A stretch of 64,000 nucleotides of DNA from Methanococcoides sp. (GTDB taxonomy: Archaea; Halobacteriota; Methanosarcinia; Methanosarcinales; Methanosarcinaceae): the NCBI GenBank assembly GCA_021108275.1, contig JAIORD010000037.1:62001-126000 (forward strand), in the 5' to 3' direction. Positions 1 to 64,000 of this stretch are shown piece by piece (within the stretch, counting starts at the first letter, position 1; every line of letters begins with the position of its first letter). The notes under the pieces are model-generated. The model saw only the letters and a list, made by a program, of their open reading frames with translations. It searched no databases and was not told where the DNA came from. Made by a program: the position numbers and the translations under genes.

Positions 1-204
1 ATGACCTTTATCCCGATATTCCTTCAGTAATCTTTCAATAACATTGGATGCATGCAAAGCATGATGCTGTGCAGCTTCCCTTGGATGAATACCTCCGGTC
101 TTTGGCCGATATGTCTCAGTCACCTCTGCGATAACATCATCTTCGTCAACAATTGCTGCGCTTAAATTCCAGGCTGTGCCTTCTATACCGAGAACAGTTG
201 TCAA
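1..204 (-). CDS. kae1: Kae1 (KEOPS tRNA t6A threonylcarbamoyltransferase), N-terminal part
   Basis: This is the first ~68 codons of a gene that runs off the left edge. The translation begins TTVLGIEGTAWN and contains GGIHPREAAQHH, the hallmark N-terminus of archaeal Kae1, the catalytic subunit that makes the t6A37 modification on ANN-decoding tRNAs within the KEOPS complex. I chose the TTG start at 204 because an AAGGAGA ribosome site lies about ten bases upstream and no ATG is available in frame. In relatives the gene is often fused to the Bud32 kinase; that part would lie outside the window and cannot be judged. Confidence 0.85.
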   Translation of the reverse strand, partial: MTTVLGIEGTAWNLSAAIVDEDDVIAEVTETYRPKTGGIHPREAAQHHALHASNVIERLLKEYRDKGH

Positions 205-320
205 TAAGTTAGTCTCCTTTTGGGAATAATGGTTTTTGTGTGTATTAGATTTAATGGATTACATATAACTTGTCATCCCATTGAGAAACGTTTTAGTACT
301 TAGCAAACCAATCCACACTC

Positions 321-584
321 ATGGAAGAAAAGGAATCAACAGCAAAAAACCCTGATATCAAAACCAAGGAAATGCTCCACAATGTCGGGGAAACGAGCTT
401 TGGACTTCACACACCACCATCCTTAAGCAATGAGCTACCTGCCCTTGATGGTATCGAGTATATGCCACACAAATCAGCAGGATTACAGTCCGCTTCTGAT
501 ATGTGGATAGACAAAGCAAGGATGACAGACGGTCTTCAGAACAAGCCGGTCATAGAGAAGATCCTGAAAGGCAGGACACTCTAA
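321..584 (+). CDS. Small hypothetical protein, 87 aa
   Basis: An 87-residue, soluble, charged protein with no signal peptide or membrane segment. It starts MEEKESTAKN and ends in ILKGRTL. I do not recognise a family. No ribosome site is visible just before the ATG, and an AT-rich ACATATAAC box lies about 55 bases upstream, so the message could have a very short or absent leader. It is divergent from kae1. The coding character (balanced acidic/basic composition, no competing frame) supports it being real, but the function is unknown. Confidence 0.55.
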   Translation: MEEKESTAKNPDIKTKEMLHNVGETSFGLHTPPSLSNELPALDGIEYMPHKSAGLQSASDMWIDKARMTDGLQNKPVIEKILKGRTL

Positions 585-745
585 CACCTCTACTTTTTTC
601 TGATACATTATTTGTTACATCTTTTTAAGGGAAACTCACGCGGTCATAGTACCGACAGAATAAGTTAACCCCTACTGATCAGCATATATAGATGAAATAT
701 AACTGGATGAAAACATATAATTTCATCCTGTTAATATTACATCGA

Positions 746-1195
746 TCAGATAATCTCCAGAAGTTCGTCCAAAGTAAGGGATCTAGCGAACTGAGTAACT
801 CGTCCATTATCTGTCAGCGTAAATTTGCCCTGTGAAGCACCAGTGACCACAAAGTGTTCCGGACCAAAGTCTTTGGTATCAGCCCATGTGTCATTATTCA
901 GATAAAGGAAAACCCTTTCTCCGGGAGAAAAGGAAGATTCATCCTCCACATCTATGGAAACATAATCGTCACTGCCACCCTGTATCCTAACTATAACTTC
1001 TTTTTCGGGCAATGGATTTTTGAGATAGCCATCCACACTGATTATGACATCAGTATAGAGAACATCATGCCAACCCAGATCATAGATATCATCGGTTGGC
1101 CTCGTTCCGTCAGCAGTGTTCCATTTACTTGGAAATATCCCCTTGACCGTACCTATTAGAATTATATCAGACCGATCTCTCAGATCTTCATAGCT
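746..1195 (-). pseudogene. 3' part of a secreted protein, cut off from its upstream half by an in-frame TGA
   Basis: This 149-codon stretch is in exactly the same frame as the lipoprotein gene upstream and is separated from it only by the TGA at 1196-1198. It reads SYEDLRDRSD, then a beta-rich domain with the segments IGTVKGIFPSKWNT, YTDVIISVDGYL and PGERVFLYL, and ends LDELLEII. Segments of this kind are found in small secreted archaeal proteins. No ATG, GTG or TTG with a ribosome site lies between the TGA and the conserved start of the domain; the first usable start codon (GTG at 1036) is inside it. It is therefore either a nonsense-broken half of one two-domain gene or a second gene that lost its start. 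Confidence 0.6.
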
Positions 1196-1819
1196 TCAGA
1201 ATTCAAGTTCGCCACTTACAGCAATATTTATTTTTCCTGTAGCACTATCGACATCTTCAACTGCCAATTTAATGGGATCTTCCCCATTTACGACATCTAT
1301 GGTGAAGTTATTGGATTCTGCCATGCCAATCCAATATGGTTTTGTAATTGAGTCACCCATTGAAGTGTGATATACGGCATTGAGTATATACTCACCATTA
1401 CCCAGATTCCAACACTTTGAATTAAAGGTAGCATTAAGAGATTGACCAGGATGGAGTTCAACAAGATCATCATTATTTAAATGCACTCTTGAAATTACTC
1501 CACATTCATAGGGTACTTTTGAACCATTTGGAAATAAGAAATTAATATCATAGCTCACTTGTTCTTCCATCTTCCACACATTGATAGTTTTGTTACCAAC
1601 GTTTGTTAACATCAAGTGAATGTTGAAAGTTTCACCTTCCTGCACCCGTGTCTTTTCAGGCACCAGAATAAAATTCAATTCACCGATCTGCTGATTGGGT
1701 TCTTTTGAATCGATACATCCCCCTACAAACAGCATCGAGCTAATTAGGAACAGTACTAGTATTATTTTGAAAAATTCTATATTGCTGAGATTTTTGATGT
1801 ATTTAATGTTCATCCCCAC
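1196..1819 (-). CDS. Lipoprotein with a BsuPI/CARDB-like beta domain, probably truncated
   Basis: A 207-aa exported protein. A hydrophobic stretch at about residues 16-33 ends in FVGGC, a lipobox-like signal whose cysteine could be lipid-modified. The mature part contains a beta-sandwich-like region with EGETFNIHLMLTNVGNKT, typical of adhesion-type domains that bear on cell-surface proteins; the precise ligand is unknown. The stop is a TGA that is followed in the same frame by another 149 sense codons (see 746-1195), so the natural product may have been ~356 residues. Start ATG at 1819 or the next ATG at 1813; GGTGGGG lies just upstream. Confidence 0.7.
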   Translation of the reverse strand: MGMNIKYIKNLSNIEFFKIILVLFLISSMLFVGGCIDSKEPNQQIGELNFILVPEKTRVQEGETFNIHLMLTNVGNKTINVWKMEEQVSYDINFLFPNGSKVPYECGVISRVHLNNDDLVELHPGQSLNATFNSKCWNLGNGEYILNAVYHTSMGDSITKPYWIGMAESNNFTIDVVNGEDPIKLAVEDVDSATGKINIAVSGELEF

Positions 1820-1971
1820 CTAAGCAATAAATTAGGCATATTTGATATATTCTTTTCCCAGTTCGCCGTTTTCTGTATTGATACACAAAATTGACAAGTA
1901 TGTCAAAATTGTGTTTTAGTAAATTTGAGGAAAATCACATACCTAATTATTTAAAAAAAAGTGTGAGAGGA

Positions 1972-3093
1972 TCATATAATATCCATCTCACTCAACCTGT
2001 TCGGCAGGTACGTATCAGTTACAAAGTCCAGACCTTTTCCAGCAAAAGCTTGTTGTTCCGCCTTTTTCTTGATACTAAGCTGTAAGCTGATCTGCTCTTT
2101 CCAGTAGTCATTTGCGAACCTCGGGTCTGTAAGTTCACTTCTAAGCGCATCCACATCCTTGTCTGTCAGCTTATCTGTTGAAAGCTCATACTCAACGATA
2201 TCCGTCGGCTGAACACCAATGAACTTTGCAGCAGGGGTTGCCATGAACTCTGAAAGGTGGGCACTCTTGATAGCACCGTATGCAACTGAAGCGAAGATCC
2301 TGTAAGACCAGGGATCACCATCAGTGAAAACAACAACAGGAATTCCAAGCTCCTCGTTCATCCTTTTGATAAGACGGCGAGTTGACCTTGCAGGCTGTCC
2401 TTTCAGGTGCACGAGGATAGCATTGTATTTCTCATCGAAGCCGTTCTCAATAAGCCTTGCATACATACCACCAGTCTCTATGGCAATGATGAACTTGGCA
2501 TCGTGGTCAAGGAACTCGATGTTCTCCACATTGAACGGGATCTGATAACCACTTTCACCGATATCTTCCTGACAGTGTATGATACGGGAGCCACGTTTGG
2601 TCTCCTCTCGTATCCTTATCGGACCGAACATGGTAGCACCATCTTCTTCAGGACGCATATGGAAATATTCCCTCTGAAGGGCTGTGATGATCTCAAGGTC
2701 TTCAATAAGGCGATTGCTCTCCGCCTGCTCACGGAATTTAGCAATATCCCAGTTCTCGGAGATATAATACAGCTCCCTTAAGGTCGAACCACGGTCCTGT
2801 GCCAGATGGTTCTTCACAAGGAAATCAATGGAATGTACGGTCTTAAGCAACTGGAAAGCCCCTTTGACCGTTTTTGCGGTCCTTTGGGTTTCCTTATCGC
2901 CATATACCCAAACATCACTCTCATTACTGTATTCGATATTGTTCTTGGTACGACTGGATATAGCCACATTCGGAACTATCTCATCAATGAACTGGTCGTA
3001 CAGCCCCTCTGCTAAGCCCATCAGCCTGTTCTTTGCCAGATGGTCGTTCTGTTTTTTCTGCTCTGTGTAATTGGAATTAATAGTATCTACCAT
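1972..3093 (-). CDS. top6A: DNA topoisomerase VI subunit A
   Basis: The 373-aa DNA-cleaving subunit of the type IIB topoisomerase that relaxes and decatenates archaeal chromosomes. The active tyrosine is in RELYY (Tyr109/110), and the Toprim metal site is formed by Glu206 in IAIETGG and the Asp-Gly-Asp triad at 258-260 (FTDGDPW). Length is normal for the family. It starts one base after the stop of top6B on the same strand, so the two subunits of the A2B2 enzyme are translated from one message. Confidence 0.96.
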
Positions 3094-3094
3094 T

Positions 3095-4963
3095 TCAGAT
3101 CAACCCTTTGATAGCTTTCGCACCTGTGACCAGCTCTTCATCCAGACCTTCAACGATCAATTGAGGTAGCCTCTTTATCTCGTCCTCGCTCATGGAACTC
3201 AACGAATATGTTATCGCTTTAGAGCCTTCAGGAGAAACCTTCATAGCCCATACATAATCAAAATCACTGCCCATGGAGATAACCTTTGGTTCTGGCGATA
3301 CATCACCTATCTCATAAGGAAGCATATCGTGCAACTTGAACTCCGTAAGCTTACTGCCAAAGTTCTTCACCTTTATTGTGACCGCTGCATCTCCGTTAGC
3401 CCCGTGTTCCACATTGCGCATAACAAGAAGATTCCCCATTACCTTTGCAACCACCGGATTGATGTCAGGGAGATCACGCTCAAGGGTATCCGCAAGTTTC
3501 TGGGCCATCTTAGGCAATACCTTAGTGATGATGACCTCCTTCTCACGCCTTTTCTTAAGTGAGACCTGTCGATTCAGATAACGGTTCATCTTCCTCGAGA
3601 CCTCTTTAATTGCAAGCTCCACCTCATCCCTTATCTCAGGAATATCAGCAATGGCATCCTTGGATTCTGATGTGAACGGTACGTTCGTAGAAGCCACATG
3701 GACAAGCAGAACCACCGGACCTGAGGGCATTCCACCTCCGGGCTGATTCAGACCATACTGTTTCCACTTGATCCCCTCGACAGCATGGGTCGAGGCGCAT
3801 CCACCCTGCTGATACAGCAAGGGAACACGGTTTGCAAATCTCATGATATCAATGCGATCATCTTTCTGGAGAACGCCACCGTATGCGATACCAACCTCCA
3901 CAACGAAAGGATTGCCTGAAAAGACAGAAGGGCTACGGGTGGTCGTGGCAATAAAATCGACATTGAACTCTTTTTCAAGACCTTTGTATATGAGTTCTTC
4001 ACCGATGGGAGAGAGACAATCCGTCGGAGGAGCCATTATCTTCACTTTTTTGAAGGCATCCAGCAATTTCTTCGTCTGGTCCCTAGTAAGCTCCGAAGGC
4101 AACATCTCAGTATCAAGTCCGGCTGCCTTGCAGATTTCCTCGGCTGTAAGCAGACCTATCTTTGAGAACGAATAGCGTAAGAACGGAGCTAATTTCTGGC
4201 GATCGGTATAGCGCAGCATCTTCATGAGAGTACCAAGCTCAATTCCATGAGGATGCGGCAATATTTCCTTTGCAGGAATTGGAAGCTTGTCAGTAGCCCT
4301 TTCAAAGATGACCTCATTGCCATCCGGCTCTATCAAAGTGAGCCGTGCATGAGGATTTACGATAGCAGTTGCTTTCAGGTATTCATAGATGGACTGTCTG
4401 CGTCCCTTTACATAAGACGCTTCCATTTCCAGCTCCACACGAGTACCATGCGGCCTATCCCAGTCGATCACCTCATCAAGAAGGATCTCAGGGTCATTGG
4501 TACTGGTATTTATCATTACTTCATAGTGATGCGCAGGGGAATCAGGACCGATCTTGGAAATGACACTTGTTGGATGACCTGATGTCAACTGTGCATAGAG
4601 GACAGAAGCTGAAATACCAATACCCTGTTGCCCCCGGCTTTGTTTCAGTGCATGGAAACGTGAGCCGTAGAGCAACTTGGCAAACACCTTGGGTATTTGC
4701 TCTTTAACGATACCAGGACCATTGTCCTCTACTATCACACTTACATTATCCTTTCCGACACGCTCGATATGAAGCAATATATCAGGAAGGATCTCTGCTT
4801 CCTCACATGCATCAAGGGAATTGTCCACTGCTTCTTTTACGGTAGTTATCAGACTACGCGGAGCAGAGTCAAAACCAAGGATCTGCCGGTTCTTCTCAAA
4901 GAATTCTGCAACACTTATTGCTTGCTGCTTTTTTGCAAGTTCTTCTGCAATTGGGGCTGCCAT
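3095..4963 (-). CDS. top6B: DNA topoisomerase VI subunit B
   Basis: The 622-aa ATPase subunit of topoisomerase VI. It is a GHKL ATPase: the N-box is [12 protein letters not shown] near residue 47, followed by EDNGPGI and GQQGIG. The middle is a helix-two-turn-helix and the C-terminal half a transducer with a conserved lysine region that links ATP binding to strand passage by subunit A. The C-terminal extension beyond the transducer is the length usual for methanogens. First gene of the top6BA pair. Confidence 0.96.
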
Positions 4964-5072
4964 ATAATACTCATCCTACATTACTAAAAAATTGGTTGAA
5001 ACAACGACTATACATTTTCTGATAGAAATATCAGGAGCTATTGACTGTGATCATTCAAAAATAGAATGCAAG

Positions 5073-5087
5073 ATATTTATTCGTTTG
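5073..5087 (-). promoter_or_regulatory. TATA/BRE-like promoter for top6BA
   Basis: Read on the minus strand, CGAATAAATATCTT has a purine-rich BRE-like lead and an AT core typical of archaeal promoters. It lies about 110 bases before the top6B ATG. Inferred from sequence only. Confidence 0.4.
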
Positions 5088-5114
5088 CAGCCATTTTAAA
5101 TTTCAGCATGATCA

Positions 5115-5172
5115 CTGCGATAGATCTCTGCGATAGATCTCTGCGATAGATCTCTGCGATAGATCTCTGCGA
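5115..5172. repeat. 13-bp tandem repeat, 4.5 copies
   Basis: CTGCGATAGATCT is repeated head-to-tail four times without a mismatch (starts at 5115, 5128, 5141, 5154) followed by CTGCGA. It occupies the space between top6B (start 4963) and the cytosine deaminase (end 5241), both minus strand. Each unit contains a BglII-type AGATCT palindrome. The minus-strand open frame through the repeat is a by-product of the periodicity, not a gene. Confidence 0.95.
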
Positions 5173-5240
5173 AACGGATCCACGAAATGACATTCTGGAG
5201 TAGGATACTACACCGTACACCATAGTAGATCATGTTAAGA

Positions 5241-5672
5241 TCATTTTCCAATATCTTCGTTCCAGAGTTCCGGATCTTTACTGATAAAATCATCCATCAT
5301 TGCTACACATTCATCAAGGTCAAGGTCGACCACTTCAACTCCATGGGATTCCATAAATTCCCTTGCTCCTGAGAAGGTCCTGGATTCGCCAACAATTACC
5401 TTTTTTATGCCAAATTGTACCACAGCACCGGCACAAAGATAGCAGGGCATCAAAGTGGAATAAAGAATTGAATCGCGATAGTTCCCAACCCGTCCGGCAT
5501 CCCTGAGGCATGAAATTTCAGCATGTGCCATTGGATCATCCTGTTGGACACGTAAATTGTGACCCTTGCCAATAATCAGATCATCCCTTACAAGAACCGA
5601 ACCAATGGGAATTCCACCACTGTTAAGTCCCGATCTCGCTTCATCTATTGCTACCTGCATAAATTCATCCAT
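5241..5672 (-). CDS. Cytosine deaminase, fungal FCY1-like type
   Basis: A 143-aa zinc deaminase. The zinc ligands and proton shuttle are in HAEIS (about residue 51) and MPCYLCAGA (PCxxC, about residue 76), and the protein aligns along its whole length with the small FCY1-type cytosine deaminases (GGIPIGSVLV near the start, ending in WNEDIGK as in yeast FCY1). It would convert cytosine to uracil for pyrimidine salvage; other small purine/guanine deaminases share the fold, so the exact base is inferred from the C-terminal signature. An AT-rich spacer separates it from the upstream U32 gene. Confidence 0.85.
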   Translation of the reverse strand: MDEFMQVAIDEARSGLNSGGIPIGSVLVRDDLIIGKGHNLRVQQDDPMAHAEISCLRDAGRVGNYRDSILYSTLMPCYLCAGAVVQFGIKKVIVGESRTFSGAREFMESHGVEVVDLDLDECVAMMDDFISKDPELWNEDIGK

Positions 5673-5754
5673 ATCTTTACACCCCGATAATTCAAATGGA
5701 AATATTAATAAGTATAAATATATTAAAGATTATAAATGTTTTGAAAAAAAGGAT

Positions 5755-6975
5755 TCAGTCCGGGATCTCCAACCTGTAGACTCTGTCATTTTCACGCACC
5801 TTATCCTTGACAGCAATTCCCACGACATCCCCCGAGGATGCAGATAGGACAGGACCTTCATCCGACCTTATCTCAGTGACAGCCTGTTCAAAGTATGTGC
5901 TTTTGCCTTCGATGATAATGTGGTCCCCAACAGCGATACCCGTTTCGAGAAGCTTTACTTCCGCCGCCCCGCTCTTCCTGAAATAATTGGTAATCACCCC
6001 TACAGCATGTCTTTTGGTAGTTGATACGTTCATATCAGATTCGATGGAAATACCATCAGGACCGGGTACCCCGAAGTAGAACCCTGTGGAAAAGCCACGG
6101 TTAAAGACCGAAGACAGCTCTTCTTTCCAGGACCTTGCTTTTTCAATTGTGTACGAACCATCACAATAGGAATCGAGAGCTTCACGATAACAGCGGGATA
6201 CCGTAGATGTATATCTCGCATCCTTCAACCTGCCTTCGACCTTGAATGCATTCACACCAGCATCGATCAGCTCCGGGATGTGTTCGATCATGCACAGGTC
6301 CCTTGCACTTAACAGATATTTCCCTTCAAGGTCCACCTCGCTGCCATCATCACCAACAAGTTTCCAGCCCCATCGACACGGTTGGGAACATTCACCACAA
6401 TTAGCGGACTTGCCGAGAACATAAGCGGAAAGGTAGCACCTACCAGAGATAGCCTGACACATGGCCCCGTGAATGAAAACCTCAAGCTCAATATCGGTGT
6501 TCCGGCGGATCTCCTTTATGTTCTCCATACTGAGCTCCCTTGCCAGAACGACACGGGAAGCGCCCAAAGAACCATAGAATTCCACGGTCTGCCAGTTTGA
6601 AACATTAGCCTGAGTAGATATATGAACCCTTAAACCAGCATCTACTGCTTTTGTAATAACTGCCGGATCCCATGCAATGACAGCATCAACATCTGAGGAT
6701 GCGACTGAATCGATAACAACATCGAGATCATCAAGGTCATCGGGATAGATCACCGTATTCAGTGCAAGATAAGCATTAAGATCATTCTCTTTGACATCAC
6801 TTACAAAATCATTGAGACCATCAAGTGTAATATCACATGCTCTTGCCCTTAGACTGAACCTGTCGATAGAGAAGTAGACCCCATCTGCATAGTCCTTGCA
6901 CGCAGCCAGAGATGCACGATTCTTGACACCCATCATAAGTTCAGGGATCTTTACAGATGATCCAGAGCAGTTCAT
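5755..6975 (-). CDS. Peptidase U32 family protein
   Basis: A 406-aa U32 protein. The family signature is seen as EVFIHGAMCQAISGRCYLSAY, followed by the cysteine cluster GECSQPCRWGW, and later VEGRLKD. Bacterial members (RlhA, TrhP) act in hydroxylation of 23S rRNA and tRNA with an Fe-S centre rather than as proteases, so an RNA-modification role is more likely than proteolysis, but the archaeal substrate is not established. The C-terminal ~80 residues form the usual beta-barrel with EGKSTYFEQAVTEI. Monocistronic, minus strand. Confidence 0.85.
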   Translation of the reverse strand: MNCSGSSVKIPELMMGVKNRASLAACKDYADGVYFSIDRFSLRARACDITLDGLNDFVSDVKENDLNAYLALNTVIYPDDLDDLDVVIDSVASSDVDAVIAWDPAVITKAVDAGLRVHISTQANVSNWQTVEFYGSLGASRVVLARELSMENIKEIRRNTDIELEVFIHGAMCQAISGRCYLSAYVLGKSANCGECSQPCRWGWKLVGDDGSEVDLEGKYLLSARDLCMIEHIPELIDAGVNAFKVEGRLKDARYTSTVSRCYREALDSYCDGSYTIEKARSWKEELSSVFNRGFSTGFYFGVPGPDGISIESDMNVSTTKRHAVGVITNYFRKSGAAEVKLLETGIAVGDHIIIEGKSTYFEQAVTEIRSDEGPVLSASSGDVVGIAVKDKVRENDRVYRLEIPD

Positions 6976-7062
6976 GGAGTAGCATCGTAAATGATAGTTT
7001 AAATCAGTTATTGTTGGAAAAGAAAAAAGAAGAAAGAGAGATATTAAGCAACTCTTAAGGCA

Positions 7063-7389
7063 TCATTCCCCGACAAAAGGTCTGGATACTCTTATAATAA
7101 TAACTGACACCAGGCCCCAGGCAAACGGAAGCCATAAGGGGATATTAAAGAAAAAAGCTTCAGCGTATGTCCAGACCCCGAGATAAGTGCCGATGAACTC
7201 TGCACTACATCCAATGATGACACCGGATACAAATACAATATTATCCCCTTTCTCAGACCAGAAATATTCACGTATGCCATATATCGATAATATCAGAAAG
7301 GTTAGTAGAAGATTGTTTTCCCAGAATTGTACTGCCACGATCAGTGCAAGCACAAAGATGAACAGGTCCCTGAAGATCGCTTTTTTCAT
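7063..7389 (-). CDS. Small integral membrane protein, 108 aa
   Basis: A hydrophobic protein with about four membrane segments (LFIFVLALIVAV, LLTFLILSIYGI, IVFVSGVIIGCSAEFIGT, and LPFAWGLVSVIIIR). The motif IPLWLPFAWG before the last segment is typical of a group of unassigned prokaryotic membrane proteins. I place the start at 7389 (MKKAIF), which has GGAGA six bases upstream, rather than at the ATG at 7401. Function unknown. Confidence 0.65.
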   Translation of the reverse strand: MKKAIFRDLFIFVLALIVAVQFWENNLLLTFLILSIYGIREYFWSEKGDNIVFVSGVIIGCSAEFIGTYLGVWTYAEAFFFNIPLWLPFAWGLVSVIIIRVSRPFVGE

Positions 7390-7529
7390 GTAGTTCTCCA
7401 TGTAGCATTAGAAACCATAATTGTATAAATAAAATTGGGGGCTTATATTCGATGCTACTTGTTTATATTAAAAGGAAGAACAAGCACCATCAGACCTATA
7501 GACCATAAATAAAGCTAAAGGATGGAACA

Positions 7530-8726
7530 ATGTCATTTCAACAAAGAGACAGCAGCATAGATGGGAAGTTAAAGGGTTCAGTACCTCTTCTTGCCCTTCT
7601 AACAGCATTTCCTGCACTTTCGACTGACATGATCCTACCAGCCATACCTCTACTTGCGGAAACCTGGAATAATTCCCTTGCTTATATTAATCTGATCCTG
7701 ATATGTTTTTTTGTCACGTATGGGTTCTTTCTTCTCTTCTACGGGCCCATATCCGACCGTTTTGGCCGCCGTCGTCCTTTACTTTTTGGACTTGGTGTGT
7801 ACATACTTGCAAGCTTGCTCTGTGCTCTTGCTACCAGTGCTCAAATGCTGATCATCTTTCGAATACTTCAGGCTTCAGGAGCAGCAGCCAGTTCATCATT
7901 GTCCATGGCTATGACCAAGGACATATTTTCTGGTCAGGAGCGAGAAAGGATCCTTGCCCACATAGCGATCATCATGGCCCTTGCTCCAATGATAGCTCCG
8001 GTCCTTGGCAGCTGGATACTGGTAGATCTTTCATGGCCCTGGATATTCTTTATTCAGGCCCTTCTGGGAGGTATCGGGTTTTTTGGAGTCATACGATTTC
8101 CGGAAACTCTACCCCATACATCCAATGCCCCTCTTTCCAGGGTCATGCACGCTTATGGCCGATTGATGCTAAACCCATCCTATGTTGTCATGGTCTTTAT
8201 CGTTTCAGCAACTCTTTTTCCAATGTACAGCTTCATTGCAGGCTCTTCTGCCATCTACATAAATGGATTCGGCCTGACCGAACAGAAATATAGCTACTTT
8301 TTTGCCTTTAATGCCCTTGCCCTGATGATGGGATCCTTCTTTTGCCTTCGTTTAACAAGATCCATCAATTCAAAGCATCTGATGACGTTCGGTTTTGTAG
8401 GCATTTTACTAGGTGGACTTTTCCTCATAATGAACAAAGATCAAAGCCCCTGGGGTTTTGCTCTTCCCATGTTCCTTGTTACGTTCTCGATCGGTTTGAG
8501 CCGTCCCCCTAGCAACAACCTTGTGCTTGAACAGGTTGATAGAGATGTGGGTTCAGCTGCTTCTCTGCTCATCTTCACATATTTCACCATGGGTGCCATT
8601 GGAATGTGGCTCATATCCCAGGAATGGGTGGACAAGATACATGTACTTGGATCGATCGCTCTTGGGTGTAGTTCCCTGGTTCTGGTTGCATGGTTGATCT
8701 TGCAAAGAAAGGGAATCGGAAGCTAA
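7530..8726 (+). CDS. Bcr/CflA-type multidrug MFS transporter
   Basis: A 398-aa major facilitator protein with twelve predicted membrane segments. It carries TDMILPAIP near the start and GPISDRFGRRRPLL (motif A) in the loop between helices 2 and 3, the combination typical of the Bcr/CflA drug-resistance group. Likely a proton-coupled exporter; the substrate cannot be told from sequence. The start ATG is preceded by AAAGGATGG. It is convergent with the CcdA gene downstream. Confidence 0.88.
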   Translation: MSFQQRDSSIDGKLKGSVPLLALLTAFPALSTDMILPAIPLLAETWNNSLAYINLILICFFVTYGFFLLFYGPISDRFGRRRPLLFGLGVYILASLLCALATSAQMLIIFRILQASGAAASSSLSMAMTKDIFSGQERERILAHIAIIMALAPMIAPVLGSWILVDLSWPWIFFIQALLGGIGFFGVIRFPETLPHTSNAPLSRVMHAYGRLMLNPSYVVMVFIVSATLFPMYSFIAGSSAIYINGFGLTEQKYSYFFAFNALALMMGSFFCLRLTRSINSKHLMTFGFVGILLGGLFLIMNKDQSPWGFALPMFLVTFSIGLSRPPSNNLVLEQVDRDVGSAASLLIFTYFTMGAIGMWLISQEWVDKIHVLGSIALGCSSLVLVAWLILQRKGIGS

Positions 8727-8781
8727 ATCAAAATAGAAAGTTGAAGATAGGTCAAGCAGACCTAACTACCTCTAACCCTTT

Positions 8782-9903
8782 TCAGATAACATTGAAATAC
8801 AACAGCAGAGCAAGTAATATCAATATTACACCTGTAACGAACCTTATCCCGGAACGTCTTTTCTCCCTGAATTGCATCACAGTTTCAGGACTCATCCCGA
8901 ACGCCAGAAATACACCAAGTCCTAACACCGGAAGCACGACTCCGAAATTGTAGAGGAAGAGATATACAGCTCCTTCCAGCAGATTTGTCCTTGCTATTAA
9001 CATGTCCAGTATAGAAAGATAAACTGCACCTACACAGGGAGCTTTGACCAATGAGAATAAACCGCCTGCGAAGAACGATAGAGCAAGAGCATTCTTCCCG
9101 TGTATGCTGTCCATAAAAGATACTATTGAAGCCGGTGTTTTGAAGGTCGATCTTGAGTGACGCTTGAGGTGGTATGCATCATAGATATGCCAGATACCGA
9201 GTACCCCTATCAACACCGTCATGAACAATGTGATGGAGTCCCTTGATCCGGGGAAGATAGTGACGGCTTTCAGGAAACTTATTCCGAATATCATGTAAGT
9301 GGTGAATATACCGGCGCAGAAACCACCGATGACCACCAGCATTTCTTTCTTTCCACCGTTGGAGGATATCGTGACCGAAGCCAGGAATGCCATCACAGCG
9401 AGAAGGCAGGGATTGAAGCCGGCGAGCAGGCCTGTGATCAGTACAATTAACGGTGAGAGTTCAAAGGAAGTAACGCTTCCATCGATATTTTTGGCTAATG
9501 GTAAACTACCATTGTCCGTAATTGACGGTGCGTTCTCAATAGCTTCTACCAGAAGGTTTTCAAGTGCTACATCATTCCCATCGTAATCGGAATAGGCGAT
9601 AACCGCACTCTTGTTTATGACAATAGCAGGAACAGTATAGACTCCGTATCCTTTCATGACACTGTAGGAGGCCACTATGTTGTGACTTGTATAATTGATG
9701 CTGTCATACCTGCCGATAACCGAATCTATGACAGGGGATGTTTGCTGGCATTTCAGGCAGCCATCCTCGTAGAAATATTCAACCATCACTTCGTCTGATC
9801 GAGCTGCCGAAGCAGGGACCATGCTTGAAATGACAAGCAGAAGTATCAATAAGGTCAATATCGATTTAGTGGCATACTGTCGTAGCACATGTCTGTTTGT
9901 CAT
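8782..9903 (-). CDS. Thioredoxin-like domain fused to CcdA/DsbD-type membrane protein
   Basis: About 373 aa. After a signal peptide there is a thioredoxin-fold domain with the redox pair in DGCLKCQQ, then a six-helix CcdA/DsbD membrane domain with the conserved proline-cysteine pairs in GFNPCLLAV and VKAPCVGAV that pass electrons across the membrane. It probably delivers reducing power to the outside of the cell, for example for cytochrome c apoprotein reduction. I chose the ATG at 9903 (MTNRHV, followed by the signal helix); the frame is open to 9981 but that adds a hydrophilic lead. It overlaps the end of the upstream gene by 38 bases. Confidence 0.85.
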   Translation of the reverse strand: MTNRHVLRQYATKSILTLLILLLVISSMVPASAARSDEVMVEYFYEDGCLKCQQTSPVIDSVIGRYDSINYTSHNIVASYSVMKGYGVYTVPAIVINKSAVIAYSDYDGNDVALENLLVEAIENAPSITDNGSLPLAKNIDGSVTSFELSPLIVLITGLLAGFNPCLLAVMAFLASVTISSNGGKKEMLVVIGGFCAGIFTTYMIFGISFLKAVTIFPGSRDSITLFMTVLIGVLGIWHIYDAYHLKRHSRSTFKTPASIVSFMDSIHGKNALALSFFAGGLFSLVKAPCVGAVYLSILDMLIARTNLLEGAVYLFLYNFGVVLPVLGLGVFLAFGMSPETVMQFREKRRSGIRFVTGVILILLALLLYFNVI

Positions 9904-10321
9904 ATTCTCTCTCTGAAACCTTCTGTTTTGATATTTCCAGCACTTCACCGGAGTCTGCCGAGACATAACCTTCCAAAACATACAGATCGCTTATCTTCTG
10001 GCAAGCACAACTGCGTTCCATGATCTCAACTTTCCAAACATTGCTTTCCTGCATGGCAGTGCCATTCTGGTCGTAAGGTGTTTCCTGGACAAAGGTTGTT
10101 CTGGTTAACCTCCAATCAGGTTCTTTGAAGTAACGTGACATGTATTCGGATGCAACCGAATCATTCATAGTGATCTCTACGGCTTGAGAGCCATTAAAAT
10201 TAGACCTCGACTGCGGATCGTCCTCCTGCTGAGAGTAACTGGCATAAACAAGACCTACTCCCACAAGACAAAGTAAAACCACTACAGCTACTGCTGCTGC
10301 AACTAAATTTGATTTTTGCAT
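9866..10321 (-). CDS. Membrane-anchored extracytoplasmic protein with cysteine pairs
   Basis: A 151-aa protein with an N-terminal membrane anchor (residues about 5-27) and an exposed domain containing SCACQ and a C-terminal TCATTVCH. It overlaps and precedes the thioredoxin-CcdA gene in the same operon, so the cysteines may be substrates or partners of that thiol relay. GGGGGTACG lies just before the ATG at 10321. No family recognised. Confidence 0.65.
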   Translation of the reverse strand: MQKSNLVAAAVAVVVLLCLVGVGLVYASYSQQEDDPQSRSNFNGSQAVEITMNDSVASEYMSRYFKEPDWRLTRTTFVQETPYDQNGTAMQESNVWKVEIMERSCACQKISDLYVLEGYVSADSGEVLEISKQKVSEREYDKQTCATTVCH

Positions 10322-10720
10322 AAACGTACCCCCTTATAATATACAAATTATAATTCATCTAATATAAGGATAATTAACTAATTTTTGTATATCATACATT
10401 ATTTACTCAAGAAAGTCAATGCTAAGTTTAATTTTGTGATGAAATATAAAGTTGAGTATAGAGGAAAGAATCGTTATTGGATTAAAGCAAGGGAATTAGA
10501 TCATCAGCTTGTCGGGAAGATGAAAACAGTTGATCTGCTAAGCCATTTTATGCAGGGAAAGAGATGATTCGGATCTGTTGAGTTTGTGGATTTGGATGGG
10601 AGGAAAATGTTGTAAAGATCCATAAAACATAAAACATAAACAAGATCATTCTACTGTGCCATTGATATAGAATACTGTACAAAGATTCATGAAGATCAAC
10701 TAAAGGAGTGGGGTTAAAAC
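10322..10720. other. Intergenic stretch with only a doubtful short ORF
   Basis: The left half holds the AT-rich promoter region of the minus-strand operon. A plus-strand frame at 10439-10567 would give a basic 42-residue peptide (MKYKVEYRGK...), with no clear ribosome site; it may be a remnant. Short A-rich direct repeats (CATAAAA) follow at about 10620. AAAGGAG at 10701 is the ribosome site region of the next gene. Confidence 0.4.
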
Positions 10721-10996
10721 ATGGATATGAAAGATTTCGAAGGTATGGTTTTCTGCCAGAGCTGTGGAATGCCTTTGGGGAAAGACGAAGATTTTGGAAC
10801 TAATGCCGACGGGATAAAAAATGATGAATATTGTCTCTATTGCTACCAGAATGGGAAGTTCACACAACCTGATATTACTCTGGAAGAAATGATCGAGCAA
10901 ACTTCAGAAGCAATAGATAAAGAGGGAGTTATATCTTTGGAAGAAGCAAAGGAACTGAGCCAACAGAATATTCCAAAATTAAAGAGATGGAAGTGA
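10721..10996 (+). CDS. Putative zinc-ribbon protein, 91 aa
   Basis: Two cysteine pairs, FCQSCGMPL and YCLYCYQNG, form a zinc ribbon; the intervening KDEDFGTNADG and the trailing FTQPDITLEEM match the small putative zinc-ribbon family that often stands alone or beside transcription regulators. A strong AAGGAGTGGGG ribosome site precedes the ATG. The function of the family is not established; metal binding is the only safe inference. Confidence 0.75.
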   Translation: MDMKDFEGMVFCQSCGMPLGKDEDFGTNADGIKNDEYCLYCYQNGKFTQPDITLEEMIEQTSEAIDKEGVISLEEAKELSQQNIPKLKRWK

Positions 10997-11331
10997 ATTT
11001 GTTAATTAATAATATTAGAGTTTCTCCAGCTGAAGCAGAATGCAAAGTCAACGCATTTCAGCTTAATGATCAATGAAAGAGGAGTTGACCTTCGGACACC
11101 CATTTGTGATGGAACCGTACCGTGTGAGATCAATCAGGTGAATTTGATAACCAACCTGACAGAAGAAGACTGCTCTGACTTCACAGGTATTTGCCACTCC
11201 ATTAAATTATGACTGTAATGCTCATGTTTTTTCGCAATTTCAACATGGATGAGGAAGAAAGTTGCTCCAGAAAATGCATATTTTTATATAAAGGAGCATA
11301 GTACTAACGAAGTCTTCAAAAACGAAAATGA
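10997..11331. other. Intergenic stretch with a possible gene remnant
   Basis: A plus-strand frame at 11066-11212 reads as a 48-residue peptide (MINERGVDLRTP...CDGTVPCEINQ) with coding-like composition; the frame stays open about 75 bases further upstream without a start. It could be the tail of a decayed gene. TATAAAGGAGCATAG at 11287-11301 may be the promoter region for the J-domain gene. Confidence 0.35.
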
Positions 11332-11874
11332 GTGAATCAAATGATAAAAATAAAAGGACATGAAATTGACCCAGTAATTATTAAGAACGCTGGTAATCGC
11401 AGAGCTATGCAATTCAAGAATAATATCATTACGGCTTTAAGAAGGGTCGGTGTTAATGAAAATGATATTGATGTCCCTCTTGAACGTCTAGCGATGAAAA
11501 AAACTTATGCTTCTGCAACCTGGTACCAGGATGGACATCGAATGCATTACACCCATGGACTACAAAATAAATATGTAGAAAATCTTCATATCCTGTCCAA
11601 GGTAATTGAGATCGAAGCAAATAGGGTTATTTCCGGGGAAAAACCGCTGTCCGACTTTATTTTAGAGTTCAAAGAAGATAAAGATGTTCATGATAAGCGC
11701 AAAGAGGCACGAGAGTTTTTCGAATGTGCTCATGATGAGACCGATTTTGAGGTCATTAATAAGAAATACAAGGAAATGGCAAAAGAATTACATCCAGATA
11801 AGCCAACTGGTGACACTGAAAAGTTCAAGCAGTTAAATGTTGCACATAAGATATTGAAGAGAGAATTGACATAA
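11332..11874 (+). CDS. Protein with a C-terminal J (DnaJ) domain
   Basis: A 180-aa protein. Residues ~125-178 form a J domain with the diagnostic HPDK motif (ELHPDKPTGD), which stimulates the ATPase of DnaK. The ~120-residue N-terminal part (about IDPVIIKNAGNRRAMQ) is not a Gly/Phe linker or zinc domain and I do not recognise it, so it is probably a client- or nucleic-acid-binding module that recruits the chaperone. The GTG at 11332 is used; an ATG three codons later (11341) is an equally possible start. No dnaK lies nearby. Confidence 0.75.
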   Translation: MNQMIKIKGHEIDPVIIKNAGNRRAMQFKNNIITALRRVGVNENDIDVPLERLAMKKTYASATWYQDGHRMHYTHGLQNKYVENLHILSKVIEIEANRVISGEKPLSDFILEFKEDKDVHDKRKEAREFFECAHDETDFEVINKKYKEMAKELHPDKPTGDTEKFKQLNVAHKILKRELT

Positions 11875-11897
11875 AGTCACTTCAAATCTCTTGCTTT

Positions 11898-12239
11898 TTA
11901 TTTCTCCCGTATCTGGCAGGTTCCATTACACATAACCCTTACAAGCCCGGATACACTACCGTAATTTTCCTTTGTACAGAACAAGATACTATTTTCACCG
12001 TATACGGCTGAAACCGTGATGGTGCTGCTTGCAGGGTAGAATGTAGCCTTTTTCATACGTTTCCATTTAATATCCTGGTCCTGGCCGGAATTTGCAAGAA
12101 AACCTGTACCAGTTGTGGTGGGATTTCTCGTAAGGATCCCGACGATCACCAACAAGAAATTTAATTTACTGTTCCTGCTGCGTTGTTCTGTTCTGGTGAT
12201 GGTCCTTACCCTCTTATTGTCCATCTTGTAGGAAAGCAT
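11898..12239 (-). CDS. Hypothetical membrane protein, probably a 5'-truncated remnant
   Basis: A 113-aa frame with one membrane segment (LNFLLVIVGILT) followed by a beta-rich tail (IKWKRMKKATFY, TVSAVYGENSILFC) of the kind seen in PH-like or DUF5673-like archaeal proteins. The frame is open to 12323 and reads hydrophobic residues (RHYILPLLFSFVDILYML) before the first ATG at 12239, so the true protein was longer and its beginning is lost in the broken segment upstream. Function unknown. Confidence 0.45.
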   Translation of the reverse strand: MLSYKMDNKRVRTITRTEQRSRNSKLNFLLVIVGILTRNPTTTGTGFLANSGQDQDIKWKRMKKATFYPASSTITVSAVYGENSILFCTKENYGSVSGLVRVMCNGTCQIREK

Positions 12240-12309
12240 GTAGAGGATATCGACAAAACTAAAAAGAAGAGGAAGTATGTAATGCCTGGTATTAGCCCGA
12301 TCATTATAT

Positions 12310-12735
12310 TCATAGCAAAGATCTTATGTCCATTATCATCGAGACCACAATTGCAATTATCGAGAAGGTGATGATGAGCAGATAGTTCAAACGTTCTTTT
12401 GAAACTGAAAGGCTCCATATAATGTATTTCAGTCATTCCAGATCTTTTTCCGTAAGGGGCTCACGCTTGTCGATCTTTTCCAGCAGTTCAAGTTCATTCA
12501 GAACTTTTGTGCGACGCTTTGCTATACGATATCGGTGAGCAAAAAATGCCATGTATCCTATAACTCCGATATAGAATAGTATCCGTGCAACATGATCATT
12601 TTAGTAGTCTGCTATGATTATGACCCTCAAGGCTATTGCAGAAACAAGACCAACCCAGAAATATAAACTGATGGTCCTGTTGCTATAACCTTTTGGAATC
12701 TTTACCCCTGAGAGATTTATTTTACAGCTACCCAT
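12310..12735 (-). pseudogene. Decayed small membrane-protein gene with two in-frame stops
   Basis: Read from the ATG at 12735, one frame gives a coherent protein: a basic start, a membrane helix (LYFWVGLVSAIALRVIIIADY), a stop TAA, a second helix (ARILFYIGVIGYMAFF), a charged linker (LNELELLEKIDKREPL), a stop TGA, then SLSVSKERLNYLL and a third helix ending at the TGA at 12310. All three pieces are in the same frame and together resemble a small tripartite membrane protein, so the gene has been inactivated by two nonsense changes (TAA in ADY|ND, TGA in DLE|LKY). Confidence 0.6.
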
Positions 12736-13287
12736 GGAAGTAGATATGCAATCATTTCTGATAAAGTTTATAGATATATTTATATATTAAAATAAAGGCA
12801 AACAATTTCCTTTTGCCTTTTAATTAGTTATGGTGAACAATGAGTTATGGATAATAAGCCGTTTACTCCCAATGCTCATGTGAAGGAGAGGTTGAATAAG
12901 GTCAAAAAGGAATCAAATGGAAGATAAACTTAATTATAGAATTAAATTAATAAGATAATTGGCTTAGGGCTCTGTAGAAATCCTCAATATTTGGACGAGA
13001 ATTTAAGTAAACAATAATTTAAAATATACTGGTAGATACTGATACTTATTTCCTATGCCCACCTATTGATGGTGATTTTGATATGTTTTCTACAGAGCCT
13101 GATTTAGAATATATTAAAAAAACTTTTATGAGAATATCAATTCAAGATAAAGCCTATAATAAATATGAAATTTATATCCAATGCAAAAATATATGTATGA
13201 ATTTGTGTGTCATACTAATTATATATTAAGGGATGAATCAATAAATACAAATAATTTTTATTAATATACTTCGGAAAAAGTGGTGTT
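12736..13287. other. AT-rich intergenic region with a short inverted-repeat element
   Basis: Contents: a possible 26-residue basic peptide frame at 12847-12927 (MDNKPFTPNAHVK...), an inverted-repeat element at 12968-13099 (listed separately), and an AT-rich leader before the histidine kinase. Nothing else could be supported. Confidence 0.5.
12968..13099. mobile_element. 132-bp MITE-like element with 13-bp perfect terminal inverted repeats
   Basis: The left end GGCTCTGTAGAAA (12968-12980) is matched exactly in reverse complement by TTTCTACAGAGCC (13087-13099). The interior has no gene. Length and ends fit a miniature inverted-repeat element or a deleted insertion sequence. I see no target duplication directly beside the ends, so insertion is inferred from the repeats alone. 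Confidence 0.5.
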
Positions 13288-15543
13288 TTGGTGCGTTTTG
13301 AGATTGAAGATAGAAATGACAAAAATCTTTTTTTGAAAGATTGCGGTATACCATTAAACCTTTTTGAACAGAGTCCCATAGGAATGGCTTTTGTTAGTCC
13401 CAAGGGAAAATGGCTCAAAGTTAATCCATTTTTATGTAACATGCTTGGTTACTCTGAATCAGAGCTACTTCAATTAGATTTTCAAAATATCACATATCCA
13501 GAGGACCTTAAAAAGAATATCACTTATTTAAGAAGGATGCTGGATGGAGATATTGATATTTACAAAACTGAAAAAAGATATGTCCACAAGGATGGCAGCC
13601 TAATATGGATAAAGCTAGTTGTCTATCCTTTCAGAGATCAAGAGAATGAACCACTGTATTTCGTGGCTCAGATGGAAGATATAAATAAACACAAATTAGC
13701 TGAAAAAGCTATTGAAGAGTCCGAAAAAAAATTCAGAGACATATTCAACTATTCCCGTGATGCTATATTCATACATGACATGGATTTCAATATTCTAGAA
13801 GTCAATCAAAGAGCATCTTATTATCTGGGCTATAGCAAGGATGAACTGCTTCAGATGTCAATCCCCGATTTAACAGGTGACGATTGTAGACTACGAATTG
13901 ACAGCATCAATGAGGATTTGATCGAGGGGAGATATTCTCATTTTGACGCGATTGCCACCAGAAAGGATGGTTCTGAATTTCTGTATGAGGCAAGTTTGCG
14001 CTTAATAGATTATCAGAATAAGCCGGCTATTCTGGTAATAGCTCGTGACATCACTGAACGCAAAGAAAATGAAAATTTGTTAAAAGAATCAGAACAAAAG
14101 TTCAGGAATCTGTTCGAGAATGCCAGTGATAGCATATTCATCAATGACTTTGAAGGTAATTTCCTTGAGGTCAACGAGGTAATATGCGAAAAATTGGGTT
14201 ACACCCGAGAAGAAATGATGAGCCTGAAAGCCCGAGAAATCATCTCCAAAGAGGACATAAGAAAACTTGCAGGAAGAATAAATGAACTGACGAGTAAAGA
14301 ACATTCCATATTCGAGATAGTACATGTTCGAAAGGATGGAGCAACTATCCCAACCGAGACCAGCGCAAAGATTATCGAATATTCAGGCAAAAGGGCCATA
14401 CTCAGTACAGCCCGGGACATTACAGAAAGAAAACAAGCAGAGGAGATGCTCCAGAAAAGTGAAGAGAAATATAGCGCCCTGTTCCAATATAACCATGCTG
14501 TGATGCTCATAATCGACCCGGATAACGGCAACATAGTGGACGCAAATCCTGCTGCATGCTTATACTATGGCTACGGCATAAAAGAGCTCAACCACATGAA
14601 GATAAACGATATCAACATGCTTTCAAAGGAGCAACTATTCGAAGAGATGGAAAATGCAAGATCTGAAAAGAGAAAACAATTTTTCTTCACCCACAGGCTG
14701 TCCAGCGGGGAAATGCGCAATGTGGATGTCTACAGTGGCCCAATAATGATCAATGACAAAAAGCTCCTTTACTCGATAATTCACGATATCACTGACCGCA
14801 AAAAAGCAGAGTATGAGCTTGTCAATGCTAAAATTGAAGCAGAGTCGGCCAATAGAGCCAAGAGCGAATTCATCGCAAATATGAGCCATGAGCTAAGGAC
14901 ACCTCTTAATTCGATCATCGGTTTTTCGAAGTTGCTAAATAGCAATCCTTTCGGTAACATGAATGAAAAAGAAATTAAATATTCATACAATATCATGAAC
15001 GCCGGGAATCACTTAATGGATATTATCAATGACATTCTTGATATTTCAAAGATAGCAAGCGGAAAAATGGAACTTGAATATGAAAAGATAAAATTGCCGA
15101 ATTTCTTTTTGGAAGTAGAAGCTATGATAAAATATCTGGCAGATAAAAAGAACATTGAAATTTGTAATCAGGTCAGTTCTGAAAATATCGAAATATATGC
15201 TGACCGATTAAGACTGAAACAAATATTGTATAATCTGTTAAGCAATTCCTTAAAGTTCACACCTGAACATGGGTGTATATAGATCAATGCGCTTGATTGT
15301 GATAATATGCTGGAGATCTCAGTATCGGATAATGGCATTGGCATTCCCAGAAATAAGCATGAGGAAATATTTGAGACCTTCAAGCAGGCGGACCCTTCAA
15401 CTACTAAAAAGTATGGTGGCACCGGTCTTGGCCTTGCAATTGTCAAGAAATTTGTTGAAATGCATGGTGGAAATATTTGGGTTGACAGTGAGGAAGGTGT
15501 GGGTAGTAAGTTTACTTTTACTATCCCTATACATAAGGAATAA
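13288..15543 (+). CDS. Four-PAS sensor histidine kinase with an in-frame UAG (possible pyrrolysine)
   Basis: A 751-residue soluble sensor kinase if the TAG at 15280-15282 (codon 665) is read through. Four PAS/PAC modules occupy about residues 20-140, 145-270, 270-390 and 395-510. Then come a HisKA dimerisation helix with the phosphorylated His534 ([11 protein letters not shown]), the N-box [14 protein letters not shown], the UAG, and, after it in the same frame, the G1 box SDNGIGIP, an F-box and the G2 box [12 protein letters not shown]. Termination at the UAG would remove most of the ATP-binding domain, leaving an inactive protein. No response regulator lies nearby. TTG at 13288 or GTG at 13291 is the start. 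It could instead be a simple amber-mutated gene. Confidence 0.8.
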
Positions 15544-15733
15544 ATTGTATAGTCCTAAATTATTTTTTAAATAATTTAATTCTAAAAATAAATCGATTCG
15601 TTTCTAATATTATCAAAATTCCGTCCCAAAGAAAAACATATATATTCTGTGCAAAAGAATGTATAAATAGTACAATTGTCTCTGCAGATATTTCAAATCG
15701 TACCTTAAAATACTAAAAGTGGTGGTGGTAACC

Positions 15734-16096
15734 ATGATAGAAATTGATGGTATAGAAAGCTCTAGTGAAGCAAAGACCTATGCAATGACATACTTGCACA
15801 ACTGTAGGATCTCAAATGAATACAGGAAGCAATTGCTCAATTGGGTAGGCACGTATCTTGATGAGAATATGCTTGAGAACATTATTGTTTACAAGAATTC
15901 AGAACACTGGGACCAGCCCTTCGAATCCATAAAGAACGAGGCTGAAAATGATCTGGAAATTGCAGCTCTTTATGCACCTTCAAGTGAACACTTCAACATC
16001 GAGATGATGGTCTTTGAAGGTAATTTGCTGTCCATTTTCAACATATTACTTTCCAGAACAATGGAACAGCTGGATGAAAGGGTAATAGCACACTAA
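15734..16096 (+). CDS. Hypothetical protein, 120 aa
   Basis: A small acidic soluble protein starting MIEIDGIESS. The ATG at 15734 has GGTGGTGGTAA just upstream, so I prefer it to the GTG at 15719. It ends converging on pyrK over a shared hairpin. It contains no recognisable motif; residues 80-105 (FNIEMMVFEGNLLSIFN) are hydrophobic but too short and polar to be a membrane helix. Function unknown. Confidence 0.6.
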   Translation: MIEIDGIESSSEAKTYAMTYLHNCRISNEYRKQLLNWVGTYLDENMLENIIVYKNSEHWDQPFESIKNEAENDLEIAALYAPSSEHFNIEMMVFEGNLLSIFNILLSRTMEQLDERVIAH

Positions 16097-16103
16097 AATA
16101 GGT

Positions 16104-16127
16104 GTACGGGGTCTATCAGACCCGTAC
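16104..16127. terminator. Bidirectional hairpin between convergent genes
   Basis: GTACGGGGTC (16104-16113) pairs with GACCCGTAC (16119-16127) with one bulged G around a five-base loop. It lies between the stop of the 120-aa protein (16096) and overlaps the last codons of pyrK (stop at 16116), so it can mark the 3' end of both messages. Confidence 0.5.
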
Positions 16128-16895
16128 TCTCTGACTGCTGGAATTCCTTTTGTGGTCGCCCAGTTCGGAATCAATAAGGAGGGAACCGTTTAGCACCGGG
16201 CCATCCTTACATACCCTCAGACCTTGAGGGTCCATACAGCAAGCGCCACAAACCCCGATCGCACATTTGAAATACCTGTGCATGCTGAACTCTGAGCGGT
16301 CAAGTGCATCCTTTTCCTGTAACACTTTCATTACATTGGCCATCATGATCTCAGGACCGCAAACACATATCCTGTCATATACAGAAACATCCATGTCCGC
16401 AAGCACTGTGGTGACAAAACCGCATGTTCCGGCAGAGCCATCATCAGTGGTTATATGAAGCTCGCCAGCTGAAGAGAAACGGTCCTCGAAAACCAGTTCA
16501 TAACATTCTCTTGAACCCAGGATCGTAGTTACCTTTGCACCACATTCCGATGCATAGTCGGCAAGAGGTCCCAGAGGTGCAGCGCCAACACCTCCTGCGA
16601 TTATCAGTATGTGCTCATCTTTTTTTGGTAAAGTAAATCCTTTACCGAACGGTCCTCGCAGACCCACAGAATCGCCAACCTTCATATCGAACAATTTGGA
16701 AGTAGCATCCCCCACATTCTGCACAGTTATTCCGTTCAGGTATGAAGAGCCCATTGGGATTTCATCCACACCACGTACCCAGACCATGACGAACTGTCCC
16801 GGAAGGGCATCATCAAAGGAAACATCGAAACGGAACGTCCTTATGGAAGGGGATTCCTCGACTATCTCAACTATCTTTGCATCTACTGGTTTCAT
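16116..16895 (-). CDS. pyrK: Dihydroorotate dehydrogenase B, electron-transfer subunit
   Basis: A 259-aa flavoprotein of the ferredoxin-reductase fold. It holds FAD ([11 protein letters not shown] region), an NAD-binding half ([16 protein letters not shown]) and a C-terminal [2Fe-2S] site formed by the cysteines in [12 protein letters not shown] and LRVC. It passes electrons from PyrD to NAD(P) or another acceptor in UMP synthesis. Its ATG overlaps the TAA stop of pyrD (TAATG), so the two subunits are translationally coupled. Confidence 0.93.
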
Positions 16896-17797
16896 TAGAT
16901 CACCTCGTGGGAAAGACCAATAATATCCTCGACAGCAGAGTAGCCTTTGTCCTGAAGGAAAAGCTCTATCCCTGATGCGATATCTGAGAATATATTAACA
17001 CTTTCATGGACCGCTGAACCTATCTGAACAGCACTTGCGCCTGCCATGATCATTTCAACTGCGTCTTCCCAGGTGGAAACACCGCCAACCCCGATAACAG
17101 GGATGTCGAGGGCTTCATAGAGATCATAGACACATTTTATTGCAACCGGTTTTACAGCCGGGCCGGAAAGTCCACCAAAGCGATTGCCCAGTATAGGATA
17201 ACCGGAATTGATATCGATGGCCATACCACGAAGGGTATTGATGGCCACCACTGCATCCGCGCCACCGTTCTGTGCTGCTTTTCCTATAGCCTTGATATCG
17301 GTCACGTTGGGTGTAAGTTTCACCCACACAGGCACTTCCACAGCATCACAAACAGCGGCTGTAATTGATTCCACCATGCAGGTATCGGTACCTATGGTGG
17401 CACCATAACCTTCCGCATGAGGACAGCTCACATTAAGCTCAAAAGCGGCCGGTTCGGAATCGATGAGACCTTCTGCGACCTTTACAAAATCCTCGGCATT
17501 GCCACCGAAGATGCTTGCTATCACCGGTACGTCGGTGCCTGATCTAACTATCTTTATCTCATTATCAAATTCAGTATAGGAAGGATTTGGAAGACCCATG
17601 GCATTCAAAAAACCACATTCCAATTCGATCATGCTGGGATTCGGATGACCTGCCTTGGGCTCCGGTCCGATTGATTTGGTCACAACCCCACCTGCACCAC
17701 ATTCTGCAATGCGGAGCAGGGATGCACCGGTAGTTCCCATTATACCGGATGCGAGCATGGTCGGATCCTTGAAATCTATACCTGTAATAGTTACCAT
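16895..17797 (-). CDS. pyrD: Dihydroorotate dehydrogenase, catalytic subunit
   Basis: A 300-aa TIM-barrel flavoenzyme oxidising dihydroorotate to orotate. FMN and substrate signatures are [26 protein letters not shown] (catalytic cysteine of class 1B in the NVSCP stretch), VWVKLTPNV and [23 protein letters not shown]. It sits at the end of the heme-gene run, directly after hemC with a 23-base gap, and just before pyrK, with which it forms the class 1B complex. Confidence 0.95.
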
Positions 17798-17820
17798 AAG
17801 CTTCTACTTCCCATCATCAA

Positions 17821-18759
17821 TTATTCATCATCACAGCCGGACATCTCGCAGACCGCTTCCTGTACAAGCTCTTTACCGCCCATCTCAACAAGCATCCTAC
17901 CAATACTCTGAGCATGTTCGCGATAGTTCCTTACAGGAATGTCATCTTCGATACGGATCTCACGTGTACCATCCACTGCAAGCACTTCCACTAACACATG
18001 GATCTCATCGCCGTCCTCGTTCATCCGTGCAAAGGAACCAATAGGAACGATACAACCGCCTTCAACCTCCGTAATAAGAAGACGCTCCACTTCCGTTTCC
18101 ATCCTTGAGCGTTCATGGTTCAGAACAGAACATGCCCTCTCGGCCTCATCCTCGGCCCTTGTGACAACCACAATGGTCCCCTGATTCGCAGACGGACAGA
18201 ATGCTTCTGCAGGAAGGCGTTGCACATCCATTTCCCAACCCATACGCTGAAGACCTGCTTCTGCGAGCAGGATACCATCGTACTGACCTGCTTCAAGCTT
18301 CTGTATGCGTGTATTGATGTTTCCCCGAAGGTCCTCTACGTTGAGATCAGGGCGATACCTGAGAAGTTGCGCCCTTCTGCGCATGGAGGTAGTTCCGATG
18401 ATAGCACCATCCGGAAGTTCATCCAGAGTGGAACCATCTGCTGTTAAAAGCACATCGTATGGAGAATCACGTTTTAGTACCGCAGCAATAGCAAGTTCAG
18501 GCGGTCTTACGGTTGGAAGGTCTTTCATGGAATGGACCGCAATGTCCACTTCGCCTTCGATCATCCTGTCATCGAGCTCGCGTACGAACACGCCTACTCC
18601 AGCAACTTCGTGGAGCGGGCGATCCGTGAACACATCACCGGATGTTTTGATCACATTCCTTGTAAGTTCATGGCCTTTCTCTTCAAGCATCCTTGTAACA
18701 AGGTCTGCCTGAGCGATAGCCAGAGCACTTCCGCGGGTTCCGAGTATCATCTTAGGCAT
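17821..18759 (-). CDS. hemC: Hydroxymethylbilane synthase (porphobilinogen deaminase)
   Basis: A 312-aa enzyme that joins four porphobilinogens into hydroxymethylbilane. Recognised by LGTRGSALAIAQ at the start, VHSMKDLPT with the catalytic aspartate region, GTTSMRRRAQ and LRGNINTRIQKL. The dipyrromethane cofactor cysteine is in EGGCIVPIG near residue 236. It follows hemL with a four-base gap in the heme operon. Confidence 0.96.
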   Translation of the reverse strand: MPKMILGTRGSALAIAQADLVTRMLEEKGHELTRNVIKTSGDVFTDRPLHEVAGVGVFVRELDDRMIEGEVDIAVHSMKDLPTVRPPELAIAAVLKRDSPYDVLLTADGSTLDELPDGAIIGTTSMRRRAQLLRYRPDLNVEDLRGNINTRIQKLEAGQYDGILLAEAGLQRMGWEMDVQRLPAEAFCPSANQGTIVVVTRAEDEAERACSVLNHERSRMETEVERLLITEVEGGCIVPIGSFARMNEDGDEIHVLVEVLAVDGTREIRIEDDIPVRNYREHAQSIGRMLVEMGGKELVQEAVCEMSGCDDE

Positions 18760-18763
18760 CTCC

Positions 18764-20032
18764 TCACTTCAAGTTAGCTGCATAAGCTTCAAGTGTTTTC
18801 TCTAGATCAGCTTCTGTGTGTGCGGTTGACAGGAAGTTCGTCTCGAACTGGGACGGTGGGAGGAAGACATTGCTGTCAAGCATGTCGTGGAAGAACTGAA
18901 GGTAACCTTCCTTGTCGCATTCCAGTACATCCTGATAATTCAGAGGTTTGTCACCGAAGAACACCTTGAACATGGAAGCAATGCCACCCACATGATAATC
19001 AAGTCCTTTGTCGGCGATTATGTCATTAAGACCGGCACGGAACATATTTCCCGTAGCTTCGAGTTTCTCATGGACCTTCTCCTTTTCCAGCACATCCACA
19101 GCTGCAATACCTGCTGCAACGGATGCCGGACTGCCACTGAAAGTACCTGCCTGATAAACTGAACCTGATGGGGAGATCATCTCGAGGATCTCATGTTTAC
19201 CACCGAAAACACCGATAGGCAAGCCGCCTCCGACTATCTTTCCAAGAGTTGTCATATCAGGTGTCACACCGAAATATTCCTGTGCTCCGCCCATTGCGAG
19301 CCTGAAACCGGTGATAACTTCATCGAATATGAGAACAACATCGTTCTCTTCTGTTACCTTCCTAACTTCCTTGAGATAATCACCATCTGGAAGTATAGGA
19401 CCGATGTTACCCAGTACCGGTTCCATGATAACAGCAGCCATATCGTCCTGATTCGATTCGATTACCTCGGTCATTGCTTCGATATCATTGTAAGCCACTT
19501 GAAGGGTGTTCTTTGTGAAATCTTCCGGTATGCCAAGGGAATCCGGTTTGCCGTGTGTAGTTGCACCTGAACCTGCCTTGACCAGAACAGCATCATGAGC
19601 TCCATGGAAGCCGCCTTCGATCTTAACGAACTTGTTCTTCTTGGTAAAGCCGCGGGCAGCCCTGAGAGCACTCATTGTAGCTTCGGTACCTGTGGAAACA
19701 AATCTGAGCATATCAATACTCGGATAAAGGGAAGCTATCTTTTCACCAAGAGTCACTTCAAGGCCTGTTGGTGTTCCGTAAAGCCAGCCTTTATCAAGCT
19801 GGTCGATGATGGCCTGTTTGATGACAGGATTTGCATGCCCCAGAATATTAGGGCCGTATGCCAGACAATAATCAATGTACTCGTTCCCGTCAATATCCTT
19901 TATACGGCAACCGTTTGCAGATTCCGTATAGAACGGATATGGTTTGATAGCTCGAACCGGACTGCTGACACCACCGGGAAGGATCTTTCTTGCTTTGTTG
20001 AATAGGTCTTTGGACTTGTCTAAAGTAACCAT
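18764..20032 (-). CDS. hemL: Glutamate-1-semialdehyde 2,1-aminomutase
   Basis: A 422-aa pyridoxal-phosphate enzyme converting glutamate-1-semialdehyde to 5-aminolevulinate. Signatures: [10 protein letters not shown] near the start, [25 protein letters not shown], and the PLP lysine in [14 protein letters not shown]. It acts on the product of hemA encoded two genes upstream. A 72-base gap to hemB holds an AT-rich stretch. Confidence 0.97.
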
Positions 20033-20104
20033 GATAACACCATTTGATATTTAATTGTAAATTTAGTATTCCTTCGAAATATATCTTTTTTGTACCCACA
20101 AAGC

Positions 20105-21079
20105 TCATTTAAGCATACGTGCAAGGTCCTTTGCGAAATATGTCAGTATCATATCAGCACCAGCGCGTTTGATGGACAGGAGGGATTCATACATGACCAA
20201 CTTCTCATCAAGCCAGCCTTTTTCAGCTGCTGCCTTTAGCATAGAATATTCCCCACTGACATTGTACGCAGCAGTAGGCATCTTGAACTCATTCTTGATG
20301 CGATAGATAATATCAAGATAAGGAAGAGCAGGTTTCACCATAATGATATCCGCACCTTCCAGGATGTCCAGTTCCGCTTCACGGAGAGCCTCATTTGAAT
20401 TTGCAGGGTCCATCTGGTACGTTGAACGGTCACCGAACTGGAAACCGGAATCAGCCGCCTCCCTGAACGGACCGTAGAATGCCGAAGTGTATTTTGCAGC
20501 ATAGGACATGATAGGAGTGTTCTCAAAATGGTTTTCATCGAGAGCATTACGAATAGCCCCTATCATACCGTCCATCATGCCTGAGGGTGCAACTATGTCT
20601 GCTCCGGCCTCAACATGACTTGTGGCGATCTTACCGAGAATATCAAGAGTAGGGTCATTTAGTACGTCCTCAGTATCCATATCGACAATACCACAGTGAC
20701 CGTGATCGGTATATTCACACATACAGACATCGGTGATGACCACCATATCTTTACCAAGGTCTTCCTTGATGCTTCGTACCGCCTGCTGTACGATATCATC
20801 CTCACCATAAGAACAGGTTCCGACAGCATCCTTGCTCTTAGGAATGCCGAAAAGTACCAATGCAGGAATGCCGAGATCCGCTGCTTCCTTTGCATCATCG
20901 ACCACTTTGTCCAACGGTAAACGCTGTACTCCGGGCATGGATGATATATCCACGGAAGAATCAGTGGTCTCATCAACGAACATTGGATATATCAGGTCAT
21001 CTACACCAAGTGAGGTCTCCCGCACCAAATCGCGTATCTTACCACTTCTTAACCTTCGCATTCTAACCTGTGGGAACAT
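20105..21079 (-). CDS. hemB: Porphobilinogen synthase (delta-aminolevulinate dehydratase)
   Basis: About 324 aa. It condenses two 5-aminolevulinates. The zinc cysteines are in [12 protein letters not shown], and the Schiff-base lysines are in [16 protein letters not shown] and [13 protein letters not shown] place the start at the ATG at 21079 ([11 protein letters not shown]); the frame extends three codons to a TTG at 21088, right after the hemA stop. Tightly linked to hemA. Confidence 0.96.
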
Positions 21080-21091
21080 TAGTATCAACTC

Positions 21092-22360
21092 TTATTTTGT
21101 AATTCCATCGTTCTTCTTAATTGGTCGTATATCAAATAAACGAGATACGGAATCAAGGAACTTATCGTCATCATATTCCGCTGCGTTGCGTAATTTCTTG
21201 GTGGGTTCTGCAAGGATCTTGTTCGTGATCGCATGCGTGAGATCTTCAAGCACCTTGCGCTCAATGTCCCCAATGGTATGGTAGGCACTCAGTTTATTGA
21301 TGGCATGCTCCATCTCGTCATGCCTGAGACCATGGGACTGGCTATAAAGATCTGAGATGATAGCATCAGCCTTTTGACGTTTGTACTGAGCCTTCAACAT
21401 ATCCAGTTCATCATCAATGATGATCTCAGCCTTCTTGGCCTCCACCATCCTCATCTGAAGGTTCTTTTCATTAATGACACGTAAACCGTCGATATTACGG
21501 AGAATGACATGCGGGATTTTCTCCACCGCAGGATCGATATCTCTCGGACTTGCGATATCTATGAGGAGAAGGTCGTTCTCACGGCCTTCCATCACTTTAG
21601 CCACGAGATCATCCTTCAATACATAATGAGGAGCAGAAGTAGCACTAATGACCACATCGGCTGCATGGACGTATTTTTCCAGCTGGTCGAACATGACAGC
21701 TTCCCCGCCAAGTTCTTCAGCAAGGTTCTTTGCCTTCTCGTATGTACGATTTGCAAGATAGATAACATGCATCTCCCGATGTGAAAGTGCTCTCGTGACC
21801 AATGTACCCATTTCACCGGTACCGATCACAAGAATGTGCTTGTCATTCAGACCGTGAAGGATATCCTCTGCAAGATCGACCGCTGCCGAAGCAATGGAAA
21901 CTGCACCCCTGTTGATGAAGGTCTCTGTACGGACCCTCTTGCCCACCTGGATCGCCTTGCTGAATGCGGTACTAAGCACTTTACCAACAGTTCCTGCCTC
22001 TTTGGCCAGCAGGAAAAAGTCCTTGATCTGACCAAGGATCTGGTCCTCCCCGATTATCATCGATTCGAGACCGCATGCAAGCCTGAGCAGATGTCTTAAC
22101 GATTCATCATGGTCATAGAACTCCACGATCTTTGAGGAAACGCCCATCTCTTTTGCATAGTGGAAAAGCACACTGCTACCTTTTGAAGATACCACATATA
22201 TCTCTACACGATTACAGGTTTTGAGTACTGCACACTCATAAACAAGCTCATTTGAGTAAAGCTGGCTCAGGACAAGCTCGATGTCACCGTGCCAAGAGTC
22301 TTCCATTTCCTCAACAGTAGCCTTTGCGTGCGTGATTACCATACTTGATATTTCTGTCAC
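21092..22360 (-). CDS. hemA: Glutamyl-tRNA reductase
   Basis: A 422-aa NADPH enzyme reducing glutamyl-tRNA(Glu) to glutamate-1-semialdehyde, the first committed step of the C5 tetrapyrrole route. The catalytic cysteine lies in LKTCNRVEIY near residue 48; the NADPH domain is HILVIGTGEMGTLVTRAL; GLESMIIGEDQILGQIK is a second family signature. The C-terminal dimerisation helix ends at the hemB boundary. Confidence 0.97.
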   Translation of the reverse strand: MTEISSMVITHAKATVEEMEDSWHGDIELVLSQLYSNELVYECAVLKTCNRVEIYVVSSKGSSVLFHYAKEMGVSSKIVEFYDHDESLRHLLRLACGLESMIIGEDQILGQIKDFFLLAKEAGTVGKVLSTAFSKAIQVGKRVRTETFINRGAVSIASAAVDLAEDILHGLNDKHILVIGTGEMGTLVTRALSHREMHVIYLANRTYEKAKNLAEELGGEAVMFDQLEKYVHAADVVISATSAPHYVLKDDLVAKVMEGRENDLLLIDIASPRDIDPAVEKIPHVILRNIDGLRVINEKNLQMRMVEAKKAEIIIDDELDMLKAQYKRQKADAIISDLYSQSHGLRHDEMEHAINKLSAYHTIGDIERKVLEDLTHAITNKILAEPTKKLRNAAEYDDDKFLDSVSRLFDIRPIKKNDGITK

Positions 22361-22453
22361 TCCAAGCCTCCACGGACGGCGTGTGATAAGTGTAACATAT
22401 TCCCATGAATACGAGCATCGGACTTAAACCTAATGTAATATTTCATGATAACA

Positions 22454-23137
22454 TCAACCTTTCTTGTCTATGTGCTCCTGAACTATATTGTATGCTACAT
22501 TATACCCTTTTTCATACGAGACTTCCAGAGCATCCCATATAGCCTTGTCCTCAAGTATCTTCCAGAGAAGGGCTTTACGCTCTTTCTGCAAGTCCACTTT
22601 ACTTTTGAGCAACGTTCGCATCTCATCCTGCAAGCGTATCATCTCCCCATATTGAGGAGTGATTATAGATTCCAGTTTCCTGCGAGTATATTTAGAGACC
22701 GCAGGACTTGAACCAAAGGTCGATATGCCTATGGAAAGTCCATCCCGCTGTATAACAGAGGGAATTACGACCTCCCCTGCCATATCAATTCGATTTACAA
22801 GGATTCCACGCCCTTGTGCAAGTTCCCTGATCCGATCATTCAATGAAGGAACGTTCGTTGCAGGAATTACAAGAAAAGCATCTTCCATCAGGGCAAGTAT
22901 GGATCCATCGGAAACAGAAGAAAGGTCGGACACGATCAATTCAACCGAAGAGGAAGAAGAAGCAAGCTCTTCAAGTTCAGCAGAAAAATCAATGCTTATT
23001 ACAGCAGTTTCTGCATATTCTGCAAAGAGGGAAGCTTTTCGAAATCCCACAGAACCTCCACCGAAGACCACCACTTTCCGACCTTCCATATCAATGAAAA
23101 GAGGCAGATATTTCCGACCAAGGTCCTTCCCTGTCAT
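22454..23137 (-). CDS. Precorrin-2 dehydrogenase / siroheme synthase-like
   Basis: A 227-aa protein of the Met8/CysG-N type: LPLFIDMEGRKVVVFGGGSVG is the Rossmann NAD site, and GISTFGSSPAVSKYTRRKLES the substrate-binding signature. It oxidises precorrin-2 to sirohydrochlorin and may also insert iron. It lies between hemA and ahbB, so it supplies the siroheme used by the Ahb enzymes. One base separates its start from the ahbB stop. Confidence 0.9.
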   Translation of the reverse strand: MTGKDLGRKYLPLFIDMEGRKVVVFGGGSVGFRKASLFAEYAETAVISIDFSAELEELASSSSSVELIVSDLSSVSDGSILALMEDAFLVIPATNVPSLNDRIRELAQGRGILVNRIDMAGEVVIPSVIQRDGLSIGISTFGSSPAVSKYTRRKLESIITPQYGEMIRLQDEMRTLLKSKVDLQKERKALLWKILEDKAIWDALEVSYEKGYNVAYNIVQEHIDKKG

Positions 23138-23617
23138 TTACAGCCTCACGCCAGTCTTTTTGAATTCACGTACACTGTACAGAAGATTGTAATCAGAGAC
23201 CCCCGTTGCAATGGATATCTCTTTAGCAACACGCTCACAGTCATCACGGGTATATGAATGTACCATTGTGAAGAGATTATAAGGCCAGTCCGGATAACGA
23301 GGTCTTTCGTAGCAATGTGTCACTTCGGTAAAACCTGCCATGATCGCACCGACCTCTTCTACAAGCTCATCAGGAACGTTCCAGGTACACATTGCATTTG
23401 CGGTTATACCAATGGCACGATGTCCGATAGATGCACCGAACCTTCGAATAAAACCGTTCGCCTGAAGATGCTTAATCCTATCGACCACATCCACTTCGGT
23501 CATGCCAAGCTCCTTTGCCACATCAGCAAAAGGAGAATGAGTGAGCGGAATTCCATCCTGGGTCAATTTGAGAAGACGTGTGTCAAGCTCATCCATTTGG
23601 ACATTATCATCTGACAT
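23138..23617 (-). CDS. ahbB: Siroheme decarboxylase, AhbB subunit (Lrp/AsnC-like)
   Basis: A 159-aa protein with an Lrp/AsnC-type helix-turn-helix N-terminus ([19 protein letters not shown]) and a RAM-like ligand domain. The [13 protein letters not shown] and [20 protein letters not shown] segments are typical of AhbA/AhbB/NirDLGH heme-pathway decarboxylases, not of regulators. With AhbA it removes two carboxyl groups from siroheme. It overlaps ahbA by 11 bases. Confidence 0.93.
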
Positions 23618-24062
23618 CGAATTTCACCCCGATCTTAAAAAGACGTTTTGTCGGAAGATCGATTAGTGGACAACTGGTCTCATCCTTGAGATCGTTTATT
23701 ATCTGCTCCAGACGTTCCCGGTTCGCAGCGGAGACCGTGAACCAGATGTTATAATCTGCCTGACGCAAATAGTTGTGTGAAACTTCCTGATGCCGATTGA
23801 TCAATTCTGCGACCTCATCGATGCGGGATCCAGGCACCTTCAGAGCAACAAGTGTACTGATGCCACCAACCCTTTTCGTGTTGATGACCGGACCTATACG
23901 CCTTATTGCGCCTTCCCTGCTAAGTCGTTCCATGCGTTCCAGCAAGTCCTCTTCAGAAATACCAAGCTGCTTGCTTAACTTCTCAAATGGGTGAGGATCA
24001 AGAGGAAAATCCAGCTGTATCAGGTTCAGGATCGACTTATCGACCTCATCAAGTTCTATCAT
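23607..24062 (-). CDS. ahbA: Siroheme decarboxylase, AhbA subunit (Lrp/AsnC-like)
   Basis: About 151 aa, paralogous to AhbB: an HTH-like start ([18 protein letters not shown]), [15 protein letters not shown], and [19 protein letters not shown] in the active-site region. The pair converts siroheme to 12,18-didecarboxysiroheme. I use the ATG at 24062 (MIELDE), preceded by GGTG; the frame is open to 24077. Confidence 0.93.
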
Positions 24063-24153
24063 ATAAATTAACACCATTTTTATTTGCAGTCATCTGGATG
24101 CTAGGCAGAGTTCATGCCATCATTAGATTATTAATATTTCCCGTAACTAGAGT

Positions 24154-25194
24154 TCATCTGGGATTATATATACAGTATGGCTCTTCCGCCATGTAGTCCC
24201 CAGTGGCTGCATAAGCACGGGCACGGCAACCACCACAGACATTATTGTAGCTGCATCTTCCGCATTTACCACCGAGCTTATCATAATCGCGAAGATCGTT
24301 GAAAAGTACTGAGTCTTCCCAGATCTCCTTGAAGCTCTTTTCCTTCACGTTGCCTGCGACCACAGGCAGATATCCACAGGGCTGGACATCCCCGGTACTG
24401 GAAACGAAGCAAAAGCTTATGCCACCGAGGCATCCCCGTGTCATTGCTTCATAGCCATGTGTCTTAACAGTGACCTCAGTGCCTTCTCTTTTTGCACGCT
24501 GGCGCATTATTCTGAAATAGTGAGGAGCGCATGTGGCCTTCAACTGGATCTTGACGTGTTTCTGCTGATCATAGAACCAGTTCAGAACGCGCTCATATTC
24601 AGCAGGAGGGATCTCTTCGTTCTCTAGTTCCTTACCTCTGCCGGTGGGTACAAGAAGGAAGATATGATGGGCTTCAGCACCGATATTAGTTGCAATTTCA
24701 AGAATAGCAGGGATCTCATCGATGTTCCTTTTTGTTATGGTCGTATTTATCTGGAAACCAAGGCCGCCTGCCTTCAGGTACTCGATACCACGCATCGTAC
24801 TCTCGAATGCACCGGGAACTCCGCGGAAGTCGTCATGTGTCTGCGCCGTTGAACCGTCGATGCTTATACTGACACGCTGCACTCCTGCATCTTTCAGTTT
24901 TTTCACAACATCGTCATTGAGAAGGGTGCCGTTGGTCGCAAGAGCCACACGCAGACCTTTGTCAGTAGCGTATCTTGCGATCTCATAGACATCCTTGCGA
25001 ACAAGAGGTTCGCCTCCGGTCAGAATGAGAATGGGATCTCCCATCTCTACGATCTCATCGACGAAATGTTTTGCTTCAGACGTGGAAAGTTCACCCTCAG
25101 GTATCTCCGATGTAGATGAACCTCTGCAATGAACACATGCAAGATTACATCCCCATGTCAGTTCCCATGCTATAAGTCGTGGAGGTTTTACCAT
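24154..25194 (-). CDS. ahbD: AhbD, radical SAM heme b synthase
   Basis: A 346-aa radical SAM/SPASM enzyme. The SAM cluster is TWGCNLACVHCRG (Cx3Cx2C near residue 16), followed by TGGEPLVRKD, and the C-terminal SPASM cysteines include PCGYLP, GKCGRCSYNNVCGGCRA. AhbD converts the two propionates of iron-coproporphyrin to vinyls, giving heme b. It is the first gene of the minus-strand heme run and diverges from ccmDE. The AhbC step (deacetylase) has no recognisable gene in this window. Confidence 0.93.
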   Translation of the reverse strand: MVKPPRLIAWELTWGCNLACVHCRGSSTSEIPEGELSTSEAKHFVDEIVEMGDPILILTGGEPLVRKDVYEIARYATDKGLRVALATNGTLLNDDVVKKLKDAGVQRVSISIDGSTAQTHDDFRGVPGAFESTMRGIEYLKAGGLGFQINTTITKRNIDEIPAILEIATNIGAEAHHIFLLVPTGRGKELENEEIPPAEYERVLNWFYDQQKHVKIQLKATCAPHYFRIMRQRAKREGTEVTVKTHGYEAMTRGCLGGISFCFVSSTGDVQPCGYLPVVAGNVKEKSFKEIWEDSVLFNDLRDYDKLGGKCGRCSYNNVCGGCRARAYAATGDYMAEEPYCIYNPR

Positions 25195-25261
25195 GTATGA
25201 TCATACTCCTATTTACTTAATATAATGTAAGCTATCATCAAAGGCAATTCTTTCAATTTGC

Positions 25262-25302
25262 TTAAATAGTATGGAACTATACTACACAGAACCCATATAA
25301 AT
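25262..25302. promoter_or_regulatory. Divergent promoters between ahbD and ccmDE
   Basis: On the plus strand CATATAAAT (25294-25302) lies ~65 bases before the ccmD ATG. On the minus strand ACTATTTAAG (about 25263-25272) lies ~70 bases before ahbD. A small inverted repeat AGTAT-ggaact-ATACT (25268-25283) sits between them and might bind a shared regulator. Inferred from sequence only. Confidence 0.4.
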
Positions 25303-25366
25303 CGTATCGTCAAGATACATAAAATAACAACATATATGCCCTTTTTGGAGCTCAGGATGATAAGAT

Positions 25367-25495
25367 ATGGCAATGGGAGAACAGGCATTTCAGACAGCAT
25401 TCGCAATTACATGGATAATAATACTTTCCTACATTGTTTATCTGATACGCACACGCATGCGTCTTGCATCCCTGATCCGAAAGCTTAAAGATTGA
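25367..25495 (+). CDS. ccmD: CcmD-like small membrane protein
   Basis: A 42-aa protein: a short lead (MAMGEQAFQTA), one membrane helix (FAITWIIILSYIVYLI), and a basic cytoplasmic tail rich in Arg/Lys. Size, single helix and position directly before ccmE match CcmD, which helps release heme-loaded CcmE from the CcmABC exporter. The stop is 12 bases before the ccmE ATG. Too short for routine gene calling. Confidence 0.7.
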   Translation: MAMGEQAFQTAFAITWIIILSYIVYLIRTRMRLASLIRKLKD

Positions 25496-25507
25496 TGGTG
25501 TTTGCAA

Positions 25508-25888
25508 ATGGAAAAAAAACGAAAGGCGATCCTCACCATTTTTGCGATAGTAGCAGTTATGGTGATCGGACTTTGGGGCGTTGATGTCGAACAGGGATAT
25601 ATGATGGTCTCTGAGATCACGACCAGCCCACAGGATCATGTCGGGCAGAAAGTCAGTACAATGGGACTTGTCAAGAATGGGACATTGAGCATCTCACCGG
25701 AAATGGTCTCGTTCACCCTTACGGATGCTGAAGACGAGGAACAGGAGATATATATTGAATACACAGCTGACCTTCCTGCAAATATTGTAGAAGGGAACAG
25801 CGTTAGCCTTACAGGGACCATGATATCAGAATCAAAGATAGAGGCAGAACAAATTGTTATCGGCTGCCCTTCAAAGTATTCCGAATGA
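25508..25888 (+). CDS. ccmE: CcmE-type heme chaperone, archaeal CxxxY form
   Basis: A 126-aa protein: a membrane anchor (residues ~8-24) and an OB-fold domain facing outside. In bacterial CcmE the heme-binding residue is the histidine of HxxxY; here the motif is CPSKY (Cys120 to Tyr124), the cysteine variant known from archaea and some sulfate reducers. It would carry heme to c-type apocytochromes. Start ATG at 25508 rather than the TTG at 25502. The gene faces away from ahbD, linking heme synthesis with cytochrome c assembly. Confidence 0.85.
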   Translation: MEKKRKAILTIFAIVAVMVIGLWGVDVEQGYMMVSEITTSPQDHVGQKVSTMGLVKNGTLSISPEMVSFTLTDAEDEEQEIYIEYTADLPANIVEGNSVSLTGTMISESKIEAEQIVIGCPSKYSE

Positions 25889-25927
25889 AACCTGGAACAT
25901 ACCACATTCATATTATGAGGACATGCG

Positions 25928-26812
25928 ATGAATATCGAACAATGGGATGAATACCGGCAGATCACCGATGCCATGAACGAAATGATAAGCGACATGGATG
26001 ATTCACCCCAGATGAAAAACGTCGTCGGACATATTTGCAGATCGGGCGGAAAGAAGGTCAGACCTATTATATTACTACTGGCTTCCCGAATATGCGGAGA
26101 AGACTCCGACAATAGTATAAATGCAGCACTTGCCATTGAGCTTATCCACTCCGCATCCCTTATACACGATGATATACTGGACGAAGGGGTCATACGAAGA
26201 GGGGTAGAGTCCGCACATAAAAAATACGGACCGGCAGCTGCCATGCTTGCTGGAGATTATATGATATCAAAGTCCATTGAGCTTATTTCAATATACAGTA
26301 CACCGGTAGTGCGGGAGTTCGGACGTGCGGGAATGGCAATGGCAGAGGGCGAGACCATTGACATAAAAAGCACATCCGAGGATTTTGCAGAGATGAACTA
26401 TTTTGATTGCATCGACAAGAAGACCGCATCTCTCTTTGCAGCCAGTGCGGCAATGGGTGCATATATAGCAGGTGCTGATGAAAGGACTGCAATTAAATTG
26501 AAGGATTATGGAGAAAAGCTCGGAAGAGCATATCAGATCGTTGACGACATTCTGGAATATACTGAGAATGTCGATGACAAGAGATCGGATAATAAGTCCA
26601 TATCGATCTTGCAGATATATAGAAGGACCATGCCATATGAGAACGCTGTAGAAAAAGCGACCTTGCTGGCAATGGAGAACGTGAGAATGGCAAAAGACAT
26701 ATTGGAAGAGTTCGAGCCTTCCGATTCAAGAAGCAAGCTCATGGAAGTTACAGACCATATTACAACGGAAATGCTTCCGAAAACATTGAAAAATACTATC
26801 AGATCCAGGTGA
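25928..26812 (+). CDS. Polyprenyl diphosphate synthase
   Basis: A 294-aa trans-prenyltransferase. GGKKVRP, the first aspartate-rich motif DDILD (81-85) and the second DDILE (206-210; the last Asp replaced by Glu) bind the diphosphates via magnesium. Small residues before the first motif (IHSASLIHDD) favour products longer than C20. In Methanosarcina a C25 geranylfarnesyl synthase makes the methanophenazine side chain; this gene is a candidate for that role, which is inference. It overlaps the radical SAM gene start and follows ccmE by 39 bases. Confidence 0.88.
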   Translation: MNIEQWDEYRQITDAMNEMISDMDDSPQMKNVVGHICRSGGKKVRPIILLLASRICGEDSDNSINAALAIELIHSASLIHDDILDEGVIRRGVESAHKKYGPAAAMLAGDYMISKSIELISIYSTPVVREFGRAGMAMAEGETIDIKSTSEDFAEMNYFDCIDKKTASLFAASAAMGAYIAGADERTAIKLKDYGEKLGRAYQIVDDILEYTENVDDKRSDNKSISILQIYRRTMPYENAVEKATLLAMENVRMAKDILEEFEPSDSRSKLMEVTDHITTEMLPKTLKNTIRSR

Positions 26813-26817
26813 ACATT

Positions 26818-28011
26818 ATGCGGGTATATGACAAATCAGTTATCAAAGTAAATGCCAGTACAGAGAATGGAAAGGTCGTTCTCGATACAGAAGGACCACT
26901 AGCAGCTGTATCAAAGCCTGTGATAAAACGCATTAATAAGATATTCCGGGAAGAGAAGCCAATATTAGTGGACGATGAGAATATCATTTTTTCCACATGG
27001 GTGCCACCGGTACCAAGTCCCGCATTCAACAGGGTCATAAGTGCACAGATCGGTGCAGTTATGAAAAAACGTATCCCTGACCAGTTCTCGATCGGGATAA
27101 CAGACAGATGCCCATACAATTGCATACACTGTGGTGCTGCCGGCATTGTCGCAGACCCTGAATTTACGCTTGAAGAAATAAACAGAGTGGTCGATGAGGC
27201 AGTAGACCTTGGAGCATACCTGATATCTTTCGATGGTGGCGAGACCATGCTTCGAAGCGATATTGTGGACATGGTCGCCAGTGTTGATAAAACAAAGGCA
27301 ATAGCCACCTGTTTTACATCAGGTTTCAAGTTGACACCTGAAAGGGCACGGGACCTTAAGAATGCAGGCCTTTATTCAGCACATATCAGTGTGGATAGCC
27401 CGGATGAGAAAGAGCATGACCGCATAAGGGGTTGTGAAGGGGCATTCCAGAACAGTATGACAGGTATCAAGAATACGCTGGATGCAGGGATCATGGCAGA
27501 TATGTTCGTTGTGGCATCACCGGATAATATTGATGACCTTGAGGAGTTCTATACCCTGGCAGATGATCTTGGCATGCAGGAAATGTCGATATATGAGATC
27601 ATTGCTGTGGGAAGATGGCTGGACCATGAAGACGAGACCCTCACCAAGAAAGATGTTGTAAGGCTTGAAAGGTTCCAGAAGAACAAGAACAAAGGAAGTG
27701 ACGGACCCAGGGTCACTGCATTCCCTTATTTCAACGGACCTGAGCAGTTCGGTTGCTTTGCAGGCAGGAGATGGATGCATGTTGCTGCGGGCGGAGATGT
27801 TATGCCATGCGCTTATACCCCGCTCTCCTTCGGGAACGTCAGAGAAGAAGGTCTTGCAGAAATATGGAAACGTATGGGAAAACATGCGGCATACAAGGGA
27901 TCTGCAGATTATTGTATGATGCGTAACCCGGAATTCAGAAAGGAGTATATACACACCATACCAAAGGATGCTCAGATTCCTTTAAGGGTTGACCTGCAAT
28001 ACAAAAAATAA
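26818..28011 (+). CDS. Radical SAM/SPASM protein paired with the polyprenyl synthase
   Basis: A 397-aa enzyme. Residues ~1-85 are a non-radical-SAM lead (KPVIKRINKIFREEKP), then the cluster motif TDRCPYNCIHCG (Cys98, 102, 105), SFDGGETMLRSD as the GGE motif, and a SPASM-like tail with FGCFAGRRWMHV, VMPCAYTPLSFGNV and YCMM. AhbD-like proteins share the layout, but the start does not match AhbC as I know it. The gene is coupled to the polyprenyl synthase (ATG six bases after its TGA, AGGTGA upstream), so it may modify the same lipid. The reaction is unknown. Confidence 0.82.
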   Translation: MRVYDKSVIKVNASTENGKVVLDTEGPLAAVSKPVIKRINKIFREEKPILVDDENIIFSTWVPPVPSPAFNRVISAQIGAVMKKRIPDQFSIGITDRCPYNCIHCGAAGIVADPEFTLEEINRVVDEAVDLGAYLISFDGGETMLRSDIVDMVASVDKTKAIATCFTSGFKLTPERARDLKNAGLYSAHISVDSPDEKEHDRIRGCEGAFQNSMTGIKNTLDAGIMADMFVVASPDNIDDLEEFYTLADDLGMQEMSIYEIIAVGRWLDHEDETLTKKDVVRLERFQKNKNKGSDGPRVTAFPYFNGPEQFGCFAGRRWMHVAAGGDVMPCAYTPLSFGNVREEGLAEIWKRMGKHAAYKGSADYCMMRNPEFRKEYIHTIPKDAQIPLRVDLQYKK

Positions 28012-28184
28012 GTTCAAAATAGAGCAAACATAAGAGAATTAAATATCCCTTACTTTTTTAGTACATATTTGTTCTGGCAAACTGCACATGAGGTTTGCGG
28101 ATAGTCAGAACTTAAGTATTTTTTCGTATTAATTTCCATGATAAATTATTAACATTTCCGCGAACAGAAAGGCATAACCGAATA

Positions 28185-28195
28185 ACTTATATGCA
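28185..28195 (+). promoter_or_regulatory. TATA-box promoter of the ATP synthase operon
   Basis: ACTTATATGCA preceded by CCGAATA (BRE-like) lies ~70 bases before the atpH ATG, with no other gene in the 247-base space after the radical SAM gene. Inferred from sequence only. Confidence 0.45.
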
Positions 28196-28258
28196 AGTTT
28201 GTTATTAGGAATGTAAATTACGCCAAGTTATCATTTTATAGATGTATCGAGGATTTAC

Positions 28259-28577
28259 ATGGCCAAAGACAAAATCTTATCCGAAATCAAGGAAGCAGAA
28301 CAAAGTGCGGCCAAAATGGTGGATGAAGGGCTTAAGAACAAGAGCGAGCGCATTATAGCAGCTCGTGCTGAAGCCAGAGAGATCATCAAACAGGCGGAAA
28401 CTGATGCAGCACAATCTGCCCAGAATGCACTGAAGTCAGCTGAAGAGACTATTAAACACGAATCTGAAGATATTATCTCCAAAGGCGTGAACGAAGCCAA
28501 AAAGATCAGCGACAAAGCTGAAGGTAACGTTGACAAAGCCGTTGAAAATCTGGTCACAGAGTTTGAGAGGACAATAC

Positions 28578-28585
<8 letters not shown>
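28259..28585 (+). CDS. ahaH: A1AO-ATP synthase subunit H (AhaH)
   Basis: A 108-aa, almost wholly alpha-helical coiled-coil protein (AEQSAAKMVDEG, AEAREIIKQAETDAAQSAQNA). With subunit E it forms the peripheral stalk that holds the catalytic head static. First gene of the operon; its end overlaps the ahaI start by 8 bases. Confidence 0.92.
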
Positions 28586-30756
<2,171 letters not shown>

Positions 30757-30759
30757 GTT

Positions 30760-30790
30760 AATTTGAGAGCAATTATATTGCTCTTAAATT
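30760..30790 (+). terminator. Hairpin after ahaK (partial terminator or mRNA stabiliser)
   Basis: AATTTGAGAGCAA (30760-30772) pairs with TTGCTCTTAAATT (30778-30790) at 12 of 13 positions around a TTATA loop. It fills the longest gap in the operon, right behind the gene for the most abundant subunit, so it could let ahaK mRNA accumulate over the downstream genes. Inference. Confidence 0.5.
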
Positions 30791-30808
30791 CTTTTAAGGT
30801 GTCAGAGC

Positions 30809-31360
30809 ATGGGACTTGAAACAGTTATAAAAGATATCATGGGTGCTGCCCAGACAGAAACAAACATGGTCAACGCAGATGCTGATGCAGAAGTATCACA
30901 GATACTGGATGATGCTAGGCAGACTGCAAAGAAGATCATGGGCGACCGTCTGGCGAAGGCCGAAGATGATATCAAACGATTACGCCAACAGGAGATCTCC
31001 AGCGCAAATCTGGAAGTCAAACGTACAATGCTTAATGCTCGCAAAGAAGTCCTTGACAAAGTATACGACAATGCAATAGAAACTATTGCATCCCTTCCTG
31101 AAACAAAGCAGGAAGAGCTGTTAAAAGCGATCATTGATGAAAATGATAGCAATGGCAGTAAAATATACTCAAACAAAGACTCAGAAGAACTTGTCAAAAA
31201 GTTATCTTCCCTTGAATATACCGGCAATAACGATTGTATTGGCGGATTGATCATAGAGAACGATGATGGAACAGTTCGTTTAGATTATACATACGATATA
31301 ATCATGAAGAATGTTAATGAGCAATCATTGAAACAGACATCTGATATCTTGTTCGGGTGA
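30809..31360 (+). CDS. ahaE: A1AO-ATP synthase subunit E
   Basis: A 183-aa peripheral-stalk protein with a long N-terminal helix (AEVSQILDDARQTAKKIMG) and a globular C-terminal domain that binds the A3B3 head. It is standard in length and follows ahaK after the hairpin spacer. Confidence 0.93.
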   Translation: MGLETVIKDIMGAAQTETNMVNADADAEVSQILDDARQTAKKIMGDRLAKAEDDIKRLRQQEISSANLEVKRTMLNARKEVLDKVYDNAIETIASLPETKQEELLKAIIDENDSNGSKIYSNKDSEELVKKLSSLEYTGNNDCIGGLIIENDDGTVRLDYTYDIIMKNVNEQSLKQTSDILFG

Positions 31361-31367
31361 TATCCAA

Positions 31368-32441
31368 ATGGGGCTTTTGCAAAAATTCACAAGAAAAAGT
31401 AGTCCGAAGCAGAGCGGAAGTGGCTCCAATTACGCTTATGTGACTGCACGCGTTCGCGCGATGAAAAGCAATCTTCTCCCTAGGGAAACATATCCTCGAT
31501 TAATGAACATGGGAATCGACGAGATCACCCGTTTTATCGAAGAGTCACAGTATAAGCAGGATGTCGATGAACTGGCAAGAACATATGACGGTGTGGATCT
31601 TTTTGAACACGCATTGAACAGGAATCTTGCGGTCACTTTTACAAAACTGATCAATATCTCCGAAGGAGAGTTGAACTATTTGATCTCTGAATATCTTAGA
31701 AAATATGATATATGGAGCATCAAGACCATTCTACGTGGAAAGTACTGTGGTGCATCAGTAGAAGAGATCAATGATAGCATAGTCTCCGCCGGACAACTGT
31801 CTTATCCGTTTTTGTCAAGCCTTTCAGAAAAAGAATCATATGAAAGCATCATCGATGCTCTCAGTGGAACCGATTATTACCCAACATTAAAAGAATATGA
31901 TGGGACAAACCTCTCTGATATCGAAAACCAGCTTGATAAGATGTACTATACCGGACTGTCCACTACAGTAGACAATCCAAAATCCAATGATAGTAAACTG
32001 TTCTCAAAGTTCATCCGTACTGAGATCGACATAAAGAACCTGAGTACCCTTTTCAGGTTGAAGAATGCCGGTGTGGAAAAGGATGAAATTGCAGACCTGA
32101 TTCTTGAAGGCGGTCTTCATTTAAGCATTAAAGAGATTGAAAAGCTATTACCACTTCCATTCAGTGAATTTGTTCAGTCACTTGAGAAGTATCCTTATTG
32201 GGAGGATATATCTGGAATAGTGAGAACTGAAATGGATTCACTGGTAGAACTGGAAACTCAACTCACAAAGTCCAACATCAAATCCGCTTCAAGCTTTTCA
32301 CATGTGTACCCATTATCCATTGTTCCGATCATGGATTATGTACTGAGCAAGACGAACGAAGTACACAACTTGCGTATCATTCTGCGCGGAAAAGCAGCAG
32401 ATCTTGATGAAGAAATAATCAGGAACCAGTTGGTGATCTAA
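31368..32441 (+). CDS. ahaC: A1AO-ATP synthase subunit C
   Basis: A 357-aa homologue of V-ATPase subunit d, the funnel that links the central shaft to the K-ring. The start includes [19 protein letters not shown], and the C-terminus [15 protein letters not shown] is typical. Its last base is shared with the first base of ahaF. Confidence 0.94.
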
Positions 32442-32740
32442 TGGAGTTAGCAGTAGTAGGTAGCAGCGAGTTTGTAACAGGATTCAGACTAGCTGGTATT
32501 AAAAAGATATACGAAGCTAAAAGTGATGAGTTGGAAGCTGTCGTCACAAAAGTGCTCAAAGATTCAGATGTGGGTATCTTTGTGATGCATGAAGATGACT
32601 TTAATAAACTACCGGAAATTTTGAGAGATACTCTTGGTGAGTCTGTGGACCCAACTGTGGTCACTCTCGGAGGAACTGGTGAAAGTTCGAACTTAAGGGA
32701 AAAGATAAAACAATCGGTAGGTGTAGATCTGTGGAAGTAA
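32441..32740 (+). CDS. ahaF: A1AO-ATP synthase subunit F
   Basis: A 99-aa central-shaft protein: [20 protein letters not shown] is the Rossmann-like N-terminus, and a flexible C-terminal helix enters the head. It overlaps both neighbours (one base with ahaC, ten with ahaA). Confidence 0.94.
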
Positions 32741-34467
32741 ATGGTGAAATTTATCGTGTGGCAGGACCTGTTGTTACGGTTATAGGAATTAAACCGAGAA
32801 TGTACGACGTGGTCAAAGTAGGTCACGAGGGACTGATGGGAGAAGTCATCAGGATCAAAGGCGAACAGGCTACTGTTCAGGTATACGAAGATACTTCCGG
32901 TCTCAAACCGGGAGAACCTGTAATGAACACCGGACTGCCTTTGTCCGTTGAACTTGGACCAGGATTATTAGAAAGTATTTATGATGGTATTCAGAGACCT
33001 CTGCCAGTGTTGCAGGCACAGATGGGCAACTTCATCGAGAGAGGAGTTACCGCAAACGGACTGGACCGTGAAAGGGTCTGGGAGTTCAAGCCAACAGCAA
33101 CCAAAGGCGATGAGGTAAAAGGTGGCAGCATACTCGGTTTGGTCCAGGAGACCAAAAATATCGAGCACAAGATAATGGTCCCACCATCGATCTCTGGTAC
33201 TATCAAAGAGATAAAAGCAGGCAGCTTCAAGGTAGATGAGACCATCTGTGTTCTCACAGATGGAGCAGAGATCTCAATGATGCAGAAGTGGCCAGTACGA
33301 GGACCACGCCCTGTAGCAAAGAAACTCATGCCAACCAAGCCTCTTATCACAGGACAGAGGATCCTTGATGGTATGTTCCCTATAGCAAAAGGCGGAACAG
33401 CTGCAATTCCAGGTCCGTTCGGATCAGGAAAGACAGTTACTCAGCAGCAGCTTGCTAAGTGGAGTGACACTGATATTGTGGTTTACATCGGTTGCGGAGA
33501 ACGCGGCAATGAAATGGCTGATGTATTGAACGAGTTCCCGGAACTCGAGGATCCAAAGACAGGTCGTCCACTCATGGAGAGGACAGTTCTTATCGCAAAT
33601 ACATCCAACATGCCTGTAGCTGCTCGTGAAGCATCTGTTTACACTGGTATCACAATTGCAGAGTATTACAGAGACATGGGATACGATGTATCACTCATGG
33701 CAGACTCAAGTTCAAGATGGGCAGAAGCAATGAGAGAAATTTCTTCAAGGCTTGAAGAAATGCCTGGAGAAGAAGGTTATCCAGCATACCTCTCTGCAAG
33801 GCTATCTGAATTCTATGAGCGTGCAGGAGCAGTTAACTCCCTTGCAGGACTTGATGGTTCAATTACTGTAATTGGCGCAGTATCACCACCTGGTGGTGAC
33901 TTCTCAGAGCCTGTTACACAGAACACCCTTCGTATCGTAAAGGTATTCTGGGCGCTTGATGCAAAGCTCTCACAGAGAAGACACTTCCCATCTATTAACT
34001 GGCTTACAAGTTACAGTCTGTACACCCAGGGACTTGCTGACTGGTACAGTGAGAACGTTGGATCTGACTGGACACAGCTCAGGGACGATGCAATGGACCT
34101 TCTCCAGCAGGAATCCGAGCTTCAGGAGATCGTGCAGCTCGTAGGTTCCGATGCACTTCCAGAAGATCAGCAGCTCACACTTGAAGTTGCACGTATGGTA
34201 AGGGAATATTTCCTCCAGCAGAACGCATTCCACCCTGTTGACACATACTGTCCGTTCGACAAGCAGTACAAGCTTCTCAAAGCTATCACCAGATATGGAG
34301 AGTTGGCAACAGCTGCACTTGAATCAGGAGTTCCAATGAACAAGATCATCACCATCAAATCAAAGGATGAACTCGCAAAAGTGAAATTCGAAGAAAACTT
34401 CGATGCAGCACTTGACGTAGTCATGAAGAAGATGGATGAAGAATTTGCACAGATCGGAGGCAACTGA
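32731..34467 (+). CDS. ahaA: A1AO-ATP synthase catalytic subunit A
   Basis: A 578-aa nucleotide-binding catalytic subunit. Walker A is GPFGSGKT near residue 235; other landmarks are the homologous bulge ([13 protein letters not shown]), [13 protein letters not shown] with the catalytic glutamate, and [17 protein letters not shown]. The GTG at 32731 ([10 protein letters not shown]) is the start and lies inside ahaF. Complete and uninterrupted. Confidence 0.97.
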
Positions 34468-34469
34468 AC

Positions 34470-35832
34470 ATGACCAAAGAATACAAAACGATCGTAGAGG
34501 TCTCCGGACCACTTATTTTCCTTGAGAAGACCGAACCTGTAGGATATGGTGAACTTGTCCAGATCAACCTTCCTGATGGAACGACCAAGAGAGGACAGGT
34601 ACTCGATACCTCTGCAGATATGGTAGTCGTGCAGGTCTTCGAAGGTACAGTAGGACTCAACGAGGAATCAGGTGTAGTATTCAGTGGCGAGACCATCAAA
34701 CTCCCTGTATCAAAGGATATGCTTGGCAGGATCCTTTCAGGAGCCGGTGAACCACTGGATGGCGGACCAAGGATTATACCTGACAAGAGAGTAGACATCA
34801 ATGGTGCATCAATGAACCCATATTCCAGGATGCCACCAGAAGATTTCATTCAGACAGGTATTTCCACCATCGACGGTACAAACACCCTTGTAAGTCTCTG
34901 GATCAGGTCTCCCACATAACGAGATCGCACTTCAGATCGCAAGGCAGGCTAAAGTTCCTGGTAGCGATGAACCTTTTGCGGTAGTTTTCGCTGCAATGGG
35001 TATCACTAACGAAGAAGCACAGTACTTCATGGACGATTTCGAGAAGACCGGCGCTCTTGAGAGAGCTGTTGTTTTCCTGAACCTTGCAGATGACCCTGCT
35101 GTCGAGCGTATCGTTACTCCAAGGATGGCTCTTACAGCTGCAGAGTACCTTGCATACGAACATGATATGCACGTACTCGTTATTCTGACAGATATCACAA
35201 ACTACTGTGAAGCACTACGTCAGATGGGTGCAGCAAGAGAAGAGGTTCCAGGTAGACGTGGTTACCCAGGTTACATGTACACTGACCTTGCATCACTGTA
35301 TGAAAGGGCAGGAGTTATCAAAGGAATTAAGGGATCTGTTACTCAGTTCTCCATCCTTACCATGCCTGGTGACGATATCACCCACCCGATCCCTGATCTT
35401 TCCGGTTACATCACCGAAGGACAGATCGTGGTTTCCCGTGAACTTCACAGGAAGGGTATCTACCCACCGATCAATGTATTGCCATCACTCTCACGTCTTA
35501 TGAACTCCGGTATAGGAGAAGGTAAGACAAGAGACGATCACAAGGCAGTGTCTGACCAGATGTACGCAGCATACGCAGAAGGCCGTGACCTTCGTGGACT
35601 TGTTGCCATCGTTGGTAAAGAAGCACTGTCCGAAAGAGACAGGATGTTGTTGGAGTTTGCGGACTTGTTCGAAGACAGGTTTGTACGCCAGAGCAGAGAC
35701 GAGGACCGTACCATCGACGATACACTAAGAATCGCATGGGAGATCCTTGCAGAGCTGCCTGAAGCACAGCTTACCAGGATCGATAACAAGTACCTTGACA
35801 AGTACCACCCTGCTCACCAGAAAAGCGAGTGA
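34470..35832 (+). pseudogene. ahaB: A1AO-ATP synthase subunit B with an out-of-frame ~20-nt deletion
   Basis: The regulatory/nucleotide-binding B subunit, normally ~460 aa. The first 143 codons (to DGTNTLV at 34894) and the second part (from [18 protein letters not shown] near 34899 to the TGA at 35832) are both standard but in different frames. The conserved RGQKLPIF block between them is missing; only four bases separate the two parts. The gene is 1,363 nt; adding 20 gives 1,383, i.e. exactly 460 codons plus stop. As read here, translation ends at the TAA at 34917. Since all neighbours are intact and the enzyme should be essential, an assembly error is a serious alternative. Confidence 0.85.
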
Positions 35833-35852
35833 ATAGGTATTGAGGGATCACA

Positions 35853-36473
35853 ATGGGCACAAAAGAAGTAAAACCGACTCGTTCAGAACTCATTGAGTTG
35901 AAGAAAAAGATCAAACTTTCAGAAGGCGGTCACAAGCTGCTTAAAATGAAAAGGGACGGTCTTATCCTTGAGTTCTTTGAAATTCTTAGCAAAGCAAAGG
36001 ATGTTCGCTCCGAGTTGGATGCTGCCTATGAAAAGGCCAATGTGAAGATCGGTATCGCAGAAGCAGTGGAAGGCAGAATAACTGTAAAATCCACTGCATT
36101 TGCAATGAAGGATGCACCACAGATAGAGCTCGAAAGCCACAATATCATGGGCGTAGTAGTGCCAAAGATCGAATCCTCAAGTGTGCGTAAACCCATAAAC
36201 AAGCGTGGATACGGACTTCTCGGAACAAGCTCTTACATTGACGAAGCTGTCGACTCATATGAAGAACTGGTTGAAAAGATAATTCTGGCAGCAGAGATCG
36301 AAACAACCATGAAGAAGCTTCTTGATGACATCGAAAAGACAAAGAGGCGTGTCAATGCTCTTGAGTTCAAGGTCATACCTGAACTCACAGAAGCAATGGT
36401 ATTCATTCGCCTGCGTCTTGAAGAAATGGAAAGAGAAAATACATTCCGCTTGAAGAGAATCAAAAAAGCATAA
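35853..36473 (+). CDS. ahaD: A1AO-ATP synthase subunit D
   Basis: A 206-aa central rotor shaft, two long antiparallel helices (residues 10-60 and 140-200) that reach into the A3B3 head. Signatures are VKPTRSELIELKKKIKL at the start and KTKRRVNALEFKVIPEL near the end. A GGGATC spacer of 20 bases follows ahaB. Confidence 0.94.
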   Translation: MGTKEVKPTRSELIELKKKIKLSEGGHKLLKMKRDGLILEFFEILSKAKDVRSELDAAYEKANVKIGIAEAVEGRITVKSTAFAMKDAPQIELESHNIMGVVVPKIESSSVRKPINKRGYGLLGTSSYIDEAVDSYEELVEKIILAAEIETTMKKLLDDIEKTKRRVNALEFKVIPELTEAMVFIRLRLEEMERENTFRLKRIKKA

Positions 36474-36482
36474 GGCTTTCTC

Positions 36483-36662
36483 ATGCAACAAAACTCATCT
36501 GATCGGCCAAACCTGGCCGACAGAGCTTTTTCTTTATTAACTCGACCTGAAAATCTAGCACGCATATTAAGATGGGCGTGGTTAGTTTCACTTGGTATGT
36601 TGATCTTAGGCTATCTTATTATTTACTTCAAAGTAAAATCCCACATCAACTTCTTACCATAA
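36483..36662 (+). CDS. ahaG: A1AO-ATP synthase subunit G (AhaG), small membrane protein
   Basis: A 59-aa protein starting MQQNSSDRPNLADRAF with one membrane helix (WAWLVSLGMLILGYLIIYF) near residues 31-49. Methanosarcina mazei ends its ATP synthase operon with a gene of the same size and place, ahaG, of unclear role. Its ATG lies seven bases after the ahaD stop, so it is clearly part of the operon. Confidence 0.75.
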   Translation: MQQNSSDRPNLADRAFSLLTRPENLARILRWAWLVSLGMLILGYLIIYFKVKSHINFLP

Positions 36663-36876
36663 GAAGATCATTCCTGTTTCTCCAGCTCTTGTATCGGGCA
36701 AATATATTTACGATAAGGAAAAACTGAAATTATATCAGTAATACTTAAATAAATATAATACCTATAATATATGAAATATAGTAATATCTTCGATCTGTGG
36801 AGCAAAATATTTTTTAAATTGTATATAATATGATATCCCAAATAATAAATTCATCAAACTCAAAGGTTGATCCACA

Positions 36877-38823
36877 ATGAGTGAACTACCATGGGAAAAT
36901 AAAAAAGGAAATGTAAATTCCTCTAATGAGCATTCATCTGAGCCTGGCCTACCTTGGGAATCTGAAAGGAAGAAGGATATATCTATTGATGAAAAAGCTG
37001 AAGATGTTCCAGATATTTTTGTAAATGCCGTCACAACCTCTGGAGAAAGAAATGGTCCGGATGTAACCGTACATCCGGCATTTCTTCCAAAGATTACATC
37101 AAATTCCACCGATGAAGATGATAATATAACCGCCATCACATCCTTTGAAAATGATGATGTTCACATCGATACGGTAGAACAGAATGTATCGAACATAGCG
37201 GCCGTTGATGAGATCAAACCCACAGATGACAACCATGAAAGAGCGGACATTTCCAACAGAATATCAACAACCGAAGACAAAACAAAGGTAAAAGAAACAC
37301 CTTTGCCACTATTCGAACCAGATATACCGGACAATGATACAGCACCATTCGATCCCAGCGAACACATCGGGATGGAAAAGCATTCCCATATGTCTGAAAA
37401 GACAGATCCTTCAAATAACATTACCCATAACAATTCTTCTTTTGGTGATAGATCCGCTCAAGGACCATCACACCCGATGCCCGACAAAAAAGGGAAGGGA
37501 TTCTTGATTTCAATAACAAATACATTGAAAAGGATCACTCAAAAGAGAAAATTAATAGACAGAATGGAAGAACTACAGCCTATTGCATCTGAAAATGTAA
37601 ATGGAAAGGAAACACATAGCCCATTCTCGGAAGAAGGTCATAGGACCATAAGTCCTAAAAATAAGATCGAACATCCAATCACCACCACTAAAAATGTTCC
37701 TTTGGAAGATATAAGAACAGTAGTGCCAGTAGAGAACAACACTACAAATCCAAACATAAACATTGATGAGTTCGAAATGCCCATCGATATGATGGAAAGT
37801 CCAGCCCCTGATGTTTCTTCAGAAGAAGTGGAAGAAATAAAAAATGAACTTGCTGATTCAAAACATTCTCAAGAGAATATCATTACTAACATCGATGAAC
37901 TTGCCGGAACTATTGAGGAACTGAAAAGGTCACTAAACGTCATCCAAAATGAGAGTGAAGACACCGATTCCAGTATTAATGTCAAGATAGATAGATCAAC
38001 CGGTCACATCAACATGATCGAAGAACGATTGAGTGAACTGGAAGATACTCTGCAAAATATTCACGCTGATAATAGCGAACTTAAGACCGGACTTTCCTCC
38101 ATTGAAGGGAACATTGCCGAACTTACAAACTCACATACAGTAATACTCTCCCAGATACAGAAAATAACAGAATTCGGTAATTCAAGATCTGCAGAAATAT
38201 TTGCAACGAACGACCGCATCGACAAAATGGAAGAGTCCCTAACATCACTTACCCAGATACAAAGTGAATCCCAAAAAAGTGTGCAAGAGTTAAGAAACGT
38301 GGCTTCTGACCTTATCAAGGGCTTAGAAAAGGCACACAATACAAACAAAGAGTTCAAAACTGATACCGATGAACAGAATGAACTTTTAAAAGATCAGCTG
38401 GAAGAACTAACTGATTATGTAGAAAATGAATTAAAAGAGATTGGAGCCAGAAGCTACAAAGGTAACGGGGCAAATGTTCAGCTGAACAACATTATTAAAA
38501 ATTCCACAAATATGAAAATATGTATGGAATGGCTAGAATTCCTGATGGAACTCGTGGGATGTAATCACCTTTCAGACATTCTTTCCTACTATGAAGAGCT
38601 GGGATGGATAAACGAAGATATACGCATTGAACTTCTCAGGTATGCAGAAGGGATCGATTACTATATTGAAAAATCCGATTGGAAGCTCGCCCCTGATGAC
38701 CATGTGAGATCCATCTGGTTCATTGAACAGCTTGTAGGTCTTAAGGTAGATAAGAACAGGCTCTCTATTATAGATAAGGATATCAAAAAAGTGATAAAGG
38801 GTACAGAGATATATGGGATCTGA
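36877..38823 (+). CDS. Archaellum D/E-domain protein with long disordered and coiled-coil N-terminus
   Basis: A 648-aa protein. The C-terminal ~105 residues (EWLEFLMELVGCNHLSDILSY to the end) are an archaellum FlaD/E (ArlD/E) domain with the YYEELGWI signature. Residues ~300-520 are coiled coil (NIDELAGTIEELKRS, IEGNIAELTNSHTVI), and residues 1-300 are low-complexity, rich in Ser/Asn/Asp/Glu. The motif LPWE occurs at 4-7 and again at 25-28. ArlD/E proteins form the motor's cytosolic ring and couple it to chemotaxis. No other archaellum gene is nearby. Membrane segment absent. Confidence 0.8.
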   Translation: MSELPWENKKGNVNSSNEHSSEPGLPWESERKKDISIDEKAEDVPDIFVNAVTTSGERNGPDVTVHPAFLPKITSNSTDEDDNITAITSFENDDVHIDTVEQNVSNIAAVDEIKPTDDNHERADISNRISTTEDKTKVKETPLPLFEPDIPDNDTAPFDPSEHIGMEKHSHMSEKTDPSNNITHNNSSFGDRSAQGPSHPMPDKKGKGFLISITNTLKRITQKRKLIDRMEELQPIASENVNGKETHSPFSEEGHRTISPKNKIEHPITTTKNVPLEDIRTVVPVENNTTNPNINIDEFEMPIDMMESPAPDVSSEEVEEIKNELADSKHSQENIITNIDELAGTIEELKRSLNVIQNESEDTDSSINVKIDRSTGHINMIEERLSELEDTLQNIHADNSELKTGLSSIEGNIAELTNSHTVILSQIQKITEFGNSRSAEIFATNDRIDKMEESLTSLTQIQSESQKSVQELRNVASDLIKGLEKAHNTNKEFKTDTDEQNELLKDQLEELTDYVENELKEIGARSYKGNGANVQLNNIIKNSTNMKICMEWLEFLMELVGCNHLSDILSYYEELGWINEDIRIELLRYAEGIDYYIEKSDWKLAPDDHVRSIWFIEQLVGLKVDKNRLSIIDKDIKKVIKGTEIYGI

Positions 38824-38896
38824 GATACATATCACTGAAGAATATTTATAAAAACTAAACGTAAATTTATATCAAATCGGAAGTGTGATGTGACTA

Positions 38897-39007
38897 TTAT
38901 ATTTCCAGCACATTTCCCACCCTTCCATCCATATATTTCCTTCTTGTAGTAACAGCACGTTTGCAAAAATGCAGGACGATGCGTGTATCTTTTTTACAAT
39001 ATGTAAA
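38897..39007 (-). other. Possible gene fragment, 36 codons
   Basis: Minus-strand frame with coding-like composition (RIVLHFCKRAVTTRRKY, ending MDGRVGNVLEI and double stops TAA TAG) and no start codon with a ribosome site; a stop lies just upstream. Looks like the tail of a lost gene between two unrelated genes. Identity not recognised. Confidence 0.25.
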
Positions 39008-39077
39008 TTATCATGGGGACATAGAAAAGAAATAAATTAAAAAAGATGAGGATAGAAAGATCCACATCTGTTAAAGA

Positions 39078-39665
39078 TCACTTATTCTCATCATCCTGAT
39101 CTGATACATCAGTATATTCAGCAGTATAATTACCCTCAGTTCCGAGATAGGACTCAGCAGCTGCAACTAATGCAAGTGTTATGATCGGAGTGGTCACAAA
39201 GGTTCCAAGGTAGGTAATTCCACCAATTGTACTGATTATAGCCACAATGATAAACAATACCAGACTGTCCACAAAATTCTGCTTTGAAATATCTATACTT
39301 TCCTTTATTGCATCCATGGCGCCATAGTCCTTTATGACAAGTAGAGGAAAAGAATAGATAAGGAGAATTGAAAGGATCAAACCTGGAAGTATCAGGAGCA
39401 TGTAGCCTATACCAATAAGGATAACGGAGACAAGCAAAAGGACCCAGCTTTTCACAAAACGATTGAAACCCTCGAACACATCATTGATCTCGACCTTTTC
39501 ACCCCTCAAACCTTTCACAGCCATATAAGTAAGACCATAGAATAGCGGAGCTATTGTCACAATGAAGATGGAACCGAATACCACGATGATCGTAGCTACG
39601 ATAAAGGCAGCAACGTTGCCCTTGAAAGCGTTCCAAGATCTACTAAATATATCTTCATAATCCAA
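39078..39665 (-). CDS. Integral membrane protein of a DUF4013/DUF7847-like type
   Basis: A 195-aa protein with about five membrane helices and the amphipathic lead DYEDIFSRSWNAFKGN, followed by LPGLILSILLIYSFPLLVIKDYGAMDAIKES, the pattern of membrane proteins that flank or stabilise other complexes. The C-terminal tail is acidic (VSDQDDENK). Starts at 39665; no partner in the operon. Function unknown. Confidence 0.7.
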   Translation of the reverse strand: MDYEDIFSRSWNAFKGNVAAFIVATIIVVFGSIFIVTIAPLFYGLTYMAVKGLRGEKVEINDVFEGFNRFVKSWVLLLVSVILIGIGYMLLILPGLILSILLIYSFPLLVIKDYGAMDAIKESIDISKQNFVDSLVLFIIVAIISTIGGITYLGTFVTTPIITLALVAAAESYLGTEGNYTAEYTDVSDQDDENK

Positions 39666-39734
39666 AATGTCACCTCAAAAATAGATTGGTTGCCACATAT
39701 ATATAATTTAGTTAATGAGGAGACATATACAGGA

Positions 39735-40801
39735 TCATTCCGGCTTCAACAATGTATATGTGGGAAATGGAATCCCGATACCTGCTTTTTTGAACTCGAT
39801 GTCTATCAAGGTGTTTACTTCGTTGATGACACTGAACTTATCGGAAGGATATGTTACCCAGAGTATCAAAGCAAAATCAAGACTGAAATCCCCATGATTA
39901 TCAAAACGAACAGAAGGTGCCGGATCATCCAGAACGAGATGAGCAGGACCTCCTTTACCTTTGAAACATCAGAACCATATTCTACCCCGATCGTTATTTT
40001 TACCATCATCTGTGGTTGAGGAGACGTGTAGTTGATGATCTTGTTGTTCGCAATGATGCTATTCGGGATTATTATCATATTGTTGTAAAAATCAAGTATA
40101 CGGGTACTTCTGATACCTACTTCCTGTACGAGCCCTATCTGACCATCACCTATCTCTATACGGTCACCATTCTTGAACGGCTTGTCATAATAGATGGAAA
40201 GACCACCAAAGAATTGGGATATGGCATCCTTTGCAGCAAAAGCAATGGCGATACCAACGATCCCGGCAGATGCAAAGAGAGGACCTACACTGATACCCCA
40301 TATCCCTTCGAGGACCATACCTATCCCGACAAGTATGATTATGATATCGGACAAACCTTTTAGCAATGGCAGGAGCTCATCATCCATTTTGGTTTCCGTT
40401 TTCTGCACAAGTCCTGGGAAAACGTTGTCAAACAATATCTTGTTTATATTAACCAATGCAAATAGCCATATCAGAGCCAGAAGTGTCAGCAGGAGATTAT
40501 TGATAACAATCAGGAAATACTCTCCAATACCGACTACAGAAAGGGCAAGAAAGATCCCAAAGAATATCAACGTATAGTAAATCGGACGTTTTACAGCATG
40601 GAGAACAAGATCATCTATCTTGAACCTGGTCTTTGCCGTGTAATGCAAAAGCACTTTTTTAAAAACGAGATCTACAGCGAAAGCAAGGATGATCGAAGAA
40701 ATAATTATCAGTGCAGCCACAGCCAGTTTTGATCCCGTTGTATCAAAAAGGGATCCTGCCATCTGCTGGACATACAAAGATATGGTATTATTGATTTGCA
40801 T
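39735..40801 (-). pseudogene. mscS: MscS-type mechanosensitive channel with a frameshift near the C-terminus
   Basis: A small-conductance mechanosensitive channel: four membrane helices, the pore helix signature GIAIAFAAKDAISQFFGG, and DRIEIGDGQIGLVQEVGIRSTRI. The frame from 40801 to 39866 ends in nonsense after KVKEVLL, but the correct C-terminus continues in another frame (LVLDDPAPSVRFDN ... FPTYTLLKPE) to the TGA at 39735. The gene is 1,067 nt and two bases remain where about seven residues are expected, so some 19 (or 22) nt are missing. It could be a mutation or an assembly error. Confidence 0.8.
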
Positions 40802-41073
40802 AACAATGATACAATTGAAAAGAGAGTATATATTTATATGGATATACCATCCGAAACAATATTCAGCGTTTTTCTAAGTATTTCTTTGCTTGTTGCAGCC
40901 ACCCTCTTATTTTCAACCGAAAAGTAACTGGTATACTGTCCATGTGCAATCGCATCCAAGTGCCACAGATAACATAGACCCCACAAAACATCATTAAAGA
41001 CAGAGGCTTGCGAATCCTTGAAGTAGCTATATTATATAATGATAGAACTAATAACTTTACAGAGGATTGGAAA

Positions 41074-41397
41074 ATGTACACCGTATATATAAAATCAGTC
41101 AAAGATGAAAATATCTTCACCCCTTGCAATGTCAATGTTGATGCCATCAAATACATTCATTGCATAGAGAACAAAGTATTCCTGGCTTTAAATCCTGAAG
41201 ACGTAGGGTCCATGATCTGCATATATGCTGGAGAGCCCATCAATGCAGAAGAACAGATCGATAACATCGTATCCCTCATTGCATCAGCAAAAGCAGAGTC
41301 CGAAACATACGATATGCCAATCATACTTGACTTTTCAGAGCAGATCGACCAGCCAAAGGCCACCATGATGCGTGATCCCCGTGTTGTTGCAAAATGA
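41074..41397 (+). CDS. Hypothetical protein, 107 aa
   Basis: A small acidic soluble protein (MYTVYIKSVKDENIF...). ATG at 41074 with AGAGG 13 bases before; the frame is open to 41008 but without coding signs. Followed by a strong hairpin. I do not recognise a family. Confidence 0.6.
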   Translation: MYTVYIKSVKDENIFTPCNVNVDAIKYIHCIENKVFLALNPEDVGSMICIYAGEPINAEEQIDNIVSLIASAKAESETYDMPIILDFSEQIDQPKATMMRDPRVVAK

Positions 41398-41841
41398 AAT
41401 TCTATTTTTAGTTGTGCCGATGGCACAACTCCTTGTTGTTGATGTGAATGTAGGTTTGAATACTATTATATATATTCAATAAATGCTATTCTTTGCGATT
41501 TTTTTGAACAGCTGAACAAGGAGTTCAAGGAGCTTGGCACTAAGAAACGTACTTCTGTTCTGTCTATCATAACACTATGAGGTATAGTCGAGTTGTTGGT
41601 TGAGCGATAGCTATAGAGTTGTGATCTTGTAAGTCCCTTGGCAAACGTTCTTTAGGTGGTGAGTCCCCCCCTTCCGCAAAATTAACAACCTATTGATTAC
41701 CGGTAATATCAGTAGCATAAACAGGGTTTGTATTGATGGAAGATAATATCGACCGCAATAACAGGTTTAGTGATATTACGGATATTAGCACTCGGTGCTA
41801 TATAACCGGTGATAATATCACTAATACTCCTGAATAGTATT
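41398..41841. other. Intergenic region with a likely terminator and gene debris
   Basis: After the hairpin at 41410-41430 a plus-strand fragment reads FEQLNKEFKELGTKKRTS before a stop at 41580, like the end of a transposase or other lost gene; no start precedes it. A GATATTA-rich stretch with partial direct repeats (ACCGGTAATATCA near 41699, ACCGGTGATAATATCA near 41803) fills 41700-41830. Confidence 0.45.
41410..41430 (+). terminator. 9-bp perfect hairpin
   Basis: AGTTGTGCC (41410-41418) pairs without mismatch with GGCACAACT (41422-41430) around a GAT loop, 13 bases after the stop of the 107-aa protein. Confidence 0.55.
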
Positions 41842-43689
41842 TTATTGCACTTTGCCCTCCATAGGAATTGCGAACGTGAAGATACTTCCTTTTCCAACTT
41901 CACTTTCGACCCAGATTTTCCCACTGTGCATTTCAACAAATTTCTTGATAAGTGCAAGGCCAAGACCGGTACCCCCATACTCTCTGGTAGTTGAAGAATC
42001 TGCCTGAAAGAAAGGGGTGAACAGTTTATTCTGATCCTCTGGTGAAATGCCGATGCCACTGTCCTTTACAGAAATATGTACAAGGTCCTCTGATATTTTC
42101 CCTCCGATTGTCACTGATCCTCCTTGATCCGTGAACTTAATGGCGTTGCTCACAAGGTTGTAAAGAATCTGCTTGAATTTTATTGTGTCTGCTTTTATGG
42201 TAGGTATTTCAATGTCGATGTTACATGTCAGGTCAATATCTTTCTGTGATGCAATAGGTATCATCAATGCTTCTACTTCATCAATAACATCGGATACAAA
42301 GAATTCATTAATATGAAGTTTCATCTTTCCGGTTTCGATGTTTGAGATGGATATGATGTCGTTGATGATATTCAAAAGATTCTTTCCATTTCTAAGAACA
42401 GTAGATGTGTATTTCTTCTGATATTCATTCAAGGCACCAAAGTTCTCACTGCAAATCACATCCGTAAAACCAATGATCGAATTAAGAGGAGTTCTTAGCT
42501 CATGGCTCATGTTCATTATAAATTCGGATTTGATTCTATTTGCATCCTCTGCCAGCATTTTTGCTTGTAGCATTGCTTCTACTGCTTGCTTGTGTTTGGT
42601 GATGTCTCGCGAGATGCCCAAAATAGCCTTTCCACCCATATAATCAATAAGTCGAATATTAACCTCAACCGGAATCGTAGAACCATCTTTTCGAACAGTA
42701 ATAGTCTCGAAGAGGAGATGCCCATGTTGAAGCATCTGATTGATTCGATTCTCTACCTGTGCTACATCATCAAAAGAATCGATATCCTTTGGGCCCATCT
42801 GAAGAAGTTCACTTCGGCTGTATCCCAGCCGATCGCAAGCCACCTGATTAACTTCTAGGAATTGACCATTAAGGTTAGTTAAATAAATTGCATCATTCGC
42901 GCTTTCAAATATTGTTCTGAATTTCTCTTCACTTTGCCTCAATAGCTTATCTGCTTCCTTACTTTCGCTGATGTCATAAATTATCCCATTCATCGAAATT
43001 GGTTTGCCTTGTTGATCTTTCTCCCAACTGACGTGATCTTGCACCCATCGTATGGTTTTGTCTTTCTTTATAATACGGTATTCTACAATGCCACTTTCCA
43101 GTTTTGTTTGTAATTCGGTGAATTCTGCAAACACTCTTTCCCTGTCGTCAGGATAAATTGTCTGCTCCCACAAATTTGGAGCATTAAGCCACTCTTCCAC
43201 TGTATGACCATAGATTCTTTCGACAGGTTGGTTCACGTATGTTGCCACAAGCGTTTCGGGGTCTGCACGGTAGATTAACTCATTAAAACTTTCAGTCAAA
43301 TTACGATATTTTTCTTCAGATTTTTGCAAAGCATCCTCTGCCTGCTTGCGCTCGGTTATATTTCTGGCAACGGCTAGAATGGCAGGAGTTCCTTTGTATT
43401 CGATTGGGCGAATATTAAGTTCAATTGGTACCAAAGAACCATCTTTACATCTGCTCATGGTTTCGACAATCCCACCTCCCCGATTCAATACTCCAACAAC
43501 TTGTTCATGTATTGTTTCTCTAAATTCAAGAGGCGTTATGTCCATTGCCGTCATTTGTAGTAATTCATCCTTTTGATATCCCAAATCATCACACATAATC
43601 CTGTTTGCTTCCAAAAAACGTCCTTTAAGGCTATAGACAAGAATTCTATCGTTTACGGAATTAAATATAGTTTCAAATTCTTTTTCCAT
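41842..43689 (-). CDS. Three-PAS sensor histidine kinase
   Basis: A 615-aa soluble kinase. Three PAS/PAC modules (about residues 5-115, 130-250, 260-375) precede HisKA with [16 protein letters not shown] (phospho-acceptor His ~394), the N-box LYNLVSNAIKFTDQ, G1 KDSGIGI and G2 [12 protein letters not shown]. The catalytic domain is collinear with that of the kinase at 13288, where a Thr here (SVTIGG) aligns with the UAG there. No response regulator or HAMP/membrane part is present, so it reads an intracellular ligand or redox state. Starts MEKEFETIF. Confidence 0.92.
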   Translation of the reverse strand: MEKEFETIFNSVNDRILVYSLKGRFLEANRIMCDDLGYQKDELLQMTAMDITPLEFRETIHEQVVGVLNRGGGIVETMSRCKDGSLVPIELNIRPIEYKGTPAILAVARNITERKQAEDALQKSEEKYRNLTESFNELIYRADPETLVATYVNQPVERIYGHTVEEWLNAPNLWEQTIYPDDRERVFAEFTELQTKLESGIVEYRIIKKDKTIRWVQDHVSWEKDQQGKPISMNGIIYDISESKEADKLLRQSEEKFRTIFESANDAIYLTNLNGQFLEVNQVACDRLGYSRSELLQMGPKDIDSFDDVAQVENRINQMLQHGHLLFETITVRKDGSTIPVEVNIRLIDYMGGKAILGISRDITKHKQAVEAMLQAKMLAEDANRIKSEFIMNMSHELRTPLNSIIGFTDVICSENFGALNEYQKKYTSTVLRNGKNLLNIINDIISISNIETGKMKLHINEFFVSDVIDEVEALMIPIASQKDIDLTCNIDIEIPTIKADTIKFKQILYNLVSNAIKFTDQGGSVTIGGKISEDLVHISVKDSGIGISPEDQNKLFTPFFQADSSTTREYGGTGLGLALIKKFVEMHSGKIWVESEVGKGSIFTFAIPMEGKVQ

Positions 43690-44276
43690 AATTCGCCCCT
43701 CAGCCCAAAAGTTAAAATTAATGCTTGCCTTTAAATTTCATCTGGAATTTTAAAATCCTTTGTAGCAAATTTTGTATGAGGTTCATTTCCATCTGTAGAA
43801 AAATCACTTATTAGCAAAACTTCCCTAATAATTATATTGAATTTTATTTAATTTAAATTGATAGGCATATTTATGACAGTACTGTTAAAAAACAAGGGAG
43901 TTTGCTTTTTCCTCAGTTTGAACTGTTACTTTCATGATTTGAGTTTTGCGTAATAGGTGTATAACCCCGTACAAAAAAATAGAGTTGCCTATATCCCGTC
44001 TTGCTATGTGAGGGATGCGATTTGAACCCACAAATCTATCCAAGTCTTAATCTTAACATCTCTTTTAATTTTGTTAAACTTAGCAGAAATGTACTTAAAA
44101 AAGGTCTCTTCTTCTTTTTTCCGTCTTAAGTTTGTGTTCCTTGGCACCTTTTACTATCAGACTGCTCAAAGACATTGCATATATTCATAAACTGTAAATC
44201 ACGTATAAGCATACTATAAGATACATTTATGAATACGATGTCAACATAGTTTATGTGAGGATAAGGGGTTATCAAT
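43690..44276. other. 587-bp intergenic region; possible tRNA 3' fragment
   Basis: No convincing gene. The minus strand at 44010-44041 reads GTGGGTTCAAATCGCATCCC, like the T-arm and acceptor 3' strand of a tRNA, but no matching 5' half follows. The right end holds an AT-rich promoter region before htpX (CGTATAAGCATACTATAAG near 44204). Confidence 0.4.
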
Positions 44277-45161
44277 TTGAAATGGAAACATGACAGGGGA
44301 CTTGAGGTAAGGATGTTGTTGACACTGTTCCTGCTGGCGGCGGTGTACCTATTATTTCTGGCTTTCCTGGTCTATTCAGGTGCGCCTCAGATGTTCATGG
44401 TGCTGTTCATAGGCGCATTCATGGGACTACAATACTATTACTCAGACCGGCTGGTGCTCTGGACCATGCATGCCAAGATCGTTACTGAGCAGGAGGCTCC
44501 TGACCTGCACCAGACCATCACCCGGCTATGTGCCATAGCGGACCTGCCAATGCCCAGGGTGGCAGTGGTGAACACTTCGATCCCAAATGCCTTTGCAACT
44601 GGAAGGGGTCCTAAAAATGCGGTTGTTGCCGTGACCACGGGCTTGATGGACCGGCTTAATCAGGGAGAGCTTGAAGCTGTGCTTGCGCATGAGCTGAGCC
44701 ATGTGAAGAACAGGGATATGGCTATACTGACCATAGCCAGTTTCATATCCACCTTGGCATTCTACATAGTAAGGTACAGTTTTTACTTTGGAGGCATGGG
44801 GGGTATGGGTGGCAGAAGAAAAGAATCAGGCGGTATCATTGCGATATGGATCGTCTCATTGCTGGTATGGATCATAAGTTTCCTGCTCATACGTGCCCTT
44901 TCAAGATACAGGGAATTTGCGGCGGACAAGGGTTCTGCTGTCATCACAGGTCAGCCCTCCAATCTGGCATCGGCACTGACGAAGATAAGCGGGATCATGC
45001 CTCGTATTCCCAAGGATGATCTGAGGGAGGTGGAGGGTATGAACGCATTTTTCATAATCCCGGCAGTTTCAGGTTCTTTCATGAACCTGTTATCGACCCA
45101 TCCTTCCACGGAAAAAAGGATTGCAGCACTGGAAAAGATACAAAGGGAGCTTGAACTCTGA
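44277..45161 (+). CDS. htpX: HtpX-type membrane zinc metalloprotease
   Basis: A 294-aa M48 peptidase. Two N-terminal membrane helices, then the zinc site HELSH (138-142) with the third ligand in REFAADKGS, and two further helices (about 150-170 and 190-215). It degrades damaged membrane proteins under envelope stress. The TTG at 44277 has AAGGGG upstream. Its last base is the first base of pspAB, so the two are one operon. Confidence 0.92.
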   Translation: MKWKHDRGLEVRMLLTLFLLAAVYLLFLAFLVYSGAPQMFMVLFIGAFMGLQYYYSDRLVLWTMHAKIVTEQEAPDLHQTITRLCAIADLPMPRVAVVNTSIPNAFATGRGPKNAVVAVTTGLMDRLNQGELEAVLAHELSHVKNRDMAILTIASFISTLAFYIVRYSFYFGGMGGMGGRRKESGGIIAIWIVSLLVWIISFLLIRALSRYREFAADKGSAVITGQPSNLASALTKISGIMPRIPKDDLREVEGMNAFFIIPAVSGSFMNLLSTHPSTEKRIAALEKIQRELEL

Positions 45162-45733
45162 TGGGATTTAAAAGCATGTTCGATTCCCTGCTTGGCAGGA
45201 GCAAGTTGCCGGAATCGAATACGGACCGTTTGTTCTCCATCTCAACTGCAGTCGTTACAATGGAGGTGAACCTGAACCTCCAGCCATCCGGTCAGGCAGG
45301 CATCTGTTTTAAGTCCATGTCCATTTCCCAGTATGAGAACACCAGAAAGGAGATAGAAGACCTGTTAAGTTACAGCACAAAGGAAACAGGGACAAAGTAT
45401 CACATCGAGAAGGACAAGTACAACTTTCTCTGGGTAATGCTGGATGATAAGGATTTCGAGGACCTGGTCACAAACATACACATGATCAGCCAGACCCTGA
45501 TTGAGCAGGGTTTCTCAGAACAGATACTGTGTGCTGTTTATCGATTTGAAAGTAAAGGGCCGGTCTACTGGATATATAGTTTCAAGCAGGGTAACTACTA
45601 TCCTTTCGTACCTCTAAAGAAACAGGAAAGGGACAATTCCATGGAGTTGCGGCTCAAGTCCCTCATAGAGGGCGAGCTGCCAATTGAGAAAAATGTGGAG
45701 AAATGGTATCCCCTCTGGGGGATGCCATTCTAA
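45161..45733 (+). CDS. pspAB: PspAB, PspA-associated protein B
   Basis: A 190-aa soluble protein starting GFKSMFDSLLGRSKL. The WYPLWG ending and the position between htpX and pspAA/pspA match the PspAB family found with archaeal and actinobacterial Psp systems. Its biochemical role is not established. It faces pspAA, 8 bases away end to end. Confidence 0.8.
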   Translation: MGFKSMFDSLLGRSKLPESNTDRLFSISTAVVTMEVNLNLQPSGQAGICFKSMSISQYENTRKEIEDLLSYSTKETGTKYHIEKDKYNFLWVMLDDKDFEDLVTNIHMISQTLIEQGFSEQILCAVYRFESKGPVYWIYSFKQGNYYPFVPLKKQERDNSMELRLKSLIEGELPIEKNVEKWYPLWGMPF

Positions 45734-45741
45734 ATCTTTTT

Positions 45742-46020
45742 TCAATCTTCGAGTAGACCGCTTCCGGTAAAGATCTCCGTTGCCTCTTCCAGACTAAGGT
45801 CCTCAGGCGGAACGATGATGTTGGATTCCACAATACTTGCATCATCAATTGGCTTTCCATTTGACTTGACCACATTGATGAGCTTTAAAAGTTCAGTTCT
45901 GTAATCAGCTTCATTTCCCTTGCCAACAAGTTCCACTATCCTGTTATCAATGCTGTTGAGCTCATCGAAAAGACTTCCAGGGACCTCATACTGCCCTTCA
46001 CCCATTATCCTGATTATCAT
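45742..46020 (-). CDS. pspAA: PspAA, PspA-associated protein A
   Basis: A 92-aa protein (MIIRIMGEGQYEVP) matching the PspAA family that accompanies PspA outside Proteobacteria and is thought to modulate it. It overlaps the pspA stop by 4 bases, so the two are co-translated. Confidence 0.82.
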   Translation of the reverse strand: MIIRIMGEGQYEVPGSLFDELNSIDNRIVELVGKGNEADYRTELLKLINVVKSNGKPIDDASIVESNIIVPPEDLSLEEATEIFTGSGLLED

Positions 46021-46715
46021 TTACCTTCCTCCTGCCTGAGTTTTGCCAGCTCTGTTTCGACATTCGATTCTGCACTGATCTTTGCAAGTTCCCTATCAAT
46101 ATCATCCCCACTGCTTGTGAAATCATCAAGGGTGCCTGTATCAATGAGTTCATCAAGGGCAGAGGCACGTGCCTTCATATCTTCTGTCTTGTTCTCTGCT
46201 CTCTCAACGGCAAGACCCACATCCGCCATCTCTTCACTGATGCCTGATACTGATTCACTGATATTTACCTGGGCCTCAGCAGCTGTATATTGTGCCTTGA
46301 TGGTCTCCTTCTTCGTCCTGAACACCTCTACTTTGGTTGAAAGACGTTTCTCAGCAGCCACAAGTTTATCCTGCTCCTTTCCAAGGTCCGCAATTTGCTG
46401 GTCGAGTCCCTGTACCTGGATCTCCAGTGCTCCCTTGCGCTCAAGGGCAAGTCTTGCAAGGTCTTCCCTGTCACTCTTGATGGCAGCTCTAGCCTGCCCT
46501 GCCAGTTTATCAATGCTCTGCATCAGCTTTGAACGCTGTAGCTGAAGTCTTTTCTTTGAGGTTGCGACATCAGCCACCCCTCTTTTTACACCCTGCAACA
46601 TTTCCAGTTGTTTCTCATAGGAATAATCAAGTGTCTCTCTGGGGTCCTCCATGCGATTGACAATCTTGTTCATCTTCGCTTTGAGGACGGTTTCCATTCT
46701 GTTAAATAGACTCAT
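46017..46715 (-). CDS. pspA: PspA/IM30 (Vipp1-like) envelope stress protein
   Basis: A 232-aa ESCRT-III-superfamily protein. Almost wholly coiled coil (LQGVKRGVADVATSKKR, LQRSKLMQSIDKL). The N-terminus MSLFNRMETVLKAKMNKIV is the amphipathic helix that binds damaged membrane. Usual length. A palindrome lies just before it (46742-46760), so it is probably controlled. Confidence 0.93.
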   Translation of the reverse strand: MSLFNRMETVLKAKMNKIVNRMEDPRETLDYSYEKQLEMLQGVKRGVADVATSKKRLQLQRSKLMQSIDKLAGQARAAIKSDREDLARLALERKGALEIQVQGLDQQIADLGKEQDKLVAAEKRLSTKVEVFRTKKETIKAQYTAAEAQVNISESVSGISEEMADVGLAVERAENKTEDMKARASALDELIDTGTLDDFTSSGDDIDRELAKISAESNVETELAKLRQEEGK

Positions 46716-46741
46716 ATTTTACCTCCCACTATCATGTGTTC

Positions 46742-46760
46742 GTTAGTCAACAGGACTAAC
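46742..46760. promoter_or_regulatory. Palindromic operator-like site upstream of pspA
   Basis: GTTAGTC-aacag-GACTAAC: a perfect 7-bp inverted repeat, 27 bases before the pspA ATG, next to the AT-rich TCATATGTAA, which may be the TATA element on the minus strand. Position fits a repressor site overlapping the start of transcription. Regulator unknown. Confidence 0.45.
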
Positions 46761-46886
46761 TATCATATGTAATTTGACCGGTTTACTATTTCTAATTTTA
46801 GTTCCAGTGAATATTCTGTACAATTTCTAAAAGAAGGTTATAATTATGTACCTAAAAAGAAAAAGTACATTTTGCTAACCCTTACC

Positions 46887-46895
46887 TATATAAAT
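46887..46895 (+). promoter_or_regulatory. TATA box of the flavodoxin gene
   Basis: TATATAAAT ~46 bases before the flavodoxin ATG, followed by a leader with CTTATT/AATAAG dyad and a strong AAGGAGGTGG ribosome site. Confidence 0.5.
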
Positions 46896-46940
46896 TTGTA
46901 GAGGATAACTCTTATTAAAATAATAAGGAAGGTGGATCAC

Positions 46941-47438
46941 ATGAAAACATTAGTAACATACATGACACAGACAGGAAATACAAAAAAGATTGCAGAAGCA
47001 ATTTATGGTGAAATTACCGGTGAGAAGGAAATAAAGGACATTAAGGATGTAAGTGGTCTTGACGCTTACGACCTTGTATTCGTGGGTTTCCCTGTAATGC
47101 AATTCAACATTCCAGAGCCAGTTTCAAAATTCGTATCAGAGAACGTGGCTGGTAAGAACATAGCATTCTTCATGACCCATGCAGTTCCTGAAGGACATGA
47201 GGCCATACAGTCCTGGACAGGCTCCTGCAAGGACATAGCAGCCACTGGTAATTTCCTTGGTACATTTGAATGTCAGGGTGAACTTGCACAACCCGTTATT
47301 GATATGCTCTTAAAGTCCGATAACCCTGAGATGAAGGCATTTGGTGAGATGGGGCCTTCCACAAAAGGACAGCCTGATGAAGCCCATGTTCAGAAAGCAA
47401 AGGATTTTGCAAAGGAAATTCAGGCAAAGGTCCAGTGA
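46941..47438 (+). CDS. Flavodoxin-family protein
   Basis: A 165-aa flavodoxin: the FMN phosphate loop is TYMTQTGNTKK (residues 6-16), and the segment VGFPVMQFNIPEPV replaces the usual isoalloxazine loop. A low-potential electron carrier is likely. The ATG at 46941 has AAGGAGGTGG at ideal spacing; the upstream GTG extension (46932) is not needed. The small cysteine protein behind it may be its partner. Confidence 0.85.
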   Translation: MKTLVTYMTQTGNTKKIAEAIYGEITGEKEIKDIKDVSGLDAYDLVFVGFPVMQFNIPEPVSKFVSENVAGKNIAFFMTHAVPEGHEAIQSWTGSCKDIAATGNFLGTFECQGELAQPVIDMLLKSDNPEMKAFGEMGPSTKGQPDEAHVQKAKDFAKEIQAKVQ

Positions 47439-47498
47439 ATTAGCTCTTATCCACTGCAATTCATGTGGAAGCAATAATTAAGAACAGGGGTAATATCA

Positions 47499-47693
47499 AT
47501 GGCAGACCAAAAAAAAGCTCCAGTATTCTGTGAGAAATATTGTATCATATGCAAAGGGGCACGCTCCGGGAACAGCCTTTGCAGATCACTTCAGAACCTT
47601 GAGTTGAAGATAATGGGTGCGAACGGTTGTATCTGGGGTAAGGCAAGAACTGAATACTACGGTGTCACGCCTGATCAGCAACTTCCAAAGTAA
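47499..47693 (+). CDS. Small cysteine-rich protein behind flavodoxin
   Basis: A 64-aa protein with FCEKYCIICKGAR (Cx3Cx2C), then LCRSL and GCIWGKAR, i.e. five cysteines that could hold a metal or Fe-S centre. Not a radical SAM protein (too small). It follows the flavodoxin by 60 bases with its own AGGGG site. Family not recognised with certainty. Confidence 0.65.
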   Translation: MADQKKAPVFCEKYCIICKGARSGNSLCRSLQNLELKIMGANGCIWGKARTEYYGVTPDQQLPK

Positions 47694-47724
47694 ATATTAG
47701 AAAATAGAAGGTCATAAAAGTCTT

Positions 47725-47892
47725 TTATTCTCTCTTTTTTCTATTTTTAATGTGTTTTCCAGGCACATGCATTACATTCTTCAGTATACTAAGGAGAATT
47801 TCTTTATAAATCTCAGAATAAGTTGCATCCTCAATGCGTTTTTCGATAGCCTTGAGGCTTTTGTTGAAGTTACATAGAAAAATTTGTTTCAC
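47725..47892 (-). CDS. Doubtful small basic protein
   Basis: A 55-codon frame from a GTG at 47892 (VKQIFLCNFNKSLKAIEKR...) ending NRKKRE; helical and basic. The longer frame to 47964 would overlap the tRNA. Could be a genuine small protein or a remnant. Confidence 0.3.
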   Translation of the reverse strand: MKQIFLCNFNKSLKAIEKRIEDATYSEIYKEILLSILKNVMHVPGKHIKNRKKRE

Positions 47893-47942
47893 CTTCCTTG
47901 AACTTGTCAAGGCAGGTGAGGGATTTATACTGTAATTAGAAA

Positions 47943-48013
47943 GCCTCGGGCGTGATTTGAACACGCGACCTCGTCCTTACCAAGGACGCGCTATACCCCT
48001 AAGCCACCGAGGC
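47943..48013 (-). tRNA. tRNA-Thr (GGT anticodon)
   Basis: A full 71-nt cloverleaf on the minus strand: acceptor GCCTCGG/CCGAGGC, D-arm GCTTAGGGGTATAGC, anticodon arm CGTCC-TTGGTAA-GGACG with anticodon GGT, T-arm GCGTG-TTCAAAT-CACGC. CCA is not encoded. No intron. Confidence 0.95.
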
Positions 48014-48074
48014 ATCATTGTTAATGGGTACAACTCCCTGATACACAGAATCAAATATGAAGCTTTCGGTTGGG

Positions 48075-48082
48075 TTTATAAA
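48075..48082 (-). promoter_or_regulatory. TATA-like element upstream of tRNA-Thr
   Basis: TTTATAAA lies 62 bases before the tRNA 5' end, overlapping the stop region of the next gene. A plausible archaeal box A; distance is a little long. Confidence 0.35.
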
Positions 48083-48597
48083 TCCCAGCGTTCATCCACC
48101 GGAAACCTCTCATTTATCCACATCATGGTACTGTTGTCATGTACTATGCGATAGGAGCGTGAAAGTACTCGACTGGTATCGAAAAGAGGGTCATTTTCGG
48201 CAATATTGATGTTATCGAAATCCCTGCGGGTCTCAATGCCGCTGTTCCTCAAGATCTTGCCAATGGGTATATCTGCGCGCATCAGGTCCTGGCGTATATT
48301 TTCGGGCATCCTCTCGATAGGGGACAAGGACAAGGCCCTCACAAAAGGAGTGTCACCTGCTAAAAGGGTGACCAGACGATAGTTCACGTCTGACCCTTCA
48401 GGGACCTTCAACAGAGAAGACATCTCAGCATCCGCTTTAACTATATGCTGCGCTTCAGTGACCACTGAAACGTCCTTACGGGTCATGATCTCCAGAAGGA
48501 AGGTCACAGAACCATCTGTACCGGCACATACCCTCAGGCATGTAGGGATATCAAATGCCTTGAGATCCCTTAAGAATTCCGAATTAACGAATGTCAC
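48076..48597 (-). CDS. Chorismate lyase-like protein (DUF98)
   Basis: A 173-aa protein of the chorismate pyruvate-lyase/UTRA fold, recognised by ALSLSPIERMPENIRQDLM and IGKILRNSGIETRRDF. In methanogens such proteins are proposed to make 4-hydroxybenzoate for the aryl part of methanopterin. Substrate is inferred from the family. It ends next to the tRNA promoter. Confidence 0.75.
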   Translation of the reverse strand: MTFVNSEFLRDLKAFDIPTCLRVCAGTDGSVTFLLEIMTRKDVSVVTEAQHIVKADAEMSSLLKVPEGSDVNYRLVTLLAGDTPFVRALSLSPIERMPENIRQDLMRADIPIGKILRNSGIETRRDFDNINIAENDPLFDTSRVLSRSYRIVHDNSTMMWINERFPVDERWDL

Positions 48598-48630
48598 TAC
48601 TGATCAATATCCAAACTTTTTTTAATATCA

Positions 48631-48942
48631 TCACTTTGCAACTGCTTTCTTTGCCTGGTTACGGCGCTCCTTAGCAGTATATCCGGTCGCGAGCAAAAGG
48701 AAATCCCGGAAACGTTTGTTCGTATCAAGGATAAGCTCATCGTCAACAGAAGAAACATCCATGTCCGTATCCACTACAAGCATCTTGCCATTCATAGAAA
48801 CAGACAACTCCTTGATAACACCATATGAAACAGAGAGCTTATCGCCATCTCTCTTGATGTCAACTGGGAAACATTTGCCTACTTCTTCATAGATCCGTTC
48901 GATGTCCGGAGAAAAACCACGTTTTAACTTATATTCCTGCAT
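48631..48942 (-). CDS. DUF5611 family protein
   Basis: A 103-aa soluble protein starting MQEYKLKRGFSPDIERIYEE, with an ALPHA/BETA fold end in LLLATGYTAKERRNQAKKA, typical of a conserved archaeal family of unknown role. I use the ATG at 48942 rather than 48972; the first ten codons of the longer frame are not conserved-looking. Confidence 0.7.
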   Translation of the reverse strand: MQEYKLKRGFSPDIERIYEEVGKCFPVDIKRDGDKLSVSYGVIKELSVSMNGKMLVVDTDMDVSSVDDELILDTNKRFRDFLLLATGYTAKERRNQAKKAVAK

Positions 48943-48993
48943 TGCAATCCCTTTCGTAAATACATTGAACACGAATAAGTATTTCGGCGGGAA

Positions 48994-50679
48994 TCAGCCG
49001 AATTTCTTCAAAGTCACCCAAAAAGCACAACCTTTTCCATCAGGATTGTCATCGACACCCACCTGACCCTTATGAAGTTCAGCAATCCTCTTAACAATTG
49101 CAAGCCCCAGACCCGTACCTTTGATATGATCAGAATTAAACCTTGTGAACCTCTCAAACAAAAAGGGTTTGTCAGCATCAAGAACTCCAATACCATCGTC
49201 CCTGACCATCACTTTCCAATGATCACCAAATTCCGCGACATCCAGCTCTACCTTGGAGCCTTCCGGACTATACTTTATCGCATTGGAAAGATAATTGACA
49301 AACACCGTATCAACCATCGGATTCGCATAAGCATGGCATTCCCCTTTAAAAACTAACGAGACATCTACCGACTTCTTGCATGAATACGGCTCAAGGTCCT
49401 CGATCACAGTCTTCAAAATGGAAATAATATCTATCATCTTAAAGTCAATATCTTCGATCGACTCCAGCTTTGCATATTTCGATGAAGATTCAATGAGATC
49501 GATCATCTTAATGTTGCTCTTGCTAATCAGCCGTACCGATCTTTCCATCACAGGGTCATCGATTTTATTGGACAACAACTCGGAATAACCCTTAATAATT
49601 CCAGCCAGATTCATCAGATCATGGCTTAAAATATCAACGAAAACATCCTTGGTATCATGCAGGCACTTCAACTCCTCATTGACACGTGACAAATGTTCAA
49701 TACGTTTTCTTTCGGACAGATCTCTGGAAGTAATAAGGACTACTGGTTTTTCCTCATAATCAATAAGCCTGCAATTGAGTTCGACAGGAATATATTTTCC
49801 ATCTCTTGTATTGCAGCAAGACTCTAAAAGAAGAGAATGGATATTCTCGGAATTGTTCAGAACATCTAGCGTTTCCATGATTGAGGCATCATCAAAAATT
49901 ATAGAATTATCCATACCAAGTAACTCGAAATACGAGTAACCCAGCCTATCACATGCAACCTGATTGATCTCCCATATCTTGCCATCAAGATCAAGGATGA
50001 TCATGGGACCAGTTGCTTTTTCGAAAAAGGTCTTGAACTTGAATTCGGTCTTGCTCACATACATAGTAGCAGACAGAACAAGTCCGTTCAGTTTTTCAGA
50101 ATTTGCTTGTATCGCTTCGATCGCACTTATTCGTTCTTCATTGACCTCACCATCAAGGAGAAGATCAGTATATTTTTTGATCGAAGCTGAAGGACTCAGA
50201 GGATAACACTCTGACCGCTCACAAAGGGATGTATCAAAAGAAATTAGCTCTTGCTTTTCAAAGAACGCTACAGGATCATTGTATTTCACCTGCCCGGTTA
50301 TATCATAGAAATAACCCACCCAGCCTTCATTATAAATATCAGACTTAATAGGAGATAGTCGGTGTTCCAACCACCTGTGGACTGCACCTTTTTTTGGGGG
50401 TATGTGTAGAAATATCTTTTCACCTTTGCAAAGTTGACCGGTAACATTCGAATAACCGGAACTTCCCCCGGATCCTGAGACCAAGGAAAGTATCTGGCAT
50501 AGATCCATCCCAACAACAGGATCATTCCGCCCACATAGATCATGGATTAAGAAGTGATTTGCCCATTTTACCTTCAGATCACCATCTAATACGACCACAC
50601 CGACTTTCAGGTGATCCAAAACATCACTGGTCAATAAGCTGTAGATGCATTCTATGTGTTTTAATGCATCGTATTCCAC
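48994..50679 (-). CDS. PAS-domain sensor histidine kinase
   Basis: About 561 aa. A PAS domain with LDGDLKVKWANHFLIHDL near residue 30, a second at ~215-340 (MIILDLDGKIWEINQVACDRLGY), then HisKA-like DILSHDLMNLAGIIKGY with the acceptor His, the N-box FVNYLSNAIKYSPEG, and G boxes RDDGIGVLD and [11 protein letters not shown]. The GTG at 50679 has GGGGGTCG nine bases before; the TTG at 50718 is an alternative. Archaeal HKs of this class are usually cytosolic. Confidence 0.9.
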   Translation of the reverse strand: MEYDALKHIECIYSLLTSDVLDHLKVGVVVLDGDLKVKWANHFLIHDLCGRNDPVVGMDLCQILSLVSGSGGSSGYSNVTGQLCKGEKIFLHIPPKKGAVHRWLEHRLSPIKSDIYNEGWVGYFYDITGQVKYNDPVAFFEKQELISFDTSLCERSECYPLSPSASIKKYTDLLLDGEVNEERISAIEAIQANSEKLNGLVLSATMYVSKTEFKFKTFFEKATGPMIILDLDGKIWEINQVACDRLGYSYFELLGMDNSIIFDDASIMETLDVLNNSENIHSLLLESCCNTRDGKYIPVELNCRLIDYEEKPVVLITSRDLSERKRIEHLSRVNEELKCLHDTKDVFVDILSHDLMNLAGIIKGYSELLSNKIDDPVMERSVRLISKSNIKMIDLIESSSKYAKLESIEDIDFKMIDIISILKTVIEDLEPYSCKKSVDVSLVFKGECHAYANPMVDTVFVNYLSNAIKYSPEGSKVELDVAEFGDHWKVMVRDDGIGVLDADKPFLFERFTRFNSDHIKGTGLGLAIVKRIAELHKGQVGVDDNPDGKGCAFWVTLKKFG

Positions 50680-51095
50680 CTTTCGACCCCCAAGATTATA
50701 ATTAAAAGATATTAACAAACTGTTTACTTAAAATAAATAAATGCATCTTAATATTAAAACATATCCATTTAACTTAAAATGTCATCTGTGTGTACAAATT
50801 GTAGCATTTCATGTACATGCATATATATCCCCTTCACTTCCATTGAACAAATATGATATTAATAACTACATATAACACCCCGGAGCACAACGTAAATAAA
50901 TAAGAGATTACATATTGTTACAATGAGTAAGGTTATATGATCGGTTCATACCGTACCAATCACCACAACAATTTTTTTCCGTCGTTCAAAACCTTGCTCA
51001 TTTTTAATTCGATCTTTTAAATATTGAAATAAATTATTACTCATATTGAACTAATTTTGCACAGATATTCAGAAACTTGTGGCCAGAACCCATTA
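50680..51095. other. AT-rich intergenic region
   Basis: Divergent/tail space between the PAS kinase and the convergent radical SAM gene. Many short AT runs and a box ATATATCCC near 50822; I see no coding frame, RNA gene or strong repeat. Confidence 0.6.
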
Positions 51096-51788
51096 TTATT
51101 CAAGGACCACTTTCCCATTGACACCCATCAGAATAACGCGAGGTACGACCAAAAGAGCCTTCTTTCCGATCAATTCCATATCCACCCATCCAGGGACAGC
51201 ACTGTTATAGTCTTGAAATGGAAGATCGAAATCGGGATTGCTCAGGAACTGATAGAACAGTACTTCAGAAGCACCCTCCATATATGGGAACAAAGAAGGT
51301 AAAGTATCAAGGTTCACATACCCCGGAATTACGCGCACCCATATACGCAGCCACTTTTTGCGAGCAATTTCAAGGGAGGCCTTTAACATATCCACATATT
51401 TCCCAGTCCTCCCTTCAGACATGCCTGTCAGGTCCATAATAGCTTTCAGATCATCAAGAGGTGCTTTCAGTTCCAGGACAAAGCCATGAACATAGGGGAA
51501 TGCACTCTCCAGAACCTCTGGCTTCATTCCATTTGACTTTAACAGAACCTTTTTACCAGCATCATTAAGTGCTTTTACAAGAGGAAGAAGCTCTTTTTGC
51601 AATGTCGGCTCAGCCCCACCAAGGTGAACGGTCTTAGAAAGGGAATTTTTGGCAATATCGACCACTTCATCCACAGACATTTCTTTGAAAGGCTGATGGA
51701 TGTGAACACAATACGGACATTTCATATTGCAACCAAAAAATTCCACACGTATCATTCCATTAGAATCAGATATATCGATCAAACGCAT
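51096..51788 (-). CDS. Radical SAM protein, activase-like
   Basis: About 230 aa. FGCNMKCPYC is the radical SAM cluster (Cx3Cx2C near residue 18) and HLGGAEPTLQKELLPL the GGE-like motif (here Gly-Gly-Ala-Glu). The short size and layout match pyruvate-formate-lyase-activating-enzyme-like proteins of unknown substrate. The ATG at 51788 is preceded by GGAGGG; the frame is open to 51872 but that is not needed. Confidence 0.82.
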   Translation of the reverse strand: MRLIDISDSNGMIRVEFFGCNMKCPYCVHIHQPFKEMSVDEVVDIAKNSLSKTVHLGGAEPTLQKELLPLVKALNDAGKKVLLKSNGMKPEVLESAFPYVHGFVLELKAPLDDLKAIMDLTGMSEGRTGKYVDMLKASLEIARKKWLRIWVRVIPGYVNLDTLPSLFPYMEGASEVLFYQFLSNPDFDLPFQDYNSAVPGWVDMELIGKKALLVVPRVILMGVNGKVVLE

Positions 51789-51945
51789 CCATACCCTCCA
51801 TTTACAAGATAACCTACCTTGAATAGTAAGTTTTCCGACAAAGAATATTAAACTATGTAGCTCCCCCAGCATTTCAGCTAGGTATCACAGCGATTACTAT
51901 TTATGTACAACATGCCATCAATTCATTAAATCCAAGGTGATCACA

Positions 51946-52242
51946 ATGCCAAAAAAACTAACAATTGAAGATCTCGAAAGAAGGAAAGAGAAGATAGAGA
52001 TAGAAGAAGAACTTGGCGAAAAGCTCGAAGAACTTTATGACATAATAATGCCACCTGGAACTCCATCTTATATAATGTATGACATGATCGAAGAGTTCGA
52101 ACTGGAACCGGTCGAAAGGAAACTTAATGTTAACATCGTGGAATGTGATGAAAGGAATGTTATTGTCCTTAGAGGGAAACTCGAGGTCGTAAAGGAAGCA
52201 GAACAGTATTTTTTCAAAGAAATGAAAGAATATATCAGCTAA
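51946..52242 (+). CDS. Conserved hypothetical protein, 98 aa
   Basis: Starts MPKKLTIEDLERRKEKIEI; helix-rich and acidic, with FELEPVERKLNVNIVECDERN in the second half. The ATG at 51946 has AAGGTGATC seven bases upstream. I do not recognise the family; archaeal-looking. It is convergent with the mmp2 gene. Confidence 0.6.
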   Translation: MPKKLTIEDLERRKEKIEIEEELGEKLEELYDIIMPPGTPSYIMYDMIEEFELEPVERKLNVNIVECDERNVIVLRGKLEVVKEAEQYFFKEMKEYIS

Positions 52243-52286
52243 AACTTATCTGATAAAAGGAATGACCTGGTGGCAGTGCCACAGAA

Positions 52287-53282
52287 TCATTCAACATCTT
52301 CTGCACTCAATTCAATTCCGGTAATAGTATCAGAGTTCAGGTCAAAGACAACTGCTTTTTGCTCACCTGAGTATATATCCACGACACCTGAATCATTGAT
52401 GCTTCCAACTACCGCTGCAGTTATACCGACATCTTCAAAGATACGGATACATTCATCACAGTTCTCCGGTTTCACACTAATAACATAACCAGTGGCAGGA
52501 TAGATCTTAAGCCATTGTTCAAGCTCTAGCTCTTCTGGCATAGGGATCTTGTCAAGGTCTACGGATGCACCTACATGACTTGTCTCACATAACATGCCCA
52601 AAGTTCCGATAGTACCAGGATTACTGATATCCTTTCCTGCGATCGCCAATTTTCTTTCAGCAATGGTCTGCATTACAAGGAAACGTTCACGAACTGTCTG
52701 AGCATCCTTGAAAGATGTAGTATCCCAACTGTAAGGAGAATTCTTCCCGACCCGACCATCCATATCATAAGCAACTATTATCGAATCCCCGGGTTTTGCC
52801 ATATCACTTCTGATGATACAATCCTTTTTGGCAACACCGATTATCGCAACACCAAGGGAGTTGTAAGGAGTGTCAGGATGAATGTGACCACCTACCATGG
52901 GAACTCCGAACTTCTTAACGCCATCCTTTATTCCCCGCATCATCTCTTTGCAGGCCTCCGTGTCACAGGAAGACATGACATTGACCATTGCAACTGGCCT
53001 TCCACCCATTGCGGAGATATCATTTACATTGACAACTACGGAAGTGTACCCTGTCCACCATTGGCTTTCCATTGCGATCTTGCCCCAGATAGCATCAGCA
53101 GCGAACAGGATCACCTCATCGCCACCAGTATCTAAGACCGCAGCATCATCGCCAAAGTCAACGATCGTCTCGCCGTATTCACTGCGGACATCCTCGAACA
53201 TATTCACGATATCAGCAATGGGCTTTTTACGGGTCACACCTTCAAAATTCCGAAGGTTCACAGCTAATTGTTCAATATCCAA
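52287..53282 (-). CDS. Methanogenesis marker protein 2 (AIR synthase-like)
   Basis: About 331 aa with the PurM/AIR-synthase fold: DFGDDAAVLDTGGDE, VVVNVNDISAMGGRPVAMV, MVGGHIHPDTP. This is the methanogen-specific marker 2 type, which may phosphorylate or activate a cofactor; the substrate is unknown. I place the start at the TTG at 53282 (LDIEQLAVN), nine bases after GGGTGGATC; the longer frame to 53330 overlaps nifB. Confidence 0.85.
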   Translation of the reverse strand: MDIEQLAVNLRNFEGVTRKKPIADIVNMFEDVRSEYGETIVDFGDDAAVLDTGGDEVILFAADAIWGKIAMESQWWTGYTSVVVNVNDISAMGGRPVAMVNVMSSCDTEACKEMMRGIKDGVKKFGVPMVGGHIHPDTPYNSLGVAIIGVAKKDCIIRSDMAKPGDSIIVAYDMDGRVGKNSPYSWDTTSFKDAQTVRERFLVMQTIAERKLAIAGKDISNPGTIGTLGMLCETSHVGASVDLDKIPMPEELELEQWLKIYPATGYVISVKPENCDECIRIFEDVGITAAVVGSINDSGVVDIYSGEQKAVVFDLNSDTITGIELSAEDVE

Positions 53283-53322
53283 TAGGATCCACCCTTTAAT
53301 GTCATTAAAAAAGAATGAAAGA

Positions 53323-54261
53323 TCATTCACTGTGATCTTTCTTTTCGATCGACTCCATCTTAATGACGTTCCTGCGCTCTTCGCTCATCTGTGAAAGGTC
53401 CTTACCGATAAGACCGTAAGCATCAGACCTGCATTGGCGACAGTGCCTCATCTGCTGTACGTAAGGTTCACAGGAGTCCTGCATCTCTTTACGTACTTCA
53501 TTGGATGGAGGTTCCATGTCCGCGAACTTTGCCTGACATATGAGAGGCATGATGTTCATGATGAAAACACCCATTTCGCGTATCTTCTTTGCAACCTCTA
53601 CAATATGGTCTTTATTGATCTCCGGGATCAGGACGGTGTTCACCTTTATGACCATCCCTGCCTCAACAGCTTTCTCTATTCCTTCAAGCTGGTTGGCAAT
53701 GAGGATCTCTGCAGCTTCAACGCCTGTGTAGGATTTGCCTTTGTAAGATATATGGTCAACTATCTGTGCCTGGATCTTAGGATCGATGGCATTAAGGGTC
53801 ACAGTAAGTGTACTGACCCCTACCCTGAGAAGCTCGTCCATTTTCTCCGGCAGAGCAAGACCATTGGTACTAAGACAAAGAGTTACATCCGGGAACTCGT
53901 TCTTGATAAGTTCGAGGGTCTCAAAGGTCTCATCGTTAGCCAGCGGGTCACCAGGACCTGCCACAGCAACCACCTTAATGAAAGGATGCTCCTTGAGGAC
54001 CTGTCGTGTCTTTTCAAGAGCTTCCTGTGGAGTTAATATTTCACTTGTCACACCTGGGCGGCTTTCGTTCACACAATCGAACTTACGGTCACAATAGTTG
54101 CACTGTATATTGCATTTTGGAGCAACAGGCAAATGTATTCGACCATATTTATGCTGCGCGTTCTTATCATAACAGGGATGTTCTGAGATCTTACGCAGAA
54201 TTTCACGGTCCACATCATTTACATCATGACATTCTTCAGTGATTTTATCAGTATCAGGCAA
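53323..54261 (-). CDS. nifB: NifB-like radical SAM protein
   Basis: A 312-aa radical SAM enzyme. APKCNIQCNYCDRKFDC holds the SAM cluster, preceded by HPCY, and followed by NESRPGVTSE and the C-terminal HCRQCRSDAYG; all are features of NifB, which builds the carbide-centred Fe-S precursor of nitrogenase cofactors. NifB homologues also occur in methanogens without a nearby nitrogenase set, and no nif structural gene is visible here. It is followed by the marker 2 gene. Confidence 0.88.
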   Translation of the reverse strand: MPDTDKITEECHDVNDVDREILRKISEHPCYDKNAQHKYGRIHLPVAPKCNIQCNYCDRKFDCVNESRPGVTSEILTPQEALEKTRQVLKEHPFIKVVAVAGPGDPLANDETFETLELIKNEFPDVTLCLSTNGLALPEKMDELLRVGVSTLTVTLNAIDPKIQAQIVDHISYKGKSYTGVEAAEILIANQLEGIEKAVEAGMVIKVNTVLIPEINKDHIVEVAKKIREMGVFIMNIMPLICQAKFADMEPPSNEVRKEMQDSCEPYVQQMRHCRQCRSDAYGLIGKDLSQMSEERRNVIKMESIEKKDHSE

Positions 54262-54340
54262 AATATGTCCTCCGGCAGTAATAAAGAATTTGAACTTAAA
54301 TTAAGACCTTTAAAGATATAGATATAGGTTTTGGAATATA

Positions 54341-54691
54341 TCAGTCAAAACCGTTCAATTCGCACCATTTACCATGACCTTCCCATACCTTTACAGATAC
54401 TGGAAGCCCAAGCTGCTCAAAAAGCTGACCATGCATGTGTTCGCACATATTTTCAGCACTTGGGAAAGGAAGAACGTCATTCAAAAGCTTATGGTCGTAT
54501 GTTTTGAGGATTTCCTTTACGATCTTCTTGATAATGTAAAAATCCATGACCATTCCATTCTCTTGTTTCTCGCCTTCCAGAACTATCTCTATTTTATAGG
54601 TGTGACCGTGGACTATACCACAGGTCTCGTGTTCCGGCAAATAGTGTGCACTGTCAATGTATTCTATTATTCCAAGTCTCATTTTTGTCAT
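54341..54691 (-). CDS. queD: 6-carboxytetrahydropterin synthase (QueD)
   Basis: About 116 aa of the 6-pyruvoyltetrahydropterin synthase fold: zinc histidines in YIDSAHYLPEHETC and IVHGHTYKIEI. It makes the carboxy-pterin used by QueE. The ATG at 54691 overlaps the queE stop (TAATG); an upstream GTG at 54706 is less likely. Confidence 0.88.
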   Translation of the reverse strand: MTKMRLGIIEYIDSAHYLPEHETCGIVHGHTYKIEIVLEGEKQENGMVMDFYIIKKIVKEILKTYDHKLLNDVLPFPSAENMCEHMHGQLFEQLGLPVSVKVWEGHGKWCELNGFD

Positions 54692-55407
54692 TATAGGCAA
54701 CCCCACATTTTGTGTGTCTGAGGAATTATTAATGTATCCACTGAATCAAGCAGGTCTTTTTGCAATTGAAGCAAAAATTCAATGCCTGATGAAAAATGTT
54801 TTTGTGTTACCGGTTGAAGCACAACACAGGAAACATATTCGGATATAGCATCCACCATCCTGTATACATCATCCGGAACAGTATCCTTTGTGACGACCAG
54901 TTTACAGAAACATTCCCTGTCCTTTGTCTGTCTGAGTATTCTAAAACATTCGATGGTCTGTTCAAGATGTGTCACAAGGTCCTCACCTTCGAACTCATCT
55001 ATGAGCTTTATGTCCCCTGAAACGTAAGAGACCTTATCCTTGATCTTTTCCGCCATATGAGGCAATGTCATGTTCGATTCCAGATACAATGGATGAGGTA
55101 TATCCATCTCGGAAATGAAATCCGCATGGAGAAGAGGTTCACCCCCGGTCAGGGAAACTGAATGGATATTGCCATAATTACCAAGGAGCTCACTGACCTG
55201 AGAGGTCACAAGAGGATTCGGGATATTCTCAAAGCTGTTCGAACCCGGTGTTCTTTCAAACATGCAGACACTGGGGTCTGCCGGTTCGGTATCACAATAA
55301 GAACAATTCAGATTGCATCCGATGAAACGCACGAATGCCTGCCTCACACCAACATGAGGACCTTCGCCCTGAACAGAACAGAATATCTCACTTATGGGAG
55401 CTTCCAT
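54691..55407 (-). CDS. queE: 7-carboxy-7-deazaguanine synthase (QueE)
   Basis: A 238-aa radical SAM enzyme: FCSVQGEGPHVGVRQAFVRF, cluster GCNLNCSYCDTE (Cx3Cx2C), and SLTGGEPLLHADF. It turns 6-carboxytetrahydropterin to CDG for archaeosine. Its ATG touches the DUF366 stop. Confidence 0.93.
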   Translation of the reverse strand: MEAPISEIFCSVQGEGPHVGVRQAFVRFIGCNLNCSYCDTEPADPSVCMFERTPGSNSFENIPNPLVTSQVSELLGNYGNIHSVSLTGGEPLLHADFISEMDIPHPLYLESNMTLPHMAEKIKDKVSYVSGDIKLIDEFEGEDLVTHLEQTIECFRILRQTKDRECFCKLVVTKDTVPDDVYRMVDAISEYVSCVVLQPVTQKHFSSGIEFLLQLQKDLLDSVDTLIIPQTHKMWGCL

Positions 55408-55973
55408 CAGATCACATCCAGAGGCCGTGATTTTCGCAGGTCTTTTTCAATATCATGGATCTCAGCAACATATCGATCGCCAATGTCAGTAAGTAAGCTT
55501 ACTGCCCTGGCCTCATCGATCCCGACATCATTGAGGTTGCCATAGAAATCATGGTAGACATTTATACCAAAATGGATCTTCTGGGATACTGCCGAAGTGC
55601 TGGCGATCGATATCGTCAGTTTTTTACCATTTACAAAAAGGTCATCCCCCTGACGGGTGGTAACGATACCATTAGCAGACAAAGATTCTGCAACAATTGA
55701 AGTAAAGAGCCGCTGTCTCGCGTATACCAATTTAAGGTCAGTGGAATCGAAGTGCTCTATTAAGAAATGCAGCATATCTGTAGAATAGATGGAATCGCCC
55801 ATTCTTTTGTCTTCAAGGTCTATCATATGTTCTATCTTAACATCGCATCCGCCCCGGAAGGCAACGATGGAATCATACTGAACACCTTTCAGGTTATACG
55901 CCCAGAGAGAAGATATCTGGCTGCCATCATAATGTACTTTTTCATCTAGAACGATACATTCCATTACAAACAC
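55407..55973 (-). CDS. DUF366 family protein in the archaeosine operon
   Basis: A 188-aa soluble protein (LDEKVHYDGSQISSLWAY, VARQRLFTS, YHDFYGNLNDVGIDEARAVS). It belongs to the archaeal DUF366 group as far as I can tell. It lies between queC and queE with minimal gaps, so it should serve preQ0/archaeosine synthesis or a pathway that shares it. Function not established. Confidence 0.7.
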   Translation of the reverse strand: MFVMECIVLDEKVHYDGSQISSLWAYNLKGVQYDSIVAFRGGCDVKIEHMIDLEDKRMGDSIYSTDMLHFLIEHFDSTDLKLVYARQRLFTSIVAESLSANGIVTTRQGDDLFVNGKKLTISIASTSAVSQKIHFGINVYHDFYGNLNDVGIDEARAVSLLTDIGDRYVAEIHDIEKDLRKSRPLDVI

Positions 55974-55977
55974 CTTA

Positions 55978-56676
55978 TCATTTTAAGTCAGCTCGTTTTT
56001 TAGTAAGAGGATCTTCAAACTCGGAGGCAAGGAATGCACGCTTCCTCCTCATGCAACTTTCACACAAACCACAAGGCTCTTCGGCCCCGTGGTAGCAACT
56101 CCAGCTCCATTCCAGAGGTGCACCCAATTCCATTGCTTTGCGTACTATGGATACCTTATCCATATCAATAAGTGGTGCGAGTACTTTTACACCGTTAGCA
56201 GTTGAATAGGAAAAACATTCATCCACTGCGTTCACGAACTCTTTGGAATTATCCGGAAATGTTTTTGCCTCTTCACCATTGAAGCCTGCGATGACATATT
56301 CACATCCATAGCTTTCAGCAAAGCTTGCTGCAATATTAATGAAAACCCCATTCCTGTTGGGTACCCACACGTTCTTTGCAGAATCAGCAGTGATGTTAGA
56401 AGCATCATCCACGATGTCTTCGATAGACAGTTCAGGAACATCCAGGTCCTTGTTCACAAGAGAGGTATTCGTGATGGAACCAAGCCATTTCAGTGGAATT
56501 ATCCTATGCTCGATACCATAGTGTTCACATACATATCTGGAATTTTCGATCTCCTTTTCAACGGAGCGTTGACCATAATCGAATGTCAGCGCCATTACAA
56601 CTTCATGGTCCTGTAATGCAATTGCAAGAGCGGCTACCGAATCAAGACCACTGCTCAGTAATAGTATAGACTTCAT
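55978..56676 (-). CDS. queC: 7-cyano-7-deazaguanine synthase (QueC)
   Basis: A 232-aa ATP-dependent nitrile-forming enzyme: the PP-loop [23 protein letters not shown], and the zinc cysteines ending in [14 protein letters not shown]. It converts CDG to preQ0, which archaeal TGT inserts into tRNA for archaeosine. First gene of the operon. Confidence 0.95.
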
Positions 56677-57078
56677 GAGAAAACTCCGAAATAATATATT
56701 ATGTGGATATTACCTTAGTAATACCCCAGTATTATTTAAAGTTGCCGAAAACAAAAAATAGTTGCAAATCAATTCATAAAAGCGTAATCTACAGACATTT
56801 TTAAAAAAAAGAAGAAATTGGTAAAACCATTATTTAATATTTAAAAAATAAATTCGAATAAAAAAGAAGAGAAAAGGATCAGCATGCCATTCAAACCTGA
56901 CTGATCCCTGACTGCTCCACCATTGCCGATCCAAGACAGCGGATCGTACAATACTGCTCCTTCATACGAATATCATAAACAATTATCTCTAAAGATATAT
57001 TTTCACCAGGAAAATTTCACTCGATCAATTGGTTGGCATAAACTATGAAATGATATTGCTTGGCGGATATAACATATT
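56677..57078. other. 402-bp intergenic region with one tiny possible ORF
   Basis: A minus-strand frame at 56891-56965 gives a 24-residue peptide (MKEQYCTIRCLGSAMVEQSG...), with the frame open upstream (ENISLEIIVYDIR) until a stop. Coding-like but too short to assign. The remainder is A-rich leader of queC and tail of the alanine dehydrogenase. Confidence 0.35.
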
Positions 57079-58059
57079 TTAGAACATTGAAAGAGATCTA
57101 CCCAATCCCCTTTTCTTTGCGGCATTATAAACGATGGTTGCAGTGGCAATATCCTGAATTGCAAGCCCTGTGGAATCAAAAACGGTGATTTCCGACTCGT
57201 TCTCCCTGCCAACTTTGATATCGGCAACCACTTCGCCAATTTCAGCCCAGATGTCATCGGAGGTTATGACCCCATCTGACAAAGGAACATTCACTTCCCC
57301 TGAATGTGATGCCTGAACAATATCATCCACGATCACCTTTGCACGGGTCAGAAGCATCGGATCAAGTTCTTCCTTACCAGCAGCATCCGCACCTATGGCA
57401 TTGATATGAGTTCCAGGTTTGATCCATTCGGACCTAACGACCGGTTCCCTGACAGGGGTCACAGTAACAAGGATATCACAATCACAGACCTCCTCCACAG
57501 AAGATGCCACAATTATTTCAGCACCTATCTTTTGTATCATATCCCCCCTGAACCCTTCAGCCCGGTCCGTGCTTATATCATAGACCTTTACCTGATGAAT
57601 ATCAAAGACAAGCGACAATGCCATCAACTGTGTCTTTGCCTGATTTCCGGCACCAACAATGCCTACAACATGTGAATCCTTACGTGCAAGATATTTTGCA
57701 GCGACCCCTCCGGCAGCACCGGTACGCAGATCAGTAAGATAGGTCCCATCCATCACCGCAAGAGGCTGACCGGTCTCTGTGGAGTTCAGGACGAACAGAG
57801 CCATCACCGAGGGCAGGCCTTTAGCACGATTATCAGGGTGAACATTGACTATCTTCACACCCGCAACATCCTGCTCCTCAAGATAAGCAGGCATGGTTCG
57901 AAGATCACCGTTGTGTTTATCAAAATACAGATAGGATTTAGGAGGCATTTGAACTTTCTTTCTCCCATGTTGTTCAAATGCCTTTTCAACAGCTTCCATT
58001 ACCGCAGAAAGCTCGAGAATAGATCTTACGTCATTCTGATCCAACCATAGAATATCCAT
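57079..58059 (-). CDS. ala: Alanine dehydrogenase, ornithine-cyclodeaminase family
   Basis: About 326 aa. NAD-binding Rossmann fold GIVGAGNQAKTQL near residue 135, the substrate lysine/arginine segments PKSYLYF and TDLRTGAAGGVAAKYLA. It matches the archaeal alanine dehydrogenase (Archaeoglobus type) in layout; related enzymes act on other amino acids, so the substrate is likely but not certain. The ATG at 58059 (MDILWL) follows AATGGG. Monocistronic. Confidence 0.8.
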   Translation of the reverse strand: MDILWLDQNDVRSILELSAVMEAVEKAFEQHGRKKVQMPPKSYLYFDKHNGDLRTMPAYLEEQDVAGVKIVNVHPDNRAKGLPSVMALFVLNSTETGQPLAVMDGTYLTDLRTGAAGGVAAKYLARKDSHVVGIVGAGNQAKTQLMALSLVFDIHQVKVYDISTDRAEGFRGDMIQKIGAEIIVASSVEEVCDCDILVTVTPVREPVVRSEWIKPGTHINAIGADAAGKEELDPMLLTRAKVIVDDIVQASHSGEVNVPLSDGVITSDDIWAEIGEVVADIKVGRENESEITVFDSTGLAIQDIATATIVYNAAKKRGLGRSLSMF

Positions 58060-58258
58060 TTTATATAACCCCAATAATCAAATGATGCTGAAAGCTATAA
58101 ACTTACTGGAGAATTTTTATTTCTCGGTTTTAACTATAATATGCATAATTGGTGCATTTATATGAGTATATTTATATTTTCAGTTTTTTTGAATGTGATA
58201 AGGCATAAATAGAATTTGTAACATAGTTAATTTATCCGACTAAATATCGGAGAGTGGT

Positions 58259-58699
58259 GTGGTTGATTACGGCATTAAACAATTAAGAGAAGAATTGAAA
58301 CACTTTATAAAAGAGATTCTACTCTCGTTAATGGCAATACTCCCCGTAGCCAACAGGCTCTTTCCCGGAGGCAATGCTATGAGTAAATTATTATCTTTCT
58401 TGCATGACATCCGATACGTCCTTTTGTTCTACATAGTCGGGGATCTCCTGACCACATACATAGGAATAAACGGAGGACATGGGTACGAATCGAATCCATT
58501 CCTTCCATCATTTGGCCTGACTTTTTTATTAAAGCTCTTATACATATGCCTGTTAGGTATCCTCTACATCAGAACGCTTGAAAGACCGATCTTATGGGAT
58601 TTCACAAGACACACAATAGTATTGATCGGAATATTTGCCACAGTGAACAATCTTATAGTCATTTATTATGGGTATTCACCCATTCAGCTTGTGATCTAA
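58259..58699 (+). CDS. Integral membrane protein (DUF5658-like)
   Basis: A 146-aa protein with an amphipathic lead and three membrane helices (YVLLFYIVGDLLTTYIGI, LTFLLKLLYICLLGILYI, TIVLIGIFATVNNLIVIYY). The GDLLTTYIGI-NGGHGYESNPF segment is shared by DUF5658-type proteins. The GTG at 58259 follows GGAGAG. Function unknown; its end is 100 bases before the repeat-bounded cassette. Confidence 0.65.
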   Translation: MVDYGIKQLREELKHFIKEILLSLMAILPVANRLFPGGNAMSKLLSFLHDIRYVLLFYIVGDLLTTYIGINGGHGYESNPFLPSFGLTFLLKLLYICLLGILYIRTLERPILWDFTRHTIVLIGIFATVNNLIVIYYGYSPIQLVI

Positions 58700-58825
58700 T
58701 GACAAAGGTCAAGTATTGAATTCACCAGAAGGAGAATCGAACCTTTTTCAAACTTCCTCAAAAGCTTGCCTTTACATCAGATATTTGAACTTTTCGAGAA
58801 TGGCCGCTTTGTCCGAAAAAGAGGG

Positions 58826-58883
58826 TATTTATCGGACAACAACATGAATTTTCTGTCAAAATCAGTATTATTCGGACAAAGTG
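58826..58883 (+). repeat. Left subterminal repeat of the cassette
   Basis: This 58-bp stretch (TATTTATCGGACAAC... to CGGACAAAGTG) aligns with 59550-59604 (TATTTGTCGGTCAAA... to CGGACAAAGCG) in the same orientation with few mismatches and short gaps. Both contain repeated TCGG(A/T)CAA words, like binding sites for a transposase or regulator. Confidence 0.7.
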
Positions 58884-58890
58884 TAAAAGA

Positions 58891-59112
58891 ATGAGAACAA
58901 ATTTCAGTAGATCACTAATTTTGGCAATATGTGATTATACATATGGTGCTGGATGTGGATTAACTGGTATAGCTACTTGCTTACTTGGTTGTGCAATATT
59001 CACAGGTCCTGCATTAGCTGCATGTGGACCAATCTGTGGAGTTGTATTCATTGTGTTGTGCATATATAGAACACAGAATAATTATCCACTTATTTGCACA
59101 CAATATTGTTAA
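58891..59112 (+). CDS. Cysteine-rich bacteriocin-like peptide
   Basis: A 73-aa protein with nine cysteines (14, 22, 30, 34, 45, 49, 57, 69, 73), three of them paired as CxxxC, spread over a small, glycine/alanine-rich hydrophobic core (LLGCAIFTGPALAACGPICG). No known enzyme motif. The pattern of small hydrophobic residues between cysteines resembles halocin C8-like archaeal peptides, but that is a resemblance only. It lies inside the inverted-repeat cassette and starts eight bases after the left subterminal repeat. Confidence 0.6.
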   Translation: MRTNFSRSLILAICDYTYGAGCGLTGIATCLLGCAIFTGPALAACGPICGVVFIVLCIYRTQNNYPLICTQYC

Positions 59113-59205
59113 ATATATTACAATGTTATATTTACCAATAGAATCCCATTGGAAAATATTATTTTTTTGTAAAACGCATGGTTAAATATTGGAGATGTAA
59201 ACAAT

Positions 59206-59409
59206 ATGCTACTTGGTTCTTTATTATTGACCGTATTGATAATGATTTTACTAACTCAATACCCATTCTATGTTCAGAAATATAAACCAAAAAAATATGT
59301 TGGCATATGGTACACCTTTGGAGAAATAAACAGAACCCCGATTCGTGCATTAGTGTATCCACTTGTTTACTTGATTGTTGGTTTGATATATATTTTATTT
59401 ATTCAATGA
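59206..59409 (+). CDS. Small two-helix membrane protein in the cassette
   Basis: A 67-aa protein: helix 1 LLGSLLLTVLIMILLTQYPFY, a basic loop (VQKYKPKKYVGIWYTFGEIN), and helix 2 LVYPLVYLIVGLIYILF. A GGAG site lies in the 15 bases before the ATG. Size and neighbours would suit an immunity or anchoring protein for the cysteine-rich peptide; this is a guess. Confidence 0.55.
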   Translation: MLLGSLLLTVLIMILLTQYPFYVQKYKPKKYVGIWYTFGEINRTPIRALVYPLVYLIVGLIYILFIQ

Positions 59410-59549
59410 CTATCCCATTTTCATATGGAGATTATGTATTATCAGGGCAAAAAGGTATTGGAATCAAGTGAAAGAAATTAAATCCAAGTTCTTAATACAT
59501 AGCCTCAGTTATGTCAAGAGTTTAGTTTGGTTGAGGATTTCTAAATAGC

Positions 59550-59604
59550 TATTTGTCGGTCAAAAATATGAATTATCGGTCAAATCGATTTTTCGGACAA
59601 AGCG
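59550..59604 (+). repeat. Right subterminal repeat of the cassette
   Basis: Partner of 58826-58883; its last 16 bases form the right terminal inverted repeat, while in the left copy the same word (TTCGGACAAAG) lies inside the element, with the true left end inverted outside it. Confidence 0.7.
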
Positions 59605-59685
59605 GAGAATGGCTACTTAAGAACTTTACATAAAGATCGATCACTTTGCGATATATTGATGTACTTATAAAAGAGATTCATTTTA

Positions 59686-60612
59686 ATGAAGCATATTGGA
59701 ATCATCATTACTGACCAGAGCGATCCAACGGCTCAGGCATTTCAAAAGGCCTGTGAGTCGAACGACATAAGGCCTCACATGATCGACCTTCGGAAAAGGA
59801 GCGTCACCGTTGGAGAAAGTCTAAGTTCACAGATCACAGATATTGACCTTCAACAATTGGATGCGATAATAGTAAGGGATGTTGGAGCAGGGGCTTTTGA
59901 TGGGGTTTCATTCCGATTCGATGTACTAAGGCAGCTGGAACAGGAAGGTGTGCTGATATTGAATTCACCGGGATCCATACAGAGCGCTGCCAACAAGTAT
60001 TATGCATCCAACCTCATGGCAAAGGCAGGGCTACCAATCCCCAAAACAATGGTATTTCAGGACACAGGAAATGCATTGAATATCCTTGAAACCATGAAAG
60101 ATGCGGTGATCAAGCCTATTTTCGGATATAAGGGGAGGGACATCATTCGAATAAAGGATGGGGCGATCATCAACAATGATGGAACTATGAATGACTCCGA
60201 CCTGGAAAGGACGCTCGATGCCATCCTTGAGCAGAGAGGGATGTTACACATACAGGAATACATTGTCAATCCGGGAAGGGACATACGTGCCTTCGTGGTC
60301 AATGGGAAAGTAATAGCATCGATCTACAGGACTGCACCTGAAGGTAATTGGATCAATAACCTGAGCCAGGGTGGCAGCGAGTCCCGCTGCGAACTGACAT
60401 CATATCAGAAGGAACTTTGCATAAAGGCTTCAAGATCAATAGGCACACACTTTGCAGGGGTCGATCTAATAGAGGACGTGAATGGGAACGATGACAGTGA
60501 CAAAAACCTGATACTGGAGATCAATGCCACACCTTCTGTGGCAGGCATTTATAAGGCATGGGGAATTAATGCTGCAGAATATATAGTCAGCGATATTAGC
60601 AGCGAGTTATAA
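59686..60612 (+). CDS. mptN: RimK-type ATP-grasp ligase, MptN-like
   Basis: A 308-aa ATP-grasp protein. NSPGSIQSAANKYYASNLMAKAG, KPIFGYKGRDI (nucleotide), IQEYIVNPGRDIRAFVV and EINATPSVAGI (metal) are the RimK-class landmarks. Methanogen members add glutamate to tetrahydromethanopterin (MptN, giving tetrahydrosarcinapterin) or to F420 (CofF). MptN is preferred from overall similarity, but CofF cannot be excluded. Its message starts just after the cassette's right duplication. Confidence 0.75.
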   Translation: MKHIGIIITDQSDPTAQAFQKACESNDIRPHMIDLRKRSVTVGESLSSQITDIDLQQLDAIIVRDVGAGAFDGVSFRFDVLRQLEQEGVLILNSPGSIQSAANKYYASNLMAKAGLPIPKTMVFQDTGNALNILETMKDAVIKPIFGYKGRDIIRIKDGAIINNDGTMNDSDLERTLDAILEQRGMLHIQEYIVNPGRDIRAFVVNGKVIASIYRTAPEGNWINNLSQGGSESRCELTSYQKELCIKASRSIGTHFAGVDLIEDVNGNDDSDKNLILEINATPSVAGIYKAWGINAAEYIVSDISSEL

Positions 60613-60654
60613 TAATGAAGATACCATATTCGTTGTTAACCGGAGAACCTTTAG

Positions 60655-61002
60655 ATGGCAGAATATAAGCAGTGTATCATTATCAGGGATGACCTGAAAC
60701 TTTCAAAGGGAAAACTTGCAGTACAGGTAGCTCATGCTGCTGTATCTGCTGCAGAGTGGGCAAGCCGATCAGACCTTGAGAGCTGGAAAGAAGGCGGACA
60801 AAAAAAAGTGGTCTTGCGTGTGGAGAAACTCCAGGACCTTTTCGAACTTAAAGAAAAGGCAAGAAGAGAAGGATTATCTACCGCACTGATAACCGATGCC
60901 GGACTTACCGAGATAGCTCCCGGAACAGTTACCGTTTTAGGCATAGGTCCTGCCAGAGCGGACTACATCGATAAGGTCACAGGTAACCTTAAACTGGTTT
61001 AA
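60655..61002 (+). CDS. pth2: Peptidyl-tRNA hydrolase, archaeal/eukaryotic type
   Basis: A 115-aa Pth2. Typical segments are CIIIRDDLKLSKGKLAVQVAHAA with catalytic residues, and TVTVLGIGPARADYIDKVTG at the end. It releases tRNA from stalled peptidyl-tRNA. Starts ATG after AACCGGAGAACC. Confidence 0.96.
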   Translation: MAEYKQCIIIRDDLKLSKGKLAVQVAHAAVSAAEWASRSDLESWKEGGQKKVVLRVEKLQDLFELKEKARREGLSTALITDAGLTEIAPGTVTVLGIGPARADYIDKVTGNLKLV

Positions 61003-61017
61003 GAAAGAGGCTATAGA

Positions 61018-62184
61018 ATGGTAGATGTGAGGTCATTGCTGACAGCATTGGCTACTGTAATGGTAGTTGTAATTGTTGCATTGTTCCTGACATTCACTTC
61101 GACCGTGGATATCACAGCTGTAAAGGACCTGTCTATCAACAGTTTATTTACAGGAAATGACAAGGACATTCTGGAGAACGGTGAACTGACCATCCCAACA
61201 GTGAATGGAGAACGTAGTACACCAATTGAGAATAAACCACATGCCAGCTCAACATTTTCACCGGGTTACGCAATATCTACATCTTATCAGCATACCGGAC
61301 TTTACAAGGGGAGTACAGGGGTGGTGGACATCACGGTTGAGAATGGTGGAGAAACGACCCTTTTCATATACGAATACGGCATAGAACCCTATGGCGGAAA
61401 TTTCAAGAGCTATTCCACAGGTTACACCATCGAGCCGGGAGATGAAGAGCACATCGGGTTCATTTGCATAGATGTCCCAACAAATACAGACACTGTTGAG
61501 ATGAAGATAGGGCTGGGAATTCTTGCCAAAGGAAGCTCAGGTACATGGTACGATTACGGAACTGAGTTCTTCGAAGAGATCGAAGTGGATACCGAGCCCA
61601 TCCCATCAACTCCCGATATAGAATACTTTTACAATACAGAACCATTCTTTACGGCTACCAATGACAAGATCGACCCACGCAACGAGGACGTTCGGGCAGT
61701 TGCTGCATCTGCCATTGCCATGTATCCGGGAGAATATAATGTTTATCAGCTCTGTGCTTTGTTCGATCATGTAAAGAACGATGTCAAATACATGAGCGAT
61801 CCAAGGGGAAATGATTACTGGGCAACTCCAAATGAAACCCTTAAAGTCAAGGCCGGTGACTGCGATGATTCAGCGATCCTCCTTTCATCCCTTATTGAGG
61901 CCATTGGAGGCACGAGCCGGTTATATATCACCGACACCCATGTCTTTGCTACTGCATATATAGGAAAAGGTGAAGAAGTCTCGAAGATAACCGATGCTGT
62001 GAAAGATAAGTATGGTTGTGTGCCCGTATATTATGCCACCGATGAATATGGTTCTTGGCTTATAATGGACACAACATCAGGACTTTATGCAGGCGGTCTT
62101 TCTGCAGATGCCACGCCTTCCGCAGATGGCTGGCAGTTCACCGATACTGAAGAAGTAATTATCATCGACATAGTCCCCAAATAA
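61018..62184 (+). CDS. Transglutaminase-like membrane-anchored protein
   Basis: A 388-aa protein with an N-terminal membrane anchor (residues ~8-30) and a large outside part. A beta-sandwich region is followed by a transglutaminase-like fold: catalytic Cys282 in KAGDCDDSAILL, His in ITDTHVFATAY, and Asp in LIMDTTSG. Such proteins act as cysteine peptidases or crosslinkers at the cell surface. Linked to pth2 (15-base gap) and truD (11 bases). Confidence 0.8.
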   Translation: MVDVRSLLTALATVMVVVIVALFLTFTSTVDITAVKDLSINSLFTGNDKDILENGELTIPTVNGERSTPIENKPHASSTFSPGYAISTSYQHTGLYKGSTGVVDITVENGGETTLFIYEYGIEPYGGNFKSYSTGYTIEPGDEEHIGFICIDVPTNTDTVEMKIGLGILAKGSSGTWYDYGTEFFEEIEVDTEPIPSTPDIEYFYNTEPFFTATNDKIDPRNEDVRAVAASAIAMYPGEYNVYQLCALFDHVKNDVKYMSDPRGNDYWATPNETLKVKAGDCDDSAILLSSLIEAIGGTSRLYITDTHVFATAYIGKGEEVSKITDAVKDKYGCVPVYYATDEYGSWLIMDTTSGLYAGGLSADATPSADGWQFTDTEEVIIIDIVPK

Positions 62185-62195
62185 AGGAGAGACAC

Positions 62196-63515
62196 ATGAA
62201 TAACGTTCCAAATGTAGAAAAAAAGATAGGAATTGACCTATACACAACTAAAACTCCAGGTATTGGAGGTAAACTGCGCCAACAGACCGAGGACTTCGGG
62301 GTCATAGAGATCACGAACAGGGAAGAGGGTACCGAAGGAAAATATCTGATAGTAGAACTTACAAAGCGTAACTGGGAAACCCACCACCTTATCAGGGACC
62401 TGACACGAATATTAAGGATCAGCCAGAAACGCATTGGGTTTGCAGGTACAAAGGATAAGAGAGCTGTGACAACACAGAAGATCAGTATCTATGACGTGGA
62501 TGAGGAAGAAGTACAAAATGTCCATCTTAAAGACACAGAGTTGAAGATACTGGGCCGATCAAATAAGGGACTGGAACTTGGAAATCTAACCGGAAATGAG
62601 TTCATCATCACGGTAAGAGATATCGACACCGATAAGAATGAGCTTGAGAGCAGACTTTCCCAGACCACAGCATCCATTAAGGAACAGGGCGGCGTACCTA
62701 ACTTTTTCGGCATACAACGCTTCGGTGCATTAAGACCAATAACGCATGTGGTCGGCGAATCAATTGTAAGAAATGATATTGAAAAAGCGGCACTGGCATA
62801 TATTGCAGCATCATATCCCGATGAACCCGAAGATACACAACAAGTACGTGACCGTGTGTTCGAGACAAGGGACTACATCGAAGGGCTGAAAGAATATCCC
62901 CTGCAATTAAGGTATGAACGTGCAATGATGCATCACCTTGTCTCCAGCCCTGAAGACTATGCAGGCTCCTTTGAGACACTGCCGGCAAACATCAGGAAGA
63001 TGTTCGTCCATGCTTACCAGTCGTACATATATAACACCATAATATGTGCCAGGATAAAGAAGGGATTGCCTTTGAACCGCGCTGTCGTAGGAGATATCGT
63101 CTGTTTTAAGAACAAGGCAGGACTGCCTGACAACTCTCGAAATGAAAGGGTCACAGAAGACAATATCGATGGCATGAACAATCTTGTCAGAAGGAACAGG
63201 GCCTTTGTTACAGCACCTCTTATAGGACATAGCTCAGAACTTGCATCCGGAGTTCCCGGAGAGATAGAGAGAGGAATTATCGAGGAGTTGAACGTGCCCA
63301 TCGAAGGTTTCAAGGTGCCTTCCATGGAACAGCTGAACTCAAAGGGATTGAGGCGAGAGATATTGTTATCAGCGGATCCGAAATACACCATCGGAGAGGA
63401 TGAGCTCAACGAAGGGAAATACAAGGTGACACTTGATTTCAGTCTCCCAAAGGGCAGTTACGCCACAACCATACTGAGAGAATATATGAAGGTAGAACCT
63501 TTGAAGATGAGCTGA
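62196..63515 (+). CDS. truD: tRNA pseudouridine synthase D
   Basis: A 439-aa TruD. Catalytic Asp in FAGTKDKRAVTTQ, GNLTGNEF, and GVPNFFGIQRFG (TRUD domain entry). It makes pseudouridine 13 in tRNAs and, in archaea, some other sites. Length is standard. Adjacent to the transglutaminase gene. Confidence 0.95.
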   Translation: MNNVPNVEKKIGIDLYTTKTPGIGGKLRQQTEDFGVIEITNREEGTEGKYLIVELTKRNWETHHLIRDLTRILRISQKRIGFAGTKDKRAVTTQKISIYDVDEEEVQNVHLKDTELKILGRSNKGLELGNLTGNEFIITVRDIDTDKNELESRLSQTTASIKEQGGVPNFFGIQRFGALRPITHVVGESIVRNDIEKAALAYIAASYPDEPEDTQQVRDRVFETRDYIEGLKEYPLQLRYERAMMHHLVSSPEDYAGSFETLPANIRKMFVHAYQSYIYNTIICARIKKGLPLNRAVVGDIVCFKNKAGLPDNSRNERVTEDNIDGMNNLVRRNRAFVTAPLIGHSSELASGVPGEIERGIIEELNVPIEGFKVPSMEQLNSKGLRREILLSADPKYTIGEDELNEGKYKVTLDFSLPKGSYATTILREYMKVEPLKMS

Positions 63516-63640
63516 GCTTTAGCAAGAATAAATTAAGAGCATTTAGAGAAGACAGAGATAAATACAGAAATAAATAGAATTGTAACATTGATCAAAAGGT
63601 GTTACAAATAAGAAATACGAAAGGAAGAAAGAAAGATCGC

Positions 63641-64000
63641 TTACTGATCTTTCTGTCCTTCGCTCTTTTTAAGCATTGCATTCATAAAGGCCTTGAAGGG
63701 TGGAGAAGGTCTGCCAGGTCGGGATTTGAACTCCGGGTGGAATTGGGATGCGAAGTAGAAATCATTTGAAGGGACTTCTGCAATTTCCATCCTGTTCTTG
63801 TTCTTTCCGGAAAAGATCATTCCAGATTCTTCGATCCGGTCCACATAGTTAGGGTTTACTTCATACCTATGCCTGTGGCGCTCGGTAATGACCGATTCAC
63901 CGTATATGGATTCAGCAAGGGAACCCTCCTTAAGAGTGGCCTCATAATCACCAAGACGCATGGTAGCTCCCATGTCCACTACATCCTCCTGTTCAGGCAA
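63641..64000 (-). CDS. pyrG: CTP synthase, C-terminal glutaminase part
   Basis: The last ~119 codons of CTP synthase, running off the right edge. GATMRLG, ERHRHRYEVN and the catalytic His-Glu in QFHPEFKSRPG belong to the glutamine amidotransferase domain that feeds ammonia to UTP amination. The first visible codon is internal, not a start. Confidence 0.95.
   Translation of the reverse strand: MPEQEDVVDMGATMRLGDYEATLKEGSLAESIYGESVITERHRHRYEVNPNYVDRIEESGMIFSGKNKNRMEIAEVPSNDFYFASQFHPEFKSRPGRPSPPFKAFMNAMLKKSEGQKDQ

Follow-up and report, generated by a model that had tools for sequence, protein, structure and literature searches.

The mobile insertion cassette is a concept derived from IS231 and MIC231 of Bacillus, in B. 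cereus (Chen 1999; De Palmenaer 2004; via PMC2266710). MIC231 has the ends of an insertion sequence (IS) and a target site duplication (TSD), carries a passenger gene and no transposase, and presumably moves when a relative that shares its ends acts in trans. An 800-bp element located in the window, as we call the whole 64,000-nucleotide stretch of Methanococcoides sp. DNA analyzed here, is built along the same lines: it has inverted ends and a TSD, its passenger genes are not accompanied by a transposase, and its ends are common to transposase-coding elements of other strains (L079 and L024). Judged by its sequence, its architecture is that of a mobile insertion cassette, for which movement in trans is presumed. 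It differs from MIC231 in its archaeal host, in its unrelated ends with asymmetric repeat arrays, in the many cargo genes found within one family, in the likely SWIM-DDE transposase and in a target that adjoins a promoter-like motif.

Two further groups of elements offer parallels. TnGBS, ISLre2 and ISKra4 insert at a fixed distance of 15-17 bp upstream of sigma-A promoters, for which guidance by the transcription machinery has been proposed, as for yeast Ty3, and for archaea the same paper notes only the AT-rich preference of ISH6 (PMC3942029). The family described here likewise keeps a fixed promoter distance, but the motif is BRE/TATA-like rather than sigma-A, lies directly at the TSD and is used in both orientations; compared with p-MULT 3/4 elements, it has the fixed promoter distance and lacks the Mutator-type (p-MULT) transposase, its own presumed enzyme being IS5-like DDE_Tnp_1 with a SWIM finger. 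Pack-MULEs have TSDs of ∼9 bp, capture gene fragments and prefer 5' gene ends, and many MULE transposases contain SWIM fingers (PMC6446971, PMC3942029). TSD length, SWIM finger and gene capture all recur in the present family, but the catalytic domain is DDE_Tnp_1/IS5-like and not Mutator, and the likeness is functional and not by descent. In the open-access literature, ISfinder being outside the scope of the search, we found no paper on this family or on archaeal SWIM-IS5 transposases, and the family is apparently undescribed.

Our main reading, to which we assign a probability of roughly 0.78, is that the window element is a non-autonomous cargo transposon that is moved by a SWIM-DDE transposase, enters a 9-bp cut at a BRE/TATA edge and carries captured host DNA. 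We infer which transposase moves the family, how the target is recognized and how cargo is captured, as follows. The SWIM-DDE transposase of full-size members in other strains would bind the TCGGACAA arrays at both ends and bring the CGCTTTG termini together. It would then cut the target with a 9-bp stagger, precisely where an archaeal core promoter (BRE/TATA) begins on its upstream side, and ligate the termini there; the promoter would be recognized via bound TFB/TBP or through its sequence itself. Since insertion would occur at the upstream edge, the core promoter would stay intact. The family would acquire and carry host genes or gene fragments between its ends, the window copy having gained a fragment of a halocin-C8-like operon and a decayed piece of another IS.

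Boundaries and extent of the family

The preliminary description read perfect 17-bp inverted repeats (58804-58820 and 59589-59605), abutted on both sides by AGAATGG, as the mark of an insertion. Both repeats are present, but alignment of ∼20 related elements at one offset places the boundary one base further in, giving an element of 800 bp (58805-59604) with a perfect 16-bp terminal inverted repeat (TIR), and TSD lengths of 7 bp or 8 bp were replaced by 9 bp once the copies were aligned at a fixed offset. Ten elements have a perfect 9-bp TSD at one and the same offset, and 4 more have it with one mismatch, whereas in a control that used mismatched end pairs a perfect 8-mer occurred in just 0.5%, at any of 25 offsets. 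Furthermore, the joined flanks of the window element align without a gap to two Methanococcoides relatives, G003 (92%) and G006 (87%), in which a single copy of the target lies uninterrupted, as the preliminary description had anticipated for related strains. The insertion is therefore real and missing from both. The opposite view, that this is a fixed regulatory region whose inverted repeats arose by chance and where nothing was inserted, has no supporting point that we could find, is already refuted by the two empty sites and by the TSDs in many copies, and retains a negligible probability. The window element is a genuine transposon-type insertion, and its description as a non-autonomous transposon with cargo is strongly supported by the copies of its ends, the empty site and the absence of a transposase inside. 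Its features are listed in Table 1.

Table 1. Features of the window element and its insertion site (window coordinates)
Feature	Position	Strand	Basis
BRE/TATA-like motif GAAAAGTTCAAATA adjoining the left TSD, pointing left	58782-58795	-	Agreement with GAAANNTTTATATA at offset 0 in 10 of 12 positions
Left TSD, GAGAATGGC, 9 bp	58796-58804	.	Multi-copy alignment at fixed offset
Left TIR, CGCTTTGTCCGAAAAA; contains inverted motif copy TTGTCCGA at 58809-58816	58805-58820	+	Alignment, inverted-repeat search
Left subterminal direct repeats: TCGGACAA (58832-58839), TCTGTCAA (58852-58859), TCGGACAA (58872-58879)	58832-58879	+	Sequence; conserved across elements
Nine-cysteine ORF, 73 aa; from 58932 on, truncated halocin-C8-like mature domain	58891-59112	+	
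Captured operon fragment, 476 bp, 86% identity to G059 (L162)	58932-59407	+	DNA alignment
Intergenic inverted repeat, also kept in the G059 operon	59128-59159	+	DNA alignment
Hydrophobic protein, 67 aa, 85% identity to second gene of the G059 operon	59206-59409	+	
Decayed IS5-like element end: transposase C-terminus and inverted-repeat remnant	59441-59549	+	
Right subterminal repeats, one orientation: TCGGTCAA (59556-59563 and 59576-59583), TCGGACAA (59593-59600)	59556-59600	+	Sequence
Right TIR, TTTTTCGGACAAAGCG	59589-59604	-	Inverted repeat and multi-copy alignment
Right TSD, GAGAATGGC, 9 bp	59605-59613	.	Multi-copy alignment at fixed offset

The ends recur in related genomes and the interior does not. 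A model built on left-end sequences has matches in 27 of 112 Methanosarcinaceae-type genomes, from four genera, and just one weak match outside that taxonomic family but within the class; Methanococcoides seepicolus LLY is a carrier, the sole organism named by a genome-wide pattern scan. The left end is composed of one inverted TTGTCCGA followed by two or three direct copies of TCGGACAA at a spacing of ∼20 bp, and at the right end every motif copy is in a single orientation, making the ends asymmetric. These subterminal repeats are putative transposase binding sites. Mini copies consist of the two ends without an interior, with a TSD, and one of them is located in the window's genome and is common to G002 (L095/L098). 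Copies of 75-100 bp (L036, L095 and L098) qualify as MITEs, that is, short, non-coding IS derivatives, which the 800-bp window element with its cargo does not. The search for further copies of the ends, and for a full IS bearing them, was therefore rewarded across genomes and only in part at home: the window's own genome gave no full IS with these ends, but contained a mini copy at C2:160261, a left end without a partner at C4:62772, and some weaker hits.

The candidate transposase

A 5.46-kb element with the TSD TAGTTTTGA (L079) encodes a 503-aa protein that combines an N-terminal SWIM zinc finger with DDE_Tnp_1 (Pfam PF01609, E = 1e-19). A transposase 70% identical to it is found in G007, inside a 5.9-kb composite (L024) that is flanked at its outermost ends by the same 9-bp duplication, GAAAAAATG, and in both of these full-size copies the gene has the same neighbor and the same placement relative to the left end. 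Across four transposases D285, D360, R418, E422 and K429 are invariant, and the Y of YREK is F in one of the four; the D, D, E and YREK-type residues of DDE_Tnp_1 follow the IS4/IS5 superfamily pattern. The best NCBIfam match is IS5_2 (NF033579), with 131.5, 115, 108.3 and 125.8 bits, all below the cut-off of 140, and no Mutator or IS256 model is among the profile matches. The candidate thus resembles the IS5 family in its catalytic domain and signature, and departs from it in its score, its N-terminal SWIM finger and the repeat-array ends.

The SWIM-DDE transposase is present in 18 of 393 sampled genomes of the phylum. It was not detected in at least 23 carrier genomes, nor in the window's genome, from which it follows that the window element is at present probably stranded. 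With so many carriers in which the gene is not detectable, the ends could be the substrate of a different transposase, and the SWIM-DDE genes would then be mere cargo, in keeping with the varied genes that the elements do bear. We consider this unlikely, given that the gene occupies the same position beside the same neighbor in both full-size copies and that none of the copies examined encodes a different transposase. Distant homologues also speak against it. Just past the genes at L105, L118-L120 and L130 the DNA is organized like these ends around a different motif, as in CGGCTTTGCACGTAAAA and the direct motif copies behind it, a design reached by 0-2 of 100 shuffles. Recognizable ends lie beside only some of the distant SWIM homologues, and the second ends and TSDs of these elements were sought and none was resolved. 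The shared design suggests that the SWIM-DDE family is accompanied by GCTTTG ends in which motif copies form an asymmetric array, and together with the gene's presence inside two full-size copies it makes the SWIM-DDE transposase the likely mover of the family, a role that is well supported and that we infer from sequence comparison.

Several details of these elements merit mention. The transposase frame of L024 has an early in-frame TAG (∼4582-4636, G007), possibly read as pyrrolysine in this family or else a dead codon before an internal start. In both full-size copies the transposase is adjoined by a divergent zinc-ribbon gene (L079 4594-5154; L024 3815-4306) whose product could act in targeting or regulation. 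A second type of end, GGGCTTGCCCATAAAGT, which has a repeat array of its own, adjoins a 43%-identical SWIM transposase in G049 (L104 5880-6085) and lies directly beside an element in G009 (L025 from 2612); it probably represents a sister subfamily.

The target site

Reading outward from the TSD, and usually on one side, GAAA starts at +1 and is followed by a TATA-like run at +7. The archaeal core promoter consists of a BRE and then a TATA box, and the pattern matches this order. Flanks were scored against the fixed pattern GAAANNTTTATATA, of 12 positions, with the other offsets in the same flanks as background. At offset 0 the mean score in 40 flanks was 6.22, compared with 3.74 (sd 0.25) elsewhere (z = 10), and in a held-out test of 24 ends that were not used in forming the idea it was 6.00 compared with 3.68 (sd 0.32; z = 7.3). 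Scores of at least 9 of 12 were seen in 18 of 64 flanks at offset 0 and in at most one flank at any background offset. Per insertion site, 18 of 44 score at least 9 and 28 of 44 at least 7, and hence not all sites show the motif. Elements sit in both orientations relative to it. By this scoring, the TSD adjoins a promoter-like motif at a fixed, single-base spacing.

Whether the likeness reflects transcription factors is a further step. Across 213 upstream regions, a set that includes some element flanks, the motif was counted 197 times in sense and 133 times in antisense, mostly at -60 to -21; the window's own upstream regions alone were uninformative, with the motif in 15 of 28, and in 11 of 28 when the reverse strand was read. 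The enrichment in the larger set is just moderate and the center of the TSD is itself AT-rich, both of which would suit a transposase that reads an AT-rich target only, with a promoter likeness unrelated to transcription factors. That explanation is possible, if somewhat doubtful in our estimation, in view of the BRE-like GAAA fixed at +1 and the TATA-like stretch at +7, usually on a single side, with the remaining offsets in each flank as the control. In 15 of 23 high-scoring flanks an ORF begins no more than 150 nt away, a weak point against it given that 19 of 41 low-scoring flanks also show this.

We hypothesize instead that TBP/TFB guide the insertion. Yeast retrotransposons and a few bacterial Mutator-like elements are known to direct their transposition to sites beside promoters. 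The TBP and TFB of archaea correspond, in simple form, to the eukaryotic factors, and with an archaeal case the guidance of integration by transcription factors could be tested directly from purified components. We give even odds to the broader proposition that archaeal transposons land on promoter-bound TFB/TBP at the BRE/TATA edge with single-base precision and shuttle captured genes among methanogens. If true, such a family would be an archaeal counterpart of Ty3 targeting and Pack-MULE capture, built on an unrelated SWIM-IS5-like transposase.

At the window site itself, the motif is also present in the empty sites of G003 and G006. No ORF lies downstream of it in the window's strain, and in G002 a 139-aa ORF lies downstream of the same motif; this leftward ORF is part of ∼670 bp (L134 2557-3224) in the same intergenic region that other strains do not have.

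Cargo of the window element and its relatives

The window element contains a nine-cysteine ORF and a small hydrophobic ORF and no transposase, as the preliminary description stated. Searches of Pfam and PHROGs with both proteins gave no match, and the sole Rfam hit, to a plant miRNA, was weak (E = 0.043) and far under its cut-off. The two ORFs correspond to neighboring genes of an operon in G059, where the relative of the 73-aa ORF (67% identity) makes up the C-terminal portion of a precursor of 254 aa. The operon's first gene encodes, in G059 and G031, a precursor of 248-254 aa with a leader and an immunity-like part ahead of the mature peptide, and the third a thioredoxin/DsbD-like protein. 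DNA homology to G059 begins within the mature-peptide region and ends with the 67-aa gene (58932 and 59407), leaving the window copy without the leader, the immunity-like part, the first cysteines and the third gene. From this span and the missing parts, the window copy is a captured operon fragment beside a decayed IS end.

The likeness to halocin C8 suggested in the preliminary description was right in kind. On TIGR04450, an immunity/bacteriocin fusion family of halocin C8 type, the G059 precursor scores just under the cut-off (23.3 bits against 27, E = 4e-5), and on TIGR04449 it reaches 14.6 against 24; the 73-aa window ORF itself falls below both cut-offs (TIGR04449, 12.8; TIGR04450, 9.7). 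Compared with halocin C8-type precursors (TIGR04449, TIGR04450, NF040679), the G059 and G031 proteins share a Cys-rich hydrophobic C-terminal peptide, a leader and an immunity-like part and score under the cut-offs, their operons add the 67-aa and thioredoxin/DsbD-like genes, and the window copy retains only part of the mature domain.

An antimicrobial peptide with its immunity protein is unsupported for the window copy, and a working bacteriocin is unlikely because the leader and immunity part are missing. It is accordingly improbable that a bacteriocin/immunity cassette was transposed and is kept under selection, with the peptide acting on competitors and the 67-aa protein conferring immunity. 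Both window ORFs are intact, the pairing of peptide and 67-aa gene persists in G059 and G031, and dN/dS compared with G059 is ∼0.2 for the 67-aa gene, as such a cassette would have it. Against this, homology starts only inside the mature domain, the start codon of the 73-aa ORF falls in transposon-end sequence, so that its translation may be accidental, and the peptide's dN/dS of ∼0.4 is not assignable to the window branch. Judged by these substitution ratios, the window cargo may or may not still be in use.

Intact operons were observed in four genomes (L162 2325-4438, G059; L163 383-2569, G031; L164, G050; L165, G049), with a Cys-rich precursor of 206-254 aa and a 67-aa membrane protein, joined in G059 and G031 by the thioredoxin/DsbD-like protein. 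They are candidate halocin-C8-like bacteriocins that lie under current family cut-offs, and bring into view a group of unstudied methanogen operons, bacteriocin-like and with three genes.

Elsewhere in the family, the shared ends enclose varied interiors that include a serpin, NosD-like beta-helix proteins, LolA-like and other lipoproteins, an S-layer-like protein, multi-helix membrane proteins and unknowns. L027 (G006) and L034 (G009) are 88.7% identical across the exact element length and not beyond, with different TSDs, and a match between L040 and L081, from different genera, runs up to the element ends and then stops. Identical kinds of cargo thus occupy unrelated sites and lose their homology where the element stops, which indicates that cargo moves. 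The family would thus be a concrete route for single-gene transfer among methanogens and could serve as an integration tool there. The L024 composite (1885-7790) carries a single 9-bp duplication and modules separated by end sequences, namely a broken serpin gene, internal ends, the SWIM transposase, the zinc-ribbon gene, another left end and a NosD-like gene.

The internal repeat at 59441-59549 was considered as an sRNA or a MITE, and both were rejected in favor of the IS5-like remnant. Such remnants, ending in GGCTCTGTAGAAATCCTCA, are scattered across these genomes, and occur, besides the one inside the window element, on G000 contigs C27, C22, C14, C28 and C4; an end similar to this type lies near the left end of L079. 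Elsewhere in the window, three adjoining genes (54691-56676) have the look of 7-deazaguanine (QueE/QueD/QueC-type) biosynthesis, judged by eye from their translations only.
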